NCBI RefSeq assembly: GCF_030389965.1
Contig: NZ_CP128399.1
Location: forward strand, 2,284,934-2,348,933
Length of the DNA: 64,000 nucleotides
Reading direction: 5' to 3'
DNA from: Candidatus Chlorohelix allophototropha
GTDB lineage: Bacteria > Chloroflexota > Chloroflexia > Chloroheliales > Chloroheliaceae
The notes under the pieces are model-generated. The model did not search any database and was not told where the DNA came from. It saw nothing but the letters and a program-made list of their open reading frames with translations. Positions 1 to 64,000 of this stretch are shown here, one piece after another. Position 1 is the stretch's first letter; every line of letters starts with the position of its first letter. The position numbers were made by a program, and so were the translations under genes.

Positions 1-385
1 GCTTGAAATCGCCCTCTAGCACGGCAATATCGCCCCAGTCGCCTAGATTGGCATCAACCTGACGATAATCAACCACCGAAAAGCCATCATCGCTGGTATA
101 GGGGTAAAAGGGCAGAATATGTACGCTATTGGTCAAACCCTTCAAATGGGAGGCGAGGAACTGATGTAGGGTGGCGAGGTGGGTTTGCCCCTCCTGCTGC
201 ACCTGATCACCATAGGTAATTAAGATTGCGTCTTTCTCGCTGAATCGCCCGGCTGGGTTTGGCGGACGTTCTTTTAGAAAGGCATATTTCAACAGAAGCT
301 TTTCCAGCTTATCGAAAGTTTCTTGCCCTAATTGAGCGCCGTAAATAAACTCCAGTTTCTGCTTGATTTGACCGATTCCAACCAT
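1..385 (-). CDS. GH13 sucrose/glucosylglycerate phosphorylase-like enzyme (N-terminal part, cut by window edge)
   Basis: The reverse strand from an ATG at 385 reads open for 128 codons to the window edge, so only the N-terminus is present. It contains HILPFYPYTSDDGFSVVDY followed by RQVDANLGDW. This is the conserved beta-2/substrate-pocket region of GH13 subfamily 18 enzymes (sucrose phosphorylase, glucosylglycerate phosphorylase), which cleave an alpha-glucoside with phosphate to give glucose 1-phosphate. Members are cytoplasmic, and no signal peptide is seen here. A purine-rich stretch (GAGAGAACGAC) lies just before the ATG. The catalytic Asp and Glu lie outside the window, so the exact substrate cannot be told. 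The gene is divergent from the dienelactone hydrolase at 524. Confidence 0.8.
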   Translation of the reverse strand, partial: MVGIGQIKQKLEFIYGAQLGQETFDKLEKLLLKYAFLKERPPNPAGRFSEKDAILITYGDQVQQEGQTHLATLHQFLASHLKGLTNSVHILPFYPYTSDDGFSVVDYRQVDANLGDWGDIAVLEGDFK

Positions 386-523
386 TTGTCGTTCTCTCTT
401 GCTACTACTATCCTACATTAATAGTAGCAAAGTATAGAGCGCATAACAATGGGAATTTATGGTAGTTTCGAGTATAATTTCGGGCGTATTGGTTCATTTA
501 ATCATATGTGGGGAGTAAAATAA

Positions 524-1282
524 ATGTGCTATGACGATAAAGCGCAACCGCCGATTCCACCGGGTGCGGGTGGTTCGGCACAGGGCGAAGAATTGATTCT
601 GGAAGCCGCCGACGGCAACAAGTTTTTGGCATTTGCGGCGCATCCTGCCAAGCCAGGCAAAGCGGCAGTACTGATTTATCCCGATGTGCGAGGTCTGCAC
701 AACTTTTACAAAGAATTGGCGCTACGTTTCGGGGAAATTGGCATTACCGCGCTGGCAATAGATTATTTCGGGCGTACCGCCGGGCTAACCTCACGCGATG
801 AATCCTTCGAATTTATGCCCCATGTCCAGCAATTACTAATAGACAACTTCTTTCAGGATGTAGCAGCGGGCTTGAGTTACTTACGTCAACAAGGTGAAGC
901 TGGTTCAGCTATATTCGTGGTGGGTTTCTGTATGGGCGGTTCGCTTACGCTGGTTAGCGGCACAAATAAAGAGTTCGGTTTCGCGGGACTAATTCCATTT
1001 TACGCCGGGCTAACTCGAAATTTTGGAGGCAGAGGCACAGCCCTTGATCTAGCGGATAGGGTGAGTTATCCGGTGCTAGGTTTGTTTGGCGGTAACGACC
1101 CCGGAATCCCTGTAAATGACGTAAATGCGCTGGAAACAAAGTTACGCGCTACTGGGATTGAAACCAATATCAAAATCTACGAAGGTGCGACTCACAGCTT
1201 CTTCGACCGTCGCTACGAAGAATTCGCCGATGCTTCCGCCGATGCATGGAATCAGATATTGAGCTTTATTTCATCTCATTAA
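524..1282 (+). CDS. Dienelactone hydrolase family protein
   Basis: A 252-residue alpha/beta hydrolase of the dienelactone hydrolase family, whose members open lactones or hydrolyse esters in the cytoplasm. The catalytic triad is visible: nucleophile Cys136 in GFCMGG, Asp192 in GGNDPGIP and His224 in GATHSFFD. The length fits the family (about 230-260). The first 20 residues form a Pro/Gly-rich tail, and there is no signal peptide. A GGGGAG Shine-Dalgarno sequence precedes the ATG. The gene stands alone and a strong hairpin terminator follows directly. The physiological substrate is unknown; a role in chloroaromatic breakdown should not be assumed. Confidence 0.9.
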   Translation: MCYDDKAQPPIPPGAGGSAQGEELILEAADGNKFLAFAAHPAKPGKAAVLIYPDVRGLHNFYKELALRFGEIGITALAIDYFGRTAGLTSRDESFEFMPHVQQLLIDNFFQDVAAGLSYLRQQGEAGSAIFVVGFCMGGSLTLVSGTNKEFGFAGLIPFYAGLTRNFGGRGTALDLADRVSYPVLGLFGGNDPGIPVNDVNALETKLRATGIETNIKIYEGATHSFFDRRYEEFADASADAWNQILSFISSH

Positions 1283-1287
1283 TCTAA

Positions 1288-1320
1288 ATGGCGCATCCTA
1301 TCAAGATGCGCCATACTTTT
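1288..1320 (+). terminator. Rho-independent terminator of the dienelactone hydrolase gene
   Basis: A perfect 10-bp stem (ATGGCGCATC paired with GATGCGCCAT) with a 7-base loop, followed by ACTTTTACTTT, starts six bases after the stop codon. Confidence 0.85.
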
Positions 1321-1425
1321 ACTTTCAGGGCTAATACCGATGACGCACTAGCGCATAATAGGAGGGCTACGAAGTGTCGAAGAATAGCAGGGCACCCTCC
1401 CTTCCTTACCTACTCGCCTGAACTT

Positions 1426-2379
1426 CTACTTCCGAGACACTTTATCTAGCCGCTGCTTCTCGTCCTCGGTGAGTCGCCAGCCCATTGCTCCGGCATTTTG
1501 TTCGGATTGACGCGGATTCTTTGCACCAGGAATCGCTACAATCAGTTCGTCCTTTGAGAGTAACCAGTTCAAGGCTACCTGTGATGGGGTTTTATCGCGT
1601 TCTAAAGCTATTGCCAGCACCTCGCGAACTACCGAATCAGCCTTTGCCAAACCAGACGCTCGAAAATCGGGCATGAAACGGCGTATTCCCGGTACGGCTT
1701 GTGCCGCTGTTCCACTATATTTGCCGCTCAACAAGCCTTTTGCCAATGGACTGTAGGCAATCAGTGTGATGTTCAAGCGGCGGCAAGTTTCCAGCACTCC
1801 GTTTGCTTCTGGCTTGCGATATAGCAAGTTATATTGCACCTGATTGGAAGCCAAAGGTACTCCCATTTGTTTGAGCAGCGAATAAGCCTGCTTCATTTGC
1901 GGGGCGTTATAATTGGAAATACCTACCGCGCGAACCTTACCCGCTTTGACCGCTTTTGCCAGCCCATTCATAAGATCGGACTGACTAATAAGGCTAAAAG
2001 GCCAGTGAATCTGATATAAGTCAACCGTTTCCAAACCGAGTCGCTTGAGGCTATTGTCCAACGCTTTTTCAAAAGCCGCTACGTTCAACCGTATCGGCAA
2101 AGGCGCGTACTTGGTGGCGACAATCGGCTTTTTTTCACTTTTCCTGACAGCTTTGCCTAGCAATGTTTCAGACAAGCCCTTGCCGTACACCTCGGCGGTG
2201 TCGAAGAAACTGATACCATTCTCCATGCTAGCTTTAAATGCGGCATTTACGTCAATGGCATTGAAATTCGCGCCGTATTGCCAGATGGTAGTATCGCCCC
2301 ACTGCCATGTACCTGTGCCAATAGCAGAAACCTCGACTGTCGATCCACCTAATCGGCGCATATCAGTAGCAAGCAACAT
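1426..2379 (-). CDS. Aldo/keto reductase
   Basis: A 317-residue NAD(P)H-dependent aldo/keto reductase with a (beta/alpha)8 barrel. The catalytic tetrad can be read: Asp60 and Tyr65 in FFDTAEVYG, Lys90 in VATKY and His125 in YQIHWP. The C-terminal NADPH-binding part includes AIPGAKNPRQSEQNAGA. The length is typical. It resembles the AKR11/AKR13 class of bacterial general-stress reductases. The substrate cannot be predicted. It is a single cytoplasmic gene, divergent from the slipin gene at 2514; the 134-bp gap between them should hold both promoters. Confidence 0.92.
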   Translation of the reverse strand: MLLATDMRRLGGSTVEVSAIGTGTWQWGDTTIWQYGANFNAIDVNAAFKASMENGISFFDTAEVYGKGLSETLLGKAVRKSEKKPIVATKYAPLPIRLNVAAFEKALDNSLKRLGLETVDLYQIHWPFSLISQSDLMNGLAKAVKAGKVRAVGISNYNAPQMKQAYSLLKQMGVPLASNQVQYNLLYRKPEANGVLETCRRLNITLIAYSPLAKGLLSGKYSGTAAQAVPGIRRFMPDFRASGLAKADSVVREVLAIALERDKTPSQVALNWLLSKDELIVAIPGAKNPRQSEQNAGAMGWRLTEDEKQRLDKVSRK

Positions 2380-2513
2380 TTACTTTAACCCCCTATCTAA
2401 TTCTTCCAGAAATAGCTTCTCTATTGTAACAGTTTGGTCAGCAATCTTAAAAATTAAGCCTCTATTTACGAATGTGCTAAACTTAATTGTAGAAAAGGAG
2501 GCTATTTCGAGCT

Positions 2514-3599
2514 ATGAATTATCGTCAACCTTATAACGTTGTAAATAGCGGAATGCCCGGTAGAAACACTGTAGGATGTGCCCTTGGTCTTATCATGACT
2601 GTGTTGGGAGCAAGTGTTTCATTTGCCTTATTGAAATTCCCATTACCTGAAAAAATCGAGCCTTCGGTCTTTTTTCCGGCTATGATACCCTTGATAGTCG
2701 GTTTTATCATTGGCTACCTAATGTATCTTTCGCTGCGGGTAGCACGCCAATGGGAAAAAGCTATAGTCTTGCGGTTAGGGCGTTACAGCCATACTGCCGG
2801 ACCCGGCATCTTTTTCCTTTTACCCATTGTGGACACCATAGCGGCAATGATTGATAGCCGGGTACAACTTACCCCCTTCAAAGCAGAACAAACCTTGAGC
2901 CGTGATACCGTTCCGGTTGATGTCGATGCAGTGCTGTTCTGGTTTGTGTGGGACGCGCAACGAGCTTCGTTAGCTGTCTCCGATTACGCACAGGCAGTAA
3001 GTTGGGCAGCCCAGACCGCGTTAAGGGATACTATCGGCAAAACTGAATTGTCGGCTTTGCTGGCAGGACGCAGCCAAATCGAATTTGAACTTAAGAAAAT
3101 AATTGATGAGAGAACCGAACCATGGGGTATAACGGTGCAATCGGTGGAGATGCGCGATGTGCTGATTCCGGTTGCGCTCCAAGATGCCATGTCCAAAGAG
3201 GCACAGGCGCAACGAGAACGTCATGCTCGTGTTATTCTCAGCCAAGCCGAAGTGGAAGTGGCGCAAAAGTTTAATCAAGCAGCGGAGATTTACGCTTCCA
3301 GCCCTACCGCTTTGAGCCTGCGTTCGATGAATATGCTGGCAGATGCGATCAAAGAGCGGGGCGCGTTGGTAATCGTCCCCAATAATGCAGTTGAAACCCT
3401 CGGTTTAGGTACAATCAGCGGGTTTAGCGCCTTGGCACAAACTCAGCTAAAACAAAGCGGTATTACACCCCCTGAACCTATCTTGGATATGCGACCGCCC
3501 GAAGTACCGCCGCAAATGCCGCGTCAGATGCCGCCTCAACAACCGGGTAATCCTAGCCCCTACTCACCGTGGCCACCAAACCAGCCGCCCAAAATTTAA
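2514..3599 (+). CDS. Slipin/stomatin-like SPFH (band 7) membrane protein
   Basis: A 361-residue protein with two hydrophobic segments near the N-terminus (about residues 22-45 and 55-75). An SPFH/band 7 domain follows, with VLRLGRY, GPGIFFLLPIVD, VPVDVDAVLFW and VEMRDVLIP, and then an Ala/Glu/Arg-rich coiled coil (SKEAQAQRERHARVILSQAE). The C-terminus is Pro/Gln-rich and low in complexity. Slipins assemble membrane microdomains and often pair with an NfeD protease partner, but no nfeD lies next to it here. An AAAGGAGG ribosome site precedes the start. Its exact cellular role is unknown. Confidence 0.92.
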   Translation: MNYRQPYNVVNSGMPGRNTVGCALGLIMTVLGASVSFALLKFPLPEKIEPSVFFPAMIPLIVGFIIGYLMYLSLRVARQWEKAIVLRLGRYSHTAGPGIFFLLPIVDTIAAMIDSRVQLTPFKAEQTLSRDTVPVDVDAVLFWFVWDAQRASLAVSDYAQAVSWAAQTALRDTIGKTELSALLAGRSQIEFELKKIIDERTEPWGITVQSVEMRDVLIPVALQDAMSKEAQAQRERHARVILSQAEVEVAQKFNQAAEIYASSPTALSLRSMNMLADAIKERGALVIVPNNAVETLGLGTISGFSALAQTQLKQSGITPPEPILDMRPPEVPPQMPRQMPPQQPGNPSPYSPWPPNQPPKI

Positions 3600-3615
3600 G
3601 GGATTTTCAGCTTGC

Positions 3616-3646
3616 CGCTCTTACTTTTGAATAAGAGCGTCTTTTC
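3616..3646 (+). terminator. Terminator of the slipin gene (shared with the convergent aminotransferase)
   Basis: An 8-bp stem (CGCTCTTA with TAAGAGCG) and an 8-base loop, followed by TCTTTTC, lie between the convergent slipin and aminotransferase genes. Confidence 0.7.
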
Positions 3647-3652
3647 ATTTGC

Positions 3653-4798
3653 TCAACCTAAAGCGCGTACCAATATTTCCAGCCCTTTGAAAAGCATTTC
3701 AGGTTCGGTAAGACACGACACCATAATATGCGCGCCCGCCCCTTCATAACCGTAATAATAACCGGGGTGTACCAGCACCCCTTGTTCGAGCAGGTAAAGC
3801 GCCAACGCCTCCTCATCACTCCAAGTTTCCACCTTTGGAAAAAGATAATAACCGCCGTCCGGTGGAATAACCTTTAGATAACGGCTATGCCCCATGATTT
3901 CTATTGCCCTAGCTAGGCTATCCCGCACCCGCTGCGTCATCGCTGTAACAAAGGGCATACCCTGTTCAAATAGCGTCGGAAGCATATATTGAACCAGTGA
4001 GCTTGCGCTTAAATAGGTATCATTCAATAGTTCCAACCTGTCGCGATATTCGAGCGCAGACCCAGAAAGAGCAATCCAGCCTAACTTCATATCAGGCAAA
4101 GCAAAAAGTTTGGAAATACCGTTTAGGTGAAATATGGGCAAAGTGGGATGAAGCGCACCGAGTGGGGGAGTATGGGTTGTTCGATAAGTAAATTCGGCAA
4201 ATACCTCATCGCATATAATCGGCAAACCGATTTCTTCCAACACCGCTTGCGCCGATTGTATTATCATTCCGGTTGGGTTGTGCGGGGAAATCAATAATAT
4301 TGCGCGGGTATGCTCATCAACCTGTTCTCTCAAACTGTCCGGTATTAGCGCCCAACGCGCCGCCTCATCCATACGATAAGAGCGCAATTCCACATGGTGT
4401 ATTGCGGCAAGATACTCGAACAGGGGATATGTAACCTCTGGCATCAGCACATTATCGCCGGGTTGGCAGAGCAGCGCAAAAAGATGCGAGTAAGCTTCGC
4501 TGGTGCTGGCGGTAATAAAAATATTATCTACGGATAAGGATAAAGGAGGAGTGCGAGAAGCATAATAGTGTGCAATAGCTTCACGTGCAGGCAGCCAACC
4601 AAAGGGGTCGGGCTTGTAGAGTCGCGTTTTCCAATATCCGATTGAAGCAGTCTGTAATATTTCAGGGGGAAACAACAAGCCTTGCGAAGTCGGATTACTG
4701 CCGGTAAGGTCGAGGTAACCACCTTCTAACTGTTTGCGGCGGCGTGCTATTTCAAGACGGTTTGGGGTTAGATCGCCTTCCGCGAAAAAGCCGGTCAT
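3653..4798 (-). CDS. PLP-dependent class I/II aminotransferase
   Basis: A 381-residue fold-type I aminotransferase. The PLP-binding residues are visible: Asn174 in SPHNPTG, Asp197 in CDEVF and the Schiff-base Lys230 in NGISKLFALPDMKLGW. TASTSEAYSHLF is the phosphate-binding turn. The length is typical for aspartate or aromatic aminotransferase-like enzymes. The amino-acid donor cannot be inferred. The stop of this gene faces the slipin gene. The start lies 18 bases downstream of the glycosyltransferase stop at 4817, so it may be the last gene of the leftward polysaccharide operon. Confidence 0.9.
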   Translation of the reverse strand: MTGFFAEGDLTPNRLEIARRRKQLEGGYLDLTGSNPTSQGLLFPPEILQTASIGYWKTRLYKPDPFGWLPAREAIAHYYASRTPPLSLSVDNIFITASTSEAYSHLFALLCQPGDNVLMPEVTYPLFEYLAAIHHVELRSYRMDEAARWALIPDSLREQVDEHTRAILLISPHNPTGMIIQSAQAVLEEIGLPIICDEVFAEFTYRTTHTPPLGALHPTLPIFHLNGISKLFALPDMKLGWIALSGSALEYRDRLELLNDTYLSASSLVQYMLPTLFEQGMPFVTAMTQRVRDSLARAIEIMGHSRYLKVIPPDGGYYLFPKVETWSDEEALALYLLEQGVLVHPGYYYGYEGAGAHIMVSCLTEPEMLFKGLEILVRALG

Positions 4799-4816
4799 GC
4801 GCTAGTACTCATCATT

Positions 4817-6025
4817 TTAATTCAAGGATTGGTATAACTCTAGCGTGTCGGCAGCTGCCTTTTCCCAAGTATATTGGGCGGCACGTTCTAAGCCTTTGAT
4901 CCGTAATTCATCTATCAACTTGTGATCTCCATCAAGACTGGTAAGAATCTGCCTAATTCCTTGAGCGATTGAATCAACCTGCAATGGGTTACACATCACC
5001 GCAGCGCCTTCAAAAACTTCGCTCAGCGCCGAATTGTCAGATACCAGCACCGGAGTGCCACAAGCGAGCGCTTCGAGTGGTGGAATACCAAAGCCTTCGT
5101 ACAGGCTAGGAAAGACGAATAAATCAGCGAGATTGTACAAAGCAGGTAAATCTTTGTCAGATACAAAATCGAGCCAGACAATCTCATTCTGCATTTTTAG
5201 TTCGGTGATACGCCGAAAAATCGGCTCGTATTTCCAACCGCGCCGCCCTGCCAGCACCAGTTTTCGCCCTTTACCCTCCGGTGTATTTATAATATTGCGC
5301 CAAGCTTCCACTAAGCGCACCAGATTCTTGCGGGGTTCAATCGTACCAACGAAAAGAGCAAATCGGGGTGGTAAGCCCAATTTTGAGCGCACTTCTTCTA
5401 AAGCTTGCGTGTCGGTGAGAGAGTGAAATTTAGGGCTTACTCCATTATAGATAACCTTTATTTTATCAGGGGGTAATTTCAACCGTTCTACCAACTCACG
5501 TTTGATGCTTTCGGAAACCACAATAATTCGCTCGGCTTGCCTAGTAGCACGAGGCACTGCCTCAGTCAGATAGCGGCGCAACTTATCGTCTGCACACTCC
5601 GGCACCACAATGAAGCTCAGGTCATGAACCGTCACAATATCTTTGCCAGAGCGATGAGGAGCCATTACAAAATCGGGGAAATGTACTATATCAAGTTTCC
5701 CAAGTTGATTTGGAAAAGGAAAGGGATTTTCAAACCGGACAACCCACTCTAGAGGAAGGGGTACACGTGCCCTTTGCCACACCCGAGTCAGAAATGGCTC
5801 GGAGAAGGGCAGACGCGCAAATGAGACAACCGGACGATACTTTATTTCAAGGCTGCGGATATAATTTTCCTGCTGGTTGGTAAGTTTGCCACCAGCATAA
5901 AATAGGACAAATTCAAGACCATGAGGTTCATTTTCCAGCAACGTAGTAACCAAACTACGGGTGTGTCGTCCTACACCCGCCGCTTGTCGAATTGCTGCCG
6001 TAAAATCTATACCAATCCGTTTCAC
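4817..6025 (-). CDS. GT4-family glycosyltransferase
   Basis: A retaining GT-B glycosyltransferase that transfers a sugar from a nucleotide-sugar donor, probably at the cytoplasmic face of the membrane. The N-terminal acceptor domain has GIDFTAAIRQAAGVGRHTRS. The C-terminal donor domain has LFVGTIEPRKNLVRL, LAGRRGW and the E-x7-E signature in FPSLYEGFGIPPLEALACG. I chose the GTG at 6025 (402 residues), because GTGA then overlaps the TGA stop of the upstream gene by four bases. An in-frame ATG at 6076 would add 17 non-homologous residues. It belongs to the leftward polysaccharide locus. Donor and acceptor are unknown. Confidence 0.9.
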   Translation of the reverse strand: MKRIGIDFTAAIRQAAGVGRHTRSLVTTLLENEPHGLEFVLFYAGGKLTNQQENYIRSLEIKYRPVVSFARLPFSEPFLTRVWQRARVPLPLEWVVRFENPFPFPNQLGKLDIVHFPDFVMAPHRSGKDIVTVHDLSFIVVPECADDKLRRYLTEAVPRATRQAERIIVVSESIKRELVERLKLPPDKIKVIYNGVSPKFHSLTDTQALEEVRSKLGLPPRFALFVGTIEPRKNLVRLVEAWRNIINTPEGKGRKLVLAGRRGWKYEPIFRRITELKMQNEIVWLDFVSDKDLPALYNLADLFVFPSLYEGFGIPPLEALACGTPVLVSDNSALSEVFEGAAVMCNPLQVDSIAQGIRQILTSLDGDHKLIDELRIKGLERAAQYTWEKAAADTLELYQSLN

Positions 6026-7089
6026 TTTTTCCTGCTGAAAATATAAACCAATCCGCCAATAAGTATGATACTCCAATAATTTACTACTCTATCCAAAATA
6101 GCTACTGAAGCTGCCATGTTCTTCTCGACGCTGAAAGCGGTCAGAACTCCCACCACCGCACCTTCAACTGCACCCAGACCGGCAGGAGTAAAGGGAAGTG
6201 TCGTCAAAAGCGAACTGGTTAAGGCAACAAAGATTGTTACCGACAGACCTAACCCTGTTATACCCAACGCTTGCATTACAAAGAAAAGCCGCATGCCTTC
6301 CAACATCCAAATTATACCAGTCAAAAAGTATAACTTAAACAGGGTTTTGCGATGAAAAGTGCTAACTGTCCCCTGCTGGAATTTGTGATAGATTCCGTGC
6401 AGGCGTTCTGGAATAAATTTCTCTATCTTGTGGCTGTAAAAACGCAAGGTCAACAAACCGACCGCCATCCCCAGCACCAACACGCCACCAAGCGCGAAAA
6501 TCAAGGACAGATCGGTGAATTTGCTTTCTACCCGGCTAAAAGCTACTGCGCCGCCAAAGCAAAGCAGACTGAATAAAACCAATAGGTCAGCAACACGCTC
6601 TCCGAAGATAGTACCAAGCGTGCGACTAAAGCTGGCATTGGCGTTCTTCTTGAGAAGATAGCCTCGGTAAGCATCTCCCAATTTGGCAGGAACTATGCAA
6701 TTGACAAACCAACTCAGGAAAATTATCTCAATCAAACCGGGTAAGGGTGGTAATGTAACCCCGTGTTCTTGGTCAAAGCGGGCATTGCGCAGCAACATAC
6801 GCCAGCGTATTCCTCGGATTAAAAAGGTGGAATAATAAAGCGCAAAAGCTGCCAGTAGATAGAGTAAATTGGCTTTCAGGATGTTGTCGAAAGTAGTAGC
6901 AAAGTCAATTTTGACGGTAAGAATAAAGAAAACGATGATAGCCGCCGAGATACCAAAGCCTAAAAGGGTTTTGACATCCAGAAGGCGGTCTTTGAGTGAA
7001 ATATATGATGCTTCGACTTCCTGCTCATCCTCAAGCTCATCATCAAACATTTCCACGGGCAATTTCTCTTCCAAAGTATTTTTTCTCAA
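6022..7089 (-). CDS. Lysylphosphatidylglycerol synthase-like / UPF0104 flippase-domain membrane protein
   Basis: A 355-residue polytopic membrane protein with about eight hydrophobic segments after a 40-residue acidic N-terminus (DDELEDEQEVE). RGIRWRMLL, FVNCIVPAKLGDAYR and PAGLGAVEGAVVGVL are the signature segments of the LPG_synthase_TM (UPF0104/AglD-like) family. Members lie next to glycosyltransferase genes and are thought to move or use lipid-linked substrates. Here the gene is translationally coupled to the GT4 gene (4-base overlap), which supports a role in polysaccharide or glycolipid assembly. The reaction is not known. Confidence 0.85.
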   Translation of the reverse strand: MRKNTLEEKLPVEMFDDELEDEQEVEASYISLKDRLLDVKTLLGFGISAAIIVFFILTVKIDFATTFDNILKANLLYLLAAFALYYSTFLIRGIRWRMLLRNARFDQEHGVTLPPLPGLIEIIFLSWFVNCIVPAKLGDAYRGYLLKKNANASFSRTLGTIFGERVADLLVLFSLLCFGGAVAFSRVESKFTDLSLIFALGGVLVLGMAVGLLTLRFYSHKIEKFIPERLHGIYHKFQQGTVSTFHRKTLFKLYFLTGIIWMLEGMRLFFVMQALGITGLGLSVTIFVALTSSLLTTLPFTPAGLGAVEGAVVGVLTAFSVEKNMAASVAILDRVVNYWSIILIGGLVYIFSRKK

Positions 7090-7121
7090 AATCTCTGTCC
7101 TTAAATAATAACTGGCAAGAG

Positions 7122-8078
7122 TTAGCCTTCCCTACCTTCACTCTTGTACCAATCAAAAAATCGACTATAGCCCTCCTCAAATGTAGTAACAGGCTCGAAA
7201 TCGAGCAAGCGACGGGCTTTTGAAATATCGGCAAAGGTAATAAGCGGTTCGCTGGCAGGGCGTTCTAGATAGTTAATTAGCGCGGGTTTACCCAAAGCTT
7301 TTTCTGCCGCACGGATAAAATCCATTTCGGTATGAGTGTTGCTATTGCCGAGATTGATTATTTCATAATTAAATGGGCGATCGAGCGACGCAATTACACC
7401 CCTGACCGTATCCAGCACAAAAGTCCAATCACGCCGAGCTGACCCATCTCCAAAAAGATTTATCGGTACATCCCGGTCTATGGCATTCGTAAATAGGTAA
7501 ACAGCCATATCAGGGCGGTTGCGTGGACCATACACTGTGAAGAATCGAAGCGCCGTTACTTTTAGATCAAAAACGTGGCTGTAAGTATAGCCTAGCAATT
7601 CGGCGGCGCGTTTGGTGGCAGCATAGGGATGCGGCGGAAAATCCACCCGGTCTTCCTCATTAAAAGGTACATTGGTTCTACCACCATAGACCGAGCTACT
7701 ACTTGCCATTACAAAATGGGGAATGCCGAATAGGCGCGCAAGTTCGAGCAGGTTTTGAGTGCCTTTTACGTTTACCTCTTCGTAAAGTAGTGGGTACTTA
7801 AGAGAGTAACGTACCCCTGCCATACCGGCTAAATGGCAAATTTTATCCGGTCGTTCGTGCTTGATTATAGTTTCAAGCGCCTCGTAATTGCGAAGGTCAG
7901 TTCTGTAAAGTGTAAAATTCTTATTTGTGCAAGCAACTCGCAGGTTTCGTTCTTTGCGCACCGGATTATAGTAATCGTTAAAATTATCCACACCAACAAC
8001 TTCATCGCCCCTAGCCAGCAATGCTTCTGCTACGTGGCTGCCGATAAAGCCTGCCGATCCGGTCAATAAAACTTTCAA
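7122..8078 (-). CDS. NAD-dependent nucleotide-sugar epimerase (UDP-glucuronate 4-epimerase-like SDR)
   Basis: A 318-residue extended short-chain dehydrogenase. It shows the NAD-binding GSAGFIGSH at residues 7-15, catalytic Ser/Thr in MASSSSVYGG, and the YxxxK pair in YAATK. The DNFNDYYNPVRKERN segment is characteristic of UDP-glucuronate/UDP-galacturonate 4-epimerase-like enzymes. It would supply an activated sugar to the flanking glycosyltransferases. The gene sits 32 bases upstream of the UPF0104 gene on the same strand. 4-epimerisation of UDP-glucuronate is the best guess; a different UDP-sugar is possible. Confidence 0.88.
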   Translation of the reverse strand: MKVLLTGSAGFIGSHVAEALLARGDEVVGVDNFNDYYNPVRKERNLRVACTNKNFTLYRTDLRNYEALETIIKHERPDKICHLAGMAGVRYSLKYPLLYEEVNVKGTQNLLELARLFGIPHFVMASSSSVYGGRTNVPFNEEDRVDFPPHPYAATKRAAELLGYTYSHVFDLKVTALRFFTVYGPRNRPDMAVYLFTNAIDRDVPINLFGDGSARRDWTFVLDTVRGVIASLDRPFNYEIINLGNSNTHTEMDFIRAAEKALGKPALINYLERPASEPLITFADISKARRLLDFEPVTTFEEGYSRFFDWYKSEGREG

Positions 8079-8131
8079 AACGATCTATTCCCCCTAAATG
8101 CAGATGAGCAATTCTTCAGTATGACAGTATA

Positions 8132-9658
8132 TCATACTCGCTCTTTGTCTAATTTACCTACCAGATAAAATAGAGCCAGTACTCCACACCATTGGATTCC
8201 CAGATTTAAAACATGCAGATTCTCTACCAAATTATGGAACATTACAGCAGACACAATTCCCAATGCACCCCAAGCTACATAACGCAGCGATATGTCACAG
8301 GTTAAACGCGCTGTTTTCCAGCCGTTTACAAATACTGAGATTACCAGTAGCAGGTAAGCGGTCAAACCAACCAACCCGGTTTCTGCCGCTGCATGTATAT
8401 AATAATTATGGGCATGACCACGCGAATAAATCCATTGTGGGGCATTGAACATATTGTAGGTAACATCGAAATTTCCGATTCCAACTCCAAAAAATGGATT
8501 GGAGAGGAACATATTTCCACCTGCCTGCCACATCGCCATGCGCTCAACCACTGCGTAATTATCGGGATTCGGCACTACATCCCTCACATCAAATGGGGTC
8601 AACAAATCTGCAATGCTGGTAATACGAGTGGCAATACTTGGTGATAAAGCTCCGGTTTGTAGCCCTAACCCCCCGAAAATAACTAAAGCCACCAATGCCA
8701 GCCATACCCAAAGGGACTTTTTCCCGCGTACTGCGATCATTACCAGCACGCCCACCAGCAAGCCAAGCCATGCCCCGCGTGAATAACTTGCCACCACCGC
8801 TACAATTACAATGGTTGCGGAAGGCAATGTTATCAGCAACAAAAGATAAGAACGGATAACAGCTTTTCGTTCTGTCTGGCGAGGTTGCCCTTCTTTGTAC
8901 AGCCACGCACTCATCGACTGGTTTCTGAGTTTCCAAGCCAAGAAGATAAGCGCAACCACAATGGGCAGGCTCATTTCAAGATACCCGGCAAAAGGATTCG
9001 GAAAAGTAAATGTCCCAAACGCGCGAGAGAGGTCTTGACTGATAGCGAAACTCTCCGGTCCTAGATTCAATCCGGTTTGAAGAATACCTAAAGCTGCCTC
9101 AAAAATACCGCCAATTGCTAAAACTCCCACCAATTGCCAAAACTGGCGGCGCGTTTCAATAACACTAGTTGCCAGTAAGTAGGCAAAGAAGGTAATCAGC
9201 CACCGACTAATCGCGTTCAAGCCTTCACCGAGATTATATGCGGTAAGCAATGAGATAATCATTGCGCCAATATAAACAAGAAACCATTTTAGAAGGGGCG
9301 GCGTAGGCGTTTTTACAAAAGGCTTATGGAAGGTACAGCGATTCACGAAGTAGGCGGCAAGTGTTAGCAATACTACAACCTGTGTTACCGTCAGCGTTTG
9401 TCCACCACCTAACGGGAAGGTAACTACATCCTGCACCGGCACAGACAAAATCATTAAGTACAAACCGTACTGTGGATAACGCGCAATTACCAAAAAAGCG
9501 CAGATGCCAACTATTATCGCCGGAGCTATATAAAAGGGTTGGGTAATGAAAAGCCAGAGGAACAGTGGCACAAGCAGGGCTGTTACTAATTGTATAATGG
9601 TAAATTTAGCCGAAGCGAAACGGCGCACCCGATAGATTGTATTAAAAATAACCGTCAC
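8132..9658 (-). CDS. O-antigen ligase/polymerase-like (Wzy_C) membrane protein
   Basis: A 508-residue integral membrane protein with about twelve hydrophobic segments and the Wzy_C/WaaL core: SYSRGAWLGLLVGVL, a long periplasmic-type loop, then NPFFGVGIGNFDV and RGHAHNYYIHAAAETGLVGL. Such proteins ligate or polymerise polyprenol-linked glycans outside the membrane. The GTG start at 9658 overlaps the stop of the upstream small membrane protein by four bases (GTGA). A second, larger member of the same family lies at 10953. In an organism that probably lacks LPS, polymerisation or attachment of a surface polysaccharide is more likely than O-antigen ligation. Confidence 0.88.
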   Translation of the reverse strand: MTVIFNTIYRVRRFASAKFTIIQLVTALLVPLFLWLFITQPFYIAPAIIVGICAFLVIARYPQYGLYLMILSVPVQDVVTFPLGGGQTLTVTQVVVLLTLAAYFVNRCTFHKPFVKTPTPPLLKWFLVYIGAMIISLLTAYNLGEGLNAISRWLITFFAYLLATSVIETRRQFWQLVGVLAIGGIFEAALGILQTGLNLGPESFAISQDLSRAFGTFTFPNPFAGYLEMSLPIVVALIFLAWKLRNQSMSAWLYKEGQPRQTERKAVIRSYLLLLITLPSATIVIVAVVASYSRGAWLGLLVGVLVMIAVRGKKSLWVWLALVALVIFGGLGLQTGALSPSIATRITSIADLLTPFDVRDVVPNPDNYAVVERMAMWQAGGNMFLSNPFFGVGIGNFDVTYNMFNAPQWIYSRGHAHNYYIHAAAETGLVGLTAYLLLVISVFVNGWKTARLTCDISLRYVAWGALGIVSAVMFHNLVENLHVLNLGIQWCGVLALFYLVGKLDKERV

Positions 9659-9924
9659 TTTTTATCAAACTCGCCGGCAAAAAACGCCCGTACAAAAAAA
9701 ACAAAGGATGATAGGATGAAAAGTATACCCACCGATGATAGTATTGCGCCGCTGGCTGAAATCAGGCTATCCTCATTACTCTTGAGTAGCAGGCCTGCTA
9801 GACCCGCGCCAAGACCAATTATGAAGATGCGGATGCCAAAGGCAGTATTATGCGAAAGTGCGCGGGTTAAAAACCAGACCACCAGCACTACCACTAAATA
9901 TATACCAATTATAATTAGAGGCAT
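9655..9924 (-). CDS. Small membrane protein of the polysaccharide operon, function unknown
   Basis: An 89-residue protein with three hydrophobic segments (about residues 3-20, 28-46 and 58-82) and a charged C-terminus (GEFDKK). No family is recognised. Its stop overlaps the GTG start of the O-antigen ligase-like gene by four bases. That coupling supports it as a real gene and suggests a partner role. The initiator ATG at 9924 lies 28 bases from the stop of the UXS-like gene. It could be an accessory subunit of the polymerase. Confidence 0.7.
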   Translation of the reverse strand: MPLIIIGIYLVVVLVVWFLTRALSHNTAFGIRIFIIGLGAGLAGLLLKSNEDSLISASGAILSSVGILFILSSFVFFVRAFFAGEFDKK

Positions 9925-9951
9925 TTGTTTACCGCCCTTCGTAACATCTTA

Positions 9952-10896
9952 CTATTTTCGGCTGGCGCTACGAAAATACTCAATTGTATGACGTAGCCCT
10001 TCTTCAAGGCTAACAACGGGTTCCCAATCAAGCAACCGCCGAGCTTTGCTAATATCAGGGCAACGTTTGTTGGGATCATCGGTGCGCCCATCAAAAAACT
10101 CTATTTTCGCTTCAGAGTTACAAACCTCTAATACTCTGTTGGCAAAATCGAGAATAGTACGTTCGTCCGGGTTGCCCAGATTAATAACCTCACCTTTGGT
10201 AGCGGGATGGAACATCGCCCGCATAATCCCTTCCACAATATCAGATATATAGCTGAAAGAGCGGGTTTGCATGCCGTTACCGTAAATTGTAAGCGGGCGA
10301 TTCTCCAACGCTTGCATGATGAAATTTGGCACTACCCGTCCATCTTGGGGGTCATTGCGAGGACCGTAGGTGTTGAATAAGCGTACTATACGCGCATCTA
10401 GGTTAAACTGGCGCACATATTCGATGGTTAGGCTCTCCCCAAATCTTTTGCTCTCATCGTAGCAACTGCGTGGACCAACCGGATTCACATTTCCCCAGTA
10501 ATCCTCACGCTGAGGATGTTCGAGGGGGTCTCCGTAGGCTTCGGACGTGCTGGTATAGAGCAATTTCGCTTCACTGGCAAGCGCCAATTTTAGCATGTTA
10601 TGAGTTCCTACCGAGTTTACCAGATGTGTTTCAATCGGATTACGGGTATAGCCAACCGGGCTGGCAGGGCTTGCCAAGTGGAATATTGCGGATACAGGGT
10701 CTCCACTCGGTTGCCAAGGCTGAATTATGTCATGTTCATAAAATTCATATTCCGGATGTTCAATAAAACTCGCAATATTTTCTCGCCGTCCGGTAATCAA
10801 ATTATCCAGCGCAATAACATGATGCCCTTGTTCCAGTAAACGTTCGGTAAGATGTGAGCCGATAAACCCCGCACCCCCGCTAACCAGTATCTTCAC
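9952..10896 (-). CDS. UDP-glucuronate decarboxylase (UXS)-like SDR enzyme
   Basis: A 314-residue extended SDR. It has GGAGFIGSHLTERLL at the N-terminus, HLASPASPVGY, TSTSEAYGDPLEHPQ and the catalytic YDESK in GPRSCYDESKRFGE. GPRNDPQDGRVVPNF and DDPNKRCPDISKARRLLDW are closely like UDP-glucuronate decarboxylases, which make UDP-xylose. Cytoplasmic, NAD-dependent. It belongs to the leftward polysaccharide operon with the epimerase at 7122, which may act on the same UDP-glucuronate pool. dTDP-glucose dehydratase-like activity is the main alternative. Confidence 0.88.
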   Translation of the reverse strand: MKILVSGGAGFIGSHLTERLLEQGHHVIALDNLITGRRENIASFIEHPEYEFYEHDIIQPWQPSGDPVSAIFHLASPASPVGYTRNPIETHLVNSVGTHNMLKLALASEAKLLYTSTSEAYGDPLEHPQREDYWGNVNPVGPRSCYDESKRFGESLTIEYVRQFNLDARIVRLFNTYGPRNDPQDGRVVPNFIMQALENRPLTIYGNGMQTRSFSYISDIVEGIMRAMFHPATKGEVINLGNPDERTILDFANRVLEVCNSEAKIEFFDGRTDDPNKRCPDISKARRLLDWEPVVSLEEGLRHTIEYFRSASRK

Positions 10897-10952
10897 TATT
10901 TTCCCCTCTGTATTTTTCTAGCTATATGCCTGTTCTAAAATATCCTGACGGA

Positions 10953-13900
10953 TTAATTGTCGTTATCTTTCCTCAAACTTACCCTGCGCATAGCTTCAAG
11001 CAGACCAAAGGATAAACAGAAAATAGCGGCAAGGTCAACAAGGAAATATGAGTTATCCACCAAACCATGTGCGACAAAATCAACCATACTGCCAGAAAGC
11101 CCCAGCACTAATACTTGTCTTACTTTAGCGTCAGGGGTATTTAAGCTTTTAAAAATCGGTGACCACGCTGTCCTGAAAAATACAACTAGCAACCATATTA
11201 TGAGCACTGGTCCTATTATACCCAATCTAAGCCAGTAATCCAACAAAATGTCATGGGGGTGACTGGTAAATCGTTCCAACCAAGCTTCCGGTCTTACATA
11301 TTCAAGCTGATATTTGTACAAAAACTGATCCAACCCAATTCCGGTAAGTGGGTGGTCGCGTATCATATCCAACGAAGCCTGCCAGACATGCAAGCGCGTA
11401 TTATTGCTGCCCGTCACGAAACTGAATAGAGAAGTGATTCTTTCCAGCTTGATAAAAGGTATGGAAGCTACCAGACCTAACGCCCCGATTCCGAAGATTA
11501 TTAACCCGCGCCGGGAACGCACAATGATAATCATTACCAGCAAGGCAAGCGCAGATGCCAGCCACGCCCCTCGCGAAAAACTGAGAATTAATGTACCCAA
11601 AAGGGGCAACAACGCTAAGCCGTACACTACACGCCGCCGCGCCAACTCTTTAATTGCCCCACCGAAAAATGCAACGGCTGTAACTAGCGGTATTATGCGT
11701 CCGATGTACAAACCTAGATTATCCGGGTGAGAATATATCGAAATTACTCGGCTAACTCCCTCCGCTGATACGGTATTATCTTTGGATAAAAGAAATTGGT
11801 AAAATGCCCCTGCCGCAATTAATAAACTAGCCAACACCAACACATCGAAGATTCGAATGAACTGTTCACGCTTGCGGATAAAGCGAACGGTTAGCAGGTA
11901 CAGAATGAGCGGTTCTACGATTACCACCCGGAAATCGCGCAAGGCTTCCCGCAAATGGCTAGGCTCAGGAGTTAATAGCGATATGGTCGCAGCAAGTCCG
12001 AACAACAGCAACGGCAAGGCAAAAGCGCCCTGTCTGCGCCACCATGTTAACCAATTAGTGGGGAAAGTAATTGTGCGAGTTCGCCATATTTGATATAGAG
12101 TGCTTGCAAGCCACGCAAACGCCGCAATAACAATGATTACTTCAAATAAGGAAAACTCCAGAGGGTTTTGAGGCAGATTATTGGGGTCGCGCGGCACTAC
12201 CAGATTTTTAATTCTGGTAAAGGGGTCAAGGCTCTCTCTCAAATTGCGCGGATTTAGATATAGCGGGGCGGTGAAAATCGCCAGATATATCATCCAATCC
12301 GGGCGCACAAGAGCTAAGGGAAAGAGCAGCAGTGCGCCAAATATTGCCAAGGGCGCGGGGGGCGCAAAATAAAATAATAACAATGCGAAAATCATGCCAT
12401 AGGGCGCAAGGCTGTAACGGTTTTGCCATATTCGGCGCAATTGGCGCAACACCCATAGCCAAAAGAGCGGCAAGCCCTTCTCCAACGCTCTAAAGGTGCG
12501 CCAACCCAGCACAGAACCACTACCAAGCGTAGTCAAACCACTGAGTAAATATAGCGGCAGAAATAGCCAACCCCATGCATTATCATTAGAAACATAGAAA
12601 CCATATGAGGCAAGTTGCCCAACTGGTAAAGTCATTTCCAGCGTGTGTAGCCCGTAGCTCAATCCGTCCGCCAATTGCAAACGCTCTGTTTGAGGCGAAA
12701 GCTTGATAGTTGGGGAAGTTTTGCCATCAATGCTATAGCTTATTTCAGTTTCCTTCGATACCTTGAGTCCGGCGAGGTCAAGTTGCTGCCCTTGAAAGCG
12801 GAACTGCAAGCGTTGGTTTTCAAGCGTAATAGCCGGGCTATTCTGAGCATGAAAGCCAGTAGTCGCAATGCTATAGTTCGTTAAAGCATACTGCTGAAGC
12901 GCGGTATAAGCCGGACGCACCGACCAATCCGGGTTTATCAGCGCAAAATAACGCGCTTGTCCCCATAAATCGCTTCTATCTAGCAAGTATTTGTCCGCTT
13001 TAAGGAACCAAACGTTGACTACGCCAACCCAATCCCACTCCTTACGCGCCCGCTCGATACCCTTTACCAAATACTGCGCTTGGGTAGCCTCATCAATATT
13101 TTCACCCCAAGGCTTTAGCGGGTATTGCTGTACCACTTTATCCGGCATACTCAACCAACCGTACTCGGTAATCCACACCGGACGTTTGCCGTCATCATGT
13201 TTCAGCATCACCGCGCGCATATCAGCTAACCGCGAGAAATTAACCCGTTTCAAATCCTTTTCGCGAAAATCAGGCTCGGTAAAACGGTAATCCGGCGAAT
13301 AACCCAAGCCGTATGCCTGTGCCGCCAAAATATCAAAATATTTCGCGCCGCCAGCCTCATAAAACTGGTCAAGATATTTCAGGTCATTCAGGCTGTTAAA
13401 CTCGGCGCCATCCTGATTACTCGGAGCAAGCGCAGCCGTAATAATCACTACATCAGGGTTAGCGGCTTTGGCACGTTCATAAGCTACTTTGAGCAAATCC
13501 ACATAACCCGCAGGGTTTACCCGTTTGGCATTCCATTCCACTTCCAGATTAGGCTCGTTCCATATCTGGAAATATTTTATTTTCCCCTTGTAGCGGGTAA
13601 CTGCCGCTTCAACGAAATTGCCCCAATCGTTTAAATCATCCGGTGGCCCGGTTACATCTAAACTTGGTGGTATGGTTTTCAAGACTTGCTCTCGCGCCCA
13701 CACCGGCGGCTGATCGAGACGCGCTATTATTTTTATGCCGCGTGAGCTCGCTTTTTCCACAATCGCATCATATTTAGCCCAACCGTTTTGACCATCGCGG
13801 TCATTATAACTGCCTTTTAACTCCTGAATATCCTTCCACGGAAAAAGCTGGCGAATATAACCATAGCCCCCCGCTTTTACCAAATCAAGAATTCGATCTA

Positions 13901-14138
13901 TATTTGCAGTATCTTCTAGGTTTAGAAAGGTATTGACCCCTAACGGGTTAGCGCCTAAATCTCCCGCCTGTGTATAGGGTATAGCGGGGTGATTAGTGTC
14001 GTAGGTTACGCCTTTATTAAAGTAAAGATCGGCGAAAGCAGTGGCAGCAAGGGAAAAAAGACTGAGAATGAGTAATAAGAGTAAAAGGGTAACTTTTAGC
14101 AATGAACGCCCGGTTGTAACTTTTAGGGGAGTTGGCAC
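10953..14138 (-). CDS. Fusion: secreted clan A glycosidase-like domain plus O-antigen ligase-like membrane domain
   Basis: A 1061-residue protein from a GTG at 14138. Residues 15-37 form a signal/anchor segment. Residues about 60-420 form a TIM-barrel glycosidase-like domain with acid/base Glu195 in QIWNEPN and nucleophile Glu325 in WITEYGW, as in GH5/GH39-type clan A enzymes. A beta-rich stretch follows (about 420-525). From about residue 527 there are many membrane segments with Wzy_C features: SFSRGAWLASALALL and DHPLTGIGLDQFLYKYQ. Glycan cleavage and ligation functions in one chain are unusual. It may process its own polymer or perform transglycosylation; this is inference. It lies 3 bases from the next upstream gene in the operon. 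Confidence 0.85.
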   Translation of the reverse strand: MPTPLKVTTGRSLLKVTLLLLLLILSLFSLAATAFADLYFNKGVTYDTNHPAIPYTQAGDLGANPLGVNTFLNLEDTANIDRILDLVKAGGYGYIRQLFPWKDIQELKGSYNDRDGQNGWAKYDAIVEKASSRGIKIIARLDQPPVWAREQVLKTIPPSLDVTGPPDDLNDWGNFVEAAVTRYKGKIKYFQIWNEPNLEVEWNAKRVNPAGYVDLLKVAYERAKAANPDVVIITAALAPSNQDGAEFNSLNDLKYLDQFYEAGGAKYFDILAAQAYGLGYSPDYRFTEPDFREKDLKRVNFSRLADMRAVMLKHDDGKRPVWITEYGWLSMPDKVVQQYPLKPWGENIDEATQAQYLVKGIERARKEWDWVGVVNVWFLKADKYLLDRSDLWGQARYFALINPDWSVRPAYTALQQYALTNYSIATTGFHAQNSPAITLENQRLQFRFQGQQLDLAGLKVSKETEISYSIDGKTSPTIKLSPQTERLQLADGLSYGLHTLEMTLPVGQLASYGFYVSNDNAWGWLFLPLYLLSGLTTLGSGSVLGWRTFRALEKGLPLFWLWVLRQLRRIWQNRYSLAPYGMIFALLLFYFAPPAPLAIFGALLLFPLALVRPDWMIYLAIFTAPLYLNPRNLRESLDPFTRIKNLVVPRDPNNLPQNPLEFSLFEVIIVIAAFAWLASTLYQIWRTRTITFPTNWLTWWRRQGAFALPLLLFGLAATISLLTPEPSHLREALRDFRVVIVEPLILYLLTVRFIRKREQFIRIFDVLVLASLLIAAGAFYQFLLSKDNTVSAEGVSRVISIYSHPDNLGLYIGRIIPLVTAVAFFGGAIKELARRRVVYGLALLPLLGTLILSFSRGAWLASALALLVMIIIVRSRRGLIIFGIGALGLVASIPFIKLERITSLFSFVTGSNNTRLHVWQASLDMIRDHPLTGIGLDQFLYKYQLEYVRPEAWLERFTSHPHDILLDYWLRLGIIGPVLIIWLLVVFFRTAWSPIFKSLNTPDAKVRQVLVLGLSGSMVDFVAHGLVDNSYFLVDLAAIFCLSFGLLEAMRRVSLRKDNDN

Positions 14139-14140
14139 TT

Positions 14141-14590
14141 TCAGTGGTTCTTCTTCTCTTTAATAATTCGCAAACGCAATGCCCCAACTTGAACTACCAG
14201 ACCTATTAGAGTCACCCACATTCCCCAGCCATAGGTAGTTTCGTTAAATAGAGGGGTAGTGCTGCGTTGAGTTTGATTAAAGGGCAGCCATGCCAGCAAA
14301 GGTATGGCAACAATCAAGAACAAGAAAGCCCCCATCCATTTTAGAACTTCACGCAGCACGGTTTTACCTTGACGATAACATAATTCTAGGTAAGAAAAAC
14401 AATTTGCCACTGAAAAAATAATGAACAGGTTCAAACCTAAGAAATTTAGTAACAACGCCCAGACGGGTTGCCAACCAAAATCCGGTGTTTTCCCCAATGG
14501 CCCGTATTGCCATGGTCCGGCAAACCCGGCAAGCAGCAATAAAAAAGAGAGCCATTGCAGAACGAGATAAAAACGGGCACTCTGCTTCAT
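14141..14590 (-). CDS. Membrane protein of unknown function in the polysaccharide operon
   Basis: A 149-residue protein with four hydrophobic segments (roughly residues 8-26, 43-63, 80-100 and 118-138) and a basic C-terminus (RIIKEKKNH). No family is recognised. I chose the ATG at 14590, because its ATGA overlaps the TGA stop of the upstream gene by four bases; an upstream in-frame start would overlap that gene by over 50 bases. Its stop lies 2 bases before the GTG of the glycosidase/ligase fusion, which indicates one transcript. Confidence 0.65.
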   Translation of the reverse strand: MKQSARFYLVLQWLSFLLLLAGFAGPWQYGPLGKTPDFGWQPVWALLLNFLGLNLFIIFSVANCFSYLELCYRQGKTVLREVLKWMGAFLFLIVAIPLLAWLPFNQTQRSTTPLFNETTYGWGMWVTLIGLVVQVGALRLRIIKEKKNH

Positions 14591-15237
14591 GTGCCTTGCC
14601 TCAAAACTGAGGTTACCAAGCGCTTGATTACCGTTTGCCATTCCGAGCTTGCCGGATCAGTTTCTTCAATCGGGAAGGGGTTGTAATTTACCTGTAAGCC
14701 ACTGCGCGCTAACTCTTCCGCTACTGAACGGTTGCCTGCCATAATTCGCCATGATTCGGCAAGTCCGCGTCTCTCCGATTGCAAAAGTGAAGACACATTG
14801 CCATGCAAATCAAGATTTGCGCCCCCATTTGTATCTTTTGAGCGAGGAGGGTTTGCGCTACTACGGCGCGTTACAAAATTGGGTAAGTTAATCAGCCAAC
14901 TTATTTTATGCGGGTGACTCAAAGACCATGCCGGGAAATCTAGACAAATCACTAGGTCAATGCTGCGCCCGTTGCTTTCCTTTAAATCCAGCAAGCGCCA
15001 GCCAAAAGCGGCTTTTGCAATGTCCCGTGGCTGAAAACTGCGCAAGGGCACTTTAACTATATCGCTATCAACTCCGGCGAGCTTTAAAGCAGCTACAAGC
15101 AAACGTGCTTTTTCTGGAACTAAATGTGCTTGGCGCGTGGCTTCATCTTCCTCAGTAGCAGGATTCTCCGGTTCAAGATTTTCAAAGCTTGCTTGCGTGT
15201 AGCAAACTAGCGCGGTTTCGAGTTTTTCCAGCATCAT
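14587..15237 (-). CDS. Orphan N-terminal domain of a GT4-type glycosyltransferase
   Basis: About 216 residues. It includes RLLDLKESNGRSIDLVICLD followed by FPAWSLSHPHKISWLINLP. This matches the acceptor-side (N-terminal) Rossmann domain of GT4 glycosyltransferases of the LDLxESNGxxIDLVI...FPAYLxxHPNK type. The usual C-terminal donor-binding half with the E-x7-E motif is absent; the protein ends soon after the AGNRSVAEELARSG linker. No frameshifted remainder was found downstream, where the next gene overlaps by four bases. It is probably non-catalytic, or works with another GT. The start is uncertain: ATG at 15237 or 15234, or TTG at 15279, with no clear ribosome site for any. Confidence 0.6.
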   Translation of the reverse strand: MMLEKLETALVCYTQASFENLEPENPATEEDEATRQAHLVPEKARLLVAALKLAGVDSDIVKVPLRSFQPRDIAKAAFGWRLLDLKESNGRSIDLVICLDFPAWSLSHPHKISWLINLPNFVTRRSSANPPRSKDTNGGANLDLHGNVSSLLQSERRGLAESWRIMAGNRSVAEELARSGLQVNYNPFPIEETDPASSEWQTVIKRLVTSVLRQGT

Positions 15238-15249
15238 CTTATAGAAATA

Positions 15250-15270
15250 GCCGGAATGTGCTATTCCGGC
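15250..15270 (-). other. Intergenic hairpin between the SH3 protein and orphan GT genes
   Basis: A perfect 8-bp inverted repeat (GCCGGAAT and ATTCCGGC) with a 5-base loop sits just before the probable start of the orphan GT gene. There is no long T-run after it on the minus strand, so it is more likely an attenuator or mRNA-processing hairpin than a full terminator. Confidence 0.45.
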
Positions 15271-15282
15271 ATTTCCCAACGA

Positions 15283-16260
15283 TCAGGGTATTTGTTGCAG
15301 GTAATCTTTGGCTGCCCAACCGGTGAATTCCTTGTATTTTATCTGCCACCATTCTTTACCTTCTGCAAACTGCGGCGCACCGATTATAACTACCTCAGAG
15401 CCTTCCGGGATACGAGTAATAATATTTTTATCGTCTTTTGTGCTGGTATCTTTTCTTAGATTTACACTTTTGGAAGTGCCTGTGTTGACCACCTTTGCTC
15501 TTTTTTCAGTTGAAACTACAGTAGTTTTAACTGGCAGAGGGGTTGCAGTAGGCAGCGCATTAGATAGGGTTGGGGTTGCAACCGCAATACTGTTACTCGA
15601 AGCCGTTGTAGTTGGCACAAGCACAACAGCCGAAGTAGTAGTAATCAAAGGCGTAACAATCGGCGCAGTGGTAGGATTAACTGCTTCCTGTTTCTTGCTT
15701 CCTCCAAAAATATTGGCAAAAATGATTAACAAAGCCAAAAATATAACCAGCCCTGGTAGCACAATAGTCCAAGGGACACGCGAGATAGGGCCGTCCACTT
15801 TATCGTAATAGGGGATATTTTCCAGCAACCAACGGCGCAATTGATTAGGATGCTGAACCATGCCCGGCAAAGCTTCTGTTTTCTCTCGTCCGGGCACTTC
15901 TCGTTGGATACGATTAATAACTGGACGAACAGGTGGTTTGGGACGTAATACGCCTTCGGAGGAAACACGAGGCTTCCCACCGGCATCGGCATTACCTTCG
16001 ATGGGGTTTTCCGCAATTTGCCCTAAAAGGCTATGCTGAGGGATTAGTTCCGGTTCAGGAATCGGTTCCCAATAAATTCGAGCGCGAAATACCTGCTCAC
16101 AGTCTATACTGGAAGCGTCAACCAGATGGTTAGCACGACGATCATACAGGCGGGGATTACGGCACCAGCCCTTACGCCAGAGGGGCGCAGGCTCGAAATA
16201 ACGACAGTTGCCGCACTTGCGGTTGCGCGGCAGTGACTTTGTTTCCTGTCTTGGTTCCAT
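15283..16260 (-). CDS. Membrane-anchored SH3-domain protein with a Cys-rich N-terminus
   Basis: A 325-residue protein. The cytoplasmic-side N-terminus carries four Cys (16, 19, 33 and 54) in CGNCRYFEP...WCRNP...IDCEQ, which could bind a metal. One hydrophobic segment (about residues 165-187) follows. Then comes a Thr/Pro/Val-rich linker, and a bacterial SH3 domain at the C-terminus (residues about 250-325: SVNLRKDTSTKD, WWQIKYKEFTGWAAKDYL). SH3b domains commonly bind peptidoglycan or wall polymers. It is the first gene of the leftward polysaccharide operon as far as can be seen, and could couple polymer export to the wall. This is inference. Confidence 0.75.
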   Translation of the reverse strand: MEPRQETKSLPRNRKCGNCRYFEPAPLWRKGWCRNPRLYDRRANHLVDASSIDCEQVFRARIYWEPIPEPELIPQHSLLGQIAENPIEGNADAGGKPRVSSEGVLRPKPPVRPVINRIQREVPGREKTEALPGMVQHPNQLRRWLLENIPYYDKVDGPISRVPWTIVLPGLVIFLALLIIFANIFGGSKKQEAVNPTTAPIVTPLITTTSAVVLVPTTTASSNSIAVATPTLSNALPTATPLPVKTTVVSTEKRAKVVNTGTSKSVNLRKDTSTKDDKNIITRIPEGSEVVIIGAPQFAEGKEWWQIKYKEFTGWAAKDYLQQIP

Positions 16261-16509
16261 TTAGTAGTTGTTAAATCCTTTTCAAAATCAAACAATAGCG
16301 CTTATCAGCTACTGCTAAAGGTTCTTCCAATTGAGCAGTTTAAACGATTTACACATGGAACGTCAAGTTTTAAGTGCATTTAATATTTATGCATTGTTTT
16401 TGTGTTGCTGTATCTGATTTTTACTACAAATTGACTTAACCTAACCACACCAAATTTCATCTAGGTAATGGGCAAAAGCTTGCTACATAGCAATTAATCC
16501 CTATAAGGT

Positions 16510-17382
16510 TCAAGGTTGTCCCAGATATATGCGACCTGCCGGGTAATCAATAGTCATCCAGCGGCGCGACTCAAAAAGGTTGAGGGATATAAAACCTACA
16601 GCATCTTTGTTAGCAAAAATACCCTGTTCCGGTTGGACTACCACACTAGGATAATCAAAGCGGAGTGATCCAATTTCAAGTGAACCAATTCGAGCAACGT
16701 TTAACTCTACCGGACCGCCCATGCCACCCGCATTTAATGTAGTATAAAAATAATACTCTGGATGTTTATCACATAGCTTCTTCCAGACCGCAACAGGCAA
16801 ATTAAGGTAAGGTCCTGCTAAGGAAAGGGAAGCTGCGCCGCTATCCACGCGCAAATCAACCTCTAACCAGCCATCCAAACGACCTTGCACTCGCATAATA
16901 TGGTGACCATCTAGCCAAATGTTAATAAAACGAGTTCCATCCACTCCGGGCGGCAAGTACCCTTGAGGACGGTAGATATGTAGCGCGGGTGGTAAAAATT
17001 CCAATTCCACAATAAAATGACGCAGAAAATTATTGCCAAGTAGCCCGGCTTCATGGGTAGCCGGATATGGAACTTTGAATTGTGACAAATCTTGGGTAGT
17101 GGCAATCAAGTCATATTGGGTGAGTTCTGTGACGGGCAACATCCGGCGGAGAGGGGCAAGAGTATCTATTTGTTTGATAGGTACATTTATCACCCCGGCA
17201 GTTCCCGCCAATTCGGCATAACCAATGGTTGTCAAATTTAGCGATTGCGCTAAACTTACATCAATGGCACTCATCCCTGCGCCGGTATCGAGAATAAAAT
17301 AATGAGGGGGGAAGGTGCTACCATTAATTGCCAAAGGAAGAAAGAATTGCCCTAACTCCTGAATCGAATCTACCTGTGGCAT
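16510..17382 (-). CDS. Two-lobed retropepsin-like (clan AA) aspartic protease
   Basis: A 290-residue protein with two aspartic-protease half-domains in one chain. Lobe 1 has HYFILDTGAGMSAID (Asp32) and GLLGNNFLRHFIVELEF. Lobe 2 has LRVDSGAASLSLAG (Asp180) and VGFISLNLFESRRWMTIDY. Each lobe carries the DTGA/DSGA loop and the hydrophobic-Gly psi-loop, so one molecule could form a complete active site, as in pepsins. No signal peptide or membrane segment is seen, so it is probably cytoplasmic. The substrate is unknown. It is a single gene, convergent with nothing obvious. Confidence 0.75.
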   Translation of the reverse strand: MPQVDSIQELGQFFLPLAINGSTFPPHYFILDTGAGMSAIDVSLAQSLNLTTIGYAELAGTAGVINVPIKQIDTLAPLRRMLPVTELTQYDLIATTQDLSQFKVPYPATHEAGLLGNNFLRHFIVELEFLPPALHIYRPQGYLPPGVDGTRFINIWLDGHHIMRVQGRLDGWLEVDLRVDSGAASLSLAGPYLNLPVAVWKKLCDKHPEYYFYTTLNAGGMGGPVELNVARIGSLEIGSLRFDYPSVVVQPEQGIFANKDAVGFISLNLFESRRWMTIDYPAGRIYLGQP

Positions 17383-17581
17383 GCTACCTACACCTCTATT
17401 TCCTTTTGATATAGGCTCAAATTGAATAAGCTTGATAATACACGTTTTATTCTACCACACGCCACAGATAGGCATTATTCTAGTAACAAAACCAGCGGGG
17501 ATTGCTAGAAAAAATTGAACGCCCTCGCCTATGATTAACTGGTAAGTTACTAATATACCGGAAACTAGCAAGCGCTCAACT

Positions 17582-18637
17582 TCACTTGCCAAAATCAAAT
17601 CCTACCATTATTTGCCGCTCTTCATCCCATAATCGCAAGAAAATGCTCTTTAACCCCTTACGAAGGGTTAGAATCTCGGTCTGGCGGAAAAGAGAATTTG
17701 AATCGTGGCATTTTTGCAAATTGTAGTTAGGAATGAGAGGACTGAGGTGATGAATATGATGAAAACCGATATTGCCGGTGAACCATTGAAGTAATATTGG
17801 AAGCTTATAGTACGAACTTCCTTTTAAAGCTGCGCGCATAAAGTTCCATTTGACCCCTTGCTCCCAATAGGTCGCTTCAAATTGGTGCTGGATATAAAAT
17901 AACCAGACTCCCATAATTGATGCGCATAACATAAGCGGTAGCTCAATCAGAAGTAAAGGTAAAAATCCGATACTAAAGCCCAATAACAAGGTAATTCCCA
18001 ATAGAGCTAAATTAGTCCAGTAAACGCTGTAACGCTCTCGCCTAGCTGCTCTGGGATTGGGGAAGCGATGCAGCACTACAAATAGTATCAGCGGCATTAT
18101 AAGCAAAAGTAAAAATGGGTTGCGGTAGGTTCGGTAAATCAGTTGTTCTCTGCTAGACAATTGTATATATTCATTAACTGTCAGGGTTAAAACATCCCCA
18201 TTGTTTTGGGTAAACTTTTTGATAGAAAGCGGTAGAAGCTCACCCTCAACCCGCTTACCCAAATTTCCAACTGTTGCATGATGTAAAGCGTGGAAGTAGC
18301 GCCAGTGATAGTAAGGTGTAAGGCACAATAAACCGCAAATCGAGCCGAGAATGTCGTTAGCCTTTTTAGCTTTGAAAAAGGAATGATGACCGCAATCGTG
18401 AAAAATAATGAAAATTCTTATCAAAAAACCGGCGGCTAAAGGGGATAGGGCAAGAGTAATCCAGTAGGAATAAGCCTGGCTGAGGTACATCAAGTACCAT
18501 AGGAAAATAAAAGGGAAAAAGCTATTGATAAACTGCCAGAGGCTACTTCGTAGATTAGGATGGCGGTAAGCGGTTATCAGTTCACGCCAATCAATTGCTT
18601 GATTGGTAGTATTAGTTTGAATATCAAGGTATGCCAT
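17582..18637 (-). CDS. Fatty acid desaturase
   Basis: A 351-residue membrane di-iron desaturase. The three His boxes are present: HDCGHH (80-85), the HWRYFHALHH region (111-120) and HHIHH (293-297). Four or more membrane spans flank them. It introduces a double bond into acyl chains, adapting membrane fluidity with electrons from a ferredoxin-type donor. The length and box spacing fit the bacterial omega-6/delta-12-like DesA group. The gene is divergent from the degenerate receiver gene at 18922. The 284-bp gap contains both control regions, but I see no confident -35/-10 pair for this gene. Confidence 0.92.
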   Translation of the reverse strand: MAYLDIQTNTTNQAIDWRELITAYRHPNLRSSLWQFINSFFPFIFLWYLMYLSQAYSYWITLALSPLAAGFLIRIFIIFHDCGHHSFFKAKKANDILGSICGLLCLTPYYHWRYFHALHHATVGNLGKRVEGELLPLSIKKFTQNNGDVLTLTVNEYIQLSSREQLIYRTYRNPFLLLLIMPLILFVVLHRFPNPRAARRERYSVYWTNLALLGITLLLGFSIGFLPLLLIELPLMLCASIMGVWLFYIQHQFEATYWEQGVKWNFMRAALKGSSYYKLPILLQWFTGNIGFHHIHHLSPLIPNYNLQKCHDSNSLFRQTEILTLRKGLKSIFLRLWDEERQIMVGFDFGK

Positions 18638-18921
18638 ATTAATTATAGCCCCTATCTGTGTTAATCGTTCGCATCACGGTAGTATGCAACTCCATTTCAA
18701 CTTGACAAGCAGGTATCAAAAAAGTTACATCCTTACATCTAGCATAAAGTAAAGATAAGTAAAGGTCGGTTCGCCATCACACATAGGGTAAAAACTTAGC
18801 CAATACCAAATAATGTACCTTACCACACAGACAATTGCTCTTTTAGCTATTAGGCTTTAGTTAGGAGCAAAGAAAAAAGAGTAGATTAACTTAACATTTA
18901 TATAATTGAGGGGGAATTTAT

Positions 18922-19320
18922 GTGACTACAACCGAAGATCTTAAATGTTTAATCCTGGTATTGGAAGACATCGAAGAAATTCGCGATGGGCTGAGTAAGC
19001 TGTTAAAAGTGGATGGTTATCGGGTGGAACTGGCAAGAACGCTAGAAGATGCCATTCTAAAAGCTATCTGTCAGCCTCCTGACTTAATACTGGTATGCCT
19101 GGCTGGCTCAACTACTTCGATTATTCAGGTTGCTATCCAGATAAGACAAGGGGCTGAGTTAAAGAAGGATATACCAATCGTATTTTTTGATGTCGAGGAG
19201 GTGGAGGAAGGCGCGGAAGTTGCTCTTGAAGATAATTTGTATCTTACCAAACCGGATAACTTCAACCAGTTAAGAGCTTTGTTACGGAAGCTTTTAATAA
19301 GTAAATCCCTTACGCCTTGA
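18922..19320 (+). CDS. Stand-alone receiver domain lacking the phospho-acceptor Asp
   Basis: A 132-residue CheY-like domain. The usual N-terminal acidic pair appears as LVLEDIEEIRDGL, and the conserved Lys is present in YLTKPDN. The beta-3 strand reads PDLILVCLAG, so the position that should be the phosphorylated Asp is Cys. No output domain follows. The start is the GTG at 18922 behind AGGGGGAA; the overlapping ATG at 18920 runs straight into a stop. It probably acts as a phosphorylation-independent binding module. Its position divergent from the desaturase and convergent with a Crp/Fnr gene gives no firm partner. Confidence 0.8.
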   Translation: MTTTEDLKCLILVLEDIEEIRDGLSKLLKVDGYRVELARTLEDAILKAICQPPDLILVCLAGSTTSIIQVAIQIRQGAELKKDIPIVFFDVEEVEEGAEVALEDNLYLTKPDNFNQLRALLRKLLISKSLTP

Positions 19321-19328
19321 TCTATTTA

Positions 19329-20054
19329 CTAGCTGAAGCCGAGTAAACGTTGATATTCATTCTTGACGACATGGTAACATTCACACACCGAGTCTTCAAG
19401 ACCTTTTCGATCGAGGATAGTGATGTGACCCCGCGCATACTGGATTAGACCCTCATCTTGTAACCGCCCTGCCGCTACCGTAACACTCTCACGTCTGCCG
19501 CCCAACATTGTGGCGATAAGTTCTTGGGTCATTACTAATTGGTCAGTTTTAACCCGGTCGTGACTTAAGAGCAACCAGCGGCAGAAACGTTGTTCTACCG
19601 GATGAAGTCGGTTACAGATGGCAGTTTGGGAAATTTGAGTTATGAGTGCCTGAGTATAACGTAGAAGTACCTGCTGGAAAACTTCGCCCCGCTTGAATTC
19701 TTCCTGAACTGTTTTGGCGCTTAGTCTCAAGGCAGCGCCGCCAATTTGAACTACCGCTTGGTTGGGGGCGGTATCACCACCCAGAAAGAGTGCGATGCCT
19801 ACCACGCCTTCATTCCCGGTTAAACCTACCTCTGCGGTCATTCCATCTGCCATAGTGTAAAGCAAAGAAACCATTGAGGTAGTGGGAAAATAAAGATATT
19901 CCATTTGCTGTGCGTAGTGATAAACCACCTTGCCCAGTTCAAAATTAACCGACTCAATTTTGGGCAGTAAGCGTTGGTATTCTTCTTGTGGTAGCGCTGC
20001 CAGCAAATGGTTTTGGATTTTAACTCCGTCATTAGAATTTGCAGAGCCAGCCAT
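19329..20054 (-). CDS. Crp/Fnr-family transcriptional regulator
   Basis: A 241-residue regulator with an N-terminal cyclic-nucleotide-binding-like beta barrel (residues about 20-135, with PTTSMVSLLYTMADG and VGLTGNEGVVGIALF) and a C-terminal winged helix-turn-helix. The recognition region is VMTQELIATMLGGRRESVTV. The FNR iron-sulphur Cys set is not present. The cAMP-binding Arg-Ser pair is not evident either, so the ligand is unknown. It is cytoplasmic. The gene lies in an isolated position behind a terminator for the next upstream gene. Confidence 0.9.
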   Translation of the reverse strand: MAGSANSNDGVKIQNHLLAALPQEEYQRLLPKIESVNFELGKVVYHYAQQMEYLYFPTTSMVSLLYTMADGMTAEVGLTGNEGVVGIALFLGGDTAPNQAVVQIGGAALRLSAKTVQEEFKRGEVFQQVLLRYTQALITQISQTAICNRLHPVEQRFCRWLLLSHDRVKTDQLVMTQELIATMLGGRRESVTVAAGRLQDEGLIQYARGHITILDRKGLEDSVCECYHVVKNEYQRLLGFS

Positions 20055-20378
20055 GCAGTAGCCACCTTTCTTATATTTTACACATGGAATAGTTCAATTT
20101 CAGGTCAATTATTGAAGCTAATAACACAACGAGAGGTAGGACGGGAGAGTACGATTATGCCTTATAAATCTTATATCTCTAGTTTATCATGATATCAAGT
20201 AAGAAACTGCCCCACAACTATATTTCTTTGTCCAAGAAATAAGTAAGCGTAAAAAGACCAGCACCTCGAAAAATAAAACCAAACCACCTCTAATTTTGAA
20301 AAGACCCAGTTCTAGGTGGGTATTAAAAAGCCACTTAGAAGTAAGCGGCTGAGTTAGTGGGTTTTCTTATTCCTAAAT
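20055..20378. other. Intergenic region (324 bp) upstream of the Crp/Fnr gene
   Basis: No gene is seen. The right third holds two terminator-like hairpins for the minus-strand gene at 20379; the rest is AT-rich and should contain the Crp/Fnr promoter. No confident operator was identified. Confidence 0.5.
20304..20350 (-). terminator. Terminator region of the UPF0303 gene
   Basis: On the minus strand, AGCCGCTTA pairs with TAAGTGGCT (one G-U pair, 4-base loop) and is followed by TTTTTAATA. A second weaker hairpin (ACCCA with TGGGT, 20304-20321) follows with CTTTTC. Confidence 0.7.
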
Positions 20379-20849
20379 TTATAAGCCGAGAAATTCCATA
20401 AGTACCTGCACCACTAGGCGATGGTCTTCTTCTTGCGGTAGCCCGGAAACTGTAATTGTACCAACTACCCCTACGTTTTTGATAATAATAGGAAATGAGC
20501 CACCATGGGGAGCATATTCTTCGGGATTTAGAAAGTGCTTTTCCTCAATAGTGGTATTGCGGCTTTTGTAATAAATTCCCATGAAATATGAGCTATGATT
20601 AAAGCGGTTCACCACCCGATTCTTGCGCTTAATCCATTCGTCATTGTCGGGGGTAGTGCCGGGCAAAGCGTAGTGGTATAGTTGTTGCCCGTTACGGCAA
20701 ATATCTACGGTAAAACTCTTGCCTTCTCTTCTACCAATATCCACCAACCATGTTCCAATTTCGTAGGCAGTGTCATTGGTAAATTCAATGAACTGGATTA
20801 AATCCTCTTGCTGCTGTAACTCTTGCAGCAATTTATTAAAATCTTCCAT
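20379..20849 (-). CDS. UPF0303 / heme-degrading-domain (GlcG-like) protein
   Basis: A 156-residue cytoplasmic protein of the UPF0303 (YBR137w-like, HbpS/GlcG-like fold) family. Recognisable segments are AYEIGTWLVDIGRREGK, FTVDICRNGQQLYHYALPGT, RKNRVVNRFNHSSYFMG and YAPHGGSFPIIIKNVGVVGT. The family's function is not settled. The length is normal. It follows the Gfo/Idh/MocA gene by 14 bases on the same strand and is probably co-transcribed with it. That suggests a link to small-molecule (sugar or polyol) metabolism. Confidence 0.85.
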   Translation of the reverse strand: MEDFNKLLQELQQQEDLIQFIEFTNDTAYEIGTWLVDIGRREGKSFTVDICRNGQQLYHYALPGTTPDNDEWIKRKNRVVNRFNHSSYFMGIYYKSRNTTIEEKHFLNPEEYAPHGGSFPIIIKNVGVVGTITVSGLPQEEDHRLVVQVLMEFLGL

Positions 20850-20863
20850 GAATTTATTCCTTC

Positions 20864-21907
20864 TTAGTCTACTAACAGCACTTGTTTTTCACGGCTGCTT
20901 TGCCCTGCCAGTTGAATAAACTTGATTACTTCCAATGCCTCTTGCGCTGTCACTGGCGGAGGTGTGCCATCTGTTAGGGCAGTGTATATGACATTATAAA
21001 AGGCTTCATAAGAACCGGGTAAGGTTTCGATTTTCCCGCTTAGAGTCAGTTCTCCTGCGCCTGTAAAAAGCTCACCGTATAATTCCGAACTCTCTTTTCC
21101 CCAACCCGAGTCACCGGGACGCATGCCTCTTTTGAGCGCATCTTCTTGTGGATCAAGCCCGTATTTAATATAACTGCCTTTGGTACCGTGTACCTGAAAA
21201 CGAGGACCAGGTTTTTTATTGATTGTACCAGAATGGAGTATTACCCGTAAGCGCTCATAACCGAGGATAAGGTGGAAATAATCAATAGTAGTTGCGCCCG
21301 GACGTTGTGGGAAAGCATCAGCCCAGATTGTTTGAGGCTTGCCAAATAACTGCAATGCCTGATCAATCAGGTGTGCGCCCAGATCGAACAGAATACCCGA
21401 ACCCTCTAGCGCTTGTTCGCGCCACTTGTTGCCTACTTCAAGTCGGAAACGATCAAAGTGGGATTCGTAAGTGTAAATTTCGCCCAGCACATCACTTTCA
21501 ATCAACTTCTTTATAGTCAGAAAATCGCCATCCCAACGCCGATTCTGATACACGCTCAATATACATTTGTTTTCAGCAGCAAGGCGAATTAATTCCTCGC
21601 CCTCCTCAAGCCGATTAACAAATGGTTTTTCCAACACGACATGCTTACCAGCATTGAGCGCTTGACTTGTCAAGGAAAAATGGCTGGTGTTAGGGGCACA
21701 AACTACCACCAGATCAACTTGTGGGTCATTTATTAGCGCATCGGGGCTGGCAACTACCAGTGTCTCTGGGTAATCTTTATGTACTTTATCGGGGTTTGAA
21801 GATGCTATTTTGTAAAGCTCAAATTCTTTGAGGCGTGAGATCAATGGGGCATGAAAAACTGCGCCCGAAAGTCCGTAGCCGATAATACCAACTTTGATTA
21901 TGGACAT
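20864..21907 (-). CDS. Gfo/Idh/MocA-family oxidoreductase (scyllo-inositol dehydrogenase-like)
   Basis: A 347-residue NAD(P)-dependent dehydrogenase. The N-terminal Rossmann fold has VGIIGYGLSGAVFHAPLI, and the catalytic Lys lies in HVVLEKPFVN. The second domain includes YQNRRWDGDF, FDLGAHLIDQALQLFG and KGSYIKYGLDPQEDALKRG. These are hallmarks of the YdgJ/IolW scyllo-inositol dehydrogenase branch. It would oxidise or reduce a sugar or inositol in the cytoplasm. It is the first gene of a two-gene unit with the UPF0303 gene. The exact substrate is inferred only from subfamily resemblance. Confidence 0.9.
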   Translation of the reverse strand: MSIIKVGIIGYGLSGAVFHAPLISRLKEFELYKIASSNPDKVHKDYPETLVVASPDALINDPQVDLVVVCAPNTSHFSLTSQALNAGKHVVLEKPFVNRLEEGEELIRLAAENKCILSVYQNRRWDGDFLTIKKLIESDVLGEIYTYESHFDRFRLEVGNKWREQALEGSGILFDLGAHLIDQALQLFGKPQTIWADAFPQRPGATTIDYFHLILGYERLRVILHSGTINKKPGPRFQVHGTKGSYIKYGLDPQEDALKRGMRPGDSGWGKESSELYGELFTGAGELTLSGKIETLPGSYEAFYNVIYTALTDGTPPPVTAQEALEVIKFIQLAGQSSREKQVLLVD

Positions 21908-22191
21908 ACTTTTACAGGTTCTCCTTCATAAAATAAGTGAATTTATCCTACCACTTAAGGAGAGGAATGACAATTTAGATGTGCTTATTTATTTCTCCCA
22001 AAGAGAGCTAACCAGACTAAAGTAGTATGCGCGGGTAGCTTTAAAGGATAGTATTAAGATAATATTAAATACGATAAAAACCATCCATTTTATCCTTTAA
22101 AAATTGAATGAAGTAATCTATTATGTTAGATATATAATCATCAAAAATGAGGGTTTAGATCAAAGTATTTGCGTAGTAAAGGGTATGTATT

Positions 22192-22371
22192 ATGGGTAAA
22201 ATACTTAAGCCAGTCGGCACTGCAAAGCAAATAGATGAAAAGATAGTATATGGGGAGTGGGAAAACTTTACCGATACCGTTATTAGTGATATAAGAACTG
22301 GGGTACTTACCCGGTTGCTACCTACAAAACCTGACAACAAGCAAAACGCTCAACAAAAGTTGGTAAAGTAG
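22192..22371 (+). CDS. Small hypothetical protein (59 residues)
   Basis: An ATG at 22192 with AAAGGG eight bases upstream opens a 59-codon frame ending at 22371. It begins MGKILKPVGTAKQIDEKIVY and ends in a Lys/Gln-rich tail (NKQNAQQKLVK). It is hydrophilic with no membrane segment or known motif. It fills most of the gap between the divergent oxidoreductase and a strong bidirectional terminator, which supports a genuine short gene. No function can be proposed. Confidence 0.45.
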   Translation: MGKILKPVGTAKQIDEKIVYGEWENFTDTVISDIRTGVLTRLLPTKPDNKQNAQQKLVK

Positions 22372-22415
22372 CATTAAGCAACACCTACCAAAGCTTAATC
22401 CTCAGTCTGAATCAT

Positions 22416-22440
22416 AAAGGGGCGATGCTGTCGCCCCTTT
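22416..22440. terminator. Bidirectional terminator between the small protein and OsmC genes
   Basis: A perfect 10-bp inverted repeat (AAAGGGGCGA with TCGCCCCTTT) and a 5-base loop lie between the convergent 22192 and 22449 genes. The A/T ends serve both strands. Confidence 0.8.
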
Positions 22441-22448
22441 GCGATTTA

Positions 22449-22886
22449 TCAATCTACTGCTGAGCTTATTTCTACTAAACGCGAAGTCATAACTATCTCG
22501 ACTGAACCCGCTAGGCTGGCAGATACTGAGCAATATTTCTCGTGTGAAAGGGCAATGGCTTTATCAACCGACTCTTGATTCAGGTTGTGACCTTCAACCA
22601 CATGTTCCACCACAATCCGGTCAAATTTCTTGGGGTGTTCCTCATGTTCCCAGCCCTTTACTTCTAAACGATAGCCGATTACCTCTTGTCGCATCTTTTT
22701 CAACATGGAAATCACATCCATTGCAGTGCAGCCTGCCAACGATACCAGCAAAAGCATTTTAGGGGTAAAGCCTTCATCAGAACCCCCGAACTCGGCTTTG
22801 GTATCCATTATAACAGTGAAACCACTTTCGGCAGTGGCGGTGAACTTCATTCCAGATTCCCAGTTTACTGTAACTTCTTTTAGCAT
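22449..22886 (-). CDS. OsmC/Ohr-family protein
   Basis: A 145-residue OsmC-like protein. The two reactive Cys are present: Cys53 in SLAGCTAMD and Cys119 in HEKYCSVSASL. SDEGFTPKMLLLVSL is the conserved helix start. Family members reduce organic hydroperoxides using a dithiol relay in the cytoplasm. This is the YhfA-like branch by sequence impression. AGGAGAAC lies before the start, and a TATAAT-like -10 lies at 22938-22943 on the minus strand. A second OsmC protein is at 35650. Confidence 0.9.
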   Translation of the reverse strand: MLKEVTVNWESGMKFTATAESGFTVIMDTKAEFGGSDEGFTPKMLLLVSLAGCTAMDVISMLKKMRQEVIGYRLEVKGWEHEEHPKKFDRIVVEHVVEGHNLNQESVDKAIALSHEKYCSVSASLAGSVEIVMTSRLVEISSAVD

Positions 22887-23205
22887 AATGCTGTTCTCCT
22901 TCTCTCGACTTCATCTATTTGTTTTGATGCTTATTCCATTATAATATACATACTCCATATATATAGGCATAAAACGAGATGAAATCCTGATTTTTGTATA
23001 ATGACCAACCTAGTTGAACTCAGTTGCTCTCCCATTACAACTTTCGAGATACCTCGGTTTCTTCTACCACGCAAATTTCTGATGTTTACCCAGTTATACA
23101 ACAAGCTATTTATTTAGAATTAAAGTTGACTTAAAATAATAAGGACAGTATTGTGCAATATTTTTAGCCACAGTCTTTACCTTTTAAATTTAAGGATGAA
23201 ACAAA
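22887..23205. other. Divergent intergenic region (319 bp) between the OsmC and RDD genes
   Basis: No gene is seen. TATAAT-like -10 elements occur on the minus strand at 22938-22943 (for OsmC) and on the plus strand at 22997-23002 (for the RDD gene, but rather far from its start). Neither has a good -35 match. Confidence 0.4.
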
Positions 23206-24291
23206 ATGCTTTGTCCAAACTGCCAGTTTGCAAATTTAGCAAGCGCAACTCATTGTCTTATTTGTAATTCGCCCTTAGCTCGCTCAGAAAGTCCTGATTC
23301 CAATCTTTATGACGGATTTATGCCTTCTTGGATGAAACCGACACAGACGAGTGTTACTGCCGGAAATACAACAGCCAATCCATCCGCTATGTCAGCTTTA
23401 TCAATTGAAGATTTGTTGCAAAAAAGTATCCCGGCAGATAAAAACGAAACGAATAAGCCACCCGCATGGCAACAGGTTGAACCCTTACCAGTAGCAGAGA
23501 CAATAAAAGCTCCGCCACCACCACCGCCTTTTGGTCAGCCAAAAGCGCCTCCTTCTCCAAAGGTTGAAACTGGAGTTTACAAAGGCTGCTACTATTATGT
23601 TGGAGAAGAGGGAGAAACCGTCATAATGCGACTAGCCGGATTAATGGAACGGTTCTGGGGCGCAGTAATCGACTCGATTATCACCTATCTTTTGTCGTTT
23701 TTATTCTATTTCATTTTCTTTATCTTTATTGGTATTGCCAGCGTAACTATGCCCACTAGCTCTAGCCAAAAATCAAGGTCTTATACCAGCACCGAGTCTA
23801 GCTTATCCAGCAACTCCAATTTCTTTGAGTGGATATTCTCGAATTTACTCACCATAATTATGGTTAGTACGATTCCGTTTCTCTATCATGTGATAACAGT
23901 ATTTATGGGCGGACAAACTATTGGGCATCGTATCAACCACATCAAAGTCATTCACGGCGGTGGTACTCCCATAACTTTGGGTTCAGCCGTTTTGAGAGCA
24001 TTATGGGGAATCCTTTATAGCTTTGGGTTGGGCTTAGTAGCCGGAATAGCGGTTAATTTAGTGCTGCCTTTGCTAATAGATGACAACATCCTAAACCAAT
24101 CGAATTCTAGAATAGCAGGGCAATTTATTAGCGCATTGTTTACCATTATGATAGTGGTTTTGGCAATATATATAATCGGCTATATAGCAGTGTTGTATGT
24201 AATGCTGGTGGATAAGGGGAAACAAGGTATGCATGACAAAATGGCAAGTACGTATGTAGTCGAAGCCATCCCTCTATCTACTGGAAATTGA
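23206..24291 (+). CDS. Zinc-ribbon plus RDD-domain membrane protein
   Basis: A 361-residue protein. Residues 3-20 form a zinc ribbon (CPNC and CLIC). A long disordered Pro-rich linker follows (PPPPPPFGQPKAPPSPK). From about residue 140 an RDD domain begins (LAGLMERFWGAVIDSIITYL), with four to five membrane spans and the second conserved part GGQTIGHRINHIKVI. RDD proteins are small transporters or assembly factors of unclear function, some implicated in Na+/H+ exchange. The gene stands alone between divergent and convergent neighbours. Confidence 0.85.
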   Translation: MLCPNCQFANLASATHCLICNSPLARSESPDSNLYDGFMPSWMKPTQTSVTAGNTTANPSAMSALSIEDLLQKSIPADKNETNKPPAWQQVEPLPVAETIKAPPPPPPFGQPKAPPSPKVETGVYKGCYYYVGEEGETVIMRLAGLMERFWGAVIDSIITYLLSFLFYFIFFIFIGIASVTMPTSSSQKSRSYTSTESSLSSNSNFFEWIFSNLLTIIMVSTIPFLYHVITVFMGGQTIGHRINHIKVIHGGGTPITLGSAVLRALWGILYSFGLGLVAGIAVNLVLPLLIDDNILNQSNSRIAGQFISALFTIMIVVLAIYIIGYIAVLYVMLVDKGKQGMHDKMASTYVVEAIPLSTGN

Positions 24292-24299
24292 GCTTTGAG

Positions 24300-24325
24300 A
24301 GGCTAAACTCCTGTCAAGAGCCTTT
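24300..24325 (+). terminator. Possible weak terminator of the RDD gene
   Basis: AGGCT and AGCCT form a short 5-bp stem with a 14-base loop, followed by TTTTAT. It lies between convergent genes but the stem is weak. Confidence 0.35.
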
Positions 24326-25455
24326 TATAGTGCTAAATCTCGATCCTGATGATAGGGCAAACCTAAGCGGATGCTCATAGCAGCTTTGTAAAGTTCGCGC
24401 CCCAAGTAAAAGGCGTGTGAAGCATTATCAACCCCAAGCTGACGAAACAGTGTTCGCAGTTCCTTATCCTCGATACCGCCGGACACAAACAACTGATCAT
24501 TAAAGGCATAGATACACTTGCCGTCAGTAAAGATTCGGATATTTGAATCGGTCAGGCGTGCTTGTATCTCCCGCAACTGTTCTTCAGTATAGTAATGGGT
24601 GGCGTTAGACGAAGCCTTAGTGCAGCGAATCTGTAATTCCAACCAACTTTCCAGTTCCGTCAGGTCGGTTGGTCCTAAGACTGCTTTTATACCACTGATT
24701 CGTTCAAGAGAAGCCAGATCGCCTTTAGCCCAACCGGGAATAACCAGCAAGTCGTAAATACCGGATTCTTCTTCGGGAAGCTTGAGATGGTCGGCAATAT
24801 AGCGCACGCTCATAAAAGCAGCGACATCCATATCCATTTTAGCTATACCGTAGGTAAAGTTAAGCTGAGTGCTTAGATCATGCAGAAATTGTTCCAGAAC
24901 AGGAGCAGCTAGCTTGCCAGTTACAAAAAGAAAACGGGGGGGAGGAATTTGCAAGCCCGGTTCGGCGCAATAACGAAATACGCCTTCCTTTTCAAGGTCG
25001 AAGGTAGCCAGTAAATCTTCAATAGTGCTTTGAAGTTGAGGGTGGGTAAAACGGGGGGCAAACTCGTTAAGCGGTGCAAGCACAAAGGCACGTTCATGCA
25101 AGCGCGGGTGCGGAACCTGAAGCCTATCTTCATTGACCAAGTGATCACCATAAAAGAGGATATCAAGGTCAAGCGGGCGGGGATAATTACGGGGGGCAGA
25201 GAAATCTCGCCCCGCCAATAATTCTATCCGTTTTAGGCTATCGAGCAAATCAAGTGGAGACAGTTCGGTCTCCCCTTCCAACGCCATATTCAGGAAATCG
25301 GGTTGATTAATGTACCCCACCGGGCGGGTTTCGTATAAGCCGGAAACCGCTCTGATCTTAAACTTGCCGCCTAGCCGGAGACGTTCCAGCGCGGCAGCAA
25401 GATTAGCTCTTCTATTTCCCAGATTAGCGCCCAGCGCAAGATAAACGGTAGTCAC
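24325..25455 (-). CDS. folK: FolK (HPPK) fused to a C-terminal domain resembling DUF6513/DUF4346
   Basis: A 376-residue protein. Residues 1-155 are 6-hydroxymethyl-7,8-dihydropterin pyrophosphokinase of folate synthesis: YLALGANLGNR, YETRPVGYINQPDFLNM, and the ATP/Mg segment RPLDLDILFYGD with PHPRLHERAFVL. Residues about 173-376 are an added region starting RFLFVTGKLAAPVLEQF and ending GLPYHQDRDLAL. It recalls domains found with dihydropteroate-synthase-like proteins in archaea and cyanobacteria (DUF6513, DUF4346). Typical FolK is about 160 residues, so this is a genuine long fusion. The extra region might act in pterin metabolism; that is inference. The downstream boundary is clear, 6 bases before the acyl-CoA dehydrogenase stop. 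Confidence 0.85.
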   Translation of the reverse strand: MTTVYLALGANLGNRRANLAAALERLRLGGKFKIRAVSGLYETRPVGYINQPDFLNMALEGETELSPLDLLDSLKRIELLAGRDFSAPRNYPRPLDLDILFYGDHLVNEDRLQVPHPRLHERAFVLAPLNEFAPRFTHPQLQSTIEDLLATFDLEKEGVFRYCAEPGLQIPPPRFLFVTGKLAAPVLEQFLHDLSTQLNFTYGIAKMDMDVAAFMSVRYIADHLKLPEEESGIYDLLVIPGWAKGDLASLERISGIKAVLGPTDLTELESWLELQIRCTKASSNATHYYTEEQLREIQARLTDSNIRIFTDGKCIYAFNDQLFVSGGIEDKELRTLFRQLGVDNASHAFYLGRELYKAAMSIRLGLPYHQDRDLAL

Positions 25456-25461
25456 AGATAA

Positions 25462-26667
25462 TTAACGCTTTGCCAGATTTTTCAGAGTTTGGCGCGCCAC
25501 TACCAAGCGTTGAACCTGTTGCGTACCCTCATAAATCTGAGTAATCTTCGCATCACGCATATGCCGTTCAGCCGGGTACTCTTTGATGTAACCGTAACCG
25601 CCAAAGATTTGTAGCGCATCGGTGGCTACTTTCATTGCGGTATCTCCGGCAAATAGCTTTGCCATACTGCTTTCGCGAGCGCAGGGGATACCCTTGTCAC
25701 GCAAGTAGGCAGCACGGAGAGTCAGCAAGCGAGCCGCATCAATCGCAGTAGCCATATCTGCTAGCATAAACTGGATGCCTTCAAATTCGGTAACAGCGGT
25801 ATTAAATTGCTTGCGTTGTGTAGCATATTCGATACAGTCTTCAAGGGCAGCGCGCGCAATGCCGATTGCCTGTGCCGCTACGCCTACCCGACCGCCATCA
25901 AGGGTGTCCATGGTAATCTTGAAGCCATCACCTTCTTGACCAAGCAGATTTGAAGCAGGTACGCGCACATTATCAAAAAATACTTCGGTAGTCATGCTGG
26001 CAGTAATGCCCATCTTGTGCATCGGCTGACCAAAACTCAAACCGGGAGTGCCCTTTTCCACCACGAAATCGCTGATGTGGCGATGCTTTGCCCGCAACTC
26101 AGGGTCGGTTATAGCAGTAACCACGTAGGTTTCAGCCACACTACCCAGCGTAATGAAGGTTTTGGAGCCGTTGATAATATAGTCGTTGCCGTCACGTACT
26201 GCGCGGGTTTTGATACCGGCAGCATCGCTTCCAGCACCCGGTTCGGTCATAGCCAACGCGCCCAGTTTCTTGCCACTTGCCATACCCGGCAACCATTTCA
26301 TTTTCTGCTCTTCATTTCCGAAAAACAAGATCGGCTCTGCCCCGAGGCTCATATTCACATCAAATACCAACCCGGTAGAGGCGCAAGCGGCGCACAATTC
26401 TTCCACTGCCAGCGCAAAGAGAATATAACTCTGCCCTGCCCCGCCGTATTTCTCTGGAAACGATAGCCCCATAATACCCAATTCGGACATCTGCTCTACG
26501 AGGTCGGCAGGGTATTCGCCTGTAGCATCATTGTCGGCGGCGCGAGGCTTTACTTCATTCTGGGCAAAGTCGCGTACCATATTAAGTATCTCGCGTTCGT
26601 CATCGTTTAACTCGAGATTAAAATCATCTTTGCTATACATCTTATAAGTGTTGGTAGTGGTTGACAT
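25462..26667 (-). CDS. Acyl-CoA dehydrogenase
   Basis: A 401-residue FAD flavoenzyme that makes the 2-enoyl-CoA in fatty-acid or branched-chain acyl-CoA oxidation. Signature segments are [36 protein letters not shown], the C-terminal [20 protein letters not shown] and [11 protein letters not shown], whose Glu is the catalytic base of short-chain enzymes. The length is typical. GAGAGGTACAAAG precedes the ATG. It is followed by the folK fusion gene at a 6-base gap; co-transcription is likely though the functional link is unclear. Chain-length preference is not certain. Confidence 0.93.
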
Positions 26668-26989
26668 CTTTGTACCTCTCCTCTGTTTGCTCGCCAGTTT
26701 ATAGACAGCTATTACCCCATAATTTTAACAGAAATAAGCCAGTTTCACCAAATTTCACAAGTAAAATTTTGTCCATAAAATAAGGAATGAAACTACAGTC
26801 ATATTTTTATTTCGATAGTTGCTGTGACTGTTATGCTCGCTATACGTTATAAAAGATGAGGATAGTCGCATTTTGGCTTTCCCTGTTCAAGCCGTTATAA
26901 CAAGCGTGATATAATTAATTAGGGTCTGTTTCTTGGTAATTAGCAGAACTAATAAACAAAAGGCAGGATGTGCGGTGGAAGGAAAAGCG
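26668..26989. other. Divergent intergenic region (322 bp)
   Basis: Control region between the acyl-CoA dehydrogenase gene and the TolB-like lipoprotein gene. It is AT-rich, and no coding frame or confident promoter pair was identified. Confidence 0.4.
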
Positions 26990-28357
26990 ATGAACAGAAA
27001 TTTTAGAAAATTAACCTTAATGCTGGTTTTGCTTCTCTTTGCAGGGCTGATAGTTGCTTGCGGTGATAGCACCCCTACCACCACGCCTGCCACCCCAATC
27101 CCTGTCACAGCCACCGCCGTACCGGTTGTTGCTACTAAACCAACGACAACGGCTGTTATTGAAGTGCCGACAGTTACGCCGACCACTATCGCAACCACTA
27201 CGCCTGCCACTACAAGCGCAATAAGCACCACTGCTGCAACTACTACCACAGCGGCGGTTGTAACCCCCACACCGACTCGCAGTAACCTGCTGGCTTATGT
27301 AGAAAACGGCAATGTTTATACGCTCGATACCGATACCAAAGAAAAGAAACAGGTGGTGGACGGCACGAAGCTAGGCGCATCCGGCGATATTGCGCTTTCG
27401 GCGCAGGGAAATATGCTGGCAGCAAGTTTGCGAGGACAGAACGGGGTAGACTCTCTATACCTTTCAAATCTGAAAGATGCTCCCACCAAATTAGTTTCCG
27501 AGCAACCCGCTGCCACCAGCGATAGCGATCCAGAATTTTCGTCCGATGGGAAATTCTTGCTGTTTACCCGCATTCTGGATAGCAATAAAGACGGTAAGTA
27601 CGATTTCAAGGATAAACACGAACTCTGGATCACCGAGTTGGGCAACATAAACCCGCGCAAGCTCGCTGATGGGCAACAAGGCGCATGGGCTTCCGATAGC
27701 AAACGCATCGTCTTTGTAACGGATGGGCGTATTCCCGCCGATTATAACTACGCGACAGAAAACGCAGTGCATATCATTAACAATGAAGGGAAAAACGAAT
27801 GGGAGCCGATTAACACTAAAAAATTCCCATCCGATTGGAGTCAATCTGGCTTCCCCTTCCAAGTATTTCCCGAATTTATTAACTCCCCGGCGTTCGTGGA
27901 TGGAGGCAAGCAAATTGCTTTCACTACGCTAGGGCATAGCGGCTTACTGTTCAGCCTGAATGCCACCGACGGCAAGGAACTAAAGCTGTGGAGTACCAAT
28001 TACGAGGGCGGCTTCAACCGCGTGTTGGGTGCGCCGGGTAGCAGTTTGATGGTAGTCGAGGGTTTGCCCGCAACCGGCGTGATGGATTTGGATATTTTTG
28101 ATTCCTCGAAAGCTCAACCAAAACTGGATGCCAGCACGGAAACCAAAATCGGCGGGGTACGCGCCGGATTTGGCGCAACTAAGCCGGCATGGTCGGCTGA
28201 TGGCAAAAAACTGGCTTATATCAAAACCGGCACTTCCAGTTCCGCGACTGGCGCAGTGCGTGGCACGCTGGTGGTAGTGACTCTTAGCGGACAGAACGTG
28301 GCGAGTTGGGTGGAACTTGGCAGCGGCACTTATAGCGTGTTGGCATGGGCAAAATAA
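26990..28357 (+). CDS. TolB/PD40-like beta-propeller lipoprotein
   Basis: A 455-residue lipoprotein from the ATG at 26990, which has GGAAGGAAAAG just upstream (an earlier in-frame GTG at 26933 would put a charged stretch before the signal). The lipobox is GLIVACG at residues 17-23. A low-complexity Thr/Pro/Ala linker follows (about residues 25-100). The rest contains PD40-type repeats such as ATSDSDPEFSSDGKFLLFTR and GFGATKPAWSADGKKLAYIK, predicted to fold into a propeller on the cell surface. The ligand is unknown. Similar proteins are encoded at 33377 and 50418. Confidence 0.85.
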   Translation: MNRNFRKLTLMLVLLLFAGLIVACGDSTPTTTPATPIPVTATAVPVVATKPTTTAVIEVPTVTPTTIATTTPATTSAISTTAATTTTAAVVTPTPTRSNLLAYVENGNVYTLDTDTKEKKQVVDGTKLGASGDIALSAQGNMLAASLRGQNGVDSLYLSNLKDAPTKLVSEQPAATSDSDPEFSSDGKFLLFTRILDSNKDGKYDFKDKHELWITELGNINPRKLADGQQGAWASDSKRIVFVTDGRIPADYNYATENAVHIINNEGKNEWEPINTKKFPSDWSQSGFPFQVFPEFINSPAFVDGGKQIAFTTLGHSGLLFSLNATDGKELKLWSTNYEGGFNRVLGAPGSSLMVVEGLPATGVMDLDIFDSSKAQPKLDASTETKIGGVRAGFGATKPAWSADGKKLAYIKTGTSSSATGAVRGTLVVVTLSGQNVASWVELGSGTYSVLAWAK

Positions 28358-28387
28358 ATCAGCTAATTTTTCGACTAAAACCCTTAC

Positions 28388-28410
28388 GGAGCCTGCAAAG
28401 GCTCCTTTTT
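28388..28410 (+). terminator. Terminator of the TolB-like lipoprotein gene
   Basis: GGAGCC pairs with GGCTCC across a 6-base loop, followed by five T residues, 31 bases after the stop codon. Confidence 0.85.
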
Positions 28411-28502
28411 GATTAACCACTTGATAGTGTCTATAATCATTGCACCTAACTGGAGCTTTCTACACTCTTTTTCTTTCACCGCATAATTTAAGGATAAAAT
28501 AG

Positions 28503-29198
28503 ATGTCAGATAAAATGTTTGACTTTAACTCTGGATTTGTAGAGGCATATGATAATTTCGTACGCCAATCAATTTTCGGCTACGAGCAGATTTTTAGTAT
28601 GGTCACGGCTTTATTAAAAGACAGGCTGCCAACAGATGCAAACCTATTGGTGGGCGGTTGCGGAACTGGAATGGAACTGGTTACTTTCGGTACAAAAATG
28701 CCCGGCTGGCGCATGACCGGCTTTGACCCTTCCGAACAAATGATGAGTATTGCGAAGGCTAAAGTGGAACAGCATGGTTTGGGTGAGAGGGTGCGATTAG
28801 TGCATGGTTATGCCACCGACCTGCCGGAGGGTGAAAGCTATGATGCCGCAACTTTAATGCTGGTGTTGCATTTTATACCGGATGTAGCAGGTAAGCTGTC
28901 TTTGCTGAAAACAGTATCCAGCCATATCAAATCGGGAGGAAGTCTAGTATATCTTAGCCACCATGGAGATACCGCAGACCCGGATTTCAAGGAAATGCTC
29001 AACGGATGGCGTGACTTTATAATCCACAACGGTGTCAGTGCCAAAAATGTTGATAATGTGCTACAGACAGCCCTCACAGGTGGGCAATTCTCACCTGAAA
29101 ACATGGTATTGACGTTGCTGGAACAAGCCGGATTCAGTGATATAAAACGTTTTTACAACGCTTTTCTGACTTCAGGTTGGATAGCCCGAAAAGCATAA
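28503..29198 (+). CDS. Class I SAM-dependent methyltransferase
   Basis: A 231-residue methyltransferase. Motif I reads LLVGGCGTGMELV (residues 48-60), the acidic strand-2 residue is in MTGFDPSEQMM, and DAATLMLVLHFIPD is motif IV. The cap region near residues 165-210 may bind the substrate. It is cytoplasmic and unlinked to neighbours (the next gene is convergent). The methyl acceptor cannot be predicted. AAGGATAAAATAG precedes the ATG. Confidence 0.9.
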   Translation: MSDKMFDFNSGFVEAYDNFVRQSIFGYEQIFSMVTALLKDRLPTDANLLVGGCGTGMELVTFGTKMPGWRMTGFDPSEQMMSIAKAKVEQHGLGERVRLVHGYATDLPEGESYDAATLMLVLHFIPDVAGKLSLLKTVSSHIKSGGSLVYLSHHGDTADPDFKEMLNGWRDFIIHNGVSAKNVDNVLQTALTGGQFSPENMVLTLLEQAGFSDIKRFYNAFLTSGWIARKA

Positions 29199-29226
29199 TC
29201 CAGCCTGAGTCATATGAATTAAACTG

Positions 29227-30030
29227 TTAATCGCGTTCTTTAAGAGTTAAGCTGCCCAGCGTTAATACTATCAACCCGTAAGCCAGCAACCCTGCGATAC
29301 TGCTCAAATCATCGCCCAATGAACCGTTGGGCAGAATCAGTTTTTGCAGCGCGTTATTGGCGTAATATAAGGGCGAGATACGGCTGATAGGTTGTACCCA
29401 ATCCGGCAGTTTGTCCACTGCTACGATAATCCCGGATAAAAACACCGAAGGCAGAATTACCAACGGGATGGTGGGTATCATCTGCGCTTCGCTATGGGCG
29501 AAGTTTGACAGGAAGATTCCAAGCGCAACCGAGATTACCGCCAACAGCCAGATAACCAGATAAATAGAAGCGTATATTTCAAAGGCGTAGCTTAGTTCAA
29601 AGAGCCAGCCTAGCAATACCAGTACAATCAGGCTTTGTAGCGTAGCCAACAACGAATATGCCAGCAGAAAGCCTAGAATAATTTCCCCACGCCGAAAGCC
29701 ATTTACAAACATGCGGCTTAGAGTTTCATGGGAGCGTTCGCGCACTAACGCAATAGCGCACAGGATATAAGTGAAGAAGTGAATCAGGAAAGCCCCCATG
29801 GGCACAATAAAGCGGCTTACCACGAAACCGGGACCCTTCATGCTATCGAAAAAGATTTTGAGAAATAGCACCATAATAACCGGAGCCAGCAACGATAGTG
29901 CCAAAAAAAGGCGGTCGTGTCGTAGTTGAAGCAGCACCCGCCGAGAGATGGTAATCAAACGCTTCCCGCTGAACCTGCCACTGGCGCGATGCACTTCGCC
30001 GGGATTGCCTCCCCTAGTAACGCTAGACAT
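29227..30030 (-). CDS. ABC-2 type transporter permease
   Basis: A 267-residue membrane protein with six hydrophobic segments. RERSHETLSRMFVNGFRRGEIILGF is the cytoplasmic coupling segment (given here over its first residues), and VFLSGIIVAVDKLPDWVQPI is the conserved ABC2_membrane C-terminal motif. It forms an exporter with the ATPase encoded immediately upstream, whose 3' end overlaps this start by eight bases. The substrate (drug, lipid or sodium) is unknown. It is the last gene of the TetR-ABC operon. Confidence 0.9.
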   Translation of the reverse strand: MSSVTRGGNPGEVHRASGRFSGKRLITISRRVLLQLRHDRLFLALSLLAPVIMVLFLKIFFDSMKGPGFVVSRFIVPMGAFLIHFFTYILCAIALVRERSHETLSRMFVNGFRRGEIILGFLLAYSLLATLQSLIVLVLLGWLFELSYAFEIYASIYLVIWLLAVISVALGIFLSNFAHSEAQMIPTIPLVILPSVFLSGIIVAVDKLPDWVQPISRISPLYYANNALQKLILPNGSLGDDLSSIAGLLAYGLIVLTLGSLTLKERD

Positions 30031-30922
30031 GGTTAGCCTCTCTCTCCGATTGCTCAGGCTTGGTTTGGTTAAGCAACTTTAATACTATGGTTTCAAGGGT
30101 GTCTTCTTCAATCTCAATTCTCGATACACCGTTATCAAGGTTAAACTCGCGCAATAGAATCGGAAGTTGCGCCCGGTAATCCTCAATGGCAAACACTTTT
30201 TCCTGCCCACCACTCCATACATGTACCTGACTATGTCCCATTTGCATGATATTTTTGGGCGTATCCTGCACCAGCACCACCCCTTGATTCATAATCGCCA
30301 GCCTATCACACAGTATCGCTTCATCCATCATGTGAGTGCTGACGAAAATTGTTTTACCCTGCTGCGCCAGTTCCCTAAAATGCTTCCAGAATTGTTCTCG
30401 TAGCTTCGGGTCAACCCCTGCTGTTGGCTCATCTAGAAAAAGCACATCGGGCTGGTGAACCAAAGCACATGCCAGCGAAAGACGTTGCTTCATTCCGCCT
30501 GAAAAGCCGATTACTGCATCATTCTGGCGAGCGGTAAGGTTGGTAAATTCCAGAACTTCTTTCACACGCTGTTTAGGATTATCAATGCCATGCGCCGAGC
30601 AAAAGAATAATACATTGCTAAAAGCAGACAGGTCATCGTACAGGGCGGGTAATTGCGGCATATAGCCGATACGATGGCGCAACTTGTGTGAATCGTGGAA
30701 AGGGCTTAACCCTAGCACCTTCACCTCTCCTCCACTTGCGTTCGATGAACCTACCAGTATCCGAATCATTGTAGATTTACCCGCGCCGTTCGCCCCCAGT
30801 AACCCAAAAATAGTACCCTTCTCCACCGTAAGGTCGATACCTCTTAGCGCTTCAATTTTCCCATAGGACTTGCGAAGACCTTTTATTTCTACGGCAAATT
30901 GTCCAGCTACGCCGTTTACCAT
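30023..30922 (-). CDS. ABC transporter ATP-binding protein
   Basis: A 299-residue ABC ATPase. Walker A is GANGAGKST (43-51), the signature is FSGGMKQRLSLA, Walker B is VLFLDEPTAG, and STHMMDEA is the H-loop. A short C-terminal extension (about residues 230-299) is of the drug-exporter (DrrA/CcmA) type. It pairs with the permease at 29227. TetR lies directly upstream (3 bases), so the regulator and transporter are one operon with a likely multidrug or lipid export function. Confidence 0.93.
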   Translation of the reverse strand: MVNGVAGQFAVEIKGLRKSYGKIEALRGIDLTVEKGTIFGLLGANGAGKSTMIRILVGSSNASGGEVKVLGLSPFHDSHKLRHRIGYMPQLPALYDDLSAFSNVLFFCSAHGIDNPKQRVKEVLEFTNLTARQNDAVIGFSGGMKQRLSLACALVHQPDVLFLDEPTAGVDPKLREQFWKHFRELAQQGKTIFVSTHMMDEAILCDRLAIMNQGVVLVQDTPKNIMQMGHSQVHVWSGGQEKVFAIEDYRAQLPILLREFNLDNGVSRIEIEEDTLETIVLKLLNQTKPEQSEREANHV

Positions 30923-30925
30923 AAA

Positions 30926-31573
30926 TTATTCTCCCTTCTGTTCAACCAAAACACCGTGTAAATAACCATCTACTAGGCTATTTACATATTCTTCCCTAGC
31001 AGGTATTTGTATAGGAAAGACTGAAAAGAACCCTAATGAATTTAATAAGACGCGCTGAAAAAGAGGGCTGAAGAATTGGAAAAGTAACGTTACCGGATTA
31101 GCCGACTTAAACTTGCCCTGCTCTACTTGCTCTGTAATATATTGGGCTAGCGGCATCACCACCGAAGGCACAACTCGCTCTGCTACTATACGTGCCAATT
31201 CAGGATGGGTTTGCACCTCGGTTAGTAACATCCTCATCAAACTGGCAGTAATCGGATCTTCAAATAATTCCAGATAAGTTACCCCGATATTCCGCAGTAA
31301 AATTTCAGGCGGCGCGTCCACATTATCCTGAATAACTTGGCTGAGTTTCTGAGGGGGCGGAAACTGGTTCACCACTGCCTTGAATAAATCTTCTTTACTG
31401 GCATAGTAATGATAAATGAGTGCAGGAGTAAAAGAAGCTCCGGTCTGTTGCTCCATCTCTTTTGCAATCAAACGGTTGGTAGTACCCTCATAACCATACT
31501 TGGCAAAAACGGTGGTAGCCATTCGCGCAAGCTGTGCCTTCTTTTCTTCAAAATTTGTGTCGGGTCTTGCCAT
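30926..31573 (-). CDS. TetR-family transcriptional repressor
   Basis: A 215-residue regulator. The N-terminal HTH contains ATTVFAKYGYEGTTNRLIAK and ALIYHYYASKEDLFKAVV. The C-terminal ligand domain includes LEEDP-like LELFEDPITASLMRMLLTE. TetR proteins of this kind sense a small molecule and repress adjacent exporters. The gene is the first of a TetR-ABC ATPase-permease operon, and a 9-bp inverted repeat 21 bases upstream of its start is a good candidate operator for autoregulation. The inducer is unknown. Confidence 0.92.
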   Translation of the reverse strand: MARPDTNFEEKKAQLARMATTVFAKYGYEGTTNRLIAKEMEQQTGASFTPALIYHYYASKEDLFKAVVNQFPPPQKLSQVIQDNVDAPPEILLRNIGVTYLELFEDPITASLMRMLLTEVQTHPELARIVAERVVPSVVMPLAQYITEQVEQGKFKSANPVTLLFQFFSPLFQRVLLNSLGFFSVFPIQIPAREEYVNSLVDGYLHGVLVEQKGE

Positions 31574-31593
31574 CAGGTCTTGCTCCCTTTTTA

Positions 31594-31617
31594 TTAATTA
31601 ACCAATTAGTTAATTAA
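31594..31617. promoter_or_regulatory. Candidate TetR operator
   Basis: A perfect inverted repeat with 9-bp arms (TTAATTAAC and GTTAATTAA) separated by six bases, just upstream of the TetR gene. The position and symmetry are as expected for an autorepressor site. The AT-rich composition makes chance occurrence less unlikely. Confidence 0.65.
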
Positions 31618-31733
31618 CTTAACCCCATCTTACTCCCAACCAAATAAGTTGTCAATAGGGATTTATACTAATAAAGGTCATAAACTGAGAATAATGTTAA
31701 AATAGCTGCAAGTAGCAAAAAGGAGAAGAAGTA

Positions 31734-32200
31734 ATGTTGCAGCTTAACATCAGTGAGACTGAACTTAAAGAAATTGAGTACCAACGCTACCACCATCCTC
31801 ACCCGCGAGTGCAACGCAAGATGGAAGCTTTGTACTTAATAAAGGTCTACCCATTCTCAAATTGCTCAATTGGTGGGTATTTGTGACATTTCCTTCAGAG
31901 CTTACTTTGAGCAATACCAACTCGGTGGCGTCGCCGCACTCACCCAGATTAACTTTTATCGTTCCACTAACCAACTCCAAGCCCATTATGCGAGCCTCGA
32001 AGCCTATTTCTTAGCACATCCGACTGTCAGTATTCCACAGGCAGTGGCAAAGATTGAAGAATTAACTGGTCTAGTCCTACTCAGGTTGGTATCTTCCTCA
32101 AAAGCGCGGTCTCAAACGCTTAAAAACCTACAGTGTGCCAGCCAAGTTTGATCAGGCACAACAATGGGACATTATAGACCACCCCGACCCATTTTCTTGA
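31734..32200 (+). pseudogene. Degraded IS630-type transposase (HTH part)
   Basis: The region starts with AAGGAG and an ATG at 31734 and reads like an IS630-family N-terminal HTH domain, but the frame is broken at least three times. Fragments in order are LNISETELKEIEYQRYHHPH (frame 1), HSQIAQLVGICDISFRAYFE and TNQLQAHYASLEAYFLAHPT (shifted frame), PTQVGIFLKS, and GLKRLKTYSVPAKFDQAQQW ending at 32200. The PTQVG...GLKRL...PAKFD order is typical of the stand-alone HTH subunit of two-ORF IS630 elements. The catalytic DDE half is missing and no terminal repeats were found, so it is a dead remnant. Confidence 0.8.
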
Positions 32201-32314
32201 ACGATCCTAGCCATAAACATTCGTCTGTCTGTCCTTTCAAGGATTTGGTCGCGTCAATCAGGGTCTGTTCTAAGCTGTCGCTTAGTGCAAAGGTAGTGAT
32301 TTTTAATAAAAGTA

Positions 32315-32341
32315 TTGATTTTTTTTGAAAAACCCTATATT
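32315..32341 (+). promoter_or_regulatory. Possible promoter of the 85-residue protein gene
   Basis: TTGATT (32315-32320) and TATATT (32336-32341) form a -35/-10-like pair with a 15-base spacer (short), immediately before the palindrome at 32346. Confidence 0.4.
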
Positions 32342-32345
32342 ATGT

Positions 32346-32366
32346 TTATGACGCACTGCGTCATAA
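32346..32366. promoter_or_regulatory. Perfect palindrome in the leader of the 85-residue protein gene (candidate operator)
   Basis: TTATGACGCA and TGCGTCATAA form a perfect 10-bp inverted repeat around one central base. It starts five bases after a TATATT -10-like box, and 34 bases before the ATG at 32401. The short spacer argues against an RNA hairpin terminator and for a dimeric DNA-binding protein. The binding protein is unknown. Confidence 0.65.
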
Positions 32367-32400
32367 GATTGGACAATTATATACAAGGGGTGACAAGCTT

Positions 32401-32658
32401 ATGGCAACTGAAGTAAGACAAGAAGAAGTAAAGGCCGCTTCTGCTAGTATCGAAAATCTTTTTCGACAACTAGTAAATCTGCAATTTGAATTAATATCCA
32501 TTCCCTTCAGCTTTCTGCCGGGTGAGTCTCGGAAGTATGCCACTGACACTGTCCGCTCTGCTTTCAAAGCGGTAAGAGTTGTGGTTGACGATGTAAGCGA
32601 GCTGATTGATTCGACCTTGGTGCGCAACCTGGATCGCAGCGATAAGTCTGCAAAGTAG
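32401..32658 (+). CDS. Small helical protein, phasin-like in character, function unknown
   Basis: An 85-residue, all-helical hydrophilic/amphipathic protein (KAASASIENLFRQLVNLQFE, then SRKYATDTVRSAFKAVRVVVDD). No family is firmly recognised. The amphipathic helices resemble granule-associated phasins in character only. The gene has its own promoter-like sequence, a perfect palindrome before it and a double-hairpin region after it. This indicates a tightly controlled single gene. GGGGTGACAAGCTT precedes the ATG. Confidence 0.7.
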   Translation: MATEVRQEEVKAASASIENLFRQLVNLQFELISIPFSFLPGESRKYATDTVRSAFKAVRVVVDDVSELIDSTLVRNLDRSDKSAK

Positions 32659-32696
32659 TAACACAACACTCTAGCGCTGTTGTAACTACTATTTTA
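32655..32696 (+). terminator. Terminator of the 85-residue protein gene
   Basis: ACAACA pairs with TGTTGT, and outside a small bulge GTAGT pairs with ACTAC; TATTTTAT follows. The left arm overlaps the TAG stop codon. Confidence 0.65.
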
Positions 32697-32718
32697 TAAC
32701 TTATGGCAGTTAAAATAT

Positions 32719-32778
32719 TAAGGTGGTCAGGTATAAACAAACCGCAATATGCGATATACCAAAGACCACCTTATTTTT
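32719..32778. terminator. Second terminator, shared with the convergent HIT gene
   Basis: A 10-bp stem (TAAGGTGGTC with GACCACCTTA) encloses a further 6-bp stem (GGTATA with TATACC); TTTTT follows on the plus strand. It lies between convergent genes and ends next to the HIT stop codon. Confidence 0.8.
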
Positions 32779-32779
32779 A

Positions 32780-33307
32780 TTAATCTAGCTGGCTGGTTTT
32801 ATTTGTCTGCGGCTGGTTAAAGAAATCATCCAGATGCGTTTTTAAATTGGAATAGGAATCCGTAAGCAGTTCTGGCATTGTGCGAGTTTGTGCCAGTACC
32901 GGCATAAAATTGGTGTCACCATTCCAGCGTGGCACAATATGTTGGTGAAGGTGGTCATCTATTCCAGCGCCCGCCACTTTGCCCAGATTCATGCCCAAAT
33001 TGAAACCATCCGCCCGATAAACCGCTTTTAGCATTGCCACACAACGTTGGGTCAAATCGAAGATTTCCTGTACAATTTCAGGGGCAAGCGCAGTTAGGTC
33101 ACTGGTATGCTGGTAAGGTACTACCATCAAGTGTCCGTTGTTGTAAGGGTAAAGGTTTAAAACAATGAAGCTATGTTGCCCTCGGTAGAGCAACAGATTA
33201 GAAGGGTCATTTTCCGAGTTTTCATGAATCTTCTGGCACAGTACGCAACCGGGTTGTTTTGCGCCAAGAATATAGTCCAAACGCCATGGTGTCCACAGAA
33301 TATCCAC
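32780..33307 (-). CDS. HIT-family nucleotide hydrolase/phosphorylase
   Basis: A 175-residue histidine-triad protein. The triad is HLHQHIV, with His119, His121 and His123; His121 should be the nucleophile. WTPWRLDYI at the N-terminus and Cys21/Cys24 (CVLC) are characteristic of the AP4A-phosphorylase-like (APA2) branch, where the Cys pair with His residues can bind zinc. It acts on dinucleoside polyphosphates or AMP conjugates in the cytoplasm. It starts at a GTG (33307) with GAGAGGAG seven bases upstream. It follows the TolB-like gene on the same strand, but a strong hairpin separates them. Confidence 0.92.
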   Translation of the reverse strand: MDILWTPWRLDYILGAKQPGCVLCQKIHENSENDPSNLLLYRGQHSFIVLNLYPYNNGHLMVVPYQHTSDLTALAPEIVQEIFDLTQRCVAMLKAVYRADGFNLGMNLGKVAGAGIDDHLHQHIVPRWNGDTNFMPVLAQTRTMPELLTDSYSNLKTHLDDFFNQPQTNKTSQLD

Positions 33308-33334
33308 CGAATGGCTCCTCTCAGATTAGAAGCG

Positions 33335-33365
33335 ACTCTCCACCGTTGCAAATACGGTGGAGAGT
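33335..33365 (-). terminator. Hairpin after the TolB-like gene
   Basis: A perfect 12-bp inverted repeat (ACTCTCCACCGT with ACGGTGGAGAGT) and a 7-base loop, 11 bases past the stop of the gene at 33377. It has no long T-run, so it may be a terminator or a processing site. Confidence 0.65.
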
Positions 33366-33376
33366 TACAAACCTAA

Positions 33377-34933
33377 CTATTTTTTGAACCCACAGCAAGT
33401 AGGGAAGCCGTAGGTATTATCCTTAGCAAAAGACGTTTCGCTCTTACCCGTTAGGTCGTAGGAGCGTACTTCAACCGATTTGTCCCGTGCGCTTGGCTGG
33501 AACAAGTAGTATAGGCGCGTTCCATCTGCACTGAAAGTCGGGTTCAGGCGTGTACCGGCTTCAAGACCGCCCTCTCCGGCAATAATTTTAATCGGCTGAC
33601 CTGACCCGTCCAGAGTTACCAATTGAATACCTGCGGAATCTTTGTTGAGAAGAGGAACTGCCACTTTTTTGCCATCTGCCGAATATGCCGGACCCATCCG
33701 ATAATACGGCTTACTGCTCAGGAATGCCACACCCTCTGCACCATTATTGATATATGCCGCCAACATACTATCGGCGCTTCTATTGTTGTTATCCTCAATA
33801 GTTACCAATGTTTTTAATCCACTACCATCCCGGTTAACACTATACAGGTTAGAAACCTGATTAGGCATTGGGGTGGGGCTAGGAATAGCGGTAGGTGTAA
33901 GAAGCGGGGTTGTTGGCGTACCCCCTGCGGTTGTAGTTGCAACTGTAGTGGGGGTGTTGCTCGGCAATGGGCTAGGCGTAGGTGTTAAGAAAGATGCATT
34001 TAAATCTAAACCGGCAGAAAGGTAATTCGCATTAGGTGTGCCGTAGAAGATAATGTTCTTTCCATCCGGAGTATATGCCGGGAACCAAACTCCCAGATTA
34101 TTAGGCAACGTTAATTGTCGCACTGTTGCGCCCAATTTAGGCTCAACTGTAAAGGCTACCAAGTTTCGAAGTGAGAAAAATACAATCTCATTACCATCGG
34201 GTGCCCAAACCTGCCCAAGCGCGTCATAGGCGATTGCTTGCTCAGTACCGGGCTTGCCATCGGCGCTGATCACATAAAGTATGCGCACTGAGCCATCATT
34301 ATTTGGTCCGCGCCCATCTTTAGCTGTTTCCGAGCGCAGGAAAGCAATTTTCTTGCTATCTGGCGACCATGCCGGAGAAAAGCTGTTATAAGCCAGAGTA
34401 TGCAGCCCGGAACCATCATAGTTAACTATCTGTACGCCTGCGTTTTGGGCAGTAAAAGCAATCTGCTTTCCATCAGGCGACCACACCGGATTAGATTTAA
34501 TTTCAGGTGTATTGGTCAACTGCACAGCCTCTGAACCATCCGGATTAGCGGTGAAGAGTTGCTGCCCCTTCTGAGGATCAGGTGAAGCTAGGAACAAAAC
34601 TCGGTTACTAGTTTGGTTTGCCGCAGGTTGAGGCGGCGTTACATATGAACCAGCGGTCGGGGTAGGCGCGACAGTCGGTATAGGAACGGCAGTCGGTTGG
34701 GGTTTAAAGCTGAAACCGTCTGTAGCACGATACAACAAAGCCAATACTACAATAATTACTGGTAGCCCGATTATAAGCCCCCATCCGAAATTTTCCCGGA
34801 TAGTCTTCCACAAATCACGTTTTGGAGGTGGTACACTGCCGGGTGTTTTGTTACGACGTGATGGTGCTTCCTGTACTAACGGGCCAGCGCCCGGTTTATG
34901 ACTCCTGGGGGGTTTGGTTTTTTTGTCTGCCAT
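33377..34933 (-). CDS. Membrane-anchored TolB/PD40-like beta-propeller protein
   Basis: A 518-residue protein. The basic N-terminal tail (KKTKPPRSHKPGAGP) precedes one membrane segment (about residues 50-68), giving an extracellular C-terminal part. PD40/TolB repeats recur, for example EIKSNPVWSPDGKQIAFTA, LAYNSFSPAWSPDSKKIAFL and PTFSADGTRLYYLF. A Thr/Pro-rich low-complexity insertion (TPTPSPLPSNTPTTV) interrupts the propeller near residue 310. It is a cell-surface propeller of unknown ligand, related in plan to the lipoprotein at 26990. Confidence 0.85.
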   Translation of the reverse strand: MADKKTKPPRSHKPGAGPLVQEAPSRRNKTPGSVPPPKRDLWKTIRENFGWGLIIGLPVIIVVLALLYRATDGFSFKPQPTAVPIPTVAPTPTAGSYVTPPQPAANQTSNRVLFLASPDPQKGQQLFTANPDGSEAVQLTNTPEIKSNPVWSPDGKQIAFTAQNAGVQIVNYDGSGLHTLAYNSFSPAWSPDSKKIAFLRSETAKDGRGPNNDGSVRILYVISADGKPGTEQAIAYDALGQVWAPDGNEIVFFSLRNLVAFTVEPKLGATVRQLTLPNNLGVWFPAYTPDGKNIIFYGTPNANYLSAGLDLNASFLTPTPSPLPSNTPTTVATTTAGGTPTTPLLTPTAIPSPTPMPNQVSNLYSVNRDGSGLKTLVTIEDNNNRSADSMLAAYINNGAEGVAFLSSKPYYRMGPAYSADGKKVAVPLLNKDSAGIQLVTLDGSGQPIKIIAGEGGLEAGTRLNPTFSADGTRLYYLFQPSARDKSVEVRSYDLTGKSETSFAKDNTYGFPTCCGFKK

Positions 34934-35108
34934 TAGCCTTTAAATGCTCCTGAAACATTCTTTTTCGTAATAAGAACTATAATATTACAGGTTGAAGCCC
35001 TGACTGTCAAAAATCCGAATGCCGCGCAAAATTTCGGAAATAAGATAAGAATTAATGAGGTGTTATACAAGGAACTCTCATTCAGAGAAATTCAGCTATA
35101 GCAGATAG

Positions 35109-35495
35109 TTATTTTTTTACTTGTGCTTCTATTTCCTCCAATATTTGGCTTAAAGCATTGGCAGTCTCAACCTCATATTGATTGGTTTTCAGTCTATTTC
35201 GAATCAGTTCAAGAAAAATATGTACTCTGTCCCCTTCAATTTTGCGAGCCGCCAACAATTTTTGTAACCATCCCAATTCTGAATTTACCAGGAAGGGTAA
35301 TCCTACTTGCAAAGAACTAATCAATACATCTCGGAAACTGTTAACTCCTTCTATTGAGAAAGAATGTAATTCTACAGGTTTATAACGCTTGTAAATAGAA
35401 GGTTCATTGAGCATAGACTGGTATAAATCTTCGATCAGGTCAGGTGTTATCTCAATTAACATTGTACATATTTGTTTAACTTGTGCTTCGTCCAT
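35109..35495 (-). CDS. Helical protein of unknown function (128 residues)
   Basis: A soluble, helix-rich 128-residue protein (LIEITPDLIEDLYQSMLNEP, then HIFLELIRNRLKTNQYEVET). No family is securely recognised. The helix pattern could suit an RsbR-type N-terminal or globin-like sensor fold, but the key residues for those are not evident. It is a single gene between terminators. A strong terminator for the upstream OsmC gene separates the two, so it should have its own promoter. Confidence 0.65.
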   Translation of the reverse strand: MDEAQVKQICTMLIEITPDLIEDLYQSMLNEPSIYKRYKPVELHSFSIEGVNSFRDVLISSLQVGLPFLVNSELGWLQKLLAARKIEGDRVHIFLELIRNRLKTNQYEVETANALSQILEEIEAQVKK

Positions 35496-35531
35496 ACGAT
35501 AACTCCTCAGTTATAAAATATTAGCTTGTTA

Positions 35532-35576
35532 TTCAAAAGGCGGGTGCTACGTAATAATTACACCCGCCTTTTGAAA
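35532..35576 (-). terminator. Strong terminator of the OsmC gene at 35650
   Basis: A 15-bp inverted repeat (TTCAAAAGGCGGGTG with CACCCGCCTTTTGAA) with a 14-base loop. It lies downstream of the OsmC gene on the minus strand and upstream of the 35109 gene. Confidence 0.85.
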
Positions 35577-35649
35577 GAGCGGCACGTTTTCTTAACTGCT
35601 CTAACAGCCCCGCGCACTGATACTTCTTAACACCATAATCATGCTAAAT

Positions 35650-36078
35650 TTAGCCGACCAACTTGGCTTCCAGCAAGATTTCGACTCCCGTGAGCGCTCT
35701 GGATACTATACAGGTCTTGCGCGTATTTTCCGCAAATTCCTGGAAAGCGCTATTATCCAATCCCGGTACTTCTGCTTCGGTTGATAATTCAATAGTGGTA
35801 ATCTTGAAGCCCCCTTCCACCAATGCCAAATTCACTTTAGCTTCGGTGCGAACGCTTTTGGGAGTATGTCCTGCTTGACTGAGTCCGTGTGCCAACGCCA
35901 TCGAGAAACATCCAGCTTCGGCTGCACCCAATAGCTCTTCAGGGTTTGTATCTCCGCTGTTTTCAAACCGCGAAATGAAAGTGAAAGGTCCTTCAAAGGC
36001 TCCACTACCCACTTTCAAAGTGCCTTTACCATCTTTCAGGTTGCCTTCCCATGTCGCGCTTGCTTTTCTAATTGCCAT
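35650..36078 (-). CDS. osmC: OsmC-family peroxidase
   Basis: A 142-residue OsmC protein (ATG at 36078, eight bases after GGAG; the ATG at 36084 would be only two bases from it). Cys57 in AAEAGCFSMALAHGL and Cys123 in TRKTCIVSRAL are the peroxidatic and resolving residues. TNPEELLGAAEAG and KASATWEGNLKDGKG are typical of true OsmC. It reduces organic and inorganic hydroperoxides in the cytoplasm. It is a distinct branch from the OsmC-like protein at 22449. Confidence 0.92.
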   Translation of the reverse strand: MAIRKASATWEGNLKDGKGTLKVGSGAFEGPFTFISRFENSGDTNPEELLGAAEAGCFSMALAHGLSQAGHTPKSVRTEAKVNLALVEGGFKITTIELSTEAEVPGLDNSAFQEFAENTRKTCIVSRALTGVEILLEAKLVG

Positions 36079-36463
36079 TATCATTTCTCCTAATCTTATA
36101 AAAATCCATTGAGTTACATCTTTAGTTTATCTTATGTGAGTGGCTACAGTCCAATAATTTTCCTTTTAACTTTTCTTTCGAAGTAATATGTCTTTTCCAT
36201 CCCTATCGCTGTTCATTTAGCAATCTTGGCGGAATTTGCTAACTATGTCGACGTTGGTTATAAGACCACCATAGAGATTCAAGGAATCTAGTTACCTGCG
36301 TAGATATTTTAGAAAAACACATATATAGTTGACCAAAATGAAGCTAATTTCCGAAATTTACATCAGGGAATCCAGCCTTGCTTATCCGATTCAAATCCAA
36401 AAGGGCGAGGCTTATGGCGTAACACGCGAGAAATCGTTTTATGTAGCTTTACCTAATCATTCA
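36079..36463. other. Intergenic region (385 bp) between the OsmC and nadE genes
   Basis: No strong gene is seen. A 48-codon plus-strand frame from ATG 36338 runs into the 3' end of nadE; it lacks a ribosome site and recognisable motifs. The left part should hold the OsmC promoter. Confidence 0.4.
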
Positions 36464-37360
36464 TCAATAATCCACCGGGCGTAAATAATAATCGTTTATC
36501 GAAGTGCTGCTGAGCATAGCGGTGGTGGGCAGGTGGCGTTTCCAGTGAGTGCTGTCGAGCCTCCCCTTTACCAAATCAACCTCGCTTGCTGGAAAGCCTG
36601 ATTCGATAATTCGCTCTCGGTTGTAGCCGCGTAACAGCAAAGCCAGAATCTTATCAGCTTTGTAGTAGCTAATACCAAAATCGCCTTCATCGGTCTGTCC
36701 CTGAATTAAATCGGCGCTGGCTGGTTTATCTACGATAACCGAAGGCACTCCCATAAAGCGGGCAAGTTCCCACACCTGCGTTTTGTAGAGATCGCCAATC
36801 GGATTGATGGGCGGCGAGTCATCAGCGTGCCAAGTATAGTAACCGAATAGCCGCTCACTTTTGTTGCCCGTACCCACCGGAAGGGCGTGATACCTTTCTG
36901 ATTGGTCAAAGATAATAATCATCCTCTGGCGTGCCATCACATTACCGCGCCGTCGTCCACTAGCTTCCGGCTCATACGCGCCGATATAACCCTCTACTGC
37001 TCCGGTTATCTCAATGGTGCGGGTTTCAATGCCTAATGCATCAATGACCAGTTGGGCGTGTTCAAGACTTTCGGGATTGCTGGTACGGTAGGGCATACGA
37101 ATAGCCACCACATTTTTCGGTCCCAACGCTTCGGCACATAGGTAAGCCACTAACGCGCTATCTACTCCCCCTGAAAGCCCGATGATTGCCTTATTGTAGT
37201 TGCGCCTGCGAATAATTTCATCGCGGAGAAAGGCTACGAGCCAATCTCGCACCAACGCTGGGTTTACTTGGATTAAGTGTGAAGCAATCTCGTCTCCGCT
37301 CAGATTAGGTTGCTTGATAAGGCGAAATCTCTTGGTTTCTGACGTAAATTTATGATTCAT
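36464..37360 (-). CDS. nadE: NAD+ synthase, catalytic domain only
   Basis: A 298-residue NAD synthase of the adenine nucleotide alpha-hydrolase fold. The PP-loop is GLSGGVDSAL (61-70). Further conserved parts are VAIRMPYRTSNPESLEHA, GTGNKSERLFGYYTWHAD and YKTQVWELARFMG. It makes NAD+ from deamido-NAD+, ATP and ammonia. The glutaminase (nitrilase) domain that is usually fused to the bacterial two-domain form is encoded by the next upstream gene at 37375, with 14 bases between. Together they could act as a split glutamine-dependent enzyme. Confidence 0.92.
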   Translation of the reverse strand: MNHKFTSETKRFRLIKQPNLSGDEIASHLIQVNPALVRDWLVAFLRDEIIRRRNYNKAIIGLSGGVDSALVAYLCAEALGPKNVVAIRMPYRTSNPESLEHAQLVIDALGIETRTIEITGAVEGYIGAYEPEASGRRRGNVMARQRMIIIFDQSERYHALPVGTGNKSERLFGYYTWHADDSPPINPIGDLYKTQVWELARFMGVPSVIVDKPASADLIQGQTDEGDFGISYYKADKILALLLRGYNRERIIESGFPASEVDLVKGRLDSTHWKRHLPTTAMLSSTSINDYYLRPVDY

Positions 37361-37374
37361 AGGTTAATTTCCTC

Positions 37375-38283
37375 TTAGTGGCGCTCAATAGCATTTAGTT
37401 CTGTAATCAGGTCGGGCAAGCTGTTGAGTAAATCAGCCAGCAAAGGGTTTTCCGCCCGCGCTACTATCATATCTCGCACATCTAGTTCAACCGATAACAG
37501 GCATTCTTCGGCAACAGGTCCGTTCAAAATTACCTCACCAAAGGGGTTGGTCACAATTGAACCGCCAATAAAACCCTTGCCCCCTTCAAAGCCCACTAGG
37601 TTCGTCAACACGGTATAAAGATTATGCTCGTCCGAGATATTTTTTACCAGTTCCCGCCAGCGTGTCAGGTTACCGGGTTCGTGTGTTTCAAAGTGACGCG
37701 CCGGACTGGCATTACCCACAAAGATTACCTGTGCGCCTTGTAAAGCCAGAATTGTGCTGGTGATGCTATGCCATACATCTTCGCAAATTAGAATACCAAA
37801 CTTGCCGAAGCGGGTATCAAACGCTGCCACGCGCCTACCCCTGCTCACAAAACGCTCTTCATCAAATACGCCATAGGTTGGCAGGAAAAACTTGCGGTGG
37901 TTGTGGATAATACCGGGTTTCCAGATGCCTTGTGATTGCCGTTCTGCGCCGAGCGTAAGGTATAGAGCCGCGTTAAAAAACACACCGTTTACTTCCTCAT
38001 AATAACCGAGCGTAATATCCAATAGGGGCGCATCCAATCCTCGCCGCTTCAGGTATTCGCTTTGCAAGTCTTCAAACACTCTTTGCTGCTTACGGGCTGA
38101 TTCGCGCACCCCACCTTCCAGAAAATAGCCGTTCATAGCCGTTTCAGGCATGGCAATTATATCTACATCCAGATTATCCGCTTCAATTTGCTCGAAGATG
38201 TCGCCGATGCGGCTCAAGTTGTGATTATAATCTCCCTTTTTGGGATGGAACTGTGCCAACAGAACTTTAAGCTTATCGGACAT
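37375..38283 (-). CDS. Nitrilase-family amidohydrolase, probable glutaminase partner of NadE
   Basis: A 302-residue carbon-nitrogen hydrolase. The Glu-Lys-Cys triad is Glu47 in MPETAMNGY, Lys131 in NHRKFFLPTYG and Cys167 in GILICEDVWHS. The start at 38283 is preferred, because AAAGGTGA lies just upstream; an upstream ATG at 38322 adds 13 residues without support. The gene lies directly before nadE on the same strand, and the ICEDVWH and FLPTYGVFDE regions resemble the glutaminase domain of glutamine-dependent NAD synthases. It would release ammonia from glutamine for NadE; this is inferred from context. Confidence 0.88.
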   Translation of the reverse strand: MSDKLKVLLAQFHPKKGDYNHNLSRIGDIFEQIEADNLDVDIIAMPETAMNGYFLEGGVRESARKQQRVFEDLQSEYLKRRGLDAPLLDITLGYYEEVNGVFFNAALYLTLGAERQSQGIWKPGIIHNHRKFFLPTYGVFDEERFVSRGRRVAAFDTRFGKFGILICEDVWHSITSTILALQGAQVIFVGNASPARHFETHEPGNLTRWRELVKNISDEHNLYTVLTNLVGFEGGKGFIGGSIVTNPFGEVILNGPVAEECLLSVELDVRDMIVARAENPLLADLLNSLPDLITELNAIERH

Positions 38284-38473
38284 GGCGTCACCTTTCAGAA
38301 ATTCTGAGTTAATGTCAAACATACATTAACTGGCATTATAGGAGAAGAATCGGGCAATTTCAAGTCATTTGCGAAGCTGTAATAGCCATTGTAATGTAAA
38401 CTGATTACAATTTTGTTACATCGTTTATATTCTTGAGTTCTATTAGCTACTTTCAACAAAAAGCGAGGATAGG

Positions 38474-40051
38474 ATGATTGAACAACCATTACCCGCGCGA
38501 AAAATTGCACTACAAAATGAGGGTATCCTACTATGGCAGGCTTACTTGTTGGTGTTTATCAGCAGTTCCAGCGGATTAATTTTAGAAATGGTAGCCAGCC
38601 GTATAATGGCTCCTTTTGCGGGCACTTCGCTATATACTTGGACAAGCGTAATCGGGGTGGCGCTGGCAGGGATAAGCTTTGGTAATTGGTTGGGCGGCAG
38701 ACTTGCAGATAGAAGCGCTTCTTTCCAACTATTGCGCCGTCTATACTATGTAGGCGGGCTGACCAGTTTATTGATTATACCCTTGACATTACCGGTCATG
38801 GGCAGCGACCCTATCAACGGTTTGCCGTTGCAATTGCGGGTTTTGGTTTCGGCAGCACTCTTGTTTTTCGTCCCGTGTAGCGTCTTTGGCACAATATCTC
38901 CGGTTGTTATCAAACTATCCCTCAAAGACTTGACTACGGCAGGGGGTAAAGTCGGTTCAATATATGCCGTTTCTACGCTAGGCAGCATCGTTGGAACTTT
39001 TGCAACCGGCTTTTTTCTTATTTCTCTTTTCGGCACTACAATGATAGTGTGGCTGGTCAGCCTTTTAATGCTGCTTACCGGGGCAATTCTCTGTCTCTTG
39101 TTCAGCAGTGAAGGTCGTCCCAACCGTCAATACTTTATGGAAGTGGGGTTGGTGCTGGTTATATTTATCGCTATATCTGCTCCCAATTTCCTGAACGGTA
39201 GAATTAACGGTTTTTGTTTCAAAGAAACCGATTATTATTGTATTCGAGTGCAGGATGGCGTAACTCCGGATGGTCGTCCGGCTAAAGCTATGATGCTAGA
39301 CCTGTTAATCCATAACTTTATCGTACCTGATTTGGCGGAATTAGGGGGCTATGGCTACGAGCAAGTATATGGAGATGTCGCTAAATGGATGAACCGCCAA
39401 GACGAGAAGATTGATTTATTGGTTATCGGGGCGGGCGCATTTAGTTTCCCACGTTTTGTCAGGTCAAATTTCTCTGATAGTAGCGCAACTGCGTTAGAAA
39501 TTGATCCCGGAGTGGTTGAGGTAGCGCATAATCAATTTGCCTTGTCGCGCAATACCGATATAAATATCTTCACCGAAGATGCCCGCACCTATATGAATCG
39601 GAAAGATATAGCGGGAAAATACAGCCTTGTGCAGGGCGATGCCTTTCTGGATGTTACTCCGCCTTACCACCTCACCACATATGAATTTAATGAGCGGGTA
39701 AAAAACGCCATGAGTTCAAACGGAATCTACATGGTGAATCTAATTGATATTGGGGCTTATGGCGATTATCTCCGTTCAATGCTCTTCACCATGCATCACT
39801 CTTATAAGAATATAGCGGTTTACGTGCCGGGTGGGGATCTTTATACGCCTGACCGCCAAACTTTCGTAGTAGTAGCCTCGAATCGTGAGGATACCTATCC
39901 TGAAACGCCAAACTGGAAGTTGTTTACCTATCCCGAATTGCAGGAATATTTATCTAAAGGTAAAGCGATTCTGCTTACCGATGATTACGTTCCGGTGGAT
40001 AACCTGTTGCTTCCGGTGGTAAATAAAGAACTTGATAGGTCAAAACATTAG
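38474..40051 (+). CDS. Membrane protein with spermidine-synthase-like C-terminal domain
   Basis: A 525-residue protein. About seven membrane segments occupy residues 20-250 (SSGLILEMVASRIMAPFAG, then WLGGRLADR). A Rossmann-fold domain of the spermidine/spermine synthase superfamily follows (LLVIGAGAFSFPRFVRSNF, ATALEIDPGVVEVAHNQF and EDARTYMN). The fusion is a known bacterial arrangement, but the substrate is unclear and many members are not polyamine synthases. The catalytic Asp of true spermidine synthases seems replaced (LVQGDAFLDVTPP). It is a single gene. Confidence 0.88.
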   Translation: MIEQPLPARKIALQNEGILLWQAYLLVFISSSSGLILEMVASRIMAPFAGTSLYTWTSVIGVALAGISFGNWLGGRLADRSASFQLLRRLYYVGGLTSLLIIPLTLPVMGSDPINGLPLQLRVLVSAALLFFVPCSVFGTISPVVIKLSLKDLTTAGGKVGSIYAVSTLGSIVGTFATGFFLISLFGTTMIVWLVSLLMLLTGAILCLLFSSEGRPNRQYFMEVGLVLVIFIAISAPNFLNGRINGFCFKETDYYCIRVQDGVTPDGRPAKAMMLDLLIHNFIVPDLAELGGYGYEQVYGDVAKWMNRQDEKIDLLVIGAGAFSFPRFVRSNFSDSSATALEIDPGVVEVAHNQFALSRNTDINIFTEDARTYMNRKDIAGKYSLVQGDAFLDVTPPYHLTTYEFNERVKNAMSSNGIYMVNLIDIGAYGDYLRSMLFTMHHSYKNIAVYVPGGDLYTPDRQTFVVVASNREDTYPETPNWKLFTYPELQEYLSKGKAILLTDDYVPVDNLLLPVVNKELDRSKH

Positions 40052-40347
40052 GAAGTAAGCTCAGAATAAGGTTAAGCCCTCAATAGTTAGTCGGAATAAC
40101 TGGGTTCTTAATAAGTTAAAAGGGCATTATGGACTCCAAAAGCCCACCGGAAATTCACTTTGTATACCCTAAGCTACTTGACCATAGCAGGCGTCAGGAT
40201 TTAGAATCTAATGTGATATAATCGTAGTTAATGTAAGGAATCTGTTCTTCTGTTGCGCCGTATTAGGTACTCTAAAAGACCTGTGAAAATAAAGCTGGAA
40301 ACGAATCTATCTATAATGGGTACGTTTACCCGGAAAGCCTCGTAACG

Positions 40348-40977
40348 ATGCAAACCAAAAAAAAAGATAAAACTACACGCTCCTCTAATCCTTTCAAAAA
40401 TGACCCTTTTTTAACAGTAACTGTCACTTGGTCTCTGGGTTTAGTTGCTATGGTTTTGGTGCTAACTTTTGTAAGCTATCAGCTAGAAGATCGCTATAAC
40501 TTGTTGGTAACCGGCATTCCCTTCTTTGTAACGCTCTTTGGCTGTGCTTACATGGTCAAGTTTATTGGGCGCAGACCAGTCTTTTATACCGGTATGGCAG
40601 GGTTCTTTGTTGGCGTAGGGCTTGCTTTCGTCGGTTTAGTGGAAGAATTGCTCAGCGGTTTGTATTGGGAGTCCTTCGCCCGTTTCATCTTTGTCTCCAT
40701 AGCACGCGGCGCACCACTGGTATTTGTGGGAATGTTCGCAGGTTGGTGGTCAACACGCGGTCGAATCCCGATTGAGATTGAAATTCCGGGCAAGAAAGAA
40801 GTAGAAGCAGCAACTAAATCCGGCTTAGCCGAGCCTCCTCCCCGTATAGTAACTCCGCTTTCGGCAATGCCCGGTTCCAAAGCAACCAACGCCGCTATAC
40901 TGAATCAACTCGAAAAAGACCCAGCCTCGTTGCTTTCCGAACGGGAACGTCATAAGCGTTTTAAGGGTTCAAATTAA
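40348..40977 (+). CDS. Membrane protein of unknown function (209 residues)
   Basis: A short basic N-terminus precedes four hydrophobic segments (about residues 27-45, 55-70, 78-100 and 115-135), and a soluble Pro/Ala-rich C-terminus ends ERERHKRFKGSN. The family is not recognised. A hairpin terminator follows eleven bases after the stop. The ATG at 40348 lacks a strong ribosome site. It could be an accessory membrane component; nothing in the neighbours gives a role. Confidence 0.6.
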   Translation: MQTKKKDKTTRSSNPFKNDPFLTVTVTWSLGLVAMVLVLTFVSYQLEDRYNLLVTGIPFFVTLFGCAYMVKFIGRRPVFYTGMAGFFVGVGLAFVGLVEELLSGLYWESFARFIFVSIARGAPLVFVGMFAGWWSTRGRIPIEIEIPGKKEVEAATKSGLAEPPPRIVTPLSAMPGSKATNAAILNQLEKDPASLLSERERHKRFKGSN

Positions 40978-40987
40978 TAATTCGATT

Positions 40988-41018
40988 AGAGATTCGTGCC
41001 ACACGCGAGTCTCTATTT
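40988..41018 (+). terminator. Terminator of the 209-residue membrane protein gene
   Basis: AGAGATTCG pairs with CGAGTCTCT (one T-G pair) across a 9-base loop; ATTT follows. Confidence 0.6.
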
Positions 41019-41342
41019 GTGTTCAGTGTAACCGTTTAGATTTATAAACGTTTTATCATTAGGGACATTAGACAAAAAATAGTTAGTCATGTTAGACTAG
41101 CCCAGGTTTAGAATTGTCCCCTTTCTAACCTGATATGGTTCCGGCAATATCACCTTACAAGCGCGGTACAAATATTTGTGAACCTGCTTATGGGAGATGG
41201 AAAGGCATCTGTTAATTCGTTGCGTTTTGCTTAACGCATTACAGGCACATAGCTAATAGCCGGTGTTAAGGTTAAGGGTCCGGGTTTAGCCCGGTTTGAA
41301 TGTTAGTGCATCCAATTTGCTAGGTTCGCAAGGAGGAAACCT
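41019..41342 (+). promoter_or_regulatory. Long structured leader upstream of the glycosidase gene
   Basis: About 320 bases without a gene. The right part has two neat hairpins: TGCGTT with AACGCA (41221-41238) and CCGGG with CCCGG (41280-41294). A strong AAGGAGG ribosome site lies at 41330-41336. It matches no riboswitch class I can recognise (c-di-GMP and c-di-AMP types were considered). It may be a 5' regulatory leader. Confidence 0.4.
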
Positions 41343-43418
41343 GTGAAGAAACGCTTACCGCTTGTTGCGGGGTTGTTGGTAGTATTTTTTGCATCGCTTG
41401 GTCCAACTTTTGTAGAAGCGAGCGCAGCGACCACATCAACCATTACAAACGCTGTCGCTTCATCTGCAGCAGTACCGGGGTTTGTAAACCCGGCATTCCA
41501 AGATTTGTGGCTAAAAACCGATTTGCCGGTAGAAACCGGAAAAGCCGTTCGCAGTTTCTTATGGGGACCGGCTGTACAAGCCGCTCAGGGGCAATTCGCC
41601 GAGTTCTATGACAATTCGCCGAACAATTACCGCCTAGTACAATATTTTGACAAAACCCGCATGGAAGTCAATAACCGCTATGCTAATCCTAGCGGAGATT
41701 TCTATGTAAGCAATGGCTTGCTGGTAGCTGAACTTATCAGTGGTTATCAGCAGGAAGGTGACACTCGTTTTCGGTTCGTAGGTCCTGCTGAAGTGCCGAT
41801 TGCCGGTGATCCGGGTGAAGTGAATCCCCTGTCTCCGGTGTATGCCAGCTTCCGCAATGTTGCCTCTACCGACCAGTCCAATCCCCTCAGTAAAGCCGCT
41901 ACCAACCAAATCGGTAAGCGTACCACCGGTACAATCAATAAAGCCGGTGATGTCGGGAACGACCCTACCAAAGCCGGAATTGATGGAACCGACATCGTTT
42001 ATTACGATAGCAGTTTTGGTCACAATATCCCTCGCAAGCTTTGGGATTACCTGAATCAGGTAGGTCCTACCCTTGCTGCGGATGGCAGCACTTTGGTTCA
42101 AGGGCAGAAGGTCTTTAACTGGGTTTCGGCGATGGGCTTTCCTATCACCGAGCCATACTGGACTCAAGCAATGGTAGCAGGCAAGCCGACAGATGTATTG
42201 GTACAGGCTTTCCAACGGCGTGTGCTTACCTATACCCCTAGCAACCCTAAAGAATTTCAGGTTGAAATGGGTAATGTAGGTCAACACTACTACAAATGGC
42301 GCTTCCCCAGTGGGCCTCGTAACTATATTCCGCCGCGCGATGTGCCGCTCCAAGCTCCGCACATTTCCTACGGTATTGGCGCGCACCTTTATTATGAGGA
42401 TCGTACCCAAATCAACAACCAATTGAAAGATTTGGGCGTGCGTTGGGTAGTTCAGAAAGTTTCGTGGAGAGATATCGAGGTTAACGGGCAACCGGGGGTA
42501 TTTATTTGGGACGAACTCGATAGGGTAGTGGATTCGCTTTACTCCAACGGAATCCATACCATACTCGTTCCGAAAGACACCCCGAATATGTACAAAGATA
42601 ACCCCAATTCCACGCAGCTACCAAACGATGTAAGCGCATACGGGCGCTTTATGGCAGCAATGGCGCAACGTTACCGACTCAAGGTGGACGCTTACGAAAT
42701 CTGGAATGAGGAGAATCTCTCTTGGGAAGTAGGCGCGCCGATCAGTCTACAACGTTATGTAAAGGTCCTTGCGGTAGGCAGCGAGGCAGTTAAGGCGAAC
42801 GACCCGTGGGCTTTCGTAATATTGGGAGCGCTTTCACCTACAGGCGTGACTGATGCAAATTCAATTGATGATGTCGAGTATCTTAAAAAGCTCTACGAAT
42901 ATAATAACGGCGAAGTTTTGCGCAATCATTACTTTGATGTACTAGGAGCGCATCCCGGTAATCAATGCAACCCGCCCGATAACCTTTGGCCCAGCAATCC
43001 GACCCCGGCAAATATTTGCAGCGGTTGGAAAGATCACCAGAGTTTCTACTTCCGCCGTATTGAAGGGCTACATCAGGTTATGGCGGATCATGGTGATGCT
43101 ACACGCCAAATCTGGTTGACCGAATTCGGTTGGGCAAGTAGTAAAACTATCTCACCAAGCTCAAATTATAGCTATGCCCTGCAAGTTAGTGAACAACAGC
43201 AAGCAGACTATATCAAACGAGCTTTTGAGAAGGCACAGGCGGATTATCCCTATATGGGGGTGATGGCTCTCTGGAATCTCAATTTCTGGAAACCCAGCTT
43301 ACGTCCCGACAGCAGCGATGTTGATGGTTCTATCGCCTACAGCATCTTCCGGCGGGATGGCACAAAACGCCCTGCCTACGATGTGGTCAAGGCGTTGGCA
43401 ACAGCCGTTAAACCTTAA
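41343..43418 (+). CDS. Secreted clan A glycosidase-like protein
   Basis: A 691-residue protein from a GTG at 41343 after AAGGAGG. Residues 1-28 are a signal peptide ending FVEASA. Residues about 50-340 form a domain rich in Trp/Tyr (NPAFQDLWLKTDLPVETGKA) seen in Chloroflexota surface proteins. A TIM-barrel glycosidase-like domain follows, with Glu456 in YEIWNEENLSW as presumed acid/base and Glu594 in IWLTEFGWASS as presumed nucleophile, as in GH5/GH39-like enzymes. It would be secreted to degrade or remodel a polysaccharide. Its catalytic part resembles residues 60-420 of the fusion at 10953. Confidence 0.85.
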   Translation: MKKRLPLVAGLLVVFFASLGPTFVEASAATTSTITNAVASSAAVPGFVNPAFQDLWLKTDLPVETGKAVRSFLWGPAVQAAQGQFAEFYDNSPNNYRLVQYFDKTRMEVNNRYANPSGDFYVSNGLLVAELISGYQQEGDTRFRFVGPAEVPIAGDPGEVNPLSPVYASFRNVASTDQSNPLSKAATNQIGKRTTGTINKAGDVGNDPTKAGIDGTDIVYYDSSFGHNIPRKLWDYLNQVGPTLAADGSTLVQGQKVFNWVSAMGFPITEPYWTQAMVAGKPTDVLVQAFQRRVLTYTPSNPKEFQVEMGNVGQHYYKWRFPSGPRNYIPPRDVPLQAPHISYGIGAHLYYEDRTQINNQLKDLGVRWVVQKVSWRDIEVNGQPGVFIWDELDRVVDSLYSNGIHTILVPKDTPNMYKDNPNSTQLPNDVSAYGRFMAAMAQRYRLKVDAYEIWNEENLSWEVGAPISLQRYVKVLAVGSEAVKANDPWAFVILGALSPTGVTDANSIDDVEYLKKLYEYNNGEVLRNHYFDVLGAHPGNQCNPPDNLWPSNPTPANICSGWKDHQSFYFRRIEGLHQVMADHGDATRQIWLTEFGWASSKTISPSSNYSYALQVSEQQQADYIKRAFEKAQADYPYMGVMALWNLNFWKPSLRPDSSDVDGSIAYSIFRRDGTKRPAYDVVKALATAVKP

Positions 43419-43448
43419 ACGCTGATAACCGCTTTATAAACTTTCAAG

Positions 43449-43477
43449 CAAGGGGCGCATGCCCCTTGTTTTATTTT
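43449..43477 (+). terminator. Terminator of the secreted glycosidase gene
   Basis: CAAGGGGC pairs with GCCCCTTG around a GCAT loop, followed by TTTTATTTT. Confidence 0.9.
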
Positions 43478-43482
43478 CTGCC

Positions 43483-44178
43483 TCAACCTGCACGTGCGGC
43501 AGGCAATGTTTCTTTCAACTTGGCGATAATATCCGTTGCTTGTTCGGCACTAAGCTCGGCTAGCCCAGTACCGTATAATTCACGGCAGCGTTTTTCGATG
43601 CCTTGCATGCTGAGTTTACGCCGAGCAGCTAATTCTCTAATTTCTGCCAAATAAGTTGGGTTGTTTTTACCCGCCTGTTCCGGTTGGGAAGTTTTATTCG
43701 TGGCTAATTTAGGATTCCCAGCTTTACGAACAGCAGCGCGTTGCTCGGAAATGTAGGCGCGGTCATACAAACTGTTACCAAGTTGCTCTCCATATATCCT
43801 GAAGCAGCGTTTCAAAGCATCGGTTATCGCGCCCTTTCGCCCTTTGTCATGTTCTAACACCAGACCTTTACCCTTTACCAACTCAACTGGGCAAACCCCT
43901 TCCTCAGTCACCGGGATACAGCCTCGCACCTCCAACCGTACCCGTGCCGAGTAGAACGCTCCTACCACCTCTCCTGATGAGGGGTCAGCCACTTCGTGGT
44001 ATTGTACTTCAAGAGTTTCATGTCCCCACTCACCCGGTAAGAATATTTCATTGGCTTTGTCTATAACATCATAGCCTTCAAGATAGGAAAGGCGAGTACC
44101 ACCCGGTCCGGGTCTCTCTTTCACACGCGCCCAATCAAGTGGTTGGCGTAGCGCTTCGATTTGATCTTTGTGTAACAT
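43483..44178 (-). CDS. Rad52-family single-strand annealing protein
   Basis: A 231-residue protein starting at the ATG at 44178, with a perfect AGGAGG sequence upstream (44187-44192). The N-terminal 150 residues contain the Rad52/Rad22 core: LRQPLDWARVKERPGPGGTR, YLEGYDVIDKANEIFLPGEW and LEHDKGRKGAITDALKRCFR. A charged linker leads to a small C-terminal helical segment (KRCRELYGTGLAELSAEQAT). It should anneal single-stranded DNA in recombination repair. Bacterial Rad52 homologues are often phage-borne, but I see no prophage genes here. A SOS-box-like site at 44204 suggests induction by DNA damage. Confidence 0.88.
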   Translation of the reverse strand: MLHKDQIEALRQPLDWARVKERPGPGGTRLSYLEGYDVIDKANEIFLPGEWGHETLEVQYHEVADPSSGEVVGAFYSARVRLEVRGCIPVTEEGVCPVELVKGKGLVLEHDKGRKGAITDALKRCFRIYGEQLGNSLYDRAYISEQRAAVRKAGNPKLATNKTSQPEQAGKNNPTYLAEIRELAARRKLSMQGIEKRCRELYGTGLAELSAEQATDIIAKLKETLPAARAG

Positions 44179-44197
44179 ATAAGCACCTCCTAATATA

Positions 44198-44226
44198 ATT
44201 ATAGAACATATGTACATGTTATAATA
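44198..44226 (-). promoter_or_regulatory. Promoter with SOS-box-like sequence for the Rad52 gene
   Basis: A minus-strand -10 TATAAT lies at 44198-44203. Next to it, GAACATATGTAC (44204-44215) differs by one base from the GAACATATGTTC core of the Gram-positive LexA box. It would sit between -35 and -10, where a repressor blocks initiation. The assignment to LexA is inference. Confidence 0.55.
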
Positions 44227-44374
44227 TCTGTACAATTAGGAAAAGAGGGAAAACCCGTACATTTTAGACTTTCGCTACCTCTGGGTGATTGAAATTTCGG
44301 AAGGGATGGGTTAAATTTAAACTAGGCGGGTAGGGGAAGCATGCGGCAAGAAAAGGCAAGAAAAAGGAGTCGCG

Positions 44375-44899
44375 ATGCTTCAATTTGTTTCACCGGATGA
44401 CCTGAAAGATAAAAAACCAACCCCACGTTTCCGGCTGATTATTTTAGCTCTTGTTTTGGTTTGTTTATTTGGAGTTGGTGCATTCTTGCTCATTCCCCCT
44501 GTGCAAGCGCCTACTTCAAAAACCCATGAGGTAACACTGGACGGAAACGCGATGTCGCCGACCTATCTCAAAGGCTCAAGACTAATCTATGAACCGCGTT
44601 TGCAATATATGCAAGGTGATGTCATCGTTTTTCATGACCCTCAGCAGCAACAAGAACGAGTGCGGCGGGTAGTGGCAACTGCCGGACAAACTTTGCAAAT
44701 TAATAGTGGGGTTTTATTTGTAAACGGCGTGCAAGTAGTAGAACCCTACTTAGCCACGAAAAGCAACCGTGATTTTCCGATTATTACTGTGCCAGTCGGC
44801 GCAGTCTTTGTGTTAGGCGATAATCGTGATAATAGCCTCGATTCTCGCGATTTTGGCGCAGTGCCGTTAAGTAACATTCTGGGCGCGATAAAAGGATAG
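44375..44899 (+). CDS. S26 signal peptidase I-like protein with the catalytic Lys replaced by Arg
   Basis: A 174-residue protein with one N-terminal membrane segment (about 19-42). The Ser box is DGNAMSPTYLKG (Ser61). The usual Lys box appears as ERVRRVVATAGQ, where the general-base Lys (IKRV in typical enzymes) is Arg97. The C-terminal box GDNRDNSLDSRDFG is intact. It is short for the family (normally about 180-300). It may be inactive or specialised. It starts a five-gene packed cluster with two asparagine-synthetase-like proteins (7 bases to the next start). A dedicated role in processing a secreted cluster product is inference. Confidence 0.8.
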   Translation: MLQFVSPDDLKDKKPTPRFRLIILALVLVCLFGVGAFLLIPPVQAPTSKTHEVTLDGNAMSPTYLKGSRLIYEPRLQYMQGDVIVFHDPQQQQERVRRVVATAGQTLQINSGVLFVNGVQVVEPYLATKSNRDFPIITVPVGAVFVLGDNRDNSLDSRDFGAVPLSNILGAIKG

Positions 44900-44905
44900 A
44901 GCCTG

Positions 44906-46585
44906 ATGCTGGTTGGATACTGCGGTAACGAGCCAAAAAACCCTACCCTATTTGAGCAAGTGGCAAAATCCTGCGGGCAACCGCTAATCGTCCGTTTCAA
45001 CTCTTACGGTGGGCTTGCTGCCAACAAGTTATATACAACCAAAACAGGCGCTTTGCTGGCAATTGAGGGTACATTGCTCGATACCAGCGGTGAGGAACTA
45101 AGCGCAACCCTTGAAAATCAGGTGGCAGCGGTTCTGGCTGAAACTCAAGGGCAATGGGCAATCGCATATTTGTCAGAAAAGCTAACGCTCGCCCGTGATC
45201 ATTTCGGGGCATGCCAATTATTCTATGCCCGCGCTGGTTCTACCGTCTGGTTCAGTTCCAGCTTGCGTTTATTGCTGACTATCCCCGAAATAGCCCGCAC
45301 TCGTAAGCTGAATCTAGAAGCGTTATACGCCTATCTTGCTTTCTCTTTCATACCTGCCCCCTATACTTTGCTGCAAAACGTGCAAGCCGTACCACCCGCA
45401 ACCGCGCTAACCTTTGATAGTACTTTACCGCATGCGTTAGATCTATTTCCGCTACCTGAAACAGATATAAACCCCTTAACCCTCACCGACTGGCAAGCCG
45501 CTTTGCAAACCCGGCTTGAAAGCGCAATGCGCCGCCGTTTGCCCAACCCGACAAAAGAGGTTGCGCTGTCCCTCTCCGGTGGGCTAGACTCAAGTGCGGT
45601 TGGGGCATGGCTCAAGCACTTGAACATCAAATTCAGGGCGTTTCATTTGGATTTTGGCGATGGATTTAACGGAGAGGGATATCAGGCGCGAAATGTAGCA
45701 CAGCATTTGGGCGTTCCTTTGGAAATTATTCCGATTGCGCCAGGTAAAGATACCGGACGCGCCTTGCAGGAAATGGTGCGCGAACTAGAACAGCCGTTTG
45801 GCGACCCGGTTACACTCCCACTTCACATGCTCTATCGCACTATCGCGCAACAAGGCTATAGCACGGTTTTTAACGGCGAAGGTGGCGACCAACTTTTCGC
45901 AGGCTGGCCCAACAAAGCGATGTTCGCGGCAGAACTTTATGGGGCAGAGGATCGCGCCGAAAGCTATCTACACACTTTTCACCATTTCTATGGTAAGCAA
46001 ATTGCAGCGCACCTGTTTGGTGAGAGGTTGAATGAGGTGGCAAAAGCTACCGATTTACGGCGTATAATCGAGCCATACTTAGAAACACCGCCGCTATCCG
46101 GTTTATTCGCCCGCTTGCGCTGGACTAACTACCGCCTCAAAGGTAGCCAAAACATTATGCCCCGCGCTGCTACCCTTGCACGCGCCGCCGGGCTGGAAAT
46201 GCACGCGCCGTTGTTTGACCTTGATTTGGCGCGTTTCGCCCTGACAATTCCGGGTGATATGTTGCAAAATGGCTCGGTAGAGAAATATCTTTTTAAGTTA
46301 ACGCTTGGCAATATGCTGACTCCTGAAATTATCGAACTCCCCAAGCGCGGCATGGGCGTTCCGGCAGCGGAGTGGTGTCTAGGGGCATTACGTCCGCTGG
46401 TTAAAGAATTGGTAGGTAAAAACCTGCTAAAACGAGGGCTATTTCGCCCAGATTATGTGCGACAATTGCTGGCAGGCGAAGACTTGCCCAGCGAGATTCG
46501 GGCGCGGCGTGTAGGTGAAAAGCTCTGGCAATTGCTTATACTGGAACTTTGGCTACAACTCTTTTTCGATGGTAAAGCGTTATAA
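44906..46585 (+). CDS. Asparagine synthetase-like protein lacking the glutaminase Cys (first of two)
   Basis: A 559-residue AsnB-family protein. The C-terminal synthetase domain has an intact PP-loop SLSGGLDSS (222-230), and VFNGEGGDQLFAGW. The N-terminal glutaminase-like domain begins MLVGYCGNEP. The obligatory Cys directly after the initiator Met of AsnB is missing, so ammonia release from glutamine is not expected. Such Cys-less relatives include lasso-peptide cyclases and beta-lactam synthetase, which use ATP to adenylate a carboxylate and join it to an amine. The substrate is unknown. It lies 7 bases after the signal-peptidase-like gene and 10 before the next gene. Confidence 0.85.
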   Translation: MLVGYCGNEPKNPTLFEQVAKSCGQPLIVRFNSYGGLAANKLYTTKTGALLAIEGTLLDTSGEELSATLENQVAAVLAETQGQWAIAYLSEKLTLARDHFGACQLFYARAGSTVWFSSSLRLLLTIPEIARTRKLNLEALYAYLAFSFIPAPYTLLQNVQAVPPATALTFDSTLPHALDLFPLPETDINPLTLTDWQAALQTRLESAMRRRLPNPTKEVALSLSGGLDSSAVGAWLKHLNIKFRAFHLDFGDGFNGEGYQARNVAQHLGVPLEIIPIAPGKDTGRALQEMVRELEQPFGDPVTLPLHMLYRTIAQQGYSTVFNGEGGDQLFAGWPNKAMFAAELYGAEDRAESYLHTFHHFYGKQIAAHLFGERLNEVAKATDLRRIIEPYLETPPLSGLFARLRWTNYRLKGSQNIMPRAATLARAAGLEMHAPLFDLDLARFALTIPGDMLQNGSVEKYLFKLTLGNMLTPEIIELPKRGMGVPAAEWCLGALRPLVKELVGKNLLKRGLFRPDYVRQLLAGEDLPSEIRARRVGEKLWQLLILELWLQLFFDGKAL

Positions 46586-46595
46586 AGGAAAGTAT

Positions 46596-47921
46596 ATGAA
46601 GTGTATTTATTGCAATACCGATAGTCGCTATAAGGAACGAACTGACGGAACCTGCAAGAAGTGCCATCGTCCGTTCGCTTTTGAACCTACCAAGCTGAAG
46701 GATTTTGTAATCACCGATCCCGGCTTTAAAGCGACGGCGGACGCGGTTGCGGAAAAGCGCACCATGTTTTACACCGCACGCCAGCTATATTACCAACTAA
46801 TGAAACGTAAGAGCAAGCAGATACAACGCGCCTCTTGCTATAACTCATTGATCGGATTGTTATTCATCGCTTCTATCGCCTTGCTGATCTTCACAAAAAA
46901 TAAATTCCTTCCAGCCACTATAGTTATGCCCGTAGCTTTGTTTCTATCTTTTTTCCTGTCGCGTATATTTGTTCCGGCGCTTGGACTATTCTCTATACTT
47001 TCCGCGCTGCTATTCTCAGGTTTATTCCTTGCAACCAAAGACCTGATAGTTTCGGTAGTAGCCGGAGCAACTTTGCTGATAGTAGGTTTGGCGCTGGTTA
47101 TTGCTGTACCCTCCGGCAAGAAAAACAAGCAAAAACTGGCAGGTACTCCCCAGATAAACTTCCAAGCCTTCGAGCAAAACTACCTCGGCGCATGGATTAG
47201 AGCGCATGGCATACCCGAAAAGATGCTGCCGAGGGGAGGACGCTTGCGCCCAGAATTGCGCCAACAACCCGCGCCTGATTTGCACCTCTACAGCTTTGAC
47301 CGTCTGCTGGTGGTAGATAACGCCGAAATCGCCGATATGCTGCTGGCTAATAATTTCCATACCGAAACCAATACCCCGGTGGTAAGCATAGACGGCTACC
47401 CACAAGATGTATTCCGCAACGTGATGGAGATGGTGCGCCGCAATCCAAATCTGAAAGTTTTTGCGCTTCACGATGCATCGGTAGAGGGTTGCCTGTTACC
47501 GTTGCGCTTGCGTGAAGACCCTGCGTGGTTTCCCCAGCCAAACATCGCGGTCATTGACCTCGGTTTGCGCCCTCGTCAGCTTGCAAGTTTGCCTAATTTG
47601 CCCGTGCAAAAAGGCTACCGTGGTGAACAATTACCGCCCGACATGAATCGTGCCTTATCACTCTCTGAAAGACGCTGGTTACAGGGCGGCTATTATGCCG
47701 AACTGGGAGCATTTAAACCTTCCCAACTGATAAAAATTATCTATCGCCAGATACAACGCGCCGCCGACCTTGAGAATCAGCATAAATTTGCCGCCGTCCA
47801 AGACCCGCATGGGTTCTTCCAGACGACTCTGCCCGGCGCTCCGGCAATTGGTATTGCTTATACCGGGCAACCCGGTGAGAATCCGGGCGGGGGCTTTCCG
47901 CCACCAACGGTGAGGAGTTAA
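46596..47921 (+). CDS. Zinc-ribbon membrane protein with weak TOPRIM/Spo11-like segments, function unknown
   Basis: A 441-residue protein starting at the ATG at 46596 behind AAAGGAAAG. Residues 3-23 are a zinc ribbon (CIYC and CKKC). FYTARQLYYQLMKRK (about residues 56-70) recalls the RQLYY motif of Spo11/topoisomerase VI A. Several membrane segments follow (about 85-170). LLVVDNAEIADMLLANN and FALHDASVEGCLLPLRL (about 235-310) resemble a degenerate TOPRIM (Glu and DxD-G positions altered). This resemblance is weak and unproved. Spacing of 10 and 6 bases to its neighbours puts it in the same operon as the asparagine-synthetase-like genes. Confidence 0.6.
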   Translation: MKCIYCNTDSRYKERTDGTCKKCHRPFAFEPTKLKDFVITDPGFKATADAVAEKRTMFYTARQLYYQLMKRKSKQIQRASCYNSLIGLLFIASIALLIFTKNKFLPATIVMPVALFLSFFLSRIFVPALGLFSILSALLFSGLFLATKDLIVSVVAGATLLIVGLALVIAVPSGKKNKQKLAGTPQINFQAFEQNYLGAWIRAHGIPEKMLPRGGRLRPELRQQPAPDLHLYSFDRLLVVDNAEIADMLLANNFHTETNTPVVSIDGYPQDVFRNVMEMVRRNPNLKVFALHDASVEGCLLPLRLREDPAWFPQPNIAVIDLGLRPRQLASLPNLPVQKGYRGEQLPPDMNRALSLSERRWLQGGYYAELGAFKPSQLIKIIYRQIQRAADLENQHKFAAVQDPHGFFQTTLPGAPAIGIAYTGQPGENPGGGFPPPTVRS

Positions 47922-47927
47922 GACGAG

Positions 47928-48530
47928 ATGAGTCAATCGCAACCCAATTTTAGAATCAATTTTATGGATTATGTGCTACCGGACGGCTCGATAGAACGGC
48001 GTTATCGGGACGGAACCAGCGAAAGGCGCACCATTGCCGGACCCGGTCGTATCCAATGGAACGATAATCGAGGGCGTAGCGGTGTTGACATTAACCTCGG
48101 CAACGGACAAGTACAGCGACAATTTGCTAACGGGCAGGCATCTTTCGGGCAAGATTTGGGCAACGGCATAACTTCGTGGAACGGCGGTCAATATGTGACA
48201 ATTAACGAAACTCCCCTTCCTGAGCAATTGCCGCCCCCTCCTACACCCCTAAAAGGTTTGGGCGGTTTGATGGTGGGGCTAGGGTTAGGCTGGATGTTCG
48301 GACTGAGCGCGTATGCTAACAACCCTTATGGGCTTGACCCAAATGCGCCTGAATACGCCCTATTCGCCGAGTATGAAATGCAACAGGAACAGTTGCGCCG
48401 ACAGCAGCTTGCTGCATCGAGCAGTAGTAGTGGAGATGGCGGCGACAGCGGTTCGAGCAGTAGTGATTCGGACTGGAGTGGAGATAATTCCGGCAGTGGC
48501 GGAGATTTTGGCACAGATAGCTTCGGGTGA
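47928..48530 (+). CDS. Membrane protein with repetitive beta-rich N-terminus and Ser/Gly/Asp-rich tail
   Basis: A 200-residue protein of no recognised family. Residues 15-90 are short Gly/Asn/Arg-rich strand repeats (YVLPDGSIERRYRDGTSERR, then LGNGQVQRQFANGQA). A Pro stretch leads to one hydrophobic segment (LGGLMVGLGLGWMFGLSAYA, about 110-130). From about residue 160 the tail is almost only Ser, Gly and Asp (SSSSSGDGGDSGSSSSDSDW). Its stop overlaps the next start by four bases (GTGA). It could be the protein modified by the flanking synthetases; that is speculative. Confidence 0.65.
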   Translation: MSQSQPNFRINFMDYVLPDGSIERRYRDGTSERRTIAGPGRIQWNDNRGRSGVDINLGNGQVQRQFANGQASFGQDLGNGITSWNGGQYVTINETPLPEQLPPPPTPLKGLGGLMVGLGLGWMFGLSAYANNPYGLDPNAPEYALFAEYEMQQEQLRRQQLAASSSSSGDGGDSGSSSSDSDWSGDNSGSGGDFGTDSFG

Positions 48531-50329
48531 GCATTATGCAATATCGTAGTTGGTTTAGCGGCATTTTCGGACTTGAAGCCGAAAGGGTTTTGCCTACTCT
48601 ATTCGGGCATGGCGAACTGGTAAGCAGCCGAATAATTGGCAAAGTCGCTTTTGGTTATCTCAAACGAGTGGATGGAACGCAACCTGATTTCTACACCGAC
48701 TTTTCAGGACAGGTAGTATTAGCAGCCGACGCCACCCTATACAACCTGTCCGAAATTGTCGCCACGTTGCGGCAACGCGGTTTGGCAAGCAGTGAGAGAG
48801 CGAGTCCGGGCGAATTATTATTAGGGCTATATCTCGAATTCGGCGCAGAATTTGCCAAACATGTGCGCGGCATGTTTACGGTGGCAATTTGGGATGGGCA
48901 CACCGATAAGCTTATTCTTACCAGAGATGCCATTGGGGCGCGTTCGCTCTATTACGCGCCTACCCGTTCGCGGTTGGCTTTTTCCTCCACGTTGCGCTCG
49001 TTGCGGCGTTTCCCCGACCTCAAGCTGGAAATAAACCTTGATGCCGTTCGCAAGTACCTGACGTGCGCCTTTGTGCCGGGGGAAGTCACCCTGTTGGAAG
49101 GGATATACGAATTGCTACCGGGGCATTATCTGGTGGCACAGCAGGGTGTGAACGGCGCAATCGACTACGAAACGCGCCCTTACTGGCAGGCTCGCGAGGG
49201 CGAATGGGATGAAAACGCGCCGGTGGAAACCTACAGCGACCCCCTACGCCGTATGTTGGAGCAAGCGGTCAGCGAACGCTTACCGAATAACGGTGCAGTA
49301 GGGGTCTTGTTGAGTGGCGGGCTAGACAGCAGCGCCATCACTGCCCTAACCACCCGCTTGTATGGCGATGAAGCGGTACATACCTATTCCATCTCCTTTG
49401 GCGCAGAGTATCCCAACGAACTCGAATTTAGCAGCATGGTAGCGCGTCACTGTGGCACTCGTCACCGTATTCTTGAAATCGGCGGAGAAGAAATCGCCCG
49501 CCTTTTGCCAAGCACCGTTGCCTTACTAGACGACCCGGTTGGCGACCCTCTCACCGTACCCAATTTCCTGCTAGATCGTACTGCCAGCCAAGACACCGAT
49601 ATTGTGCTAAACGGAGAAGGCGGCGACCCCTGCTTTGGTGGACCTAAAAATCTACCGATGGTTTTGCACGAAATGTATCTGGATGGCGCTTCCGCCAGCC
49701 TTGCACGAGAGCAAAATTACCTGCGCTCTTACCAGAAATGCTACGACGACTTGCCCCAACTTCTAACACCCGCCACGCTGAATAGGCTGGAAAAGCTGCC
49801 GCCGCTTGAAGAACTGGTCGCGCCTTATTTGGATGAACGTAGCGGTATGCAGCACTATCTCAACCGCTTGATGCTGGTTAATGTTCGTCTCAAAGGGGCG
49901 CATCACATTCTCCACAAGGTTGACCGCATGACCGCTGCGCATGGGATAGAGGCGCGTTCTCCTATGTTCGATAGGCGTATTGTGGATTATAGTTTCTGTA
50001 TCCCGCCGCGCTGGAAGCAATACGGCAATGTCGAAAAATATGTCCTGAAAAAAGCGGTGGAAGATATTCTCCCTCGTGAAATTATCAATCGTCCTAAAAG
50101 CGGCATGATGGTTCCGGTACAAGCGTGGTTCAGAAAACCCTTACGAAAGCTGGCAAAAGAAACACTCCTCGGCAAACGCGCCCGTGAACGCGGTATCCTG
50201 AACCAGAAATTATTAAAAGATTGGCTGGATTATCGTGATATTACTTTCCCCCGACATGGAGTCAAGCTGTGGCTGGCATTGACGCTGGAGTTGTGGTTTC
50301 AGGCGTATGTGGATGCGCCTCGCGCTTGA
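48527..50329 (+). CDS. Asparagine synthetase-like protein lacking the glutaminase Cys (second of two)
   Basis: A 600-residue AsnB-family protein. The PP-loop is LLSGGLDSSAI (261-271), and VLNGEGGDPCFGG is the second conserved loop. The N-terminus reads MSIMQYRSWFSGIFGLEAE: the typical MCGIFG start is replaced by WFSGIFG, so the glutaminase nucleophile is lost. LILTRDAIGARSLYYAPTRS shows the glutaminase-like fold remains. The GTG at 48527 overlaps the previous stop (GTGA); an ATG at 48536 is the alternative start. It pairs with the similar protein at 44906, and the two may act on the same or successive substrates. Confidence 0.85.
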   Translation: MSIMQYRSWFSGIFGLEAERVLPTLFGHGELVSSRIIGKVAFGYLKRVDGTQPDFYTDFSGQVVLAADATLYNLSEIVATLRQRGLASSERASPGELLLGLYLEFGAEFAKHVRGMFTVAIWDGHTDKLILTRDAIGARSLYYAPTRSRLAFSSTLRSLRRFPDLKLEINLDAVRKYLTCAFVPGEVTLLEGIYELLPGHYLVAQQGVNGAIDYETRPYWQAREGEWDENAPVETYSDPLRRMLEQAVSERLPNNGAVGVLLSGGLDSSAITALTTRLYGDEAVHTYSISFGAEYPNELEFSSMVARHCGTRHRILEIGGEEIARLLPSTVALLDDPVGDPLTVPNFLLDRTASQDTDIVLNGEGGDPCFGGPKNLPMVLHEMYLDGASASLAREQNYLRSYQKCYDDLPQLLTPATLNRLEKLPPLEELVAPYLDERSGMQHYLNRLMLVNVRLKGAHHILHKVDRMTAAHGIEARSPMFDRRIVDYSFCIPPRWKQYGNVEKYVLKKAVEDILPREIINRPKSGMMVPVQAWFRKPLRKLAKETLLGKRARERGILNQKLLKDWLDYRDITFPRHGVKLWLALTLELWFQAYVDAPRA

Positions 50330-50417
50330 GGCGGCTTGACAAAATTTGGTAAAAGCGGTTTCATCTAAAGCGGTATTTTCGACATTTTGCTGCTTTTACC
50401 ACAGATTGAGAACAAGA

Positions 50418-51542
50418 ATGACCAGACGTTTTTCGCTAACCCTTCTTTCGGTACTTGCCACGCTTATGCTACTGGCTGGTTGCGGCGATACTTCCACTGC
50501 TATCCCCACAACCATTGCATCTACCGCTACGGCTGTACCTATTGCAACGATTGTGCCAAGTTCCACCCCTATACCCACGCCCACCACCATACCGCCAACC
50601 GCTACTCCAACTTTCACGCCTACGCCGTTACCTTCGCCTACACCCGCCTATCGTTTCGGCGAAGAAGTAGCCACCTTGCAAGGGCATAGCGGGGGACTAT
50701 GGCAAGCGGTGTTGAGTCCGGATGGCAAAACCCTTGCCTCAGCCTCGGCTGACAAAACTATCAAGTTATGGGATTTTGCCAGCCACAAAGAGCTTTTAAC
50801 GCTCAAAGGACATACCGCCGAAGTAAGGGCAGTTGCTTTCAGCCCGGACGGGAAATTGCTTGCCAGCGGTTCGGTGGATAAAACCATTAAATTGTGGCAA
50901 TTGCCCGGAGGCGAAGAATTGGCTACTCTGAAAGGGCATACCGATGAGGTAGCAGCGGTCAGTTTTAGCCCGGATGGCAAAACCCTTGCCAGCGGCTCAA
51001 AAGATACCACCCTGCGCCTGTGGGAAATTCCATCCGGCAATGCGCTTGCCACCCTTAACGGACATACCAATTGGCTGGAAAGCGCGGTATTCAGCCCCAA
51101 TGGCAAGCTCATCGCTACCGGTTCGCTGGATTACACGGTACGCCTGTGGGACGTGGCGACCCGTAAATCTGTGGCGGTGCTGCGTGGGCATACTAACTGG
51201 GTCTTGCCAGTCACTTTCAGCCCCGATAGCAAATTGGTGGCAAGTGGCTCGAAGGATGCCAATGTGCTGGTGTGGGAAGCAGACACCGGAAAATTGCGCT
51301 ACACCCTCAAAGGGCATACTGAGGAAGTGCGTTCGGTAGCTTTCAGCCCTTCCGGCAAGGTGCTGGCAAGCGGTTCGGAAGACCAATTCACGCGCCTATG
51401 GGATGTGACTAGTGGTTCGCCGCTTGCCAGTTTTAAAAACGGCTCATCCGCAGCGTGGGTCACTTTCAACGCCGATGGCAACTTGTTGGTAGCCGCACTT
51501 GGCAACGGGCTTATTAAAATTCGCTACGTGGGAGTCTCGTAG
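50418..51542 (+). CDS. WD40 seven-bladed propeller lipoprotein
   Basis: A 374-residue lipoprotein starting at the ATG at 50418. The lipobox is LMLLAGCG (Cys about residue 22). A Thr/Pro-rich linker (about 25-75) leads to seven WD40 repeats, of which several have the form HTAEVRAVAFSPDGKLLASG followed by KLWQL. A complete seven-bladed propeller is predicted on the outer face of the membrane, as a scaffold for protein interactions. The gene lies 88 bases after the second asparagine-synthetase-like gene and could be part of the same transcript. Confidence 0.9.
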   Translation: MTRRFSLTLLSVLATLMLLAGCGDTSTAIPTTIASTATAVPIATIVPSSTPIPTPTTIPPTATPTFTPTPLPSPTPAYRFGEEVATLQGHSGGLWQAVLSPDGKTLASASADKTIKLWDFASHKELLTLKGHTAEVRAVAFSPDGKLLASGSVDKTIKLWQLPGGEELATLKGHTDEVAAVSFSPDGKTLASGSKDTTLRLWEIPSGNALATLNGHTNWLESAVFSPNGKLIATGSLDYTVRLWDVATRKSVAVLRGHTNWVLPVTFSPDSKLVASGSKDANVLVWEADTGKLRYTLKGHTEEVRSVAFSPSGKVLASGSEDQFTRLWDVTSGSPLASFKNGSSAAWVTFNADGNLLVAALGNGLIKIRYVGVS

Positions 51543-51717
51543 TATTCTTATACAAATCTTTAACATATCTGAAACAAAATTTCACCAAGCCTATCTTTCG
51601 GCAAAACCATTTTTGTGAGAAAATCCTGTTAGTGTAGTATAAACTACCTAAATAGTGGGGCAAATTTGATAATTTTAAGCAACACCACACTAATTTATTG
51701 GAAACAGGAAAAGAATC

Positions 51718-52215
51718 ATGAAAAGCGTCATAGAGATTGCGCGAACCTCGGAAGAAGTCTTTGAATATCTTTCCGATGGGAATAAAACTAACGATTATTT
51801 TATCAAGGATTTCGAGGTTAAACCCCTATCGCGCCCGCCCTCAACTGATGGCATTTACCGACTCGGCACTTATGTAAGGGGCAAAGGCGCGTTTTTTGGT
51901 AAAAAGGTGTCAATCCTTTATAAAGTAGTGGTTTTTACACCCGGACAGGAAGTACGGCTGTGTTCCGAAGATAAAGAATATGATAGCGAGGTTGTCTGGC
52001 TATTGCATAAAACGGACGAGGGGAATACTCGTGTTTCGCTGGAGTTACAATTGGCGATGAAAAAGACTTTTATTGGGTTTTTCGCCAACACCGCCATCCA
52101 GATGCTCGAACCTGTGCTTAATGGCTACCTGCAACATAGCCTCGCACGCCTCAAGCATATCCTTGAGGGAAAGCCGAGCGAACACTTCGTGCAAACCGCT
52201 CTCAGTCAGAATTAA
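51718..52215 (+). CDS. SRPBCC/START-like protein
   Basis: A 165-residue protein beginning MKSVIEIARTSEEVFEYLSD, the N-terminal strand and helix of the SRPBCC (Bet v1-like, polyketide_cyc2) fold. It ends with the long C-terminal helix (LNGYLQHSLARLKHILEG). The fold gives a hydrophobic pocket for a small ligand. No enzyme activity can be predicted. It is a single gene with a strong terminator 12 bases downstream. AGGAAAAG precedes the ATG. Confidence 0.75.
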   Translation: MKSVIEIARTSEEVFEYLSDGNKTNDYFIKDFEVKPLSRPPSTDGIYRLGTYVRGKGAFFGKKVSILYKVVVFTPGQEVRLCSEDKEYDSEVVWLLHKTDEGNTRVSLELQLAMKKTFIGFFANTAIQMLEPVLNGYLQHSLARLKHILEGKPSEHFVQTALSQN

Positions 52216-52227
52216 AAAGCTTGAAAT

Positions 52228-52256
52228 GGACGCTCGCTTGGGAGCGTCCTTTCTTC
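52228..52256 (+). terminator. Terminator of the SRPBCC gene
   Basis: A perfect 8-bp stem (GGACGCTC with GAGCGTCC) and 6-base loop followed by TTTCTTCTT. It ends at the stop of the convergent aroKB gene and may serve both. Confidence 0.85.
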
Positions 52257-53996
52257 TTATCCAATCAACTCTTTCATTACTTCTCTTACTGCCTCAAAAG
52301 GGATATCACGGCGAATAGAGATACGCCCAACTCCTTCTGGAATTATCCAGCGAATTGCGCCGCCATCGCTTTTCTTATCCAGACCCATCGCTGCCAACGC
52401 TCTTTCCGGGTCAACGGCTGCCTTGAGCTTGAAACCGAAGCTTTCGAGGAGATTGCGCTGCCTTTCTACAAAAGCGGCATCGCAGTAGCCTAATTGTTGT
52501 GCAAGTAACGCCACCCCGTGCATCCCAATCGCCACAGCCTCGCCATGCAATAGTAGGCTGTAGCCACCCGCCGACTCAAGACCGTGTGCGTAAGTATGTC
52601 CGTAGTTAAGAGTCATACGCAAGCCTGTCTCATGCTCGTCCTGCGCCACTACACCAGCCTTTACTGCCACCGACTCACGCAAAATCGCGGCAGTTATTTC
52701 TGCCTCTCCAGCCTGCAAACGGGACAAGTTCGCTTCCAGTCGTGTCAAGCGTTTCAGTGCGCCATGCTCATCGGGGTCTGCACCGGGAATAAGGGCATGT
52801 TTTATAACTTCTCCCCAACCGCTGCGCTTTTCCCTTTCTGGCAAGGTATCGAGCAAATTGACATCGGTTAGAACCAAGTTCGGTGGGTAAAATGAGCCAA
52901 CTAGATTTTTGCCCTGTGGCAGGTTAACCCCGGTCTTGCCACCCACGCTGCTATCCACCATTGCCAGCAAAGTGGTGGGAACTTGCACCAAGGGTACTCC
53001 GCGCAACCACGTAGCCGCTACAAACCCGGCTAAATCTCCCACTACACCACCGCCCAACGCCACGATTATATCTTTGCGTTCGGCACGCGCTTCTGCCAAT
53101 TTTTCGTATAGCTCTGCTACACGCTCAAGGCTTTTGGACTGCTCGCCGAAAGGCACGCTCAAAAGAGTGGGGCGAAAGCCTTCCGAGCGCAGTAAGTCGA
53201 GCGTTTTCTCTCCGTAAAGTACGGCTACATTAGAATCGGTGATTACAAACACTGCGCGATTTTCGCTACCCGGCAAATGTGTTTTTATAAGACTTCCTAG
53301 CTCTTTTAACAAATTCGGCGCAAACAAAACATTATAACTGCGATTCGAGGCTTTGATTTCAAGCAGATTAGAATCCGGAGCAGGAGGAGTGAAAACCATC
53401 GCGTCTGCGGCGGCTCTTCCGGCGGGAGTAGTCGCGCCACCCTTGCCTTTTTCACCGCGTCGCTTTACCAGTTCTAACGCTCGTATAACTTCTGCTGCAA
53501 CAACTTCTGGGGTCAAAAAATCGGTATGCACTGTCCAATCCGACTCGGCATAAAATGCTTGCCGGGACGCTTTTAGGCTGGTAATACGAGAATATGAGTC
53601 GCTACCCTGAAGTAAAGGACGCACCGAACCGGGTTCGCCACTTGCCAGCATTAGACGCACCATAATTGTTTCTGGGCGCGCCTCAAGGCAAAATACATAG
53701 CCATTAGCAGTCATCTTTGTGCGATTGGTCGCCGAAATAACGATGCCACCTCCGGTAGATACCACCTGATAATCTTCGCGGCATACCGACTCTAGCACTT
53801 CACTTTCAAGCTGACGAAAACCCGCTTCGCCATCTGTAGCAAAAATCTCAGGGACACTTCTTCCGGTATTAGCTTCAATCTGGAGATCGGTGTCAACAAA
53901 CTCGTAACCGAGCATACGGGCAAGTAATTTACCTACGCTGGTTTTACCTGTGCCGCTGAATCCTACCAGAAAAATGTTTTCTTTCAAACTTTCCAT
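52257..53996 (-). CDS. aroKB: Fused shikimate kinase / 3-dehydroquinate synthase
   Basis: A 579-residue bifunctional enzyme of the shikimate pathway. Residues 1-175 are shikimate kinase: Walker A GFSGTGKTSVG, the shikimate-binding Asp in FVDTD, and STGGGIVI. A Gly/Ala/Pro linker (GEKGKGGATTPAGRAA) leads to 3-dehydroquinate synthase from about residue 210. That part shows VALGGGVVGDLAGFVAATW, PTTLLAMVDSSVGGKTG, the metal Glu in GWGEVIKHALI and His in LNYGHTYAHGLE. The two steps are not consecutive in the pathway. It is cytoplasmic. Fusions of these two domains are known in other bacteria. Confidence 0.95.
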   Translation of the reverse strand: MESLKENIFLVGFSGTGKTSVGKLLARMLGYEFVDTDLQIEANTGRSVPEIFATDGEAGFRQLESEVLESVCREDYQVVSTGGGIVISATNRTKMTANGYVFCLEARPETIMVRLMLASGEPGSVRPLLQGSDSYSRITSLKASRQAFYAESDWTVHTDFLTPEVVAAEVIRALELVKRRGEKGKGGATTPAGRAAADAMVFTPPAPDSNLLEIKASNRSYNVLFAPNLLKELGSLIKTHLPGSENRAVFVITDSNVAVLYGEKTLDLLRSEGFRPTLLSVPFGEQSKSLERVAELYEKLAEARAERKDIIVALGGGVVGDLAGFVAATWLRGVPLVQVPTTLLAMVDSSVGGKTGVNLPQGKNLVGSFYPPNLVLTDVNLLDTLPEREKRSGWGEVIKHALIPGADPDEHGALKRLTRLEANLSRLQAGEAEITAAILRESVAVKAGVVAQDEHETGLRMTLNYGHTYAHGLESAGGYSLLLHGEAVAIGMHGVALLAQQLGYCDAAFVERQRNLLESFGFKLKAAVDPERALAAMGLDKKSDGGAIRWIIPEGVGRISIRRDIPFEAVREVMKELIG

Positions 53997-54441
53997 GTTA
54001 TCCTCTAGTTTATTTTTGCCTCATTTTATGCCAAAAGCACCTATGCGGCAAATAGGCACAAAAAGAAGGTGCATTTTTACTTTCGGTGGCTTCTATCATT
54101 GTTTGACACGGCTCTCTTTTCATTATGAGACAGTGAGTAGAAATATGTTAATTATACTGGTAAACATAGCCAAGTTCAGTGAATCTGCGGAATACCTATT
54201 GAGATAAACTAATTTTCAAATATTTGACCTAATTTTTACCTATTTTTCCATTCTGTATACCTCGCGATTCTATAATTAGTTGTGGTATTTGGCTAACTGT
54301 GCAAGGATATTGGACAGCACCCGGGGCATTCAAATTTTGGTTTTAGCATATCCCGACATCTTTCAAGGACGAAGGAATCGTGTCTTATAAACCGGTAATT
54401 TTAATAACCCGGCGAGCTAAAGCAAAGAAAGACCCGCAATT
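53997..54441. other. Intergenic region (445 bp) upstream of the hydrogenase operon
   Basis: No gene is seen. A TATAAT box lies at 54271-54276 without a good -35 at the usual distance. The last 150 bases form the hydrogenase leader and have only a weak ribosome site (AAAGAAAGACC). The left end should carry the aroKB promoter. Confidence 0.45.
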
Positions 54442-55566
54442 ATGTCATTAAAAGTCAGCGAAAAAGTTGTGGTACAACGCCCACACTTTCCACAGCTTTT
54501 TGAAAACCTTGTGCAACAGGGTTATCAGATTGTAGGTCCAACTGTTCAGGATAAAGCCATTGTATATGCAGAACTTGAGTCTCCCGATGAGCTTCCTGAA
54601 GGCTGGGCTGATGAGCAAAACAACGCATTTTACAGGCTGAAAAAGCGTGAGGATAAGACGCTTTTCAGCTATGTAGTAGGTCCTCATTCTTGGAAAAACC
54701 TTTTATTTCCATCCAATCTGCAAATGTGGCGAACCGATGCCGGACTAACAAGTTTTGAAGAATCCTCAGAACCGCCTCCCAAATATGCCTTCCTCGGGGT
54801 GCGAGCCTGCGAATTGCACGCCATGCAGATTCAGGATAAGGTTTTTTTACAGGGCAGTTATGCCGATAGCGATTATCGGAAAAAGCGCGAAAACCTTTTT
54901 ATTGTAGCAGTGAATTGCACTCAACCGGGGGGCACATGTTTTTGTAGCTCTATGCAAACCGGTCCACAGGTTGAATCAGGCTTTGATATTGCATTGACCG
55001 AAGTTTGTGAAGGGGCTTTGCATTACTTTGTGGCAGAGGCAGGTTCAGAGTCAGGCTTAAAGGTTCTGCAACAACTTCCCCATGAAACCTCTTCACCCAC
55101 CGAGATTGAAAAAGCTGCCAGCCTAGTAAAGCAAGCGGGAGAGCAAATGGGACGCACTCTTGATACTGAAGGGTTAAAAGAGTTGCTCTATCGCAATACA
55201 GAAAATTCGCGCTGGGAGGAAGTAGCTAATCGCTGCCTCACTTGCGCAAACTGTACTATGGTATGTCCAACCTGCTTTTGCTCTAGAGTCGAGGATGTTA
55301 CCGATTTGGACGGCGCTGGTGCGGAACGTTGGCGCAAATGGGATTCATGTTTCACCGTTGAGTATTCCTATATAAAAGGTGGCGCGGTACGTCCTTCTGT
55401 ACACTCACGTTATCGGCAATGGCTCACTCACAAACTCGGCGCTTGGTACGATCAATTTGGAACTTCCGGGTGTGTAGGTTGCGGGCGCTGCATAACTTGG
55501 TGCCCAGTAGGGATAGACCTGACCGAAGAGGCGCGTGCCATTCGTCAGAGCGAGCTATCACGCTGA
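54442..55566 (+). CDS. hydB: NiFe hydrogenase beta subunit (4Fe-4S dicluster, HydB-like)
   Basis: A 374-residue iron-sulphur subunit of a group 3b-type (sulfhydrogenase-like) cytosolic NiFe hydrogenase, also akin to anaerobic sulphite reductase subunit A. Conserved parts are [17 protein letters not shown] and the ferredoxin-like pair [16 protein letters not shown] (55237-55284) and [12 protein letters not shown] (near 55473-55508). It carries electrons between the small subunit and the flavin subunit. It is the first gene of the operon hydB-cNMP-hydG-hydD-hydA. No maturation genes (hyp) lie in the window. Confidence 0.9.
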
Positions 55567-55582
55567 GAAAGGAGAGGTCATT

Positions 55583-56047
55583 ATGTTTGAGCAAGTTATA
55601 GCAAACCATCCTTTCTTTATGGGGATGGGCGAATACAATACCAATCTAATTGCAGAGCATTGCATCAATACTGAATTTAAACCGGGAGAGTTTATCTTTA
55701 AAAGTGACACCCCGGCGCAACAATTTTATATTATCCAACATGGTAAGGTCTCGCTTGAGATTGCAGGCGCCAAAACCGGCTCGGTTATCATCCAAACCTT
55801 GCGAGAAGGTGATGTTCTAGGCTGGTCATGGCTATTTGCGCCTTATCGTTGGCATTTTGATGCCCGTTCGGTAGAACATACTATTGCGCTTTTTATAGAG
55901 GGTAAGTGGTTGCGCGAATATTGCGAACAAGATCATGACTTGGGTTATATCTTGATGAACCGGGTAGCGCAATTGACCATCCAAAGGTTGCAAGCTACTC
56001 GGCTACAATTGCTGGATTTGTACGGCAAATCATCAGAAAGACGGTGA
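55583..56047 (+). CDS. Cyclic-nucleotide-binding-fold protein inside the hydrogenase operon
   Basis: A 154-residue protein (ATG at 55583, with AAAGGAG eleven bases upstream). It is a single cNMP-binding beta barrel of the Crp type: EFKPGEFIFKSDTPAQQFYI, HGKVSLEIAG and TLREGDVLGWSWLFAPYRWH. No HTH or other output domain follows. The phosphate-binding Arg-Ala of true cAMP sites is not clear (the barrel loop reads GDVLGWSWLFAPYRWHFDAR). Its place between hydB and hydG, 16 and 3 bases away, suggests a regulatory or structural subunit of the hydrogenase. Confidence 0.85.
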   Translation: MFEQVIANHPFFMGMGEYNTNLIAEHCINTEFKPGEFIFKSDTPAQQFYIIQHGKVSLEIAGAKTGSVIIQTLREGDVLGWSWLFAPYRWHFDARSVEHTIALFIEGKWLREYCEQDHDLGYILMNRVAQLTIQRLQATRLQLLDLYGKSSERR

Positions 56048-56050
56048 AAA

Positions 56051-56908
56051 ATGACTAACCCGTCCATTATTTCATCTGCCTTACCTAACCCCATGCTTCC
56101 TGCTCCCTTTGTAGTTGAACAGGTGCGCAAAGAAACAAATGACACCTTTACACTACTGCTTGAACCGGTAAATGAACATCGCGAGTTTCGCTTCCAACCC
56201 GGACAATTCAATATGCTCTATATGTTTGGGGTAGGCGAAGTGCCTATTTCAATCAGTGGAGACCCAGCACACCCCGAAACTCTTGTGCATACTTTGCGGG
56301 CGGTTGGCTCGGTCACGAATGCTATGCGAATGTTGAAACCGGGTGATACGATTGGAGTGCGGGGCCCATTCGGGGTGCCCTGGCCCGTTGATAAAGCTAT
56401 TGGCAAGGATATTGTACTTATAACGGGTGGAATTGGACTCGCGCCCTTGCGTCCAGCCATTTACCATATTCTCACAAATCGTCCAAATTACGGTAAGTTT
56501 GTGCTGCTATACGGGGCGCGTACTCCCCAAGAGGTACTTTACAAAAGCGAACTGGCTAAATGGCGCAGTCGCTTTGATATGACGGTAGAAGTAACAACCG
56601 ACCGCGCTACCGGAAGTTGGATGGGCGATGTCGGCGTAGTGACTACTCTAATACCCAGAGTGCCATTCGACCCGCATAATGCCTTGGCACTGGTATGCGG
56701 ACCAGAAATAATGATGCGTTATACCATTATGGAATTGGAAAAACGTGGCGTGCCGCTTGACCATATTTACGTTTCAATGGAACGAAATATGCAGTGCGCT
56801 ATAGGGCTGTGCGGGCATTGTCAGGTGGGACCGGTTTTTGTGTGCAAGGATGGTCCCGTTTTCAGATTCGACCAGATTCAAGACTGGTTCAAGAAGTGGG
56901 AGGTTTGA
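56051..56908 (+). CDS. hydG: NiFe hydrogenase gamma subunit (FAD/NAD(P)-binding, HydG-like)
   Basis: A 285-residue ferredoxin-NADP reductase-like flavoprotein. It has the FAD site [20 protein letters not shown], the NAD(P) site [16 protein letters not shown], and a C-terminal 2Fe-2S site with the spacing C-x4-C-x2-C-x7-C ([17 protein letters not shown]). It links the hydrogenase to the NAD(P)H pool. It is close to HydG of sulfhydrogenase and to AsrB. It lies 3 bases after the cNMP-fold gene and one base before hydD. Confidence 0.93.
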
Positions 56909-56909
56909 A

Positions 56910-57689
56910 ATGCAACCTGAGAAAAAACCAAAACTGGCAATCTGGAAGTTCGCCTCATGCGATGGCTGTCAGCTAAGTTTGCTCGATTGCGAGGACGAGC
57001 TACTAGCGGTGGCGGATAAAGTAGAAATTGCCAATTTTCCAGAAGCTTCTAGCACCGTACTCAAGGGCCCTTATGATATATCGCTGGTGGAAGGCTCGAT
57101 TACCACTTTGCATGATGCCGAACGCATCCAGAAAGTACGCAACCTTTCAAAATACCTGATTACGATTGGAGCTTGCGCCAACGCGGGTGGTATTCAAGCA
57201 CTCCGCAACTTCAAAGATGTAAAGGAATTTACCAGCGCGGTTTATGCCAACCCTGCCTTTATAAGTACGCTGGATCGCTCAACGCCTATCGCGCAACATG
57301 TAAGAGTGGATTTTGAGTTGCAGGGCTGTCCAATCAATAAATACCAGTTACTGGAAGTAATAAATGCCATGCTTAACGGGCGCAGACCCAATACTCCGCC
57401 TTATAGCGTATGCGTGGAATGCAAAATGCGGCAAACTGTATGCGTGATGGTCGCAAGTGGAACGCCTTGCTTGGGCCCAGTCACACACGCTGGATGCAAT
57501 GCGCTCTGCCCTTCTTACCAACGTAGTTGCTTTGGCTGCTACGGACCAAAAGAAACCCCCAATACTGCTTCTTTAGGTGCACAATGGGCAGAAATGGGCA
57601 AGAGCAAACCCGAACTTGTGCGTGCGTTCCGAAGCTTCAACGCTTATGCCGAAGCTTTTAGAAAAGAGAGCAGGTCACATGAGCACTAA
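56910..57689 (+). CDS. hydD: NiFe hydrogenase small subunit (HydD-like)
   Basis: A 259-residue electron-transfer small subunit. The proximal-cluster Cys pair is [17 protein letters not shown] (Cys17, Cys20). Further cluster ligands are in GACANAGG and [10 protein letters not shown], and the C-terminal Cys-rich stretch [18 protein letters not shown] coordinates the other clusters. There is no Tat signal, which fits a cytosolic enzyme. I used the ATG at 56910, one base after the hydG stop; longer frames run into hydG. Its 3' end overlaps hydA by 11 bases. Confidence 0.92.
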
Positions 57690-58968
57690 AACAATCAAAG
57701 TTGATTACTTGGCGCGGGTAGAGGGCGAAGGCTCGTTATACGTCAAAATCAAGGATAATACGGTGGAGGATGTAAGACTGCAAATATTCGAGCCTCCTCG
57801 TTTCTTTGAGGCTTTCTTACGTGAGCGCGATTTCCGCGAAGTGCCTGATATAACCGCGCGTATTTGTGGTATTTGTCCGGTTGCCTATCAGATGAGTTCG
57901 GTACATGCTCTGGAAAACGCTTTTGGGGTCAAGGTAGAAGGGCAATTGCGAGCGTTAAGGCGTTTGCTTTACTGTGGCGAGTGGATAGAGAGCCATGCAC
58001 TACACGTCTTTATGCTACATGCGCCTGATTTTCTCGGCTATCCAGATTCTCTGGCGCTTTCAAAAGATTATCCCGAGTTGGTAAAAAGCGCATTACAATT
58101 GAAAAAAGCCGGCAATGAAATTGTCGCGCTGGTAGGCGGACGCGAGATTCATCCGATTAACGTCAAAGTTGGCGGATTCTATCGAGTGCCGCGCAAAAAA
58201 GAGCTAAAACCTCTGGCAGAGAAACTTAAACAAGCGCGGGAAATAGCAATTCAAGCGGTAAAATTTACCGCAACCCTACCGATACCCGAATTTGAACGGG
58301 AGTACGTCTATGTGGCTTTACGCCATCCCAATGAATATCCCTACAATGAAGGAAGGCTTGTCTCGAATAACGGTCTGGATATAGCGATTTCCGAGTACGA
58401 AACCCACTTTAGAGAAGAGCATGTCAAGCATTCTAACGCGCTACATTCGCGCTTGATCGGTAGCAGACCTTACTTTGTGGGACCATTGGCACGTTACAAT
58501 CTAAATTTTGACAAACTTTCCCCGCTTGCGCAGGAAACCGCCCTTGCAGCAGGGCTTGAAACCACCTGCAACAATCCCTTCAAGAGCATTATAGTGCGTG
58601 CGGTAGAAACACTTTACGCTTGTGATGAGGCGTTACGCTTAATTGCACAATATGAAGAACCGGATGCGCCTGCTATCGAGGTTGAACCGCGTTTATCCAG
58701 CGGTTGTGGTTGTACCGAAGCGCCTCGCGGTATCCTCTATCACCGCTACAATGTTGACAAGGAGGGGTTGATTACCGAAGCTAAAATTGTACCGCCTACC
58801 TCACAAAATCAGAAAATTATCGAGGATGATTTGCTGAAGTTTGTAACCAAAAATATGAACATGCCTACAGATGAACTTACTCTCAGATGTGAACAGGCAA
58901 TTCGCAATTATGACCCCTGTATTTCCTGTGCTACTCACTTCCTGAAACTTCACATTGAGCGAAGCTGA
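57679..58968 (+). CDS. hydA: NiFe hydrogenase large (catalytic) subunit
   Basis: A 429-residue catalytic subunit. The NiFe site is bound by RICGICP (Cys63, Cys66) and DPCISCATH (Cys414, Cys417, with His420). The nine residues after His420 (FLKLHIERS) are the expected cleavable C-terminal peptide of the precursor. The length and motifs fit group 3b, which couples H2 to NAD(P)H. The ATG at 57679 overlaps the hydD 3' end. The Hyp/HydD-protease maturation genes are not in this window. Confidence 0.95.
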
Positions 58969-58973
58969 CAAGA

Positions 58974-59006
58974 AACCCCTCTACTGCTGCTTACAGTAGA
59001 GGGGTT
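58974..59006. terminator. Bidirectional terminator between the hydrogenase operon and the NRPS gene
   Basis: A 13-bp stem (AACCCCTCTACTG with CAGTAGAGGGGTT) with a 7-base loop. It lies just after the hydA stop and before the convergent NRPS 3' end. Confidence 0.88.
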
Positions 59007-59028
59007 CTCTCCTTATGTCACTACAATC

Positions 59029-62000
59029 TCATTTATCGGGAACCGTGTATTGCTGCAACAACTCCTGCACTTCTTCCCCCGACATTTTATTGATTCGTTG
59101 CCAGATTTCAGCAATCTTTTGGATTTGACCGGAACTTTGCTCCATAGTAAGCAGACTCCGCGCAATCCCTGCCACAGTGGGCATTTCAAAAAATGAACGC
59201 AGCGGCATCCTTACTTGAAAGATGCTGCCCAACCGGGATACAACCTGAGTTGCCAATAGAGAATGCCCGCCCAATTCAAAGAAATTGTCGTTGACCCCGA
59301 TTCTTTCAAAGCGCAGTATCTCGCTCCAAATTGAAGCTACCACTTCTTCAACGGCGTTGCGGGGCGCTACAAAAGGTCGCTCACTTTCAGGGCGTGAAAG
59401 GTCGGGTTCAGGCAATGCCTCATAATCAATCTTGCCGTTTTGAGTCAAAGGAAACTCGCGCAATAAAACATAATTTGAAGGGAGCATATAATCCGGCAGC
59501 AGTTCGCCCAAACTAGCCCGCAATTTGGGCAACCATTCGCGCAGCAATTTTGGCTGAATCGGTGAGTTAGCAAACTTTTCCAATAGAGTGACCGAAACAG
59601 GGCGTTGTTGCCCCTTAACCGAGCGTGTTGAGTAAGATTCTGGCTCAAAAAATACCGCGTCAAAACAATCCGGTTTTTCTGACCAGCTTAACAAAACCGG
59701 GCGTGAAAATTCTTTGCCGATAGAGAGTACATGTTCAGGGTCAACCCCTTTCTTTTCAGCCTGTGCTAATTGTTTTCGCAAGTTCTCTATTGTTTCAGAT
59801 TCGCTAGAGTATTTCAGCATAGTTGTCAGGCGATAATCCGCTAGTACCCTGCCATTGGGAATATGGTTAAAGCCGATTGCCTCTTTTGCTTGTGCCAATA
59901 AAGAGCGCAGATTATCCGAGGTTAGGTGTTCATCCGTCCAGTTATGCCATGTTAAGACGGTTTCTAGTATAGGCTCACCGTTGACACGAAGGAATACGTC
60001 ATAGCGAAACTTGTTAAGCTCGTTCTGAAAATAACCTTTCTTCAAACTAATCTCAACCCCGCTCAGTTCGGGGATGTATTGGGGAAGGGCATAGAAAAAG
60101 GAAGGTTCAAGAATAAGCTCGCTTTCCCGCTCTAATTGTTGTTTAACCAGTTGTGCTAGTTGTTCCAGTCGCAGGTCTGGTTGAGCTTTTTGCAATTGAA
60201 CTGAGGCGTGAAATGCTTCCAACAAAGCTAGATTGCGCACATCGCCTATCAGTATATACCCACCATTTTTTACCAAGCGGGTCGTTTTTTGCAGAACTTG
60301 TAGCAGATAATCCACGCCGGGAAAATACTGAATAACCGAGTTCAGAATTACCAAATCGAAGTGTTGTGCTGGCAAATCTTCTAAATCTTCGGCGGCACGT
60401 TCCAGCAATTTAACTCGTTCCGGTTTAATATCCGTACTTGCCAGCGCTTTGCGGGTGTACCCCAAAATTTCCGATGAAAAATCAGTACCCCAATATTCTT
60501 CACAATGTGGCGCAATCGGTAATAATAATAAACCCGTACCGCAACCTATTTCCAGCACCCGTGAGGGCTTTAATTCCAACACGTTTTGAACAATATAGTT
60601 CACCTGTTCGTGGATTTCTTCTTCCGGCATCGGCTCTCCGGTATAGCTACTGTTCCAACCGAAAGGATTGAAAGTTGCATCCGCTCTGACTTCAATCTGG
60701 CGGTGCGTTTCATTAAAGACCTGTTTCCATTCTTCCAGTTGTTGGGCATAAAGCGACTGAGCATATTTCGCCAAATACTCACGTTCTGCCAGCATGTAAG
60801 CGATTAGACGCAATTCACCAAGTTGGTCAGGTTGTGGTAAAACCAACGCAGTATCTATACCGGGCAATTGGCGTAATGCCTGCTCGATTTCACCCAACTC
60901 CACCCGATAGCCCCGCATTTTGATTTGGTTATCCAACCTACCCAGAAATTCTACCGCTCCATCCGGCAAGAATCGGGCAAGGTCTCCGGTTCGGTACATG
61001 CGTGAACCTAATTCAGGGTTGTAAGAATCTGGCAGGAACTTTTCAGCGGTTGCAGCAGGTTGGTTCAGATAACCTCTTGCCACCCCTGCCCCTCCGATAA
61101 ATACCTCACCGGGTAGACCAATCGGGACAACTCTAAATTGTGAATCAAGTATATAAACTCGCAGATTATCAATTGGTCGTCCTAACGGTGGCGTGGCAGC
61201 GTAAGGAATTCCGTCAGATTTTTCAAATCGATAGGTTAACACCCCAACGGTGGTTTCAGTAGGACCATAGTGATTTATCACGGTACATTCAGGTTTGAGC
61301 GTTTGCAATTGACGGCAAAATTCCCAATTCCAGCTTTCGCCTCCCAATATCAGGTAACGTGCTGGAAGTAAGTTTGCAGGATTGCCCATTTTTAGCAAAG
61401 TTATGAGATGAGACGGCACAATTTTCAGGCAATCTATCTGGTTGTGTTGAAAGTAACCCGCCAAGGCAGCCGAGTCAAACATCAAATCCCACGAAATGAT
61501 ATGCAGGCAACCGCCTCCGCAAAGTGACGGGAAAATCACAGTGTTTCCCAAGTCGGCAGCGATAGTTGAAACGGTGGCATAATTCGCGCCTGCTGGCAAA
61601 GCAAGCTGTTTCTGGATACTTAGACAATAATTCAAAAGCTGGCGATGCTCTACCACCACCCCTTTGGGCTTTCCGGTTGAACCGGAAGTGTAAATTACAT
61701 AAGCCGCATTTTCCGGCAGCACCTCATAAACCGGGTTCTCGGCATCCTCCATTTCCCAGAGTTTGTGCTGTGTATCTAGACAAACAAGCTTTCGGTTATC
61801 AAATCCAAGATTCTCAGCTAAGGTTTGTTGGGTTAATACCAGCGTAACCCCGGTATTATCAAGCATGTAATTTATCCGGTCAGGTGGAAAACGCGGGTCG
61901 AGTGGTAGGTAAGTTCCTCCAGCTTTTAGTATAGCCAGCAATCCCACTATCATCTCTGTCGAACGTTCCACACAAATACCCACAACGGTTTCTTGACCAA

Positions 62001-63495
62001 CCCCCAAACGGCGTAAATATCGCGCCAATTTGTTAACGCGCCTATTTAGCTGGCTATAGGTGAGCCGTTCGCTCTCAAAGACGGTTGCAAATGACTGGGG
62101 GGCTTGTAGAACTTGCGCTTCAAATAAAGCAATGATACTGCTTTCGGATGAAAAGCTGGTTTTTGTTTCATTCCATTCTAAGGTGATGCGTTTACATTCG
62201 GTGTCGCTAATAAGCTCTAACTCACTCAGCGGTAACTCCGGCGATTCTACAATATTTGCCAGCAGGGTATTAAACTGTGCTGCTATTCTGGCTATTTCGG
62301 CGGCTTCAAAATCAGACGAATTATAATGCCATTGCAGCATTACCCTATTATTTTGCACTACACACTGAAGTTTGAGCTTAAATTTAGCAATATAACTATG
62401 CCCTGAAAAATCGCTAAAAGCCTGTTCCCGTAAGTCAGGTACTTCCTCAAAAGAGAAAATAAAAGGAATTTGCGCTGTTTCATCGGTAAATTGTTCAGGG
62501 CTAAAATATTCTTGCCAACGTATACACTGCTTCACCTGTTCAGAAATATCTTTGCAGCGCACCCTAAAAGGTGTCGTAGCCTGAAAGACATCTTTGATGG
62601 GAATTGTCCGGGCTACCAGCCCAACTAAAGGTTCTAATTCATCATAAACTCGCCCATTATATTCATAACCGCTAACGCCTTGCTCACTCTGGGTTAAGCG
62701 TCCTAATAGCGTTTGCCAAGCAGTAAATAGCAAATCCGAGAGGGATAAGCTGGATAAGTGGGCTAACTCAGCAATTTTTGTTGCCAACTCTTGCGCCAAC
62801 TCAGCAGAAAGGCATGCAGACTCAAAATTAATTTGCTCAGGCTGGTTAAATTCCAAAGGAAGCTTTGCTTTAACAGGCGATTCGGTAAATTGTTTCTTCC
62901 AAAAATTATCGGCTTCTTCTTTTTCAGGCTCTTCTAGTAAGGCGTTTTGCCACTCTGAAAACTGCACATACTGAATCGTTTCTTCAGGAGCGGATTGGTT
63001 TCTCGCAATAGTCTCATAATGCTGCGCAATTTCTTCAAAAATATTCCATAAAGAACGATAATCTGCACATAGGGCGGGGAGGGTTACAAGCAAGCTAAAA
63101 GCTTCCGGGTTCAGTTGTACCAGCACAAAACGGCATAAAGTACCATTTTCCAGATCGAAAGAAGCGTTCTTCTCTGTATCACAAAGCTTTGTAAGCGCAA
63201 CGTTTTGGTTTTCTAAACTCAATGCGGTGAAATCTTCTAGTCGAAAGAGTGGGGCAAGGTTTGGGAGAATAACCTGAACTGGAAGGCGCAATTCCGGCAC
63301 AGGACGGAAAACTGTTCTAAGTATCTCATGCTGTGCTACCAGCAAATCCAACGCTTTTATTAAAATATCAGGGTCAATTCTGCTTTCCCACCTAACAATT
63401 CCCTGTGCTGTAAATATCCGCTTGTTTTTTTGTAAAGCCCAAAGATAACGCTGTTGAGGAGAAAGTAGATAACCTCTGGTTGGCTCATTTTTCAT
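59029..63495 (-). CDS. Single-module NRPS: C - A with embedded methyltransferase - PCP
   Basis: A 1488-residue nonribosomal peptide synthetase. Condensation-like domain at residues about 5-430: the HHxxxDG site is replaced by LPALCADYRSL (139-149). Adenylation domain from about 450: YTSGSTGKPKG near residue 600, NHYGPTETTVG near 744, and GRLDNQIKMRGYRVELGEIE near 850. A SAM methyltransferase is embedded (VLEIGCGTGLLLL near 980), then the A-domain end with NGKIDY near 1353. Carrier protein Ser in NFFELGGHSLLA near 1413. No thioesterase, reductase or epimerase follows. It probably N-methylates its amino acid; the product is unknown. No partner modules lie in the window. Confidence 0.92.
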   Translation of the reverse strand: MKNEPTRGYLLSPQQRYLWALQKNKRIFTAQGIVRWESRIDPDILIKALDLLVAQHEILRTVFRPVPELRLPVQVILPNLAPLFRLEDFTALSLENQNVALTKLCDTEKNASFDLENGTLCRFVLVQLNPEAFSLLVTLPALCADYRSLWNIFEEIAQHYETIARNQSAPEETIQYVQFSEWQNALLEEPEKEEADNFWKKQFTESPVKAKLPLEFNQPEQINFESACLSAELAQELATKIAELAHLSSLSLSDLLFTAWQTLLGRLTQSEQGVSGYEYNGRVYDELEPLVGLVARTIPIKDVFQATTPFRVRCKDISEQVKQCIRWQEYFSPEQFTDETAQIPFIFSFEEVPDLREQAFSDFSGHSYIAKFKLKLQCVVQNNRVMLQWHYNSSDFEAAEIARIAAQFNTLLANIVESPELPLSELELISDTECKRITLEWNETKTSFSSESSIIALFEAQVLQAPQSFATVFESERLTYSQLNRRVNKLARYLRRLGVGQETVVGICVERSTEMIVGLLAILKAGGTYLPLDPRFPPDRINYMLDNTGVTLVLTQQTLAENLGFDNRKLVCLDTQHKLWEMEDAENPVYEVLPENAAYVIYTSGSTGKPKGVVVEHRQLLNYCLSIQKQLALPAGANYATVSTIAADLGNTVIFPSLCGGGCLHIISWDLMFDSAALAGYFQHNQIDCLKIVPSHLITLLKMGNPANLLPARYLILGGESWNWEFCRQLQTLKPECTVINHYGPTETTVGVLTYRFEKSDGIPYAATPPLGRPIDNLRVYILDSQFRVVPIGLPGEVFIGGAGVARGYLNQPAATAEKFLPDSYNPELGSRMYRTGDLARFLPDGAVEFLGRLDNQIKMRGYRVELGEIEQALRQLPGIDTALVLPQPDQLGELRLIAYMLAEREYLAKYAQSLYAQQLEEWKQVFNETHRQIEVRADATFNPFGWNSSYTGEPMPEEEIHEQVNYIVQNVLELKPSRVLEIGCGTGLLLLPIAPHCEEYWGTDFSSEILGYTRKALASTDIKPERVKLLERAAEDLEDLPAQHFDLVILNSVIQYFPGVDYLLQVLQKTTRLVKNGGYILIGDVRNLALLEAFHASVQLQKAQPDLRLEQLAQLVKQQLERESELILEPSFFYALPQYIPELSGVEISLKKGYFQNELNKFRYDVFLRVNGEPILETVLTWHNWTDEHLTSDNLRSLLAQAKEAIGFNHIPNGRVLADYRLTTMLKYSSESETIENLRKQLAQAEKKGVDPEHVLSIGKEFSRPVLLSWSEKPDCFDAVFFEPESYSTRSVKGQQRPVSVTLLEKFANSPIQPKLLREWLPKLRASLGELLPDYMLPSNYVLLREFPLTQNGKIDYEALPEPDLSRPESERPFVAPRNAVEEVVASIWSEILRFERIGVNDNFFELGGHSLLATQVVSRLGSIFQVRMPLRSFFEMPTVAGIARSLLTMEQSSGQIQKIAEIWQRINKMSGEEVQELLQQYTVPDK

Positions 63496-63890
63496 TACAT
63501 TTCTCCAATAATTGCAACTGGTATGGTTAAATGATTTTGTGATTATAATTCAGGAATATTCAACGTTACTCTGGAGAGTCAAGTACATCGGTGTGTTTAA
63601 CGTATTGGTTACTCCACAAATGGTCACTATTGTACGAGGTTTTGATGAAACAGTACAACATAATACGATCAGCCCTATATGAATAAAAAGGCACAATGTT
63701 GACAGTCAATATAGAGCCAAGTATAATTTTAAGAACAGGTTTGCCCATGTCTAAGGGTTCTGTACCTGTTAGAAATATCACAACGTTTAACCTTTCCCGC
63801 GCGTATCACTCATACTGGACTGTTTCTTACCGAAACCGGAAACTTATACTTGGGTAATCTAATACTCGCCCATATTGGAGGTTTTTAGAT
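63496..63890. other. Divergent intergenic region (395 bp) between the NRPS and the last gene
   Basis: AT-rich. A 71-codon minus-strand frame (63566-63781) has no ribosome site or family and is probably chance. The region should carry the promoters of the NRPS and of the gene at 63891. Confidence 0.4.
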
Positions 63891-64000
63891 ATGGCTAATC
63901 AAAACGATTATAAGAAAGCAATTTTATCTCTGGCTGATGCCAACCCACAACTCGACAGAAAAATTTTGGAGCATGTAGCAGACCTTTACGATCCTAGTAC
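63891..64000 (+). CDS. Hypothetical protein, N-terminal part (cut by window edge)
   Basis: An ATG at 63891 with GGAGG 8 bases upstream opens a frame that runs off the window. The 36 visible codons begin MANQNDYKKAILSLADANPQ; the part is helical and hydrophilic. No family can be recognised from this fragment. It is divergent from the NRPS gene. Confidence 0.6.
   Translation, partial: MANQNDYKKAILSLADANPQLDRKILEHVADLYDPS

Follow-up and report, generated by a model that had tools for sequence, protein, structure and literature searches.

A PslG-like glycosidase domain and a Wzy/WaaL-type membrane domain encoded by one gene in Candidatus Chlorohelix allophototropha and other Chloroflexota

One gene of Candidatus Chlorohelix allophototropha raises the question of whether a glycosidase and an O-antigen ligase-like membrane domain are really encoded in a single chain, and what such a protein may do. 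The window analyzed here is a stretch of 64,000 nucleotides (contig NZ_CP128399.1, positions 2,284,934 to 2,348,933), and all of the evidence presented was computed. A sequence-only reading of the window had described a glycosidase half with the clan A glutamates 195 and 325, followed by a membrane half with features from about residue 527, and knew of no standard family with such an order. The gene was located as follows.

10953-14138, minus strand: glycosidase-Wzy/WaaL fusion gene, 1061 aa, GTG start, one open frame without an internal stop

The order of the halves and both glutamates were correct, the membrane features start at about residue 523, and no Pfam or NCBIfam model covers the combination of a glycosidase with a Wzy/WaaL domain.

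It had also been asked whether the gene is intact across relatives or is an assembly join. A full-length single frame was found in all five genomes searched from its own family, the four others at 48-53% identity; 11 genomes from a different family of this class also have it, at 37-38% identity. An assembly join was rejected, since independent assemblies (L037-L040, L042-L049 and others) show the same single-frame layout. Among the matches listed, a tally by hand gave at least 57 of the 400 sampled Chloroflexota genomes, in about 20 family groups, with one frame spanning both halves; a further spanning match (G078) is interrupted by a stop. Named relatives with the fusion are Ca. Chloroheliaceae L227-5C (50% identity), Chloroploca, Chloroflexus and uncultured Chloroflexales. 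The best 80 loci in the search of genome contigs were all from Chloroflexota, and the plasmid search returned no record with 80% coverage. The intact single-gene fusion at this locus is confirmed as a real observation. Two separate genes in relatives, which the sequence-only reading had named as grounds against it, do occur in Roseiflexus (L050) and in L179-L185, but they adjoin each other in one operon; separate neighboring genes were found, among relatives of greater distance, in L050, L064, L099, L179-L182 and L184-L185. Such adjoining split genes show a history of fusion and fission and suggest a functional coupling of the halves, not an artefact.

The glycosidase half consists of a barrel carrying the two glutamates and a following β-sandwich.

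12876-13970, minus strand: (β/α)8 glycosidase domain, residues 57-421, PslG/GH39-like (AF2 model, PslG fold and profile matches)
13554-13556, minus strand: codon of E195 (GAG), predicted acid/base in the NEP motif, aligned with PslG E165 (conservation, PslG alignment)
13164-13166, minus strand: codon of E325 (GAG), predicted nucleophile, aligned with PslG E276 (conservation, PslG alignment)
12588-12857, minus strand: β-sandwich, residues 428-517, weakly CE2_N-like (model strands; CE2_N at 431-502, E 2.6e-5, below the cut-off)

By single-sequence Pfam search the assignment of this half is weak. Cellulase/GH5 at residues 67-232 (19.9 bits against 23.5) and GH39 at residues 165-230 are both under their cut-offs, and since the GH39 (PF01229) score of 17.2 bits is below the curated Pfam cut-off of 26, the PslG-like domain is not assigned to GH39 there. 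By profile and modeled fold, the assignment to the PslG type is firm. The top PDB profile match is PslG (E 2.8e-20), followed by 5jvk (1.6e-13), and the PslG profile alignment pairs the Glu of the NEP motif and the Glu of strand 7, the second stretch being weak when taken alone. In the AF2 model of the whole chain (38-row alignment, mean pLDDT 88.4), the eight strands of a (β/α)8 barrel are present in order with a pLDDT of about 90 (residues 66-70, 94-100, 136-142, 189-192, 231-233, 270-276, 321-327 and 371-376). E195 is located just past strand 4 and E325 within strand 7, which are the clan A positions, and both are conserved in every family row covering the sites (31/31 and 30/30, respectively). 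The top PDB fold matches are PslG chains with Z of about 32, while 5jvk scored 30 and the remainder 27.7 or less. The model and alignments indicate that the first half is most likely a PslG-like retaining endo-β-glycosidase, this activity being predicted. GH5 was rejected as the home family, as it is weaker than PslG by profile and by fold, but single members may belong to it, L059 exceeding the GH5 cut-off.

PslG of Pseudomonas aeruginosa (GH39, encoded in the Psl cluster; PDB 5bx9, 4zn2 and 9g17) is the closest known protein by profile and fold, with aligned catalytic glutamates. It is a retaining endo-β-glucosidase with E165 as the acid/base, E276 as the nucleophile and a covalent glycosyl-enzyme, and it hydrolyzes a defined substrate (PMC11912335). 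Psl production drops on loss of PslG or of PslG activity, and the inner-membrane fraction of the enzyme matters (PMC6813494). Release of the polymer during Psl synthesis has been proposed as its function (PMC6813494, PMC9075953); its role in synthesis is disputed, with contrary results cited in PMC6813494. Like the fusion glycosidase, PslG belongs to a polysaccharide synthesis cluster and is located at the membrane, but it is a separate protein of 442 aa, whereas the domain described here is fused to Wzy/WaaL and has a second membrane tether. Since the identity to PslG is below 20%, PslG specificity is not transferable to the fusion.

The glycosidase half is bracketed by two membrane helices.

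14016-14114, minus strand: N-terminal membrane helix, residues 9-41, signal anchor (hydropathy, AF2 helix H9-41)
12477-12572, minus strand: membrane helix past the glycosidase, residues 523-554, the C-terminal anchor of standalone homologues (homologue survey, AF2)

Judged from the sequence, the glycosidase is outside, because positive charges precede helix 9-41 and follow helix 523-554; beyond this charge pattern, its sidedness is presumed. Standalone homologues carry the N-terminal helix in 59 of 60 cases and the C-terminal helix in 49 of 60. Since they are already membrane-tethered, the fusion merely extends an existing tether into the transferase. The Chlorohelix genome also encodes a standalone member of the glycosidase family, 490 aa in length, at a site away from the operon (L186:5288; C1 about 2871458).

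The membrane half follows the second helix.

10962-12419, minus strand: polytopic Wzy/WaaL-type glycosyltransferase domain, residues 574-1059 (AF2 of the half; 7tpg WaaL, Z 24.8)
11199-11615, minus strand: Pfam Wzy_C core, residues 842-980, with R856, R915, H960 and H962 (Pfam, conservation, WaaL alignment)

The Wzy_C match (E 5.5e-24) scored 85.1 bits, above the cut-off of 31.7, and the NCBIfam search of the fusion protein added IctB, RfaL and AxeC2, all below threshold. Folded alone by AF2, this half gave a pLDDT of 90.2 and a pTM of 0.90. The top fold match is the O-antigen ligase WaaL (7tpg, Z 24.8); the SEDS proteins FtsW and RodA scored 11.6 to 15.5, and others 5.7 or less. WaaL 7tpg is also the sole PDB profile match (7.5e-16), and its outer-loop motifs RGA, RxxxW and HxHN align with the fusion. 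R915 and H960 are present in 25 of 25 rows, and all four of R856, R915, H960 and H962 in nearly all rows, so that the half has the GT-C fold of WaaL together with conserved outer-loop Arg and His. Since no close structure other than that of WaaL has been solved, the WaaL match cannot separate a ligase from a polymerase. The Wzy_C superfamily comprises CAZy GT121 and the BP-Pol families, in clan GT-C1.

The earlier description as O-antigen ligase-like held for the WaaL/Wzy fold and motifs, but a role in LPS ligation is improbable, because the genome (95% complete) gave no LpxC or Omp85 match in either search, both of which detect the controls E. coli, Caulobacter, Synechococcus and Bacteroides. 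The protein thus differs from WaaL in this genomic setting as well as in carrying a glycosidase. The membrane domain is best read as a polymerase, or as a ligase whose acceptor is not lipid A, and the earlier interpretation as a whole was partly supported. Initiating transferases, Wzz-like proteins and flippase-like proteins are encoded elsewhere in the genome. Its other long Wzy frame (L003, 1072 aa) was rejected as a second case, being a Wzy domain followed by a repeat-rich region (TPR-like by eye) without a glycosidase.

In the window, the fusion gene is followed by five genes of the same operon, assigned by Pfam and by the neighborhoods of relatives.

9952-10896, minus strand: NAD-dependent sugar epimerase/dehydratase, at the same place in many relatives
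8132-9658, minus strand: second, standalone Wzy_C protein
7122-8078, minus strand: NAD-dependent sugar epimerase/dehydratase
6022-7089, minus strand: LPG_synthase_TM family membrane protein
4817-6076, minus strand: GT4 glycosyltransferase

The same or a similar order was observed after the fusion in L037-L040, L105/L170, L160, L163, L166, L167, L171 and L176, and after the split pair in L168, L179, L180, L181, L110 and L112. In L103 and L110, the glycosidase and Wzy genes are separated by a PMT_2-type gene. In L112, a 969-aa protein (L112:11735-14641) with a C-terminal Wzy_C and a long N-terminal part without assignment occupies the positions of the PMT_2 and Wzy genes of relatives, and is possibly a second fusion type. 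Upstream of the fusion in the window, two short genes without a Pfam match are located on the same strand (14141-14641 and 14587-15279), the former terminating 3 bases ahead of the fusion start codon. At about 15 loci, the fusion is directly preceded by an additional member of the glycosidase family, mostly on its own tree branch, in a tandem arrangement of glycosidases (for example L105:9896-11125, L044:9923-11047, L166, L167 and L169-L171). Standalone glycosidases are followed by a PMT_2 protein in L058, L061, L065, L076, L082, L084, L085, L091-L095, L097 and L108; PMT_2 (GT-C, using polyprenyl-phosphate-sugar) represents another type of transferase partner on the outer face. In L100, L101, L104, L106, L107, L109 and L114, cytochrome b and cytochrome c genes immediately precede the standalone glycosidase.

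A branch with a support of 99 divided both trees of the glycosidase domain, which held 131 and 125 copies. On one side were all fused copies, 12 of the 15 adjacent-split copies and five to six others, and on the opposite side were the copies beside PMT_2 genes, the copies just upstream of fusions and those with other neighbors. The fused share is inflated, since L147-L176 were mostly chosen for spanning both halves; the contrast between the two sides is independent of that share. The fused label required 9 changes on the glycosidase tree, compared with 36-38 in shuffles, which indicates repeated fusion and fission inside a single Wzy-linked lineage. Fused copies cluster on the tree of the Wzy half too, with 7 changes against a shuffled mean of 28.8.

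We consider the protein to be, with reasonable probability, a bimodular surface-glycan assembly enzyme that combines a WaaL/Wzy-type transferase with a built-in PslG-like endoglycosidase acting on the glycan of the same operon. The C-terminal GT-C transferase would take polyprenyl-diphosphate-linked glycans at the outer face of the membrane, and would polymerize repeat units or join undecaprenyl-linked glycan to an acceptor. The PslG-like domain would be held on the same face by the membrane helices at both ends. The endoglycosidase would most likely cleave the nascent polymer of its own operon, and the cleavage may set polymer length or free the polymer from its carrier or synthesis complex; transfer, as in cut-and-rejoin, may also occur. 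The computation shows the two folds, the conservation of the catalytic residues, the membrane tethers, the single gene and its spread, the conserved operon, and the fused and adjacent forms; the activity, the linkage, the substrate and the joint action of the domains on the same chain are what we infer from these features. Several points count against this reading: the second Wzy_C protein of the operon could be the polymerase; the sister glycosidase lineage, beside PMT_2 or cytochrome genes, is not everywhere bound to Wzy; the low identity to PslG bars a transfer of its specificity; and the role of PslG in Psl synthesis is itself contested.

It is rather unlikely that the protein serves attachment instead, with the ligase coupling completed glycan to a lipid, a protein or a polymer of the wall while the glycosidase opens the acceptor glycan or trims the donor end. 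That WaaL is the nearest solved structure would fit such a ligase, but the match separates ligase from polymerase no better. The second Wzy_C of the operon could then be the polymerase, and WadA of Brucella/Mesorhizobium, a bimodular WaaL-type protein in which GT121 is fused to GT25, is a precedent for a ligase with a fused partner enzyme (PMC10920833). Like the fusion, WadA joins a Wzy/WaaL-type domain to a further glycan-active domain within a single chain, but its partner GT25 builds, whereas the partner here is a predicted hydrolase. With no LpxC or Omp85 match the acceptor would not be lipid A. Still less probable is remodeling by a true transglycosylase, which would rejoin chains while the Wzy domain supplies new ones: the covalent glycosyl-enzyme of the retaining GH39/PslG type permits transfer (PMC11912335) and the fusion would keep acceptor chains nearby, but PslG itself hydrolyzes its defined substrate (PMC11912335), and no sequence feature examined separates transfer from hydrolysis. 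Least probable of all, and very doubtful, is an accidental tether, with the fusion arising as a side effect of operon order and the glycosidase only degrading outside polysaccharide, for feeding or for self-clearance, since the repeated interchange of fused and split states (9 label changes) and the family members without a Wzy neighbor are opposed by fused or adjacent forms in about 20 family groups, the same operon around split forms, membrane tethers at both ends, and glycan synthesis genes in the rest of the operon.

PelA, PgaB, BcsZ and AlgL are degrading enzymes inside polysaccharide synthesis systems, mostly synthase-dependent ones, and their folds or mechanisms differ from those of the fusion glycosidase; to our knowledge, none is fused to Wzy. 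Several cluster-encoded hydrolases and lyases are named in PMC6813494 and PMC9075953. Bimodular WaaL-type proteins and cluster-encoded hydrolases are already known, but a fusion of a PslG-like endoglycosidase with Wzy/WaaL was not found in the open literature searched, although subscription papers or database architecture listings may mention it.

The bimodular assembly enzyme proposed above may represent a phylum-wide class in which both domains work on the same growing polymer and cutting sets its length or release, possibly in place of a Wzz-type regulator; this extension is held tentatively. Degrading enzymes are common in exopolysaccharide synthesis clusters, and the need for them there has been stated as unresolved (PMC9075953). 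That the fusion is kept in about 20 families, and that the split form retains the same operon, would suggest that cutting belongs to synthesis. Since the pair occurs across the phylum, either fused or as neighbors, and both predicted activities of the one protein could be addressed separately by point mutations, the Chloroflexota would be well suited to studying why the machinery that makes a polysaccharide is also equipped to cut it.
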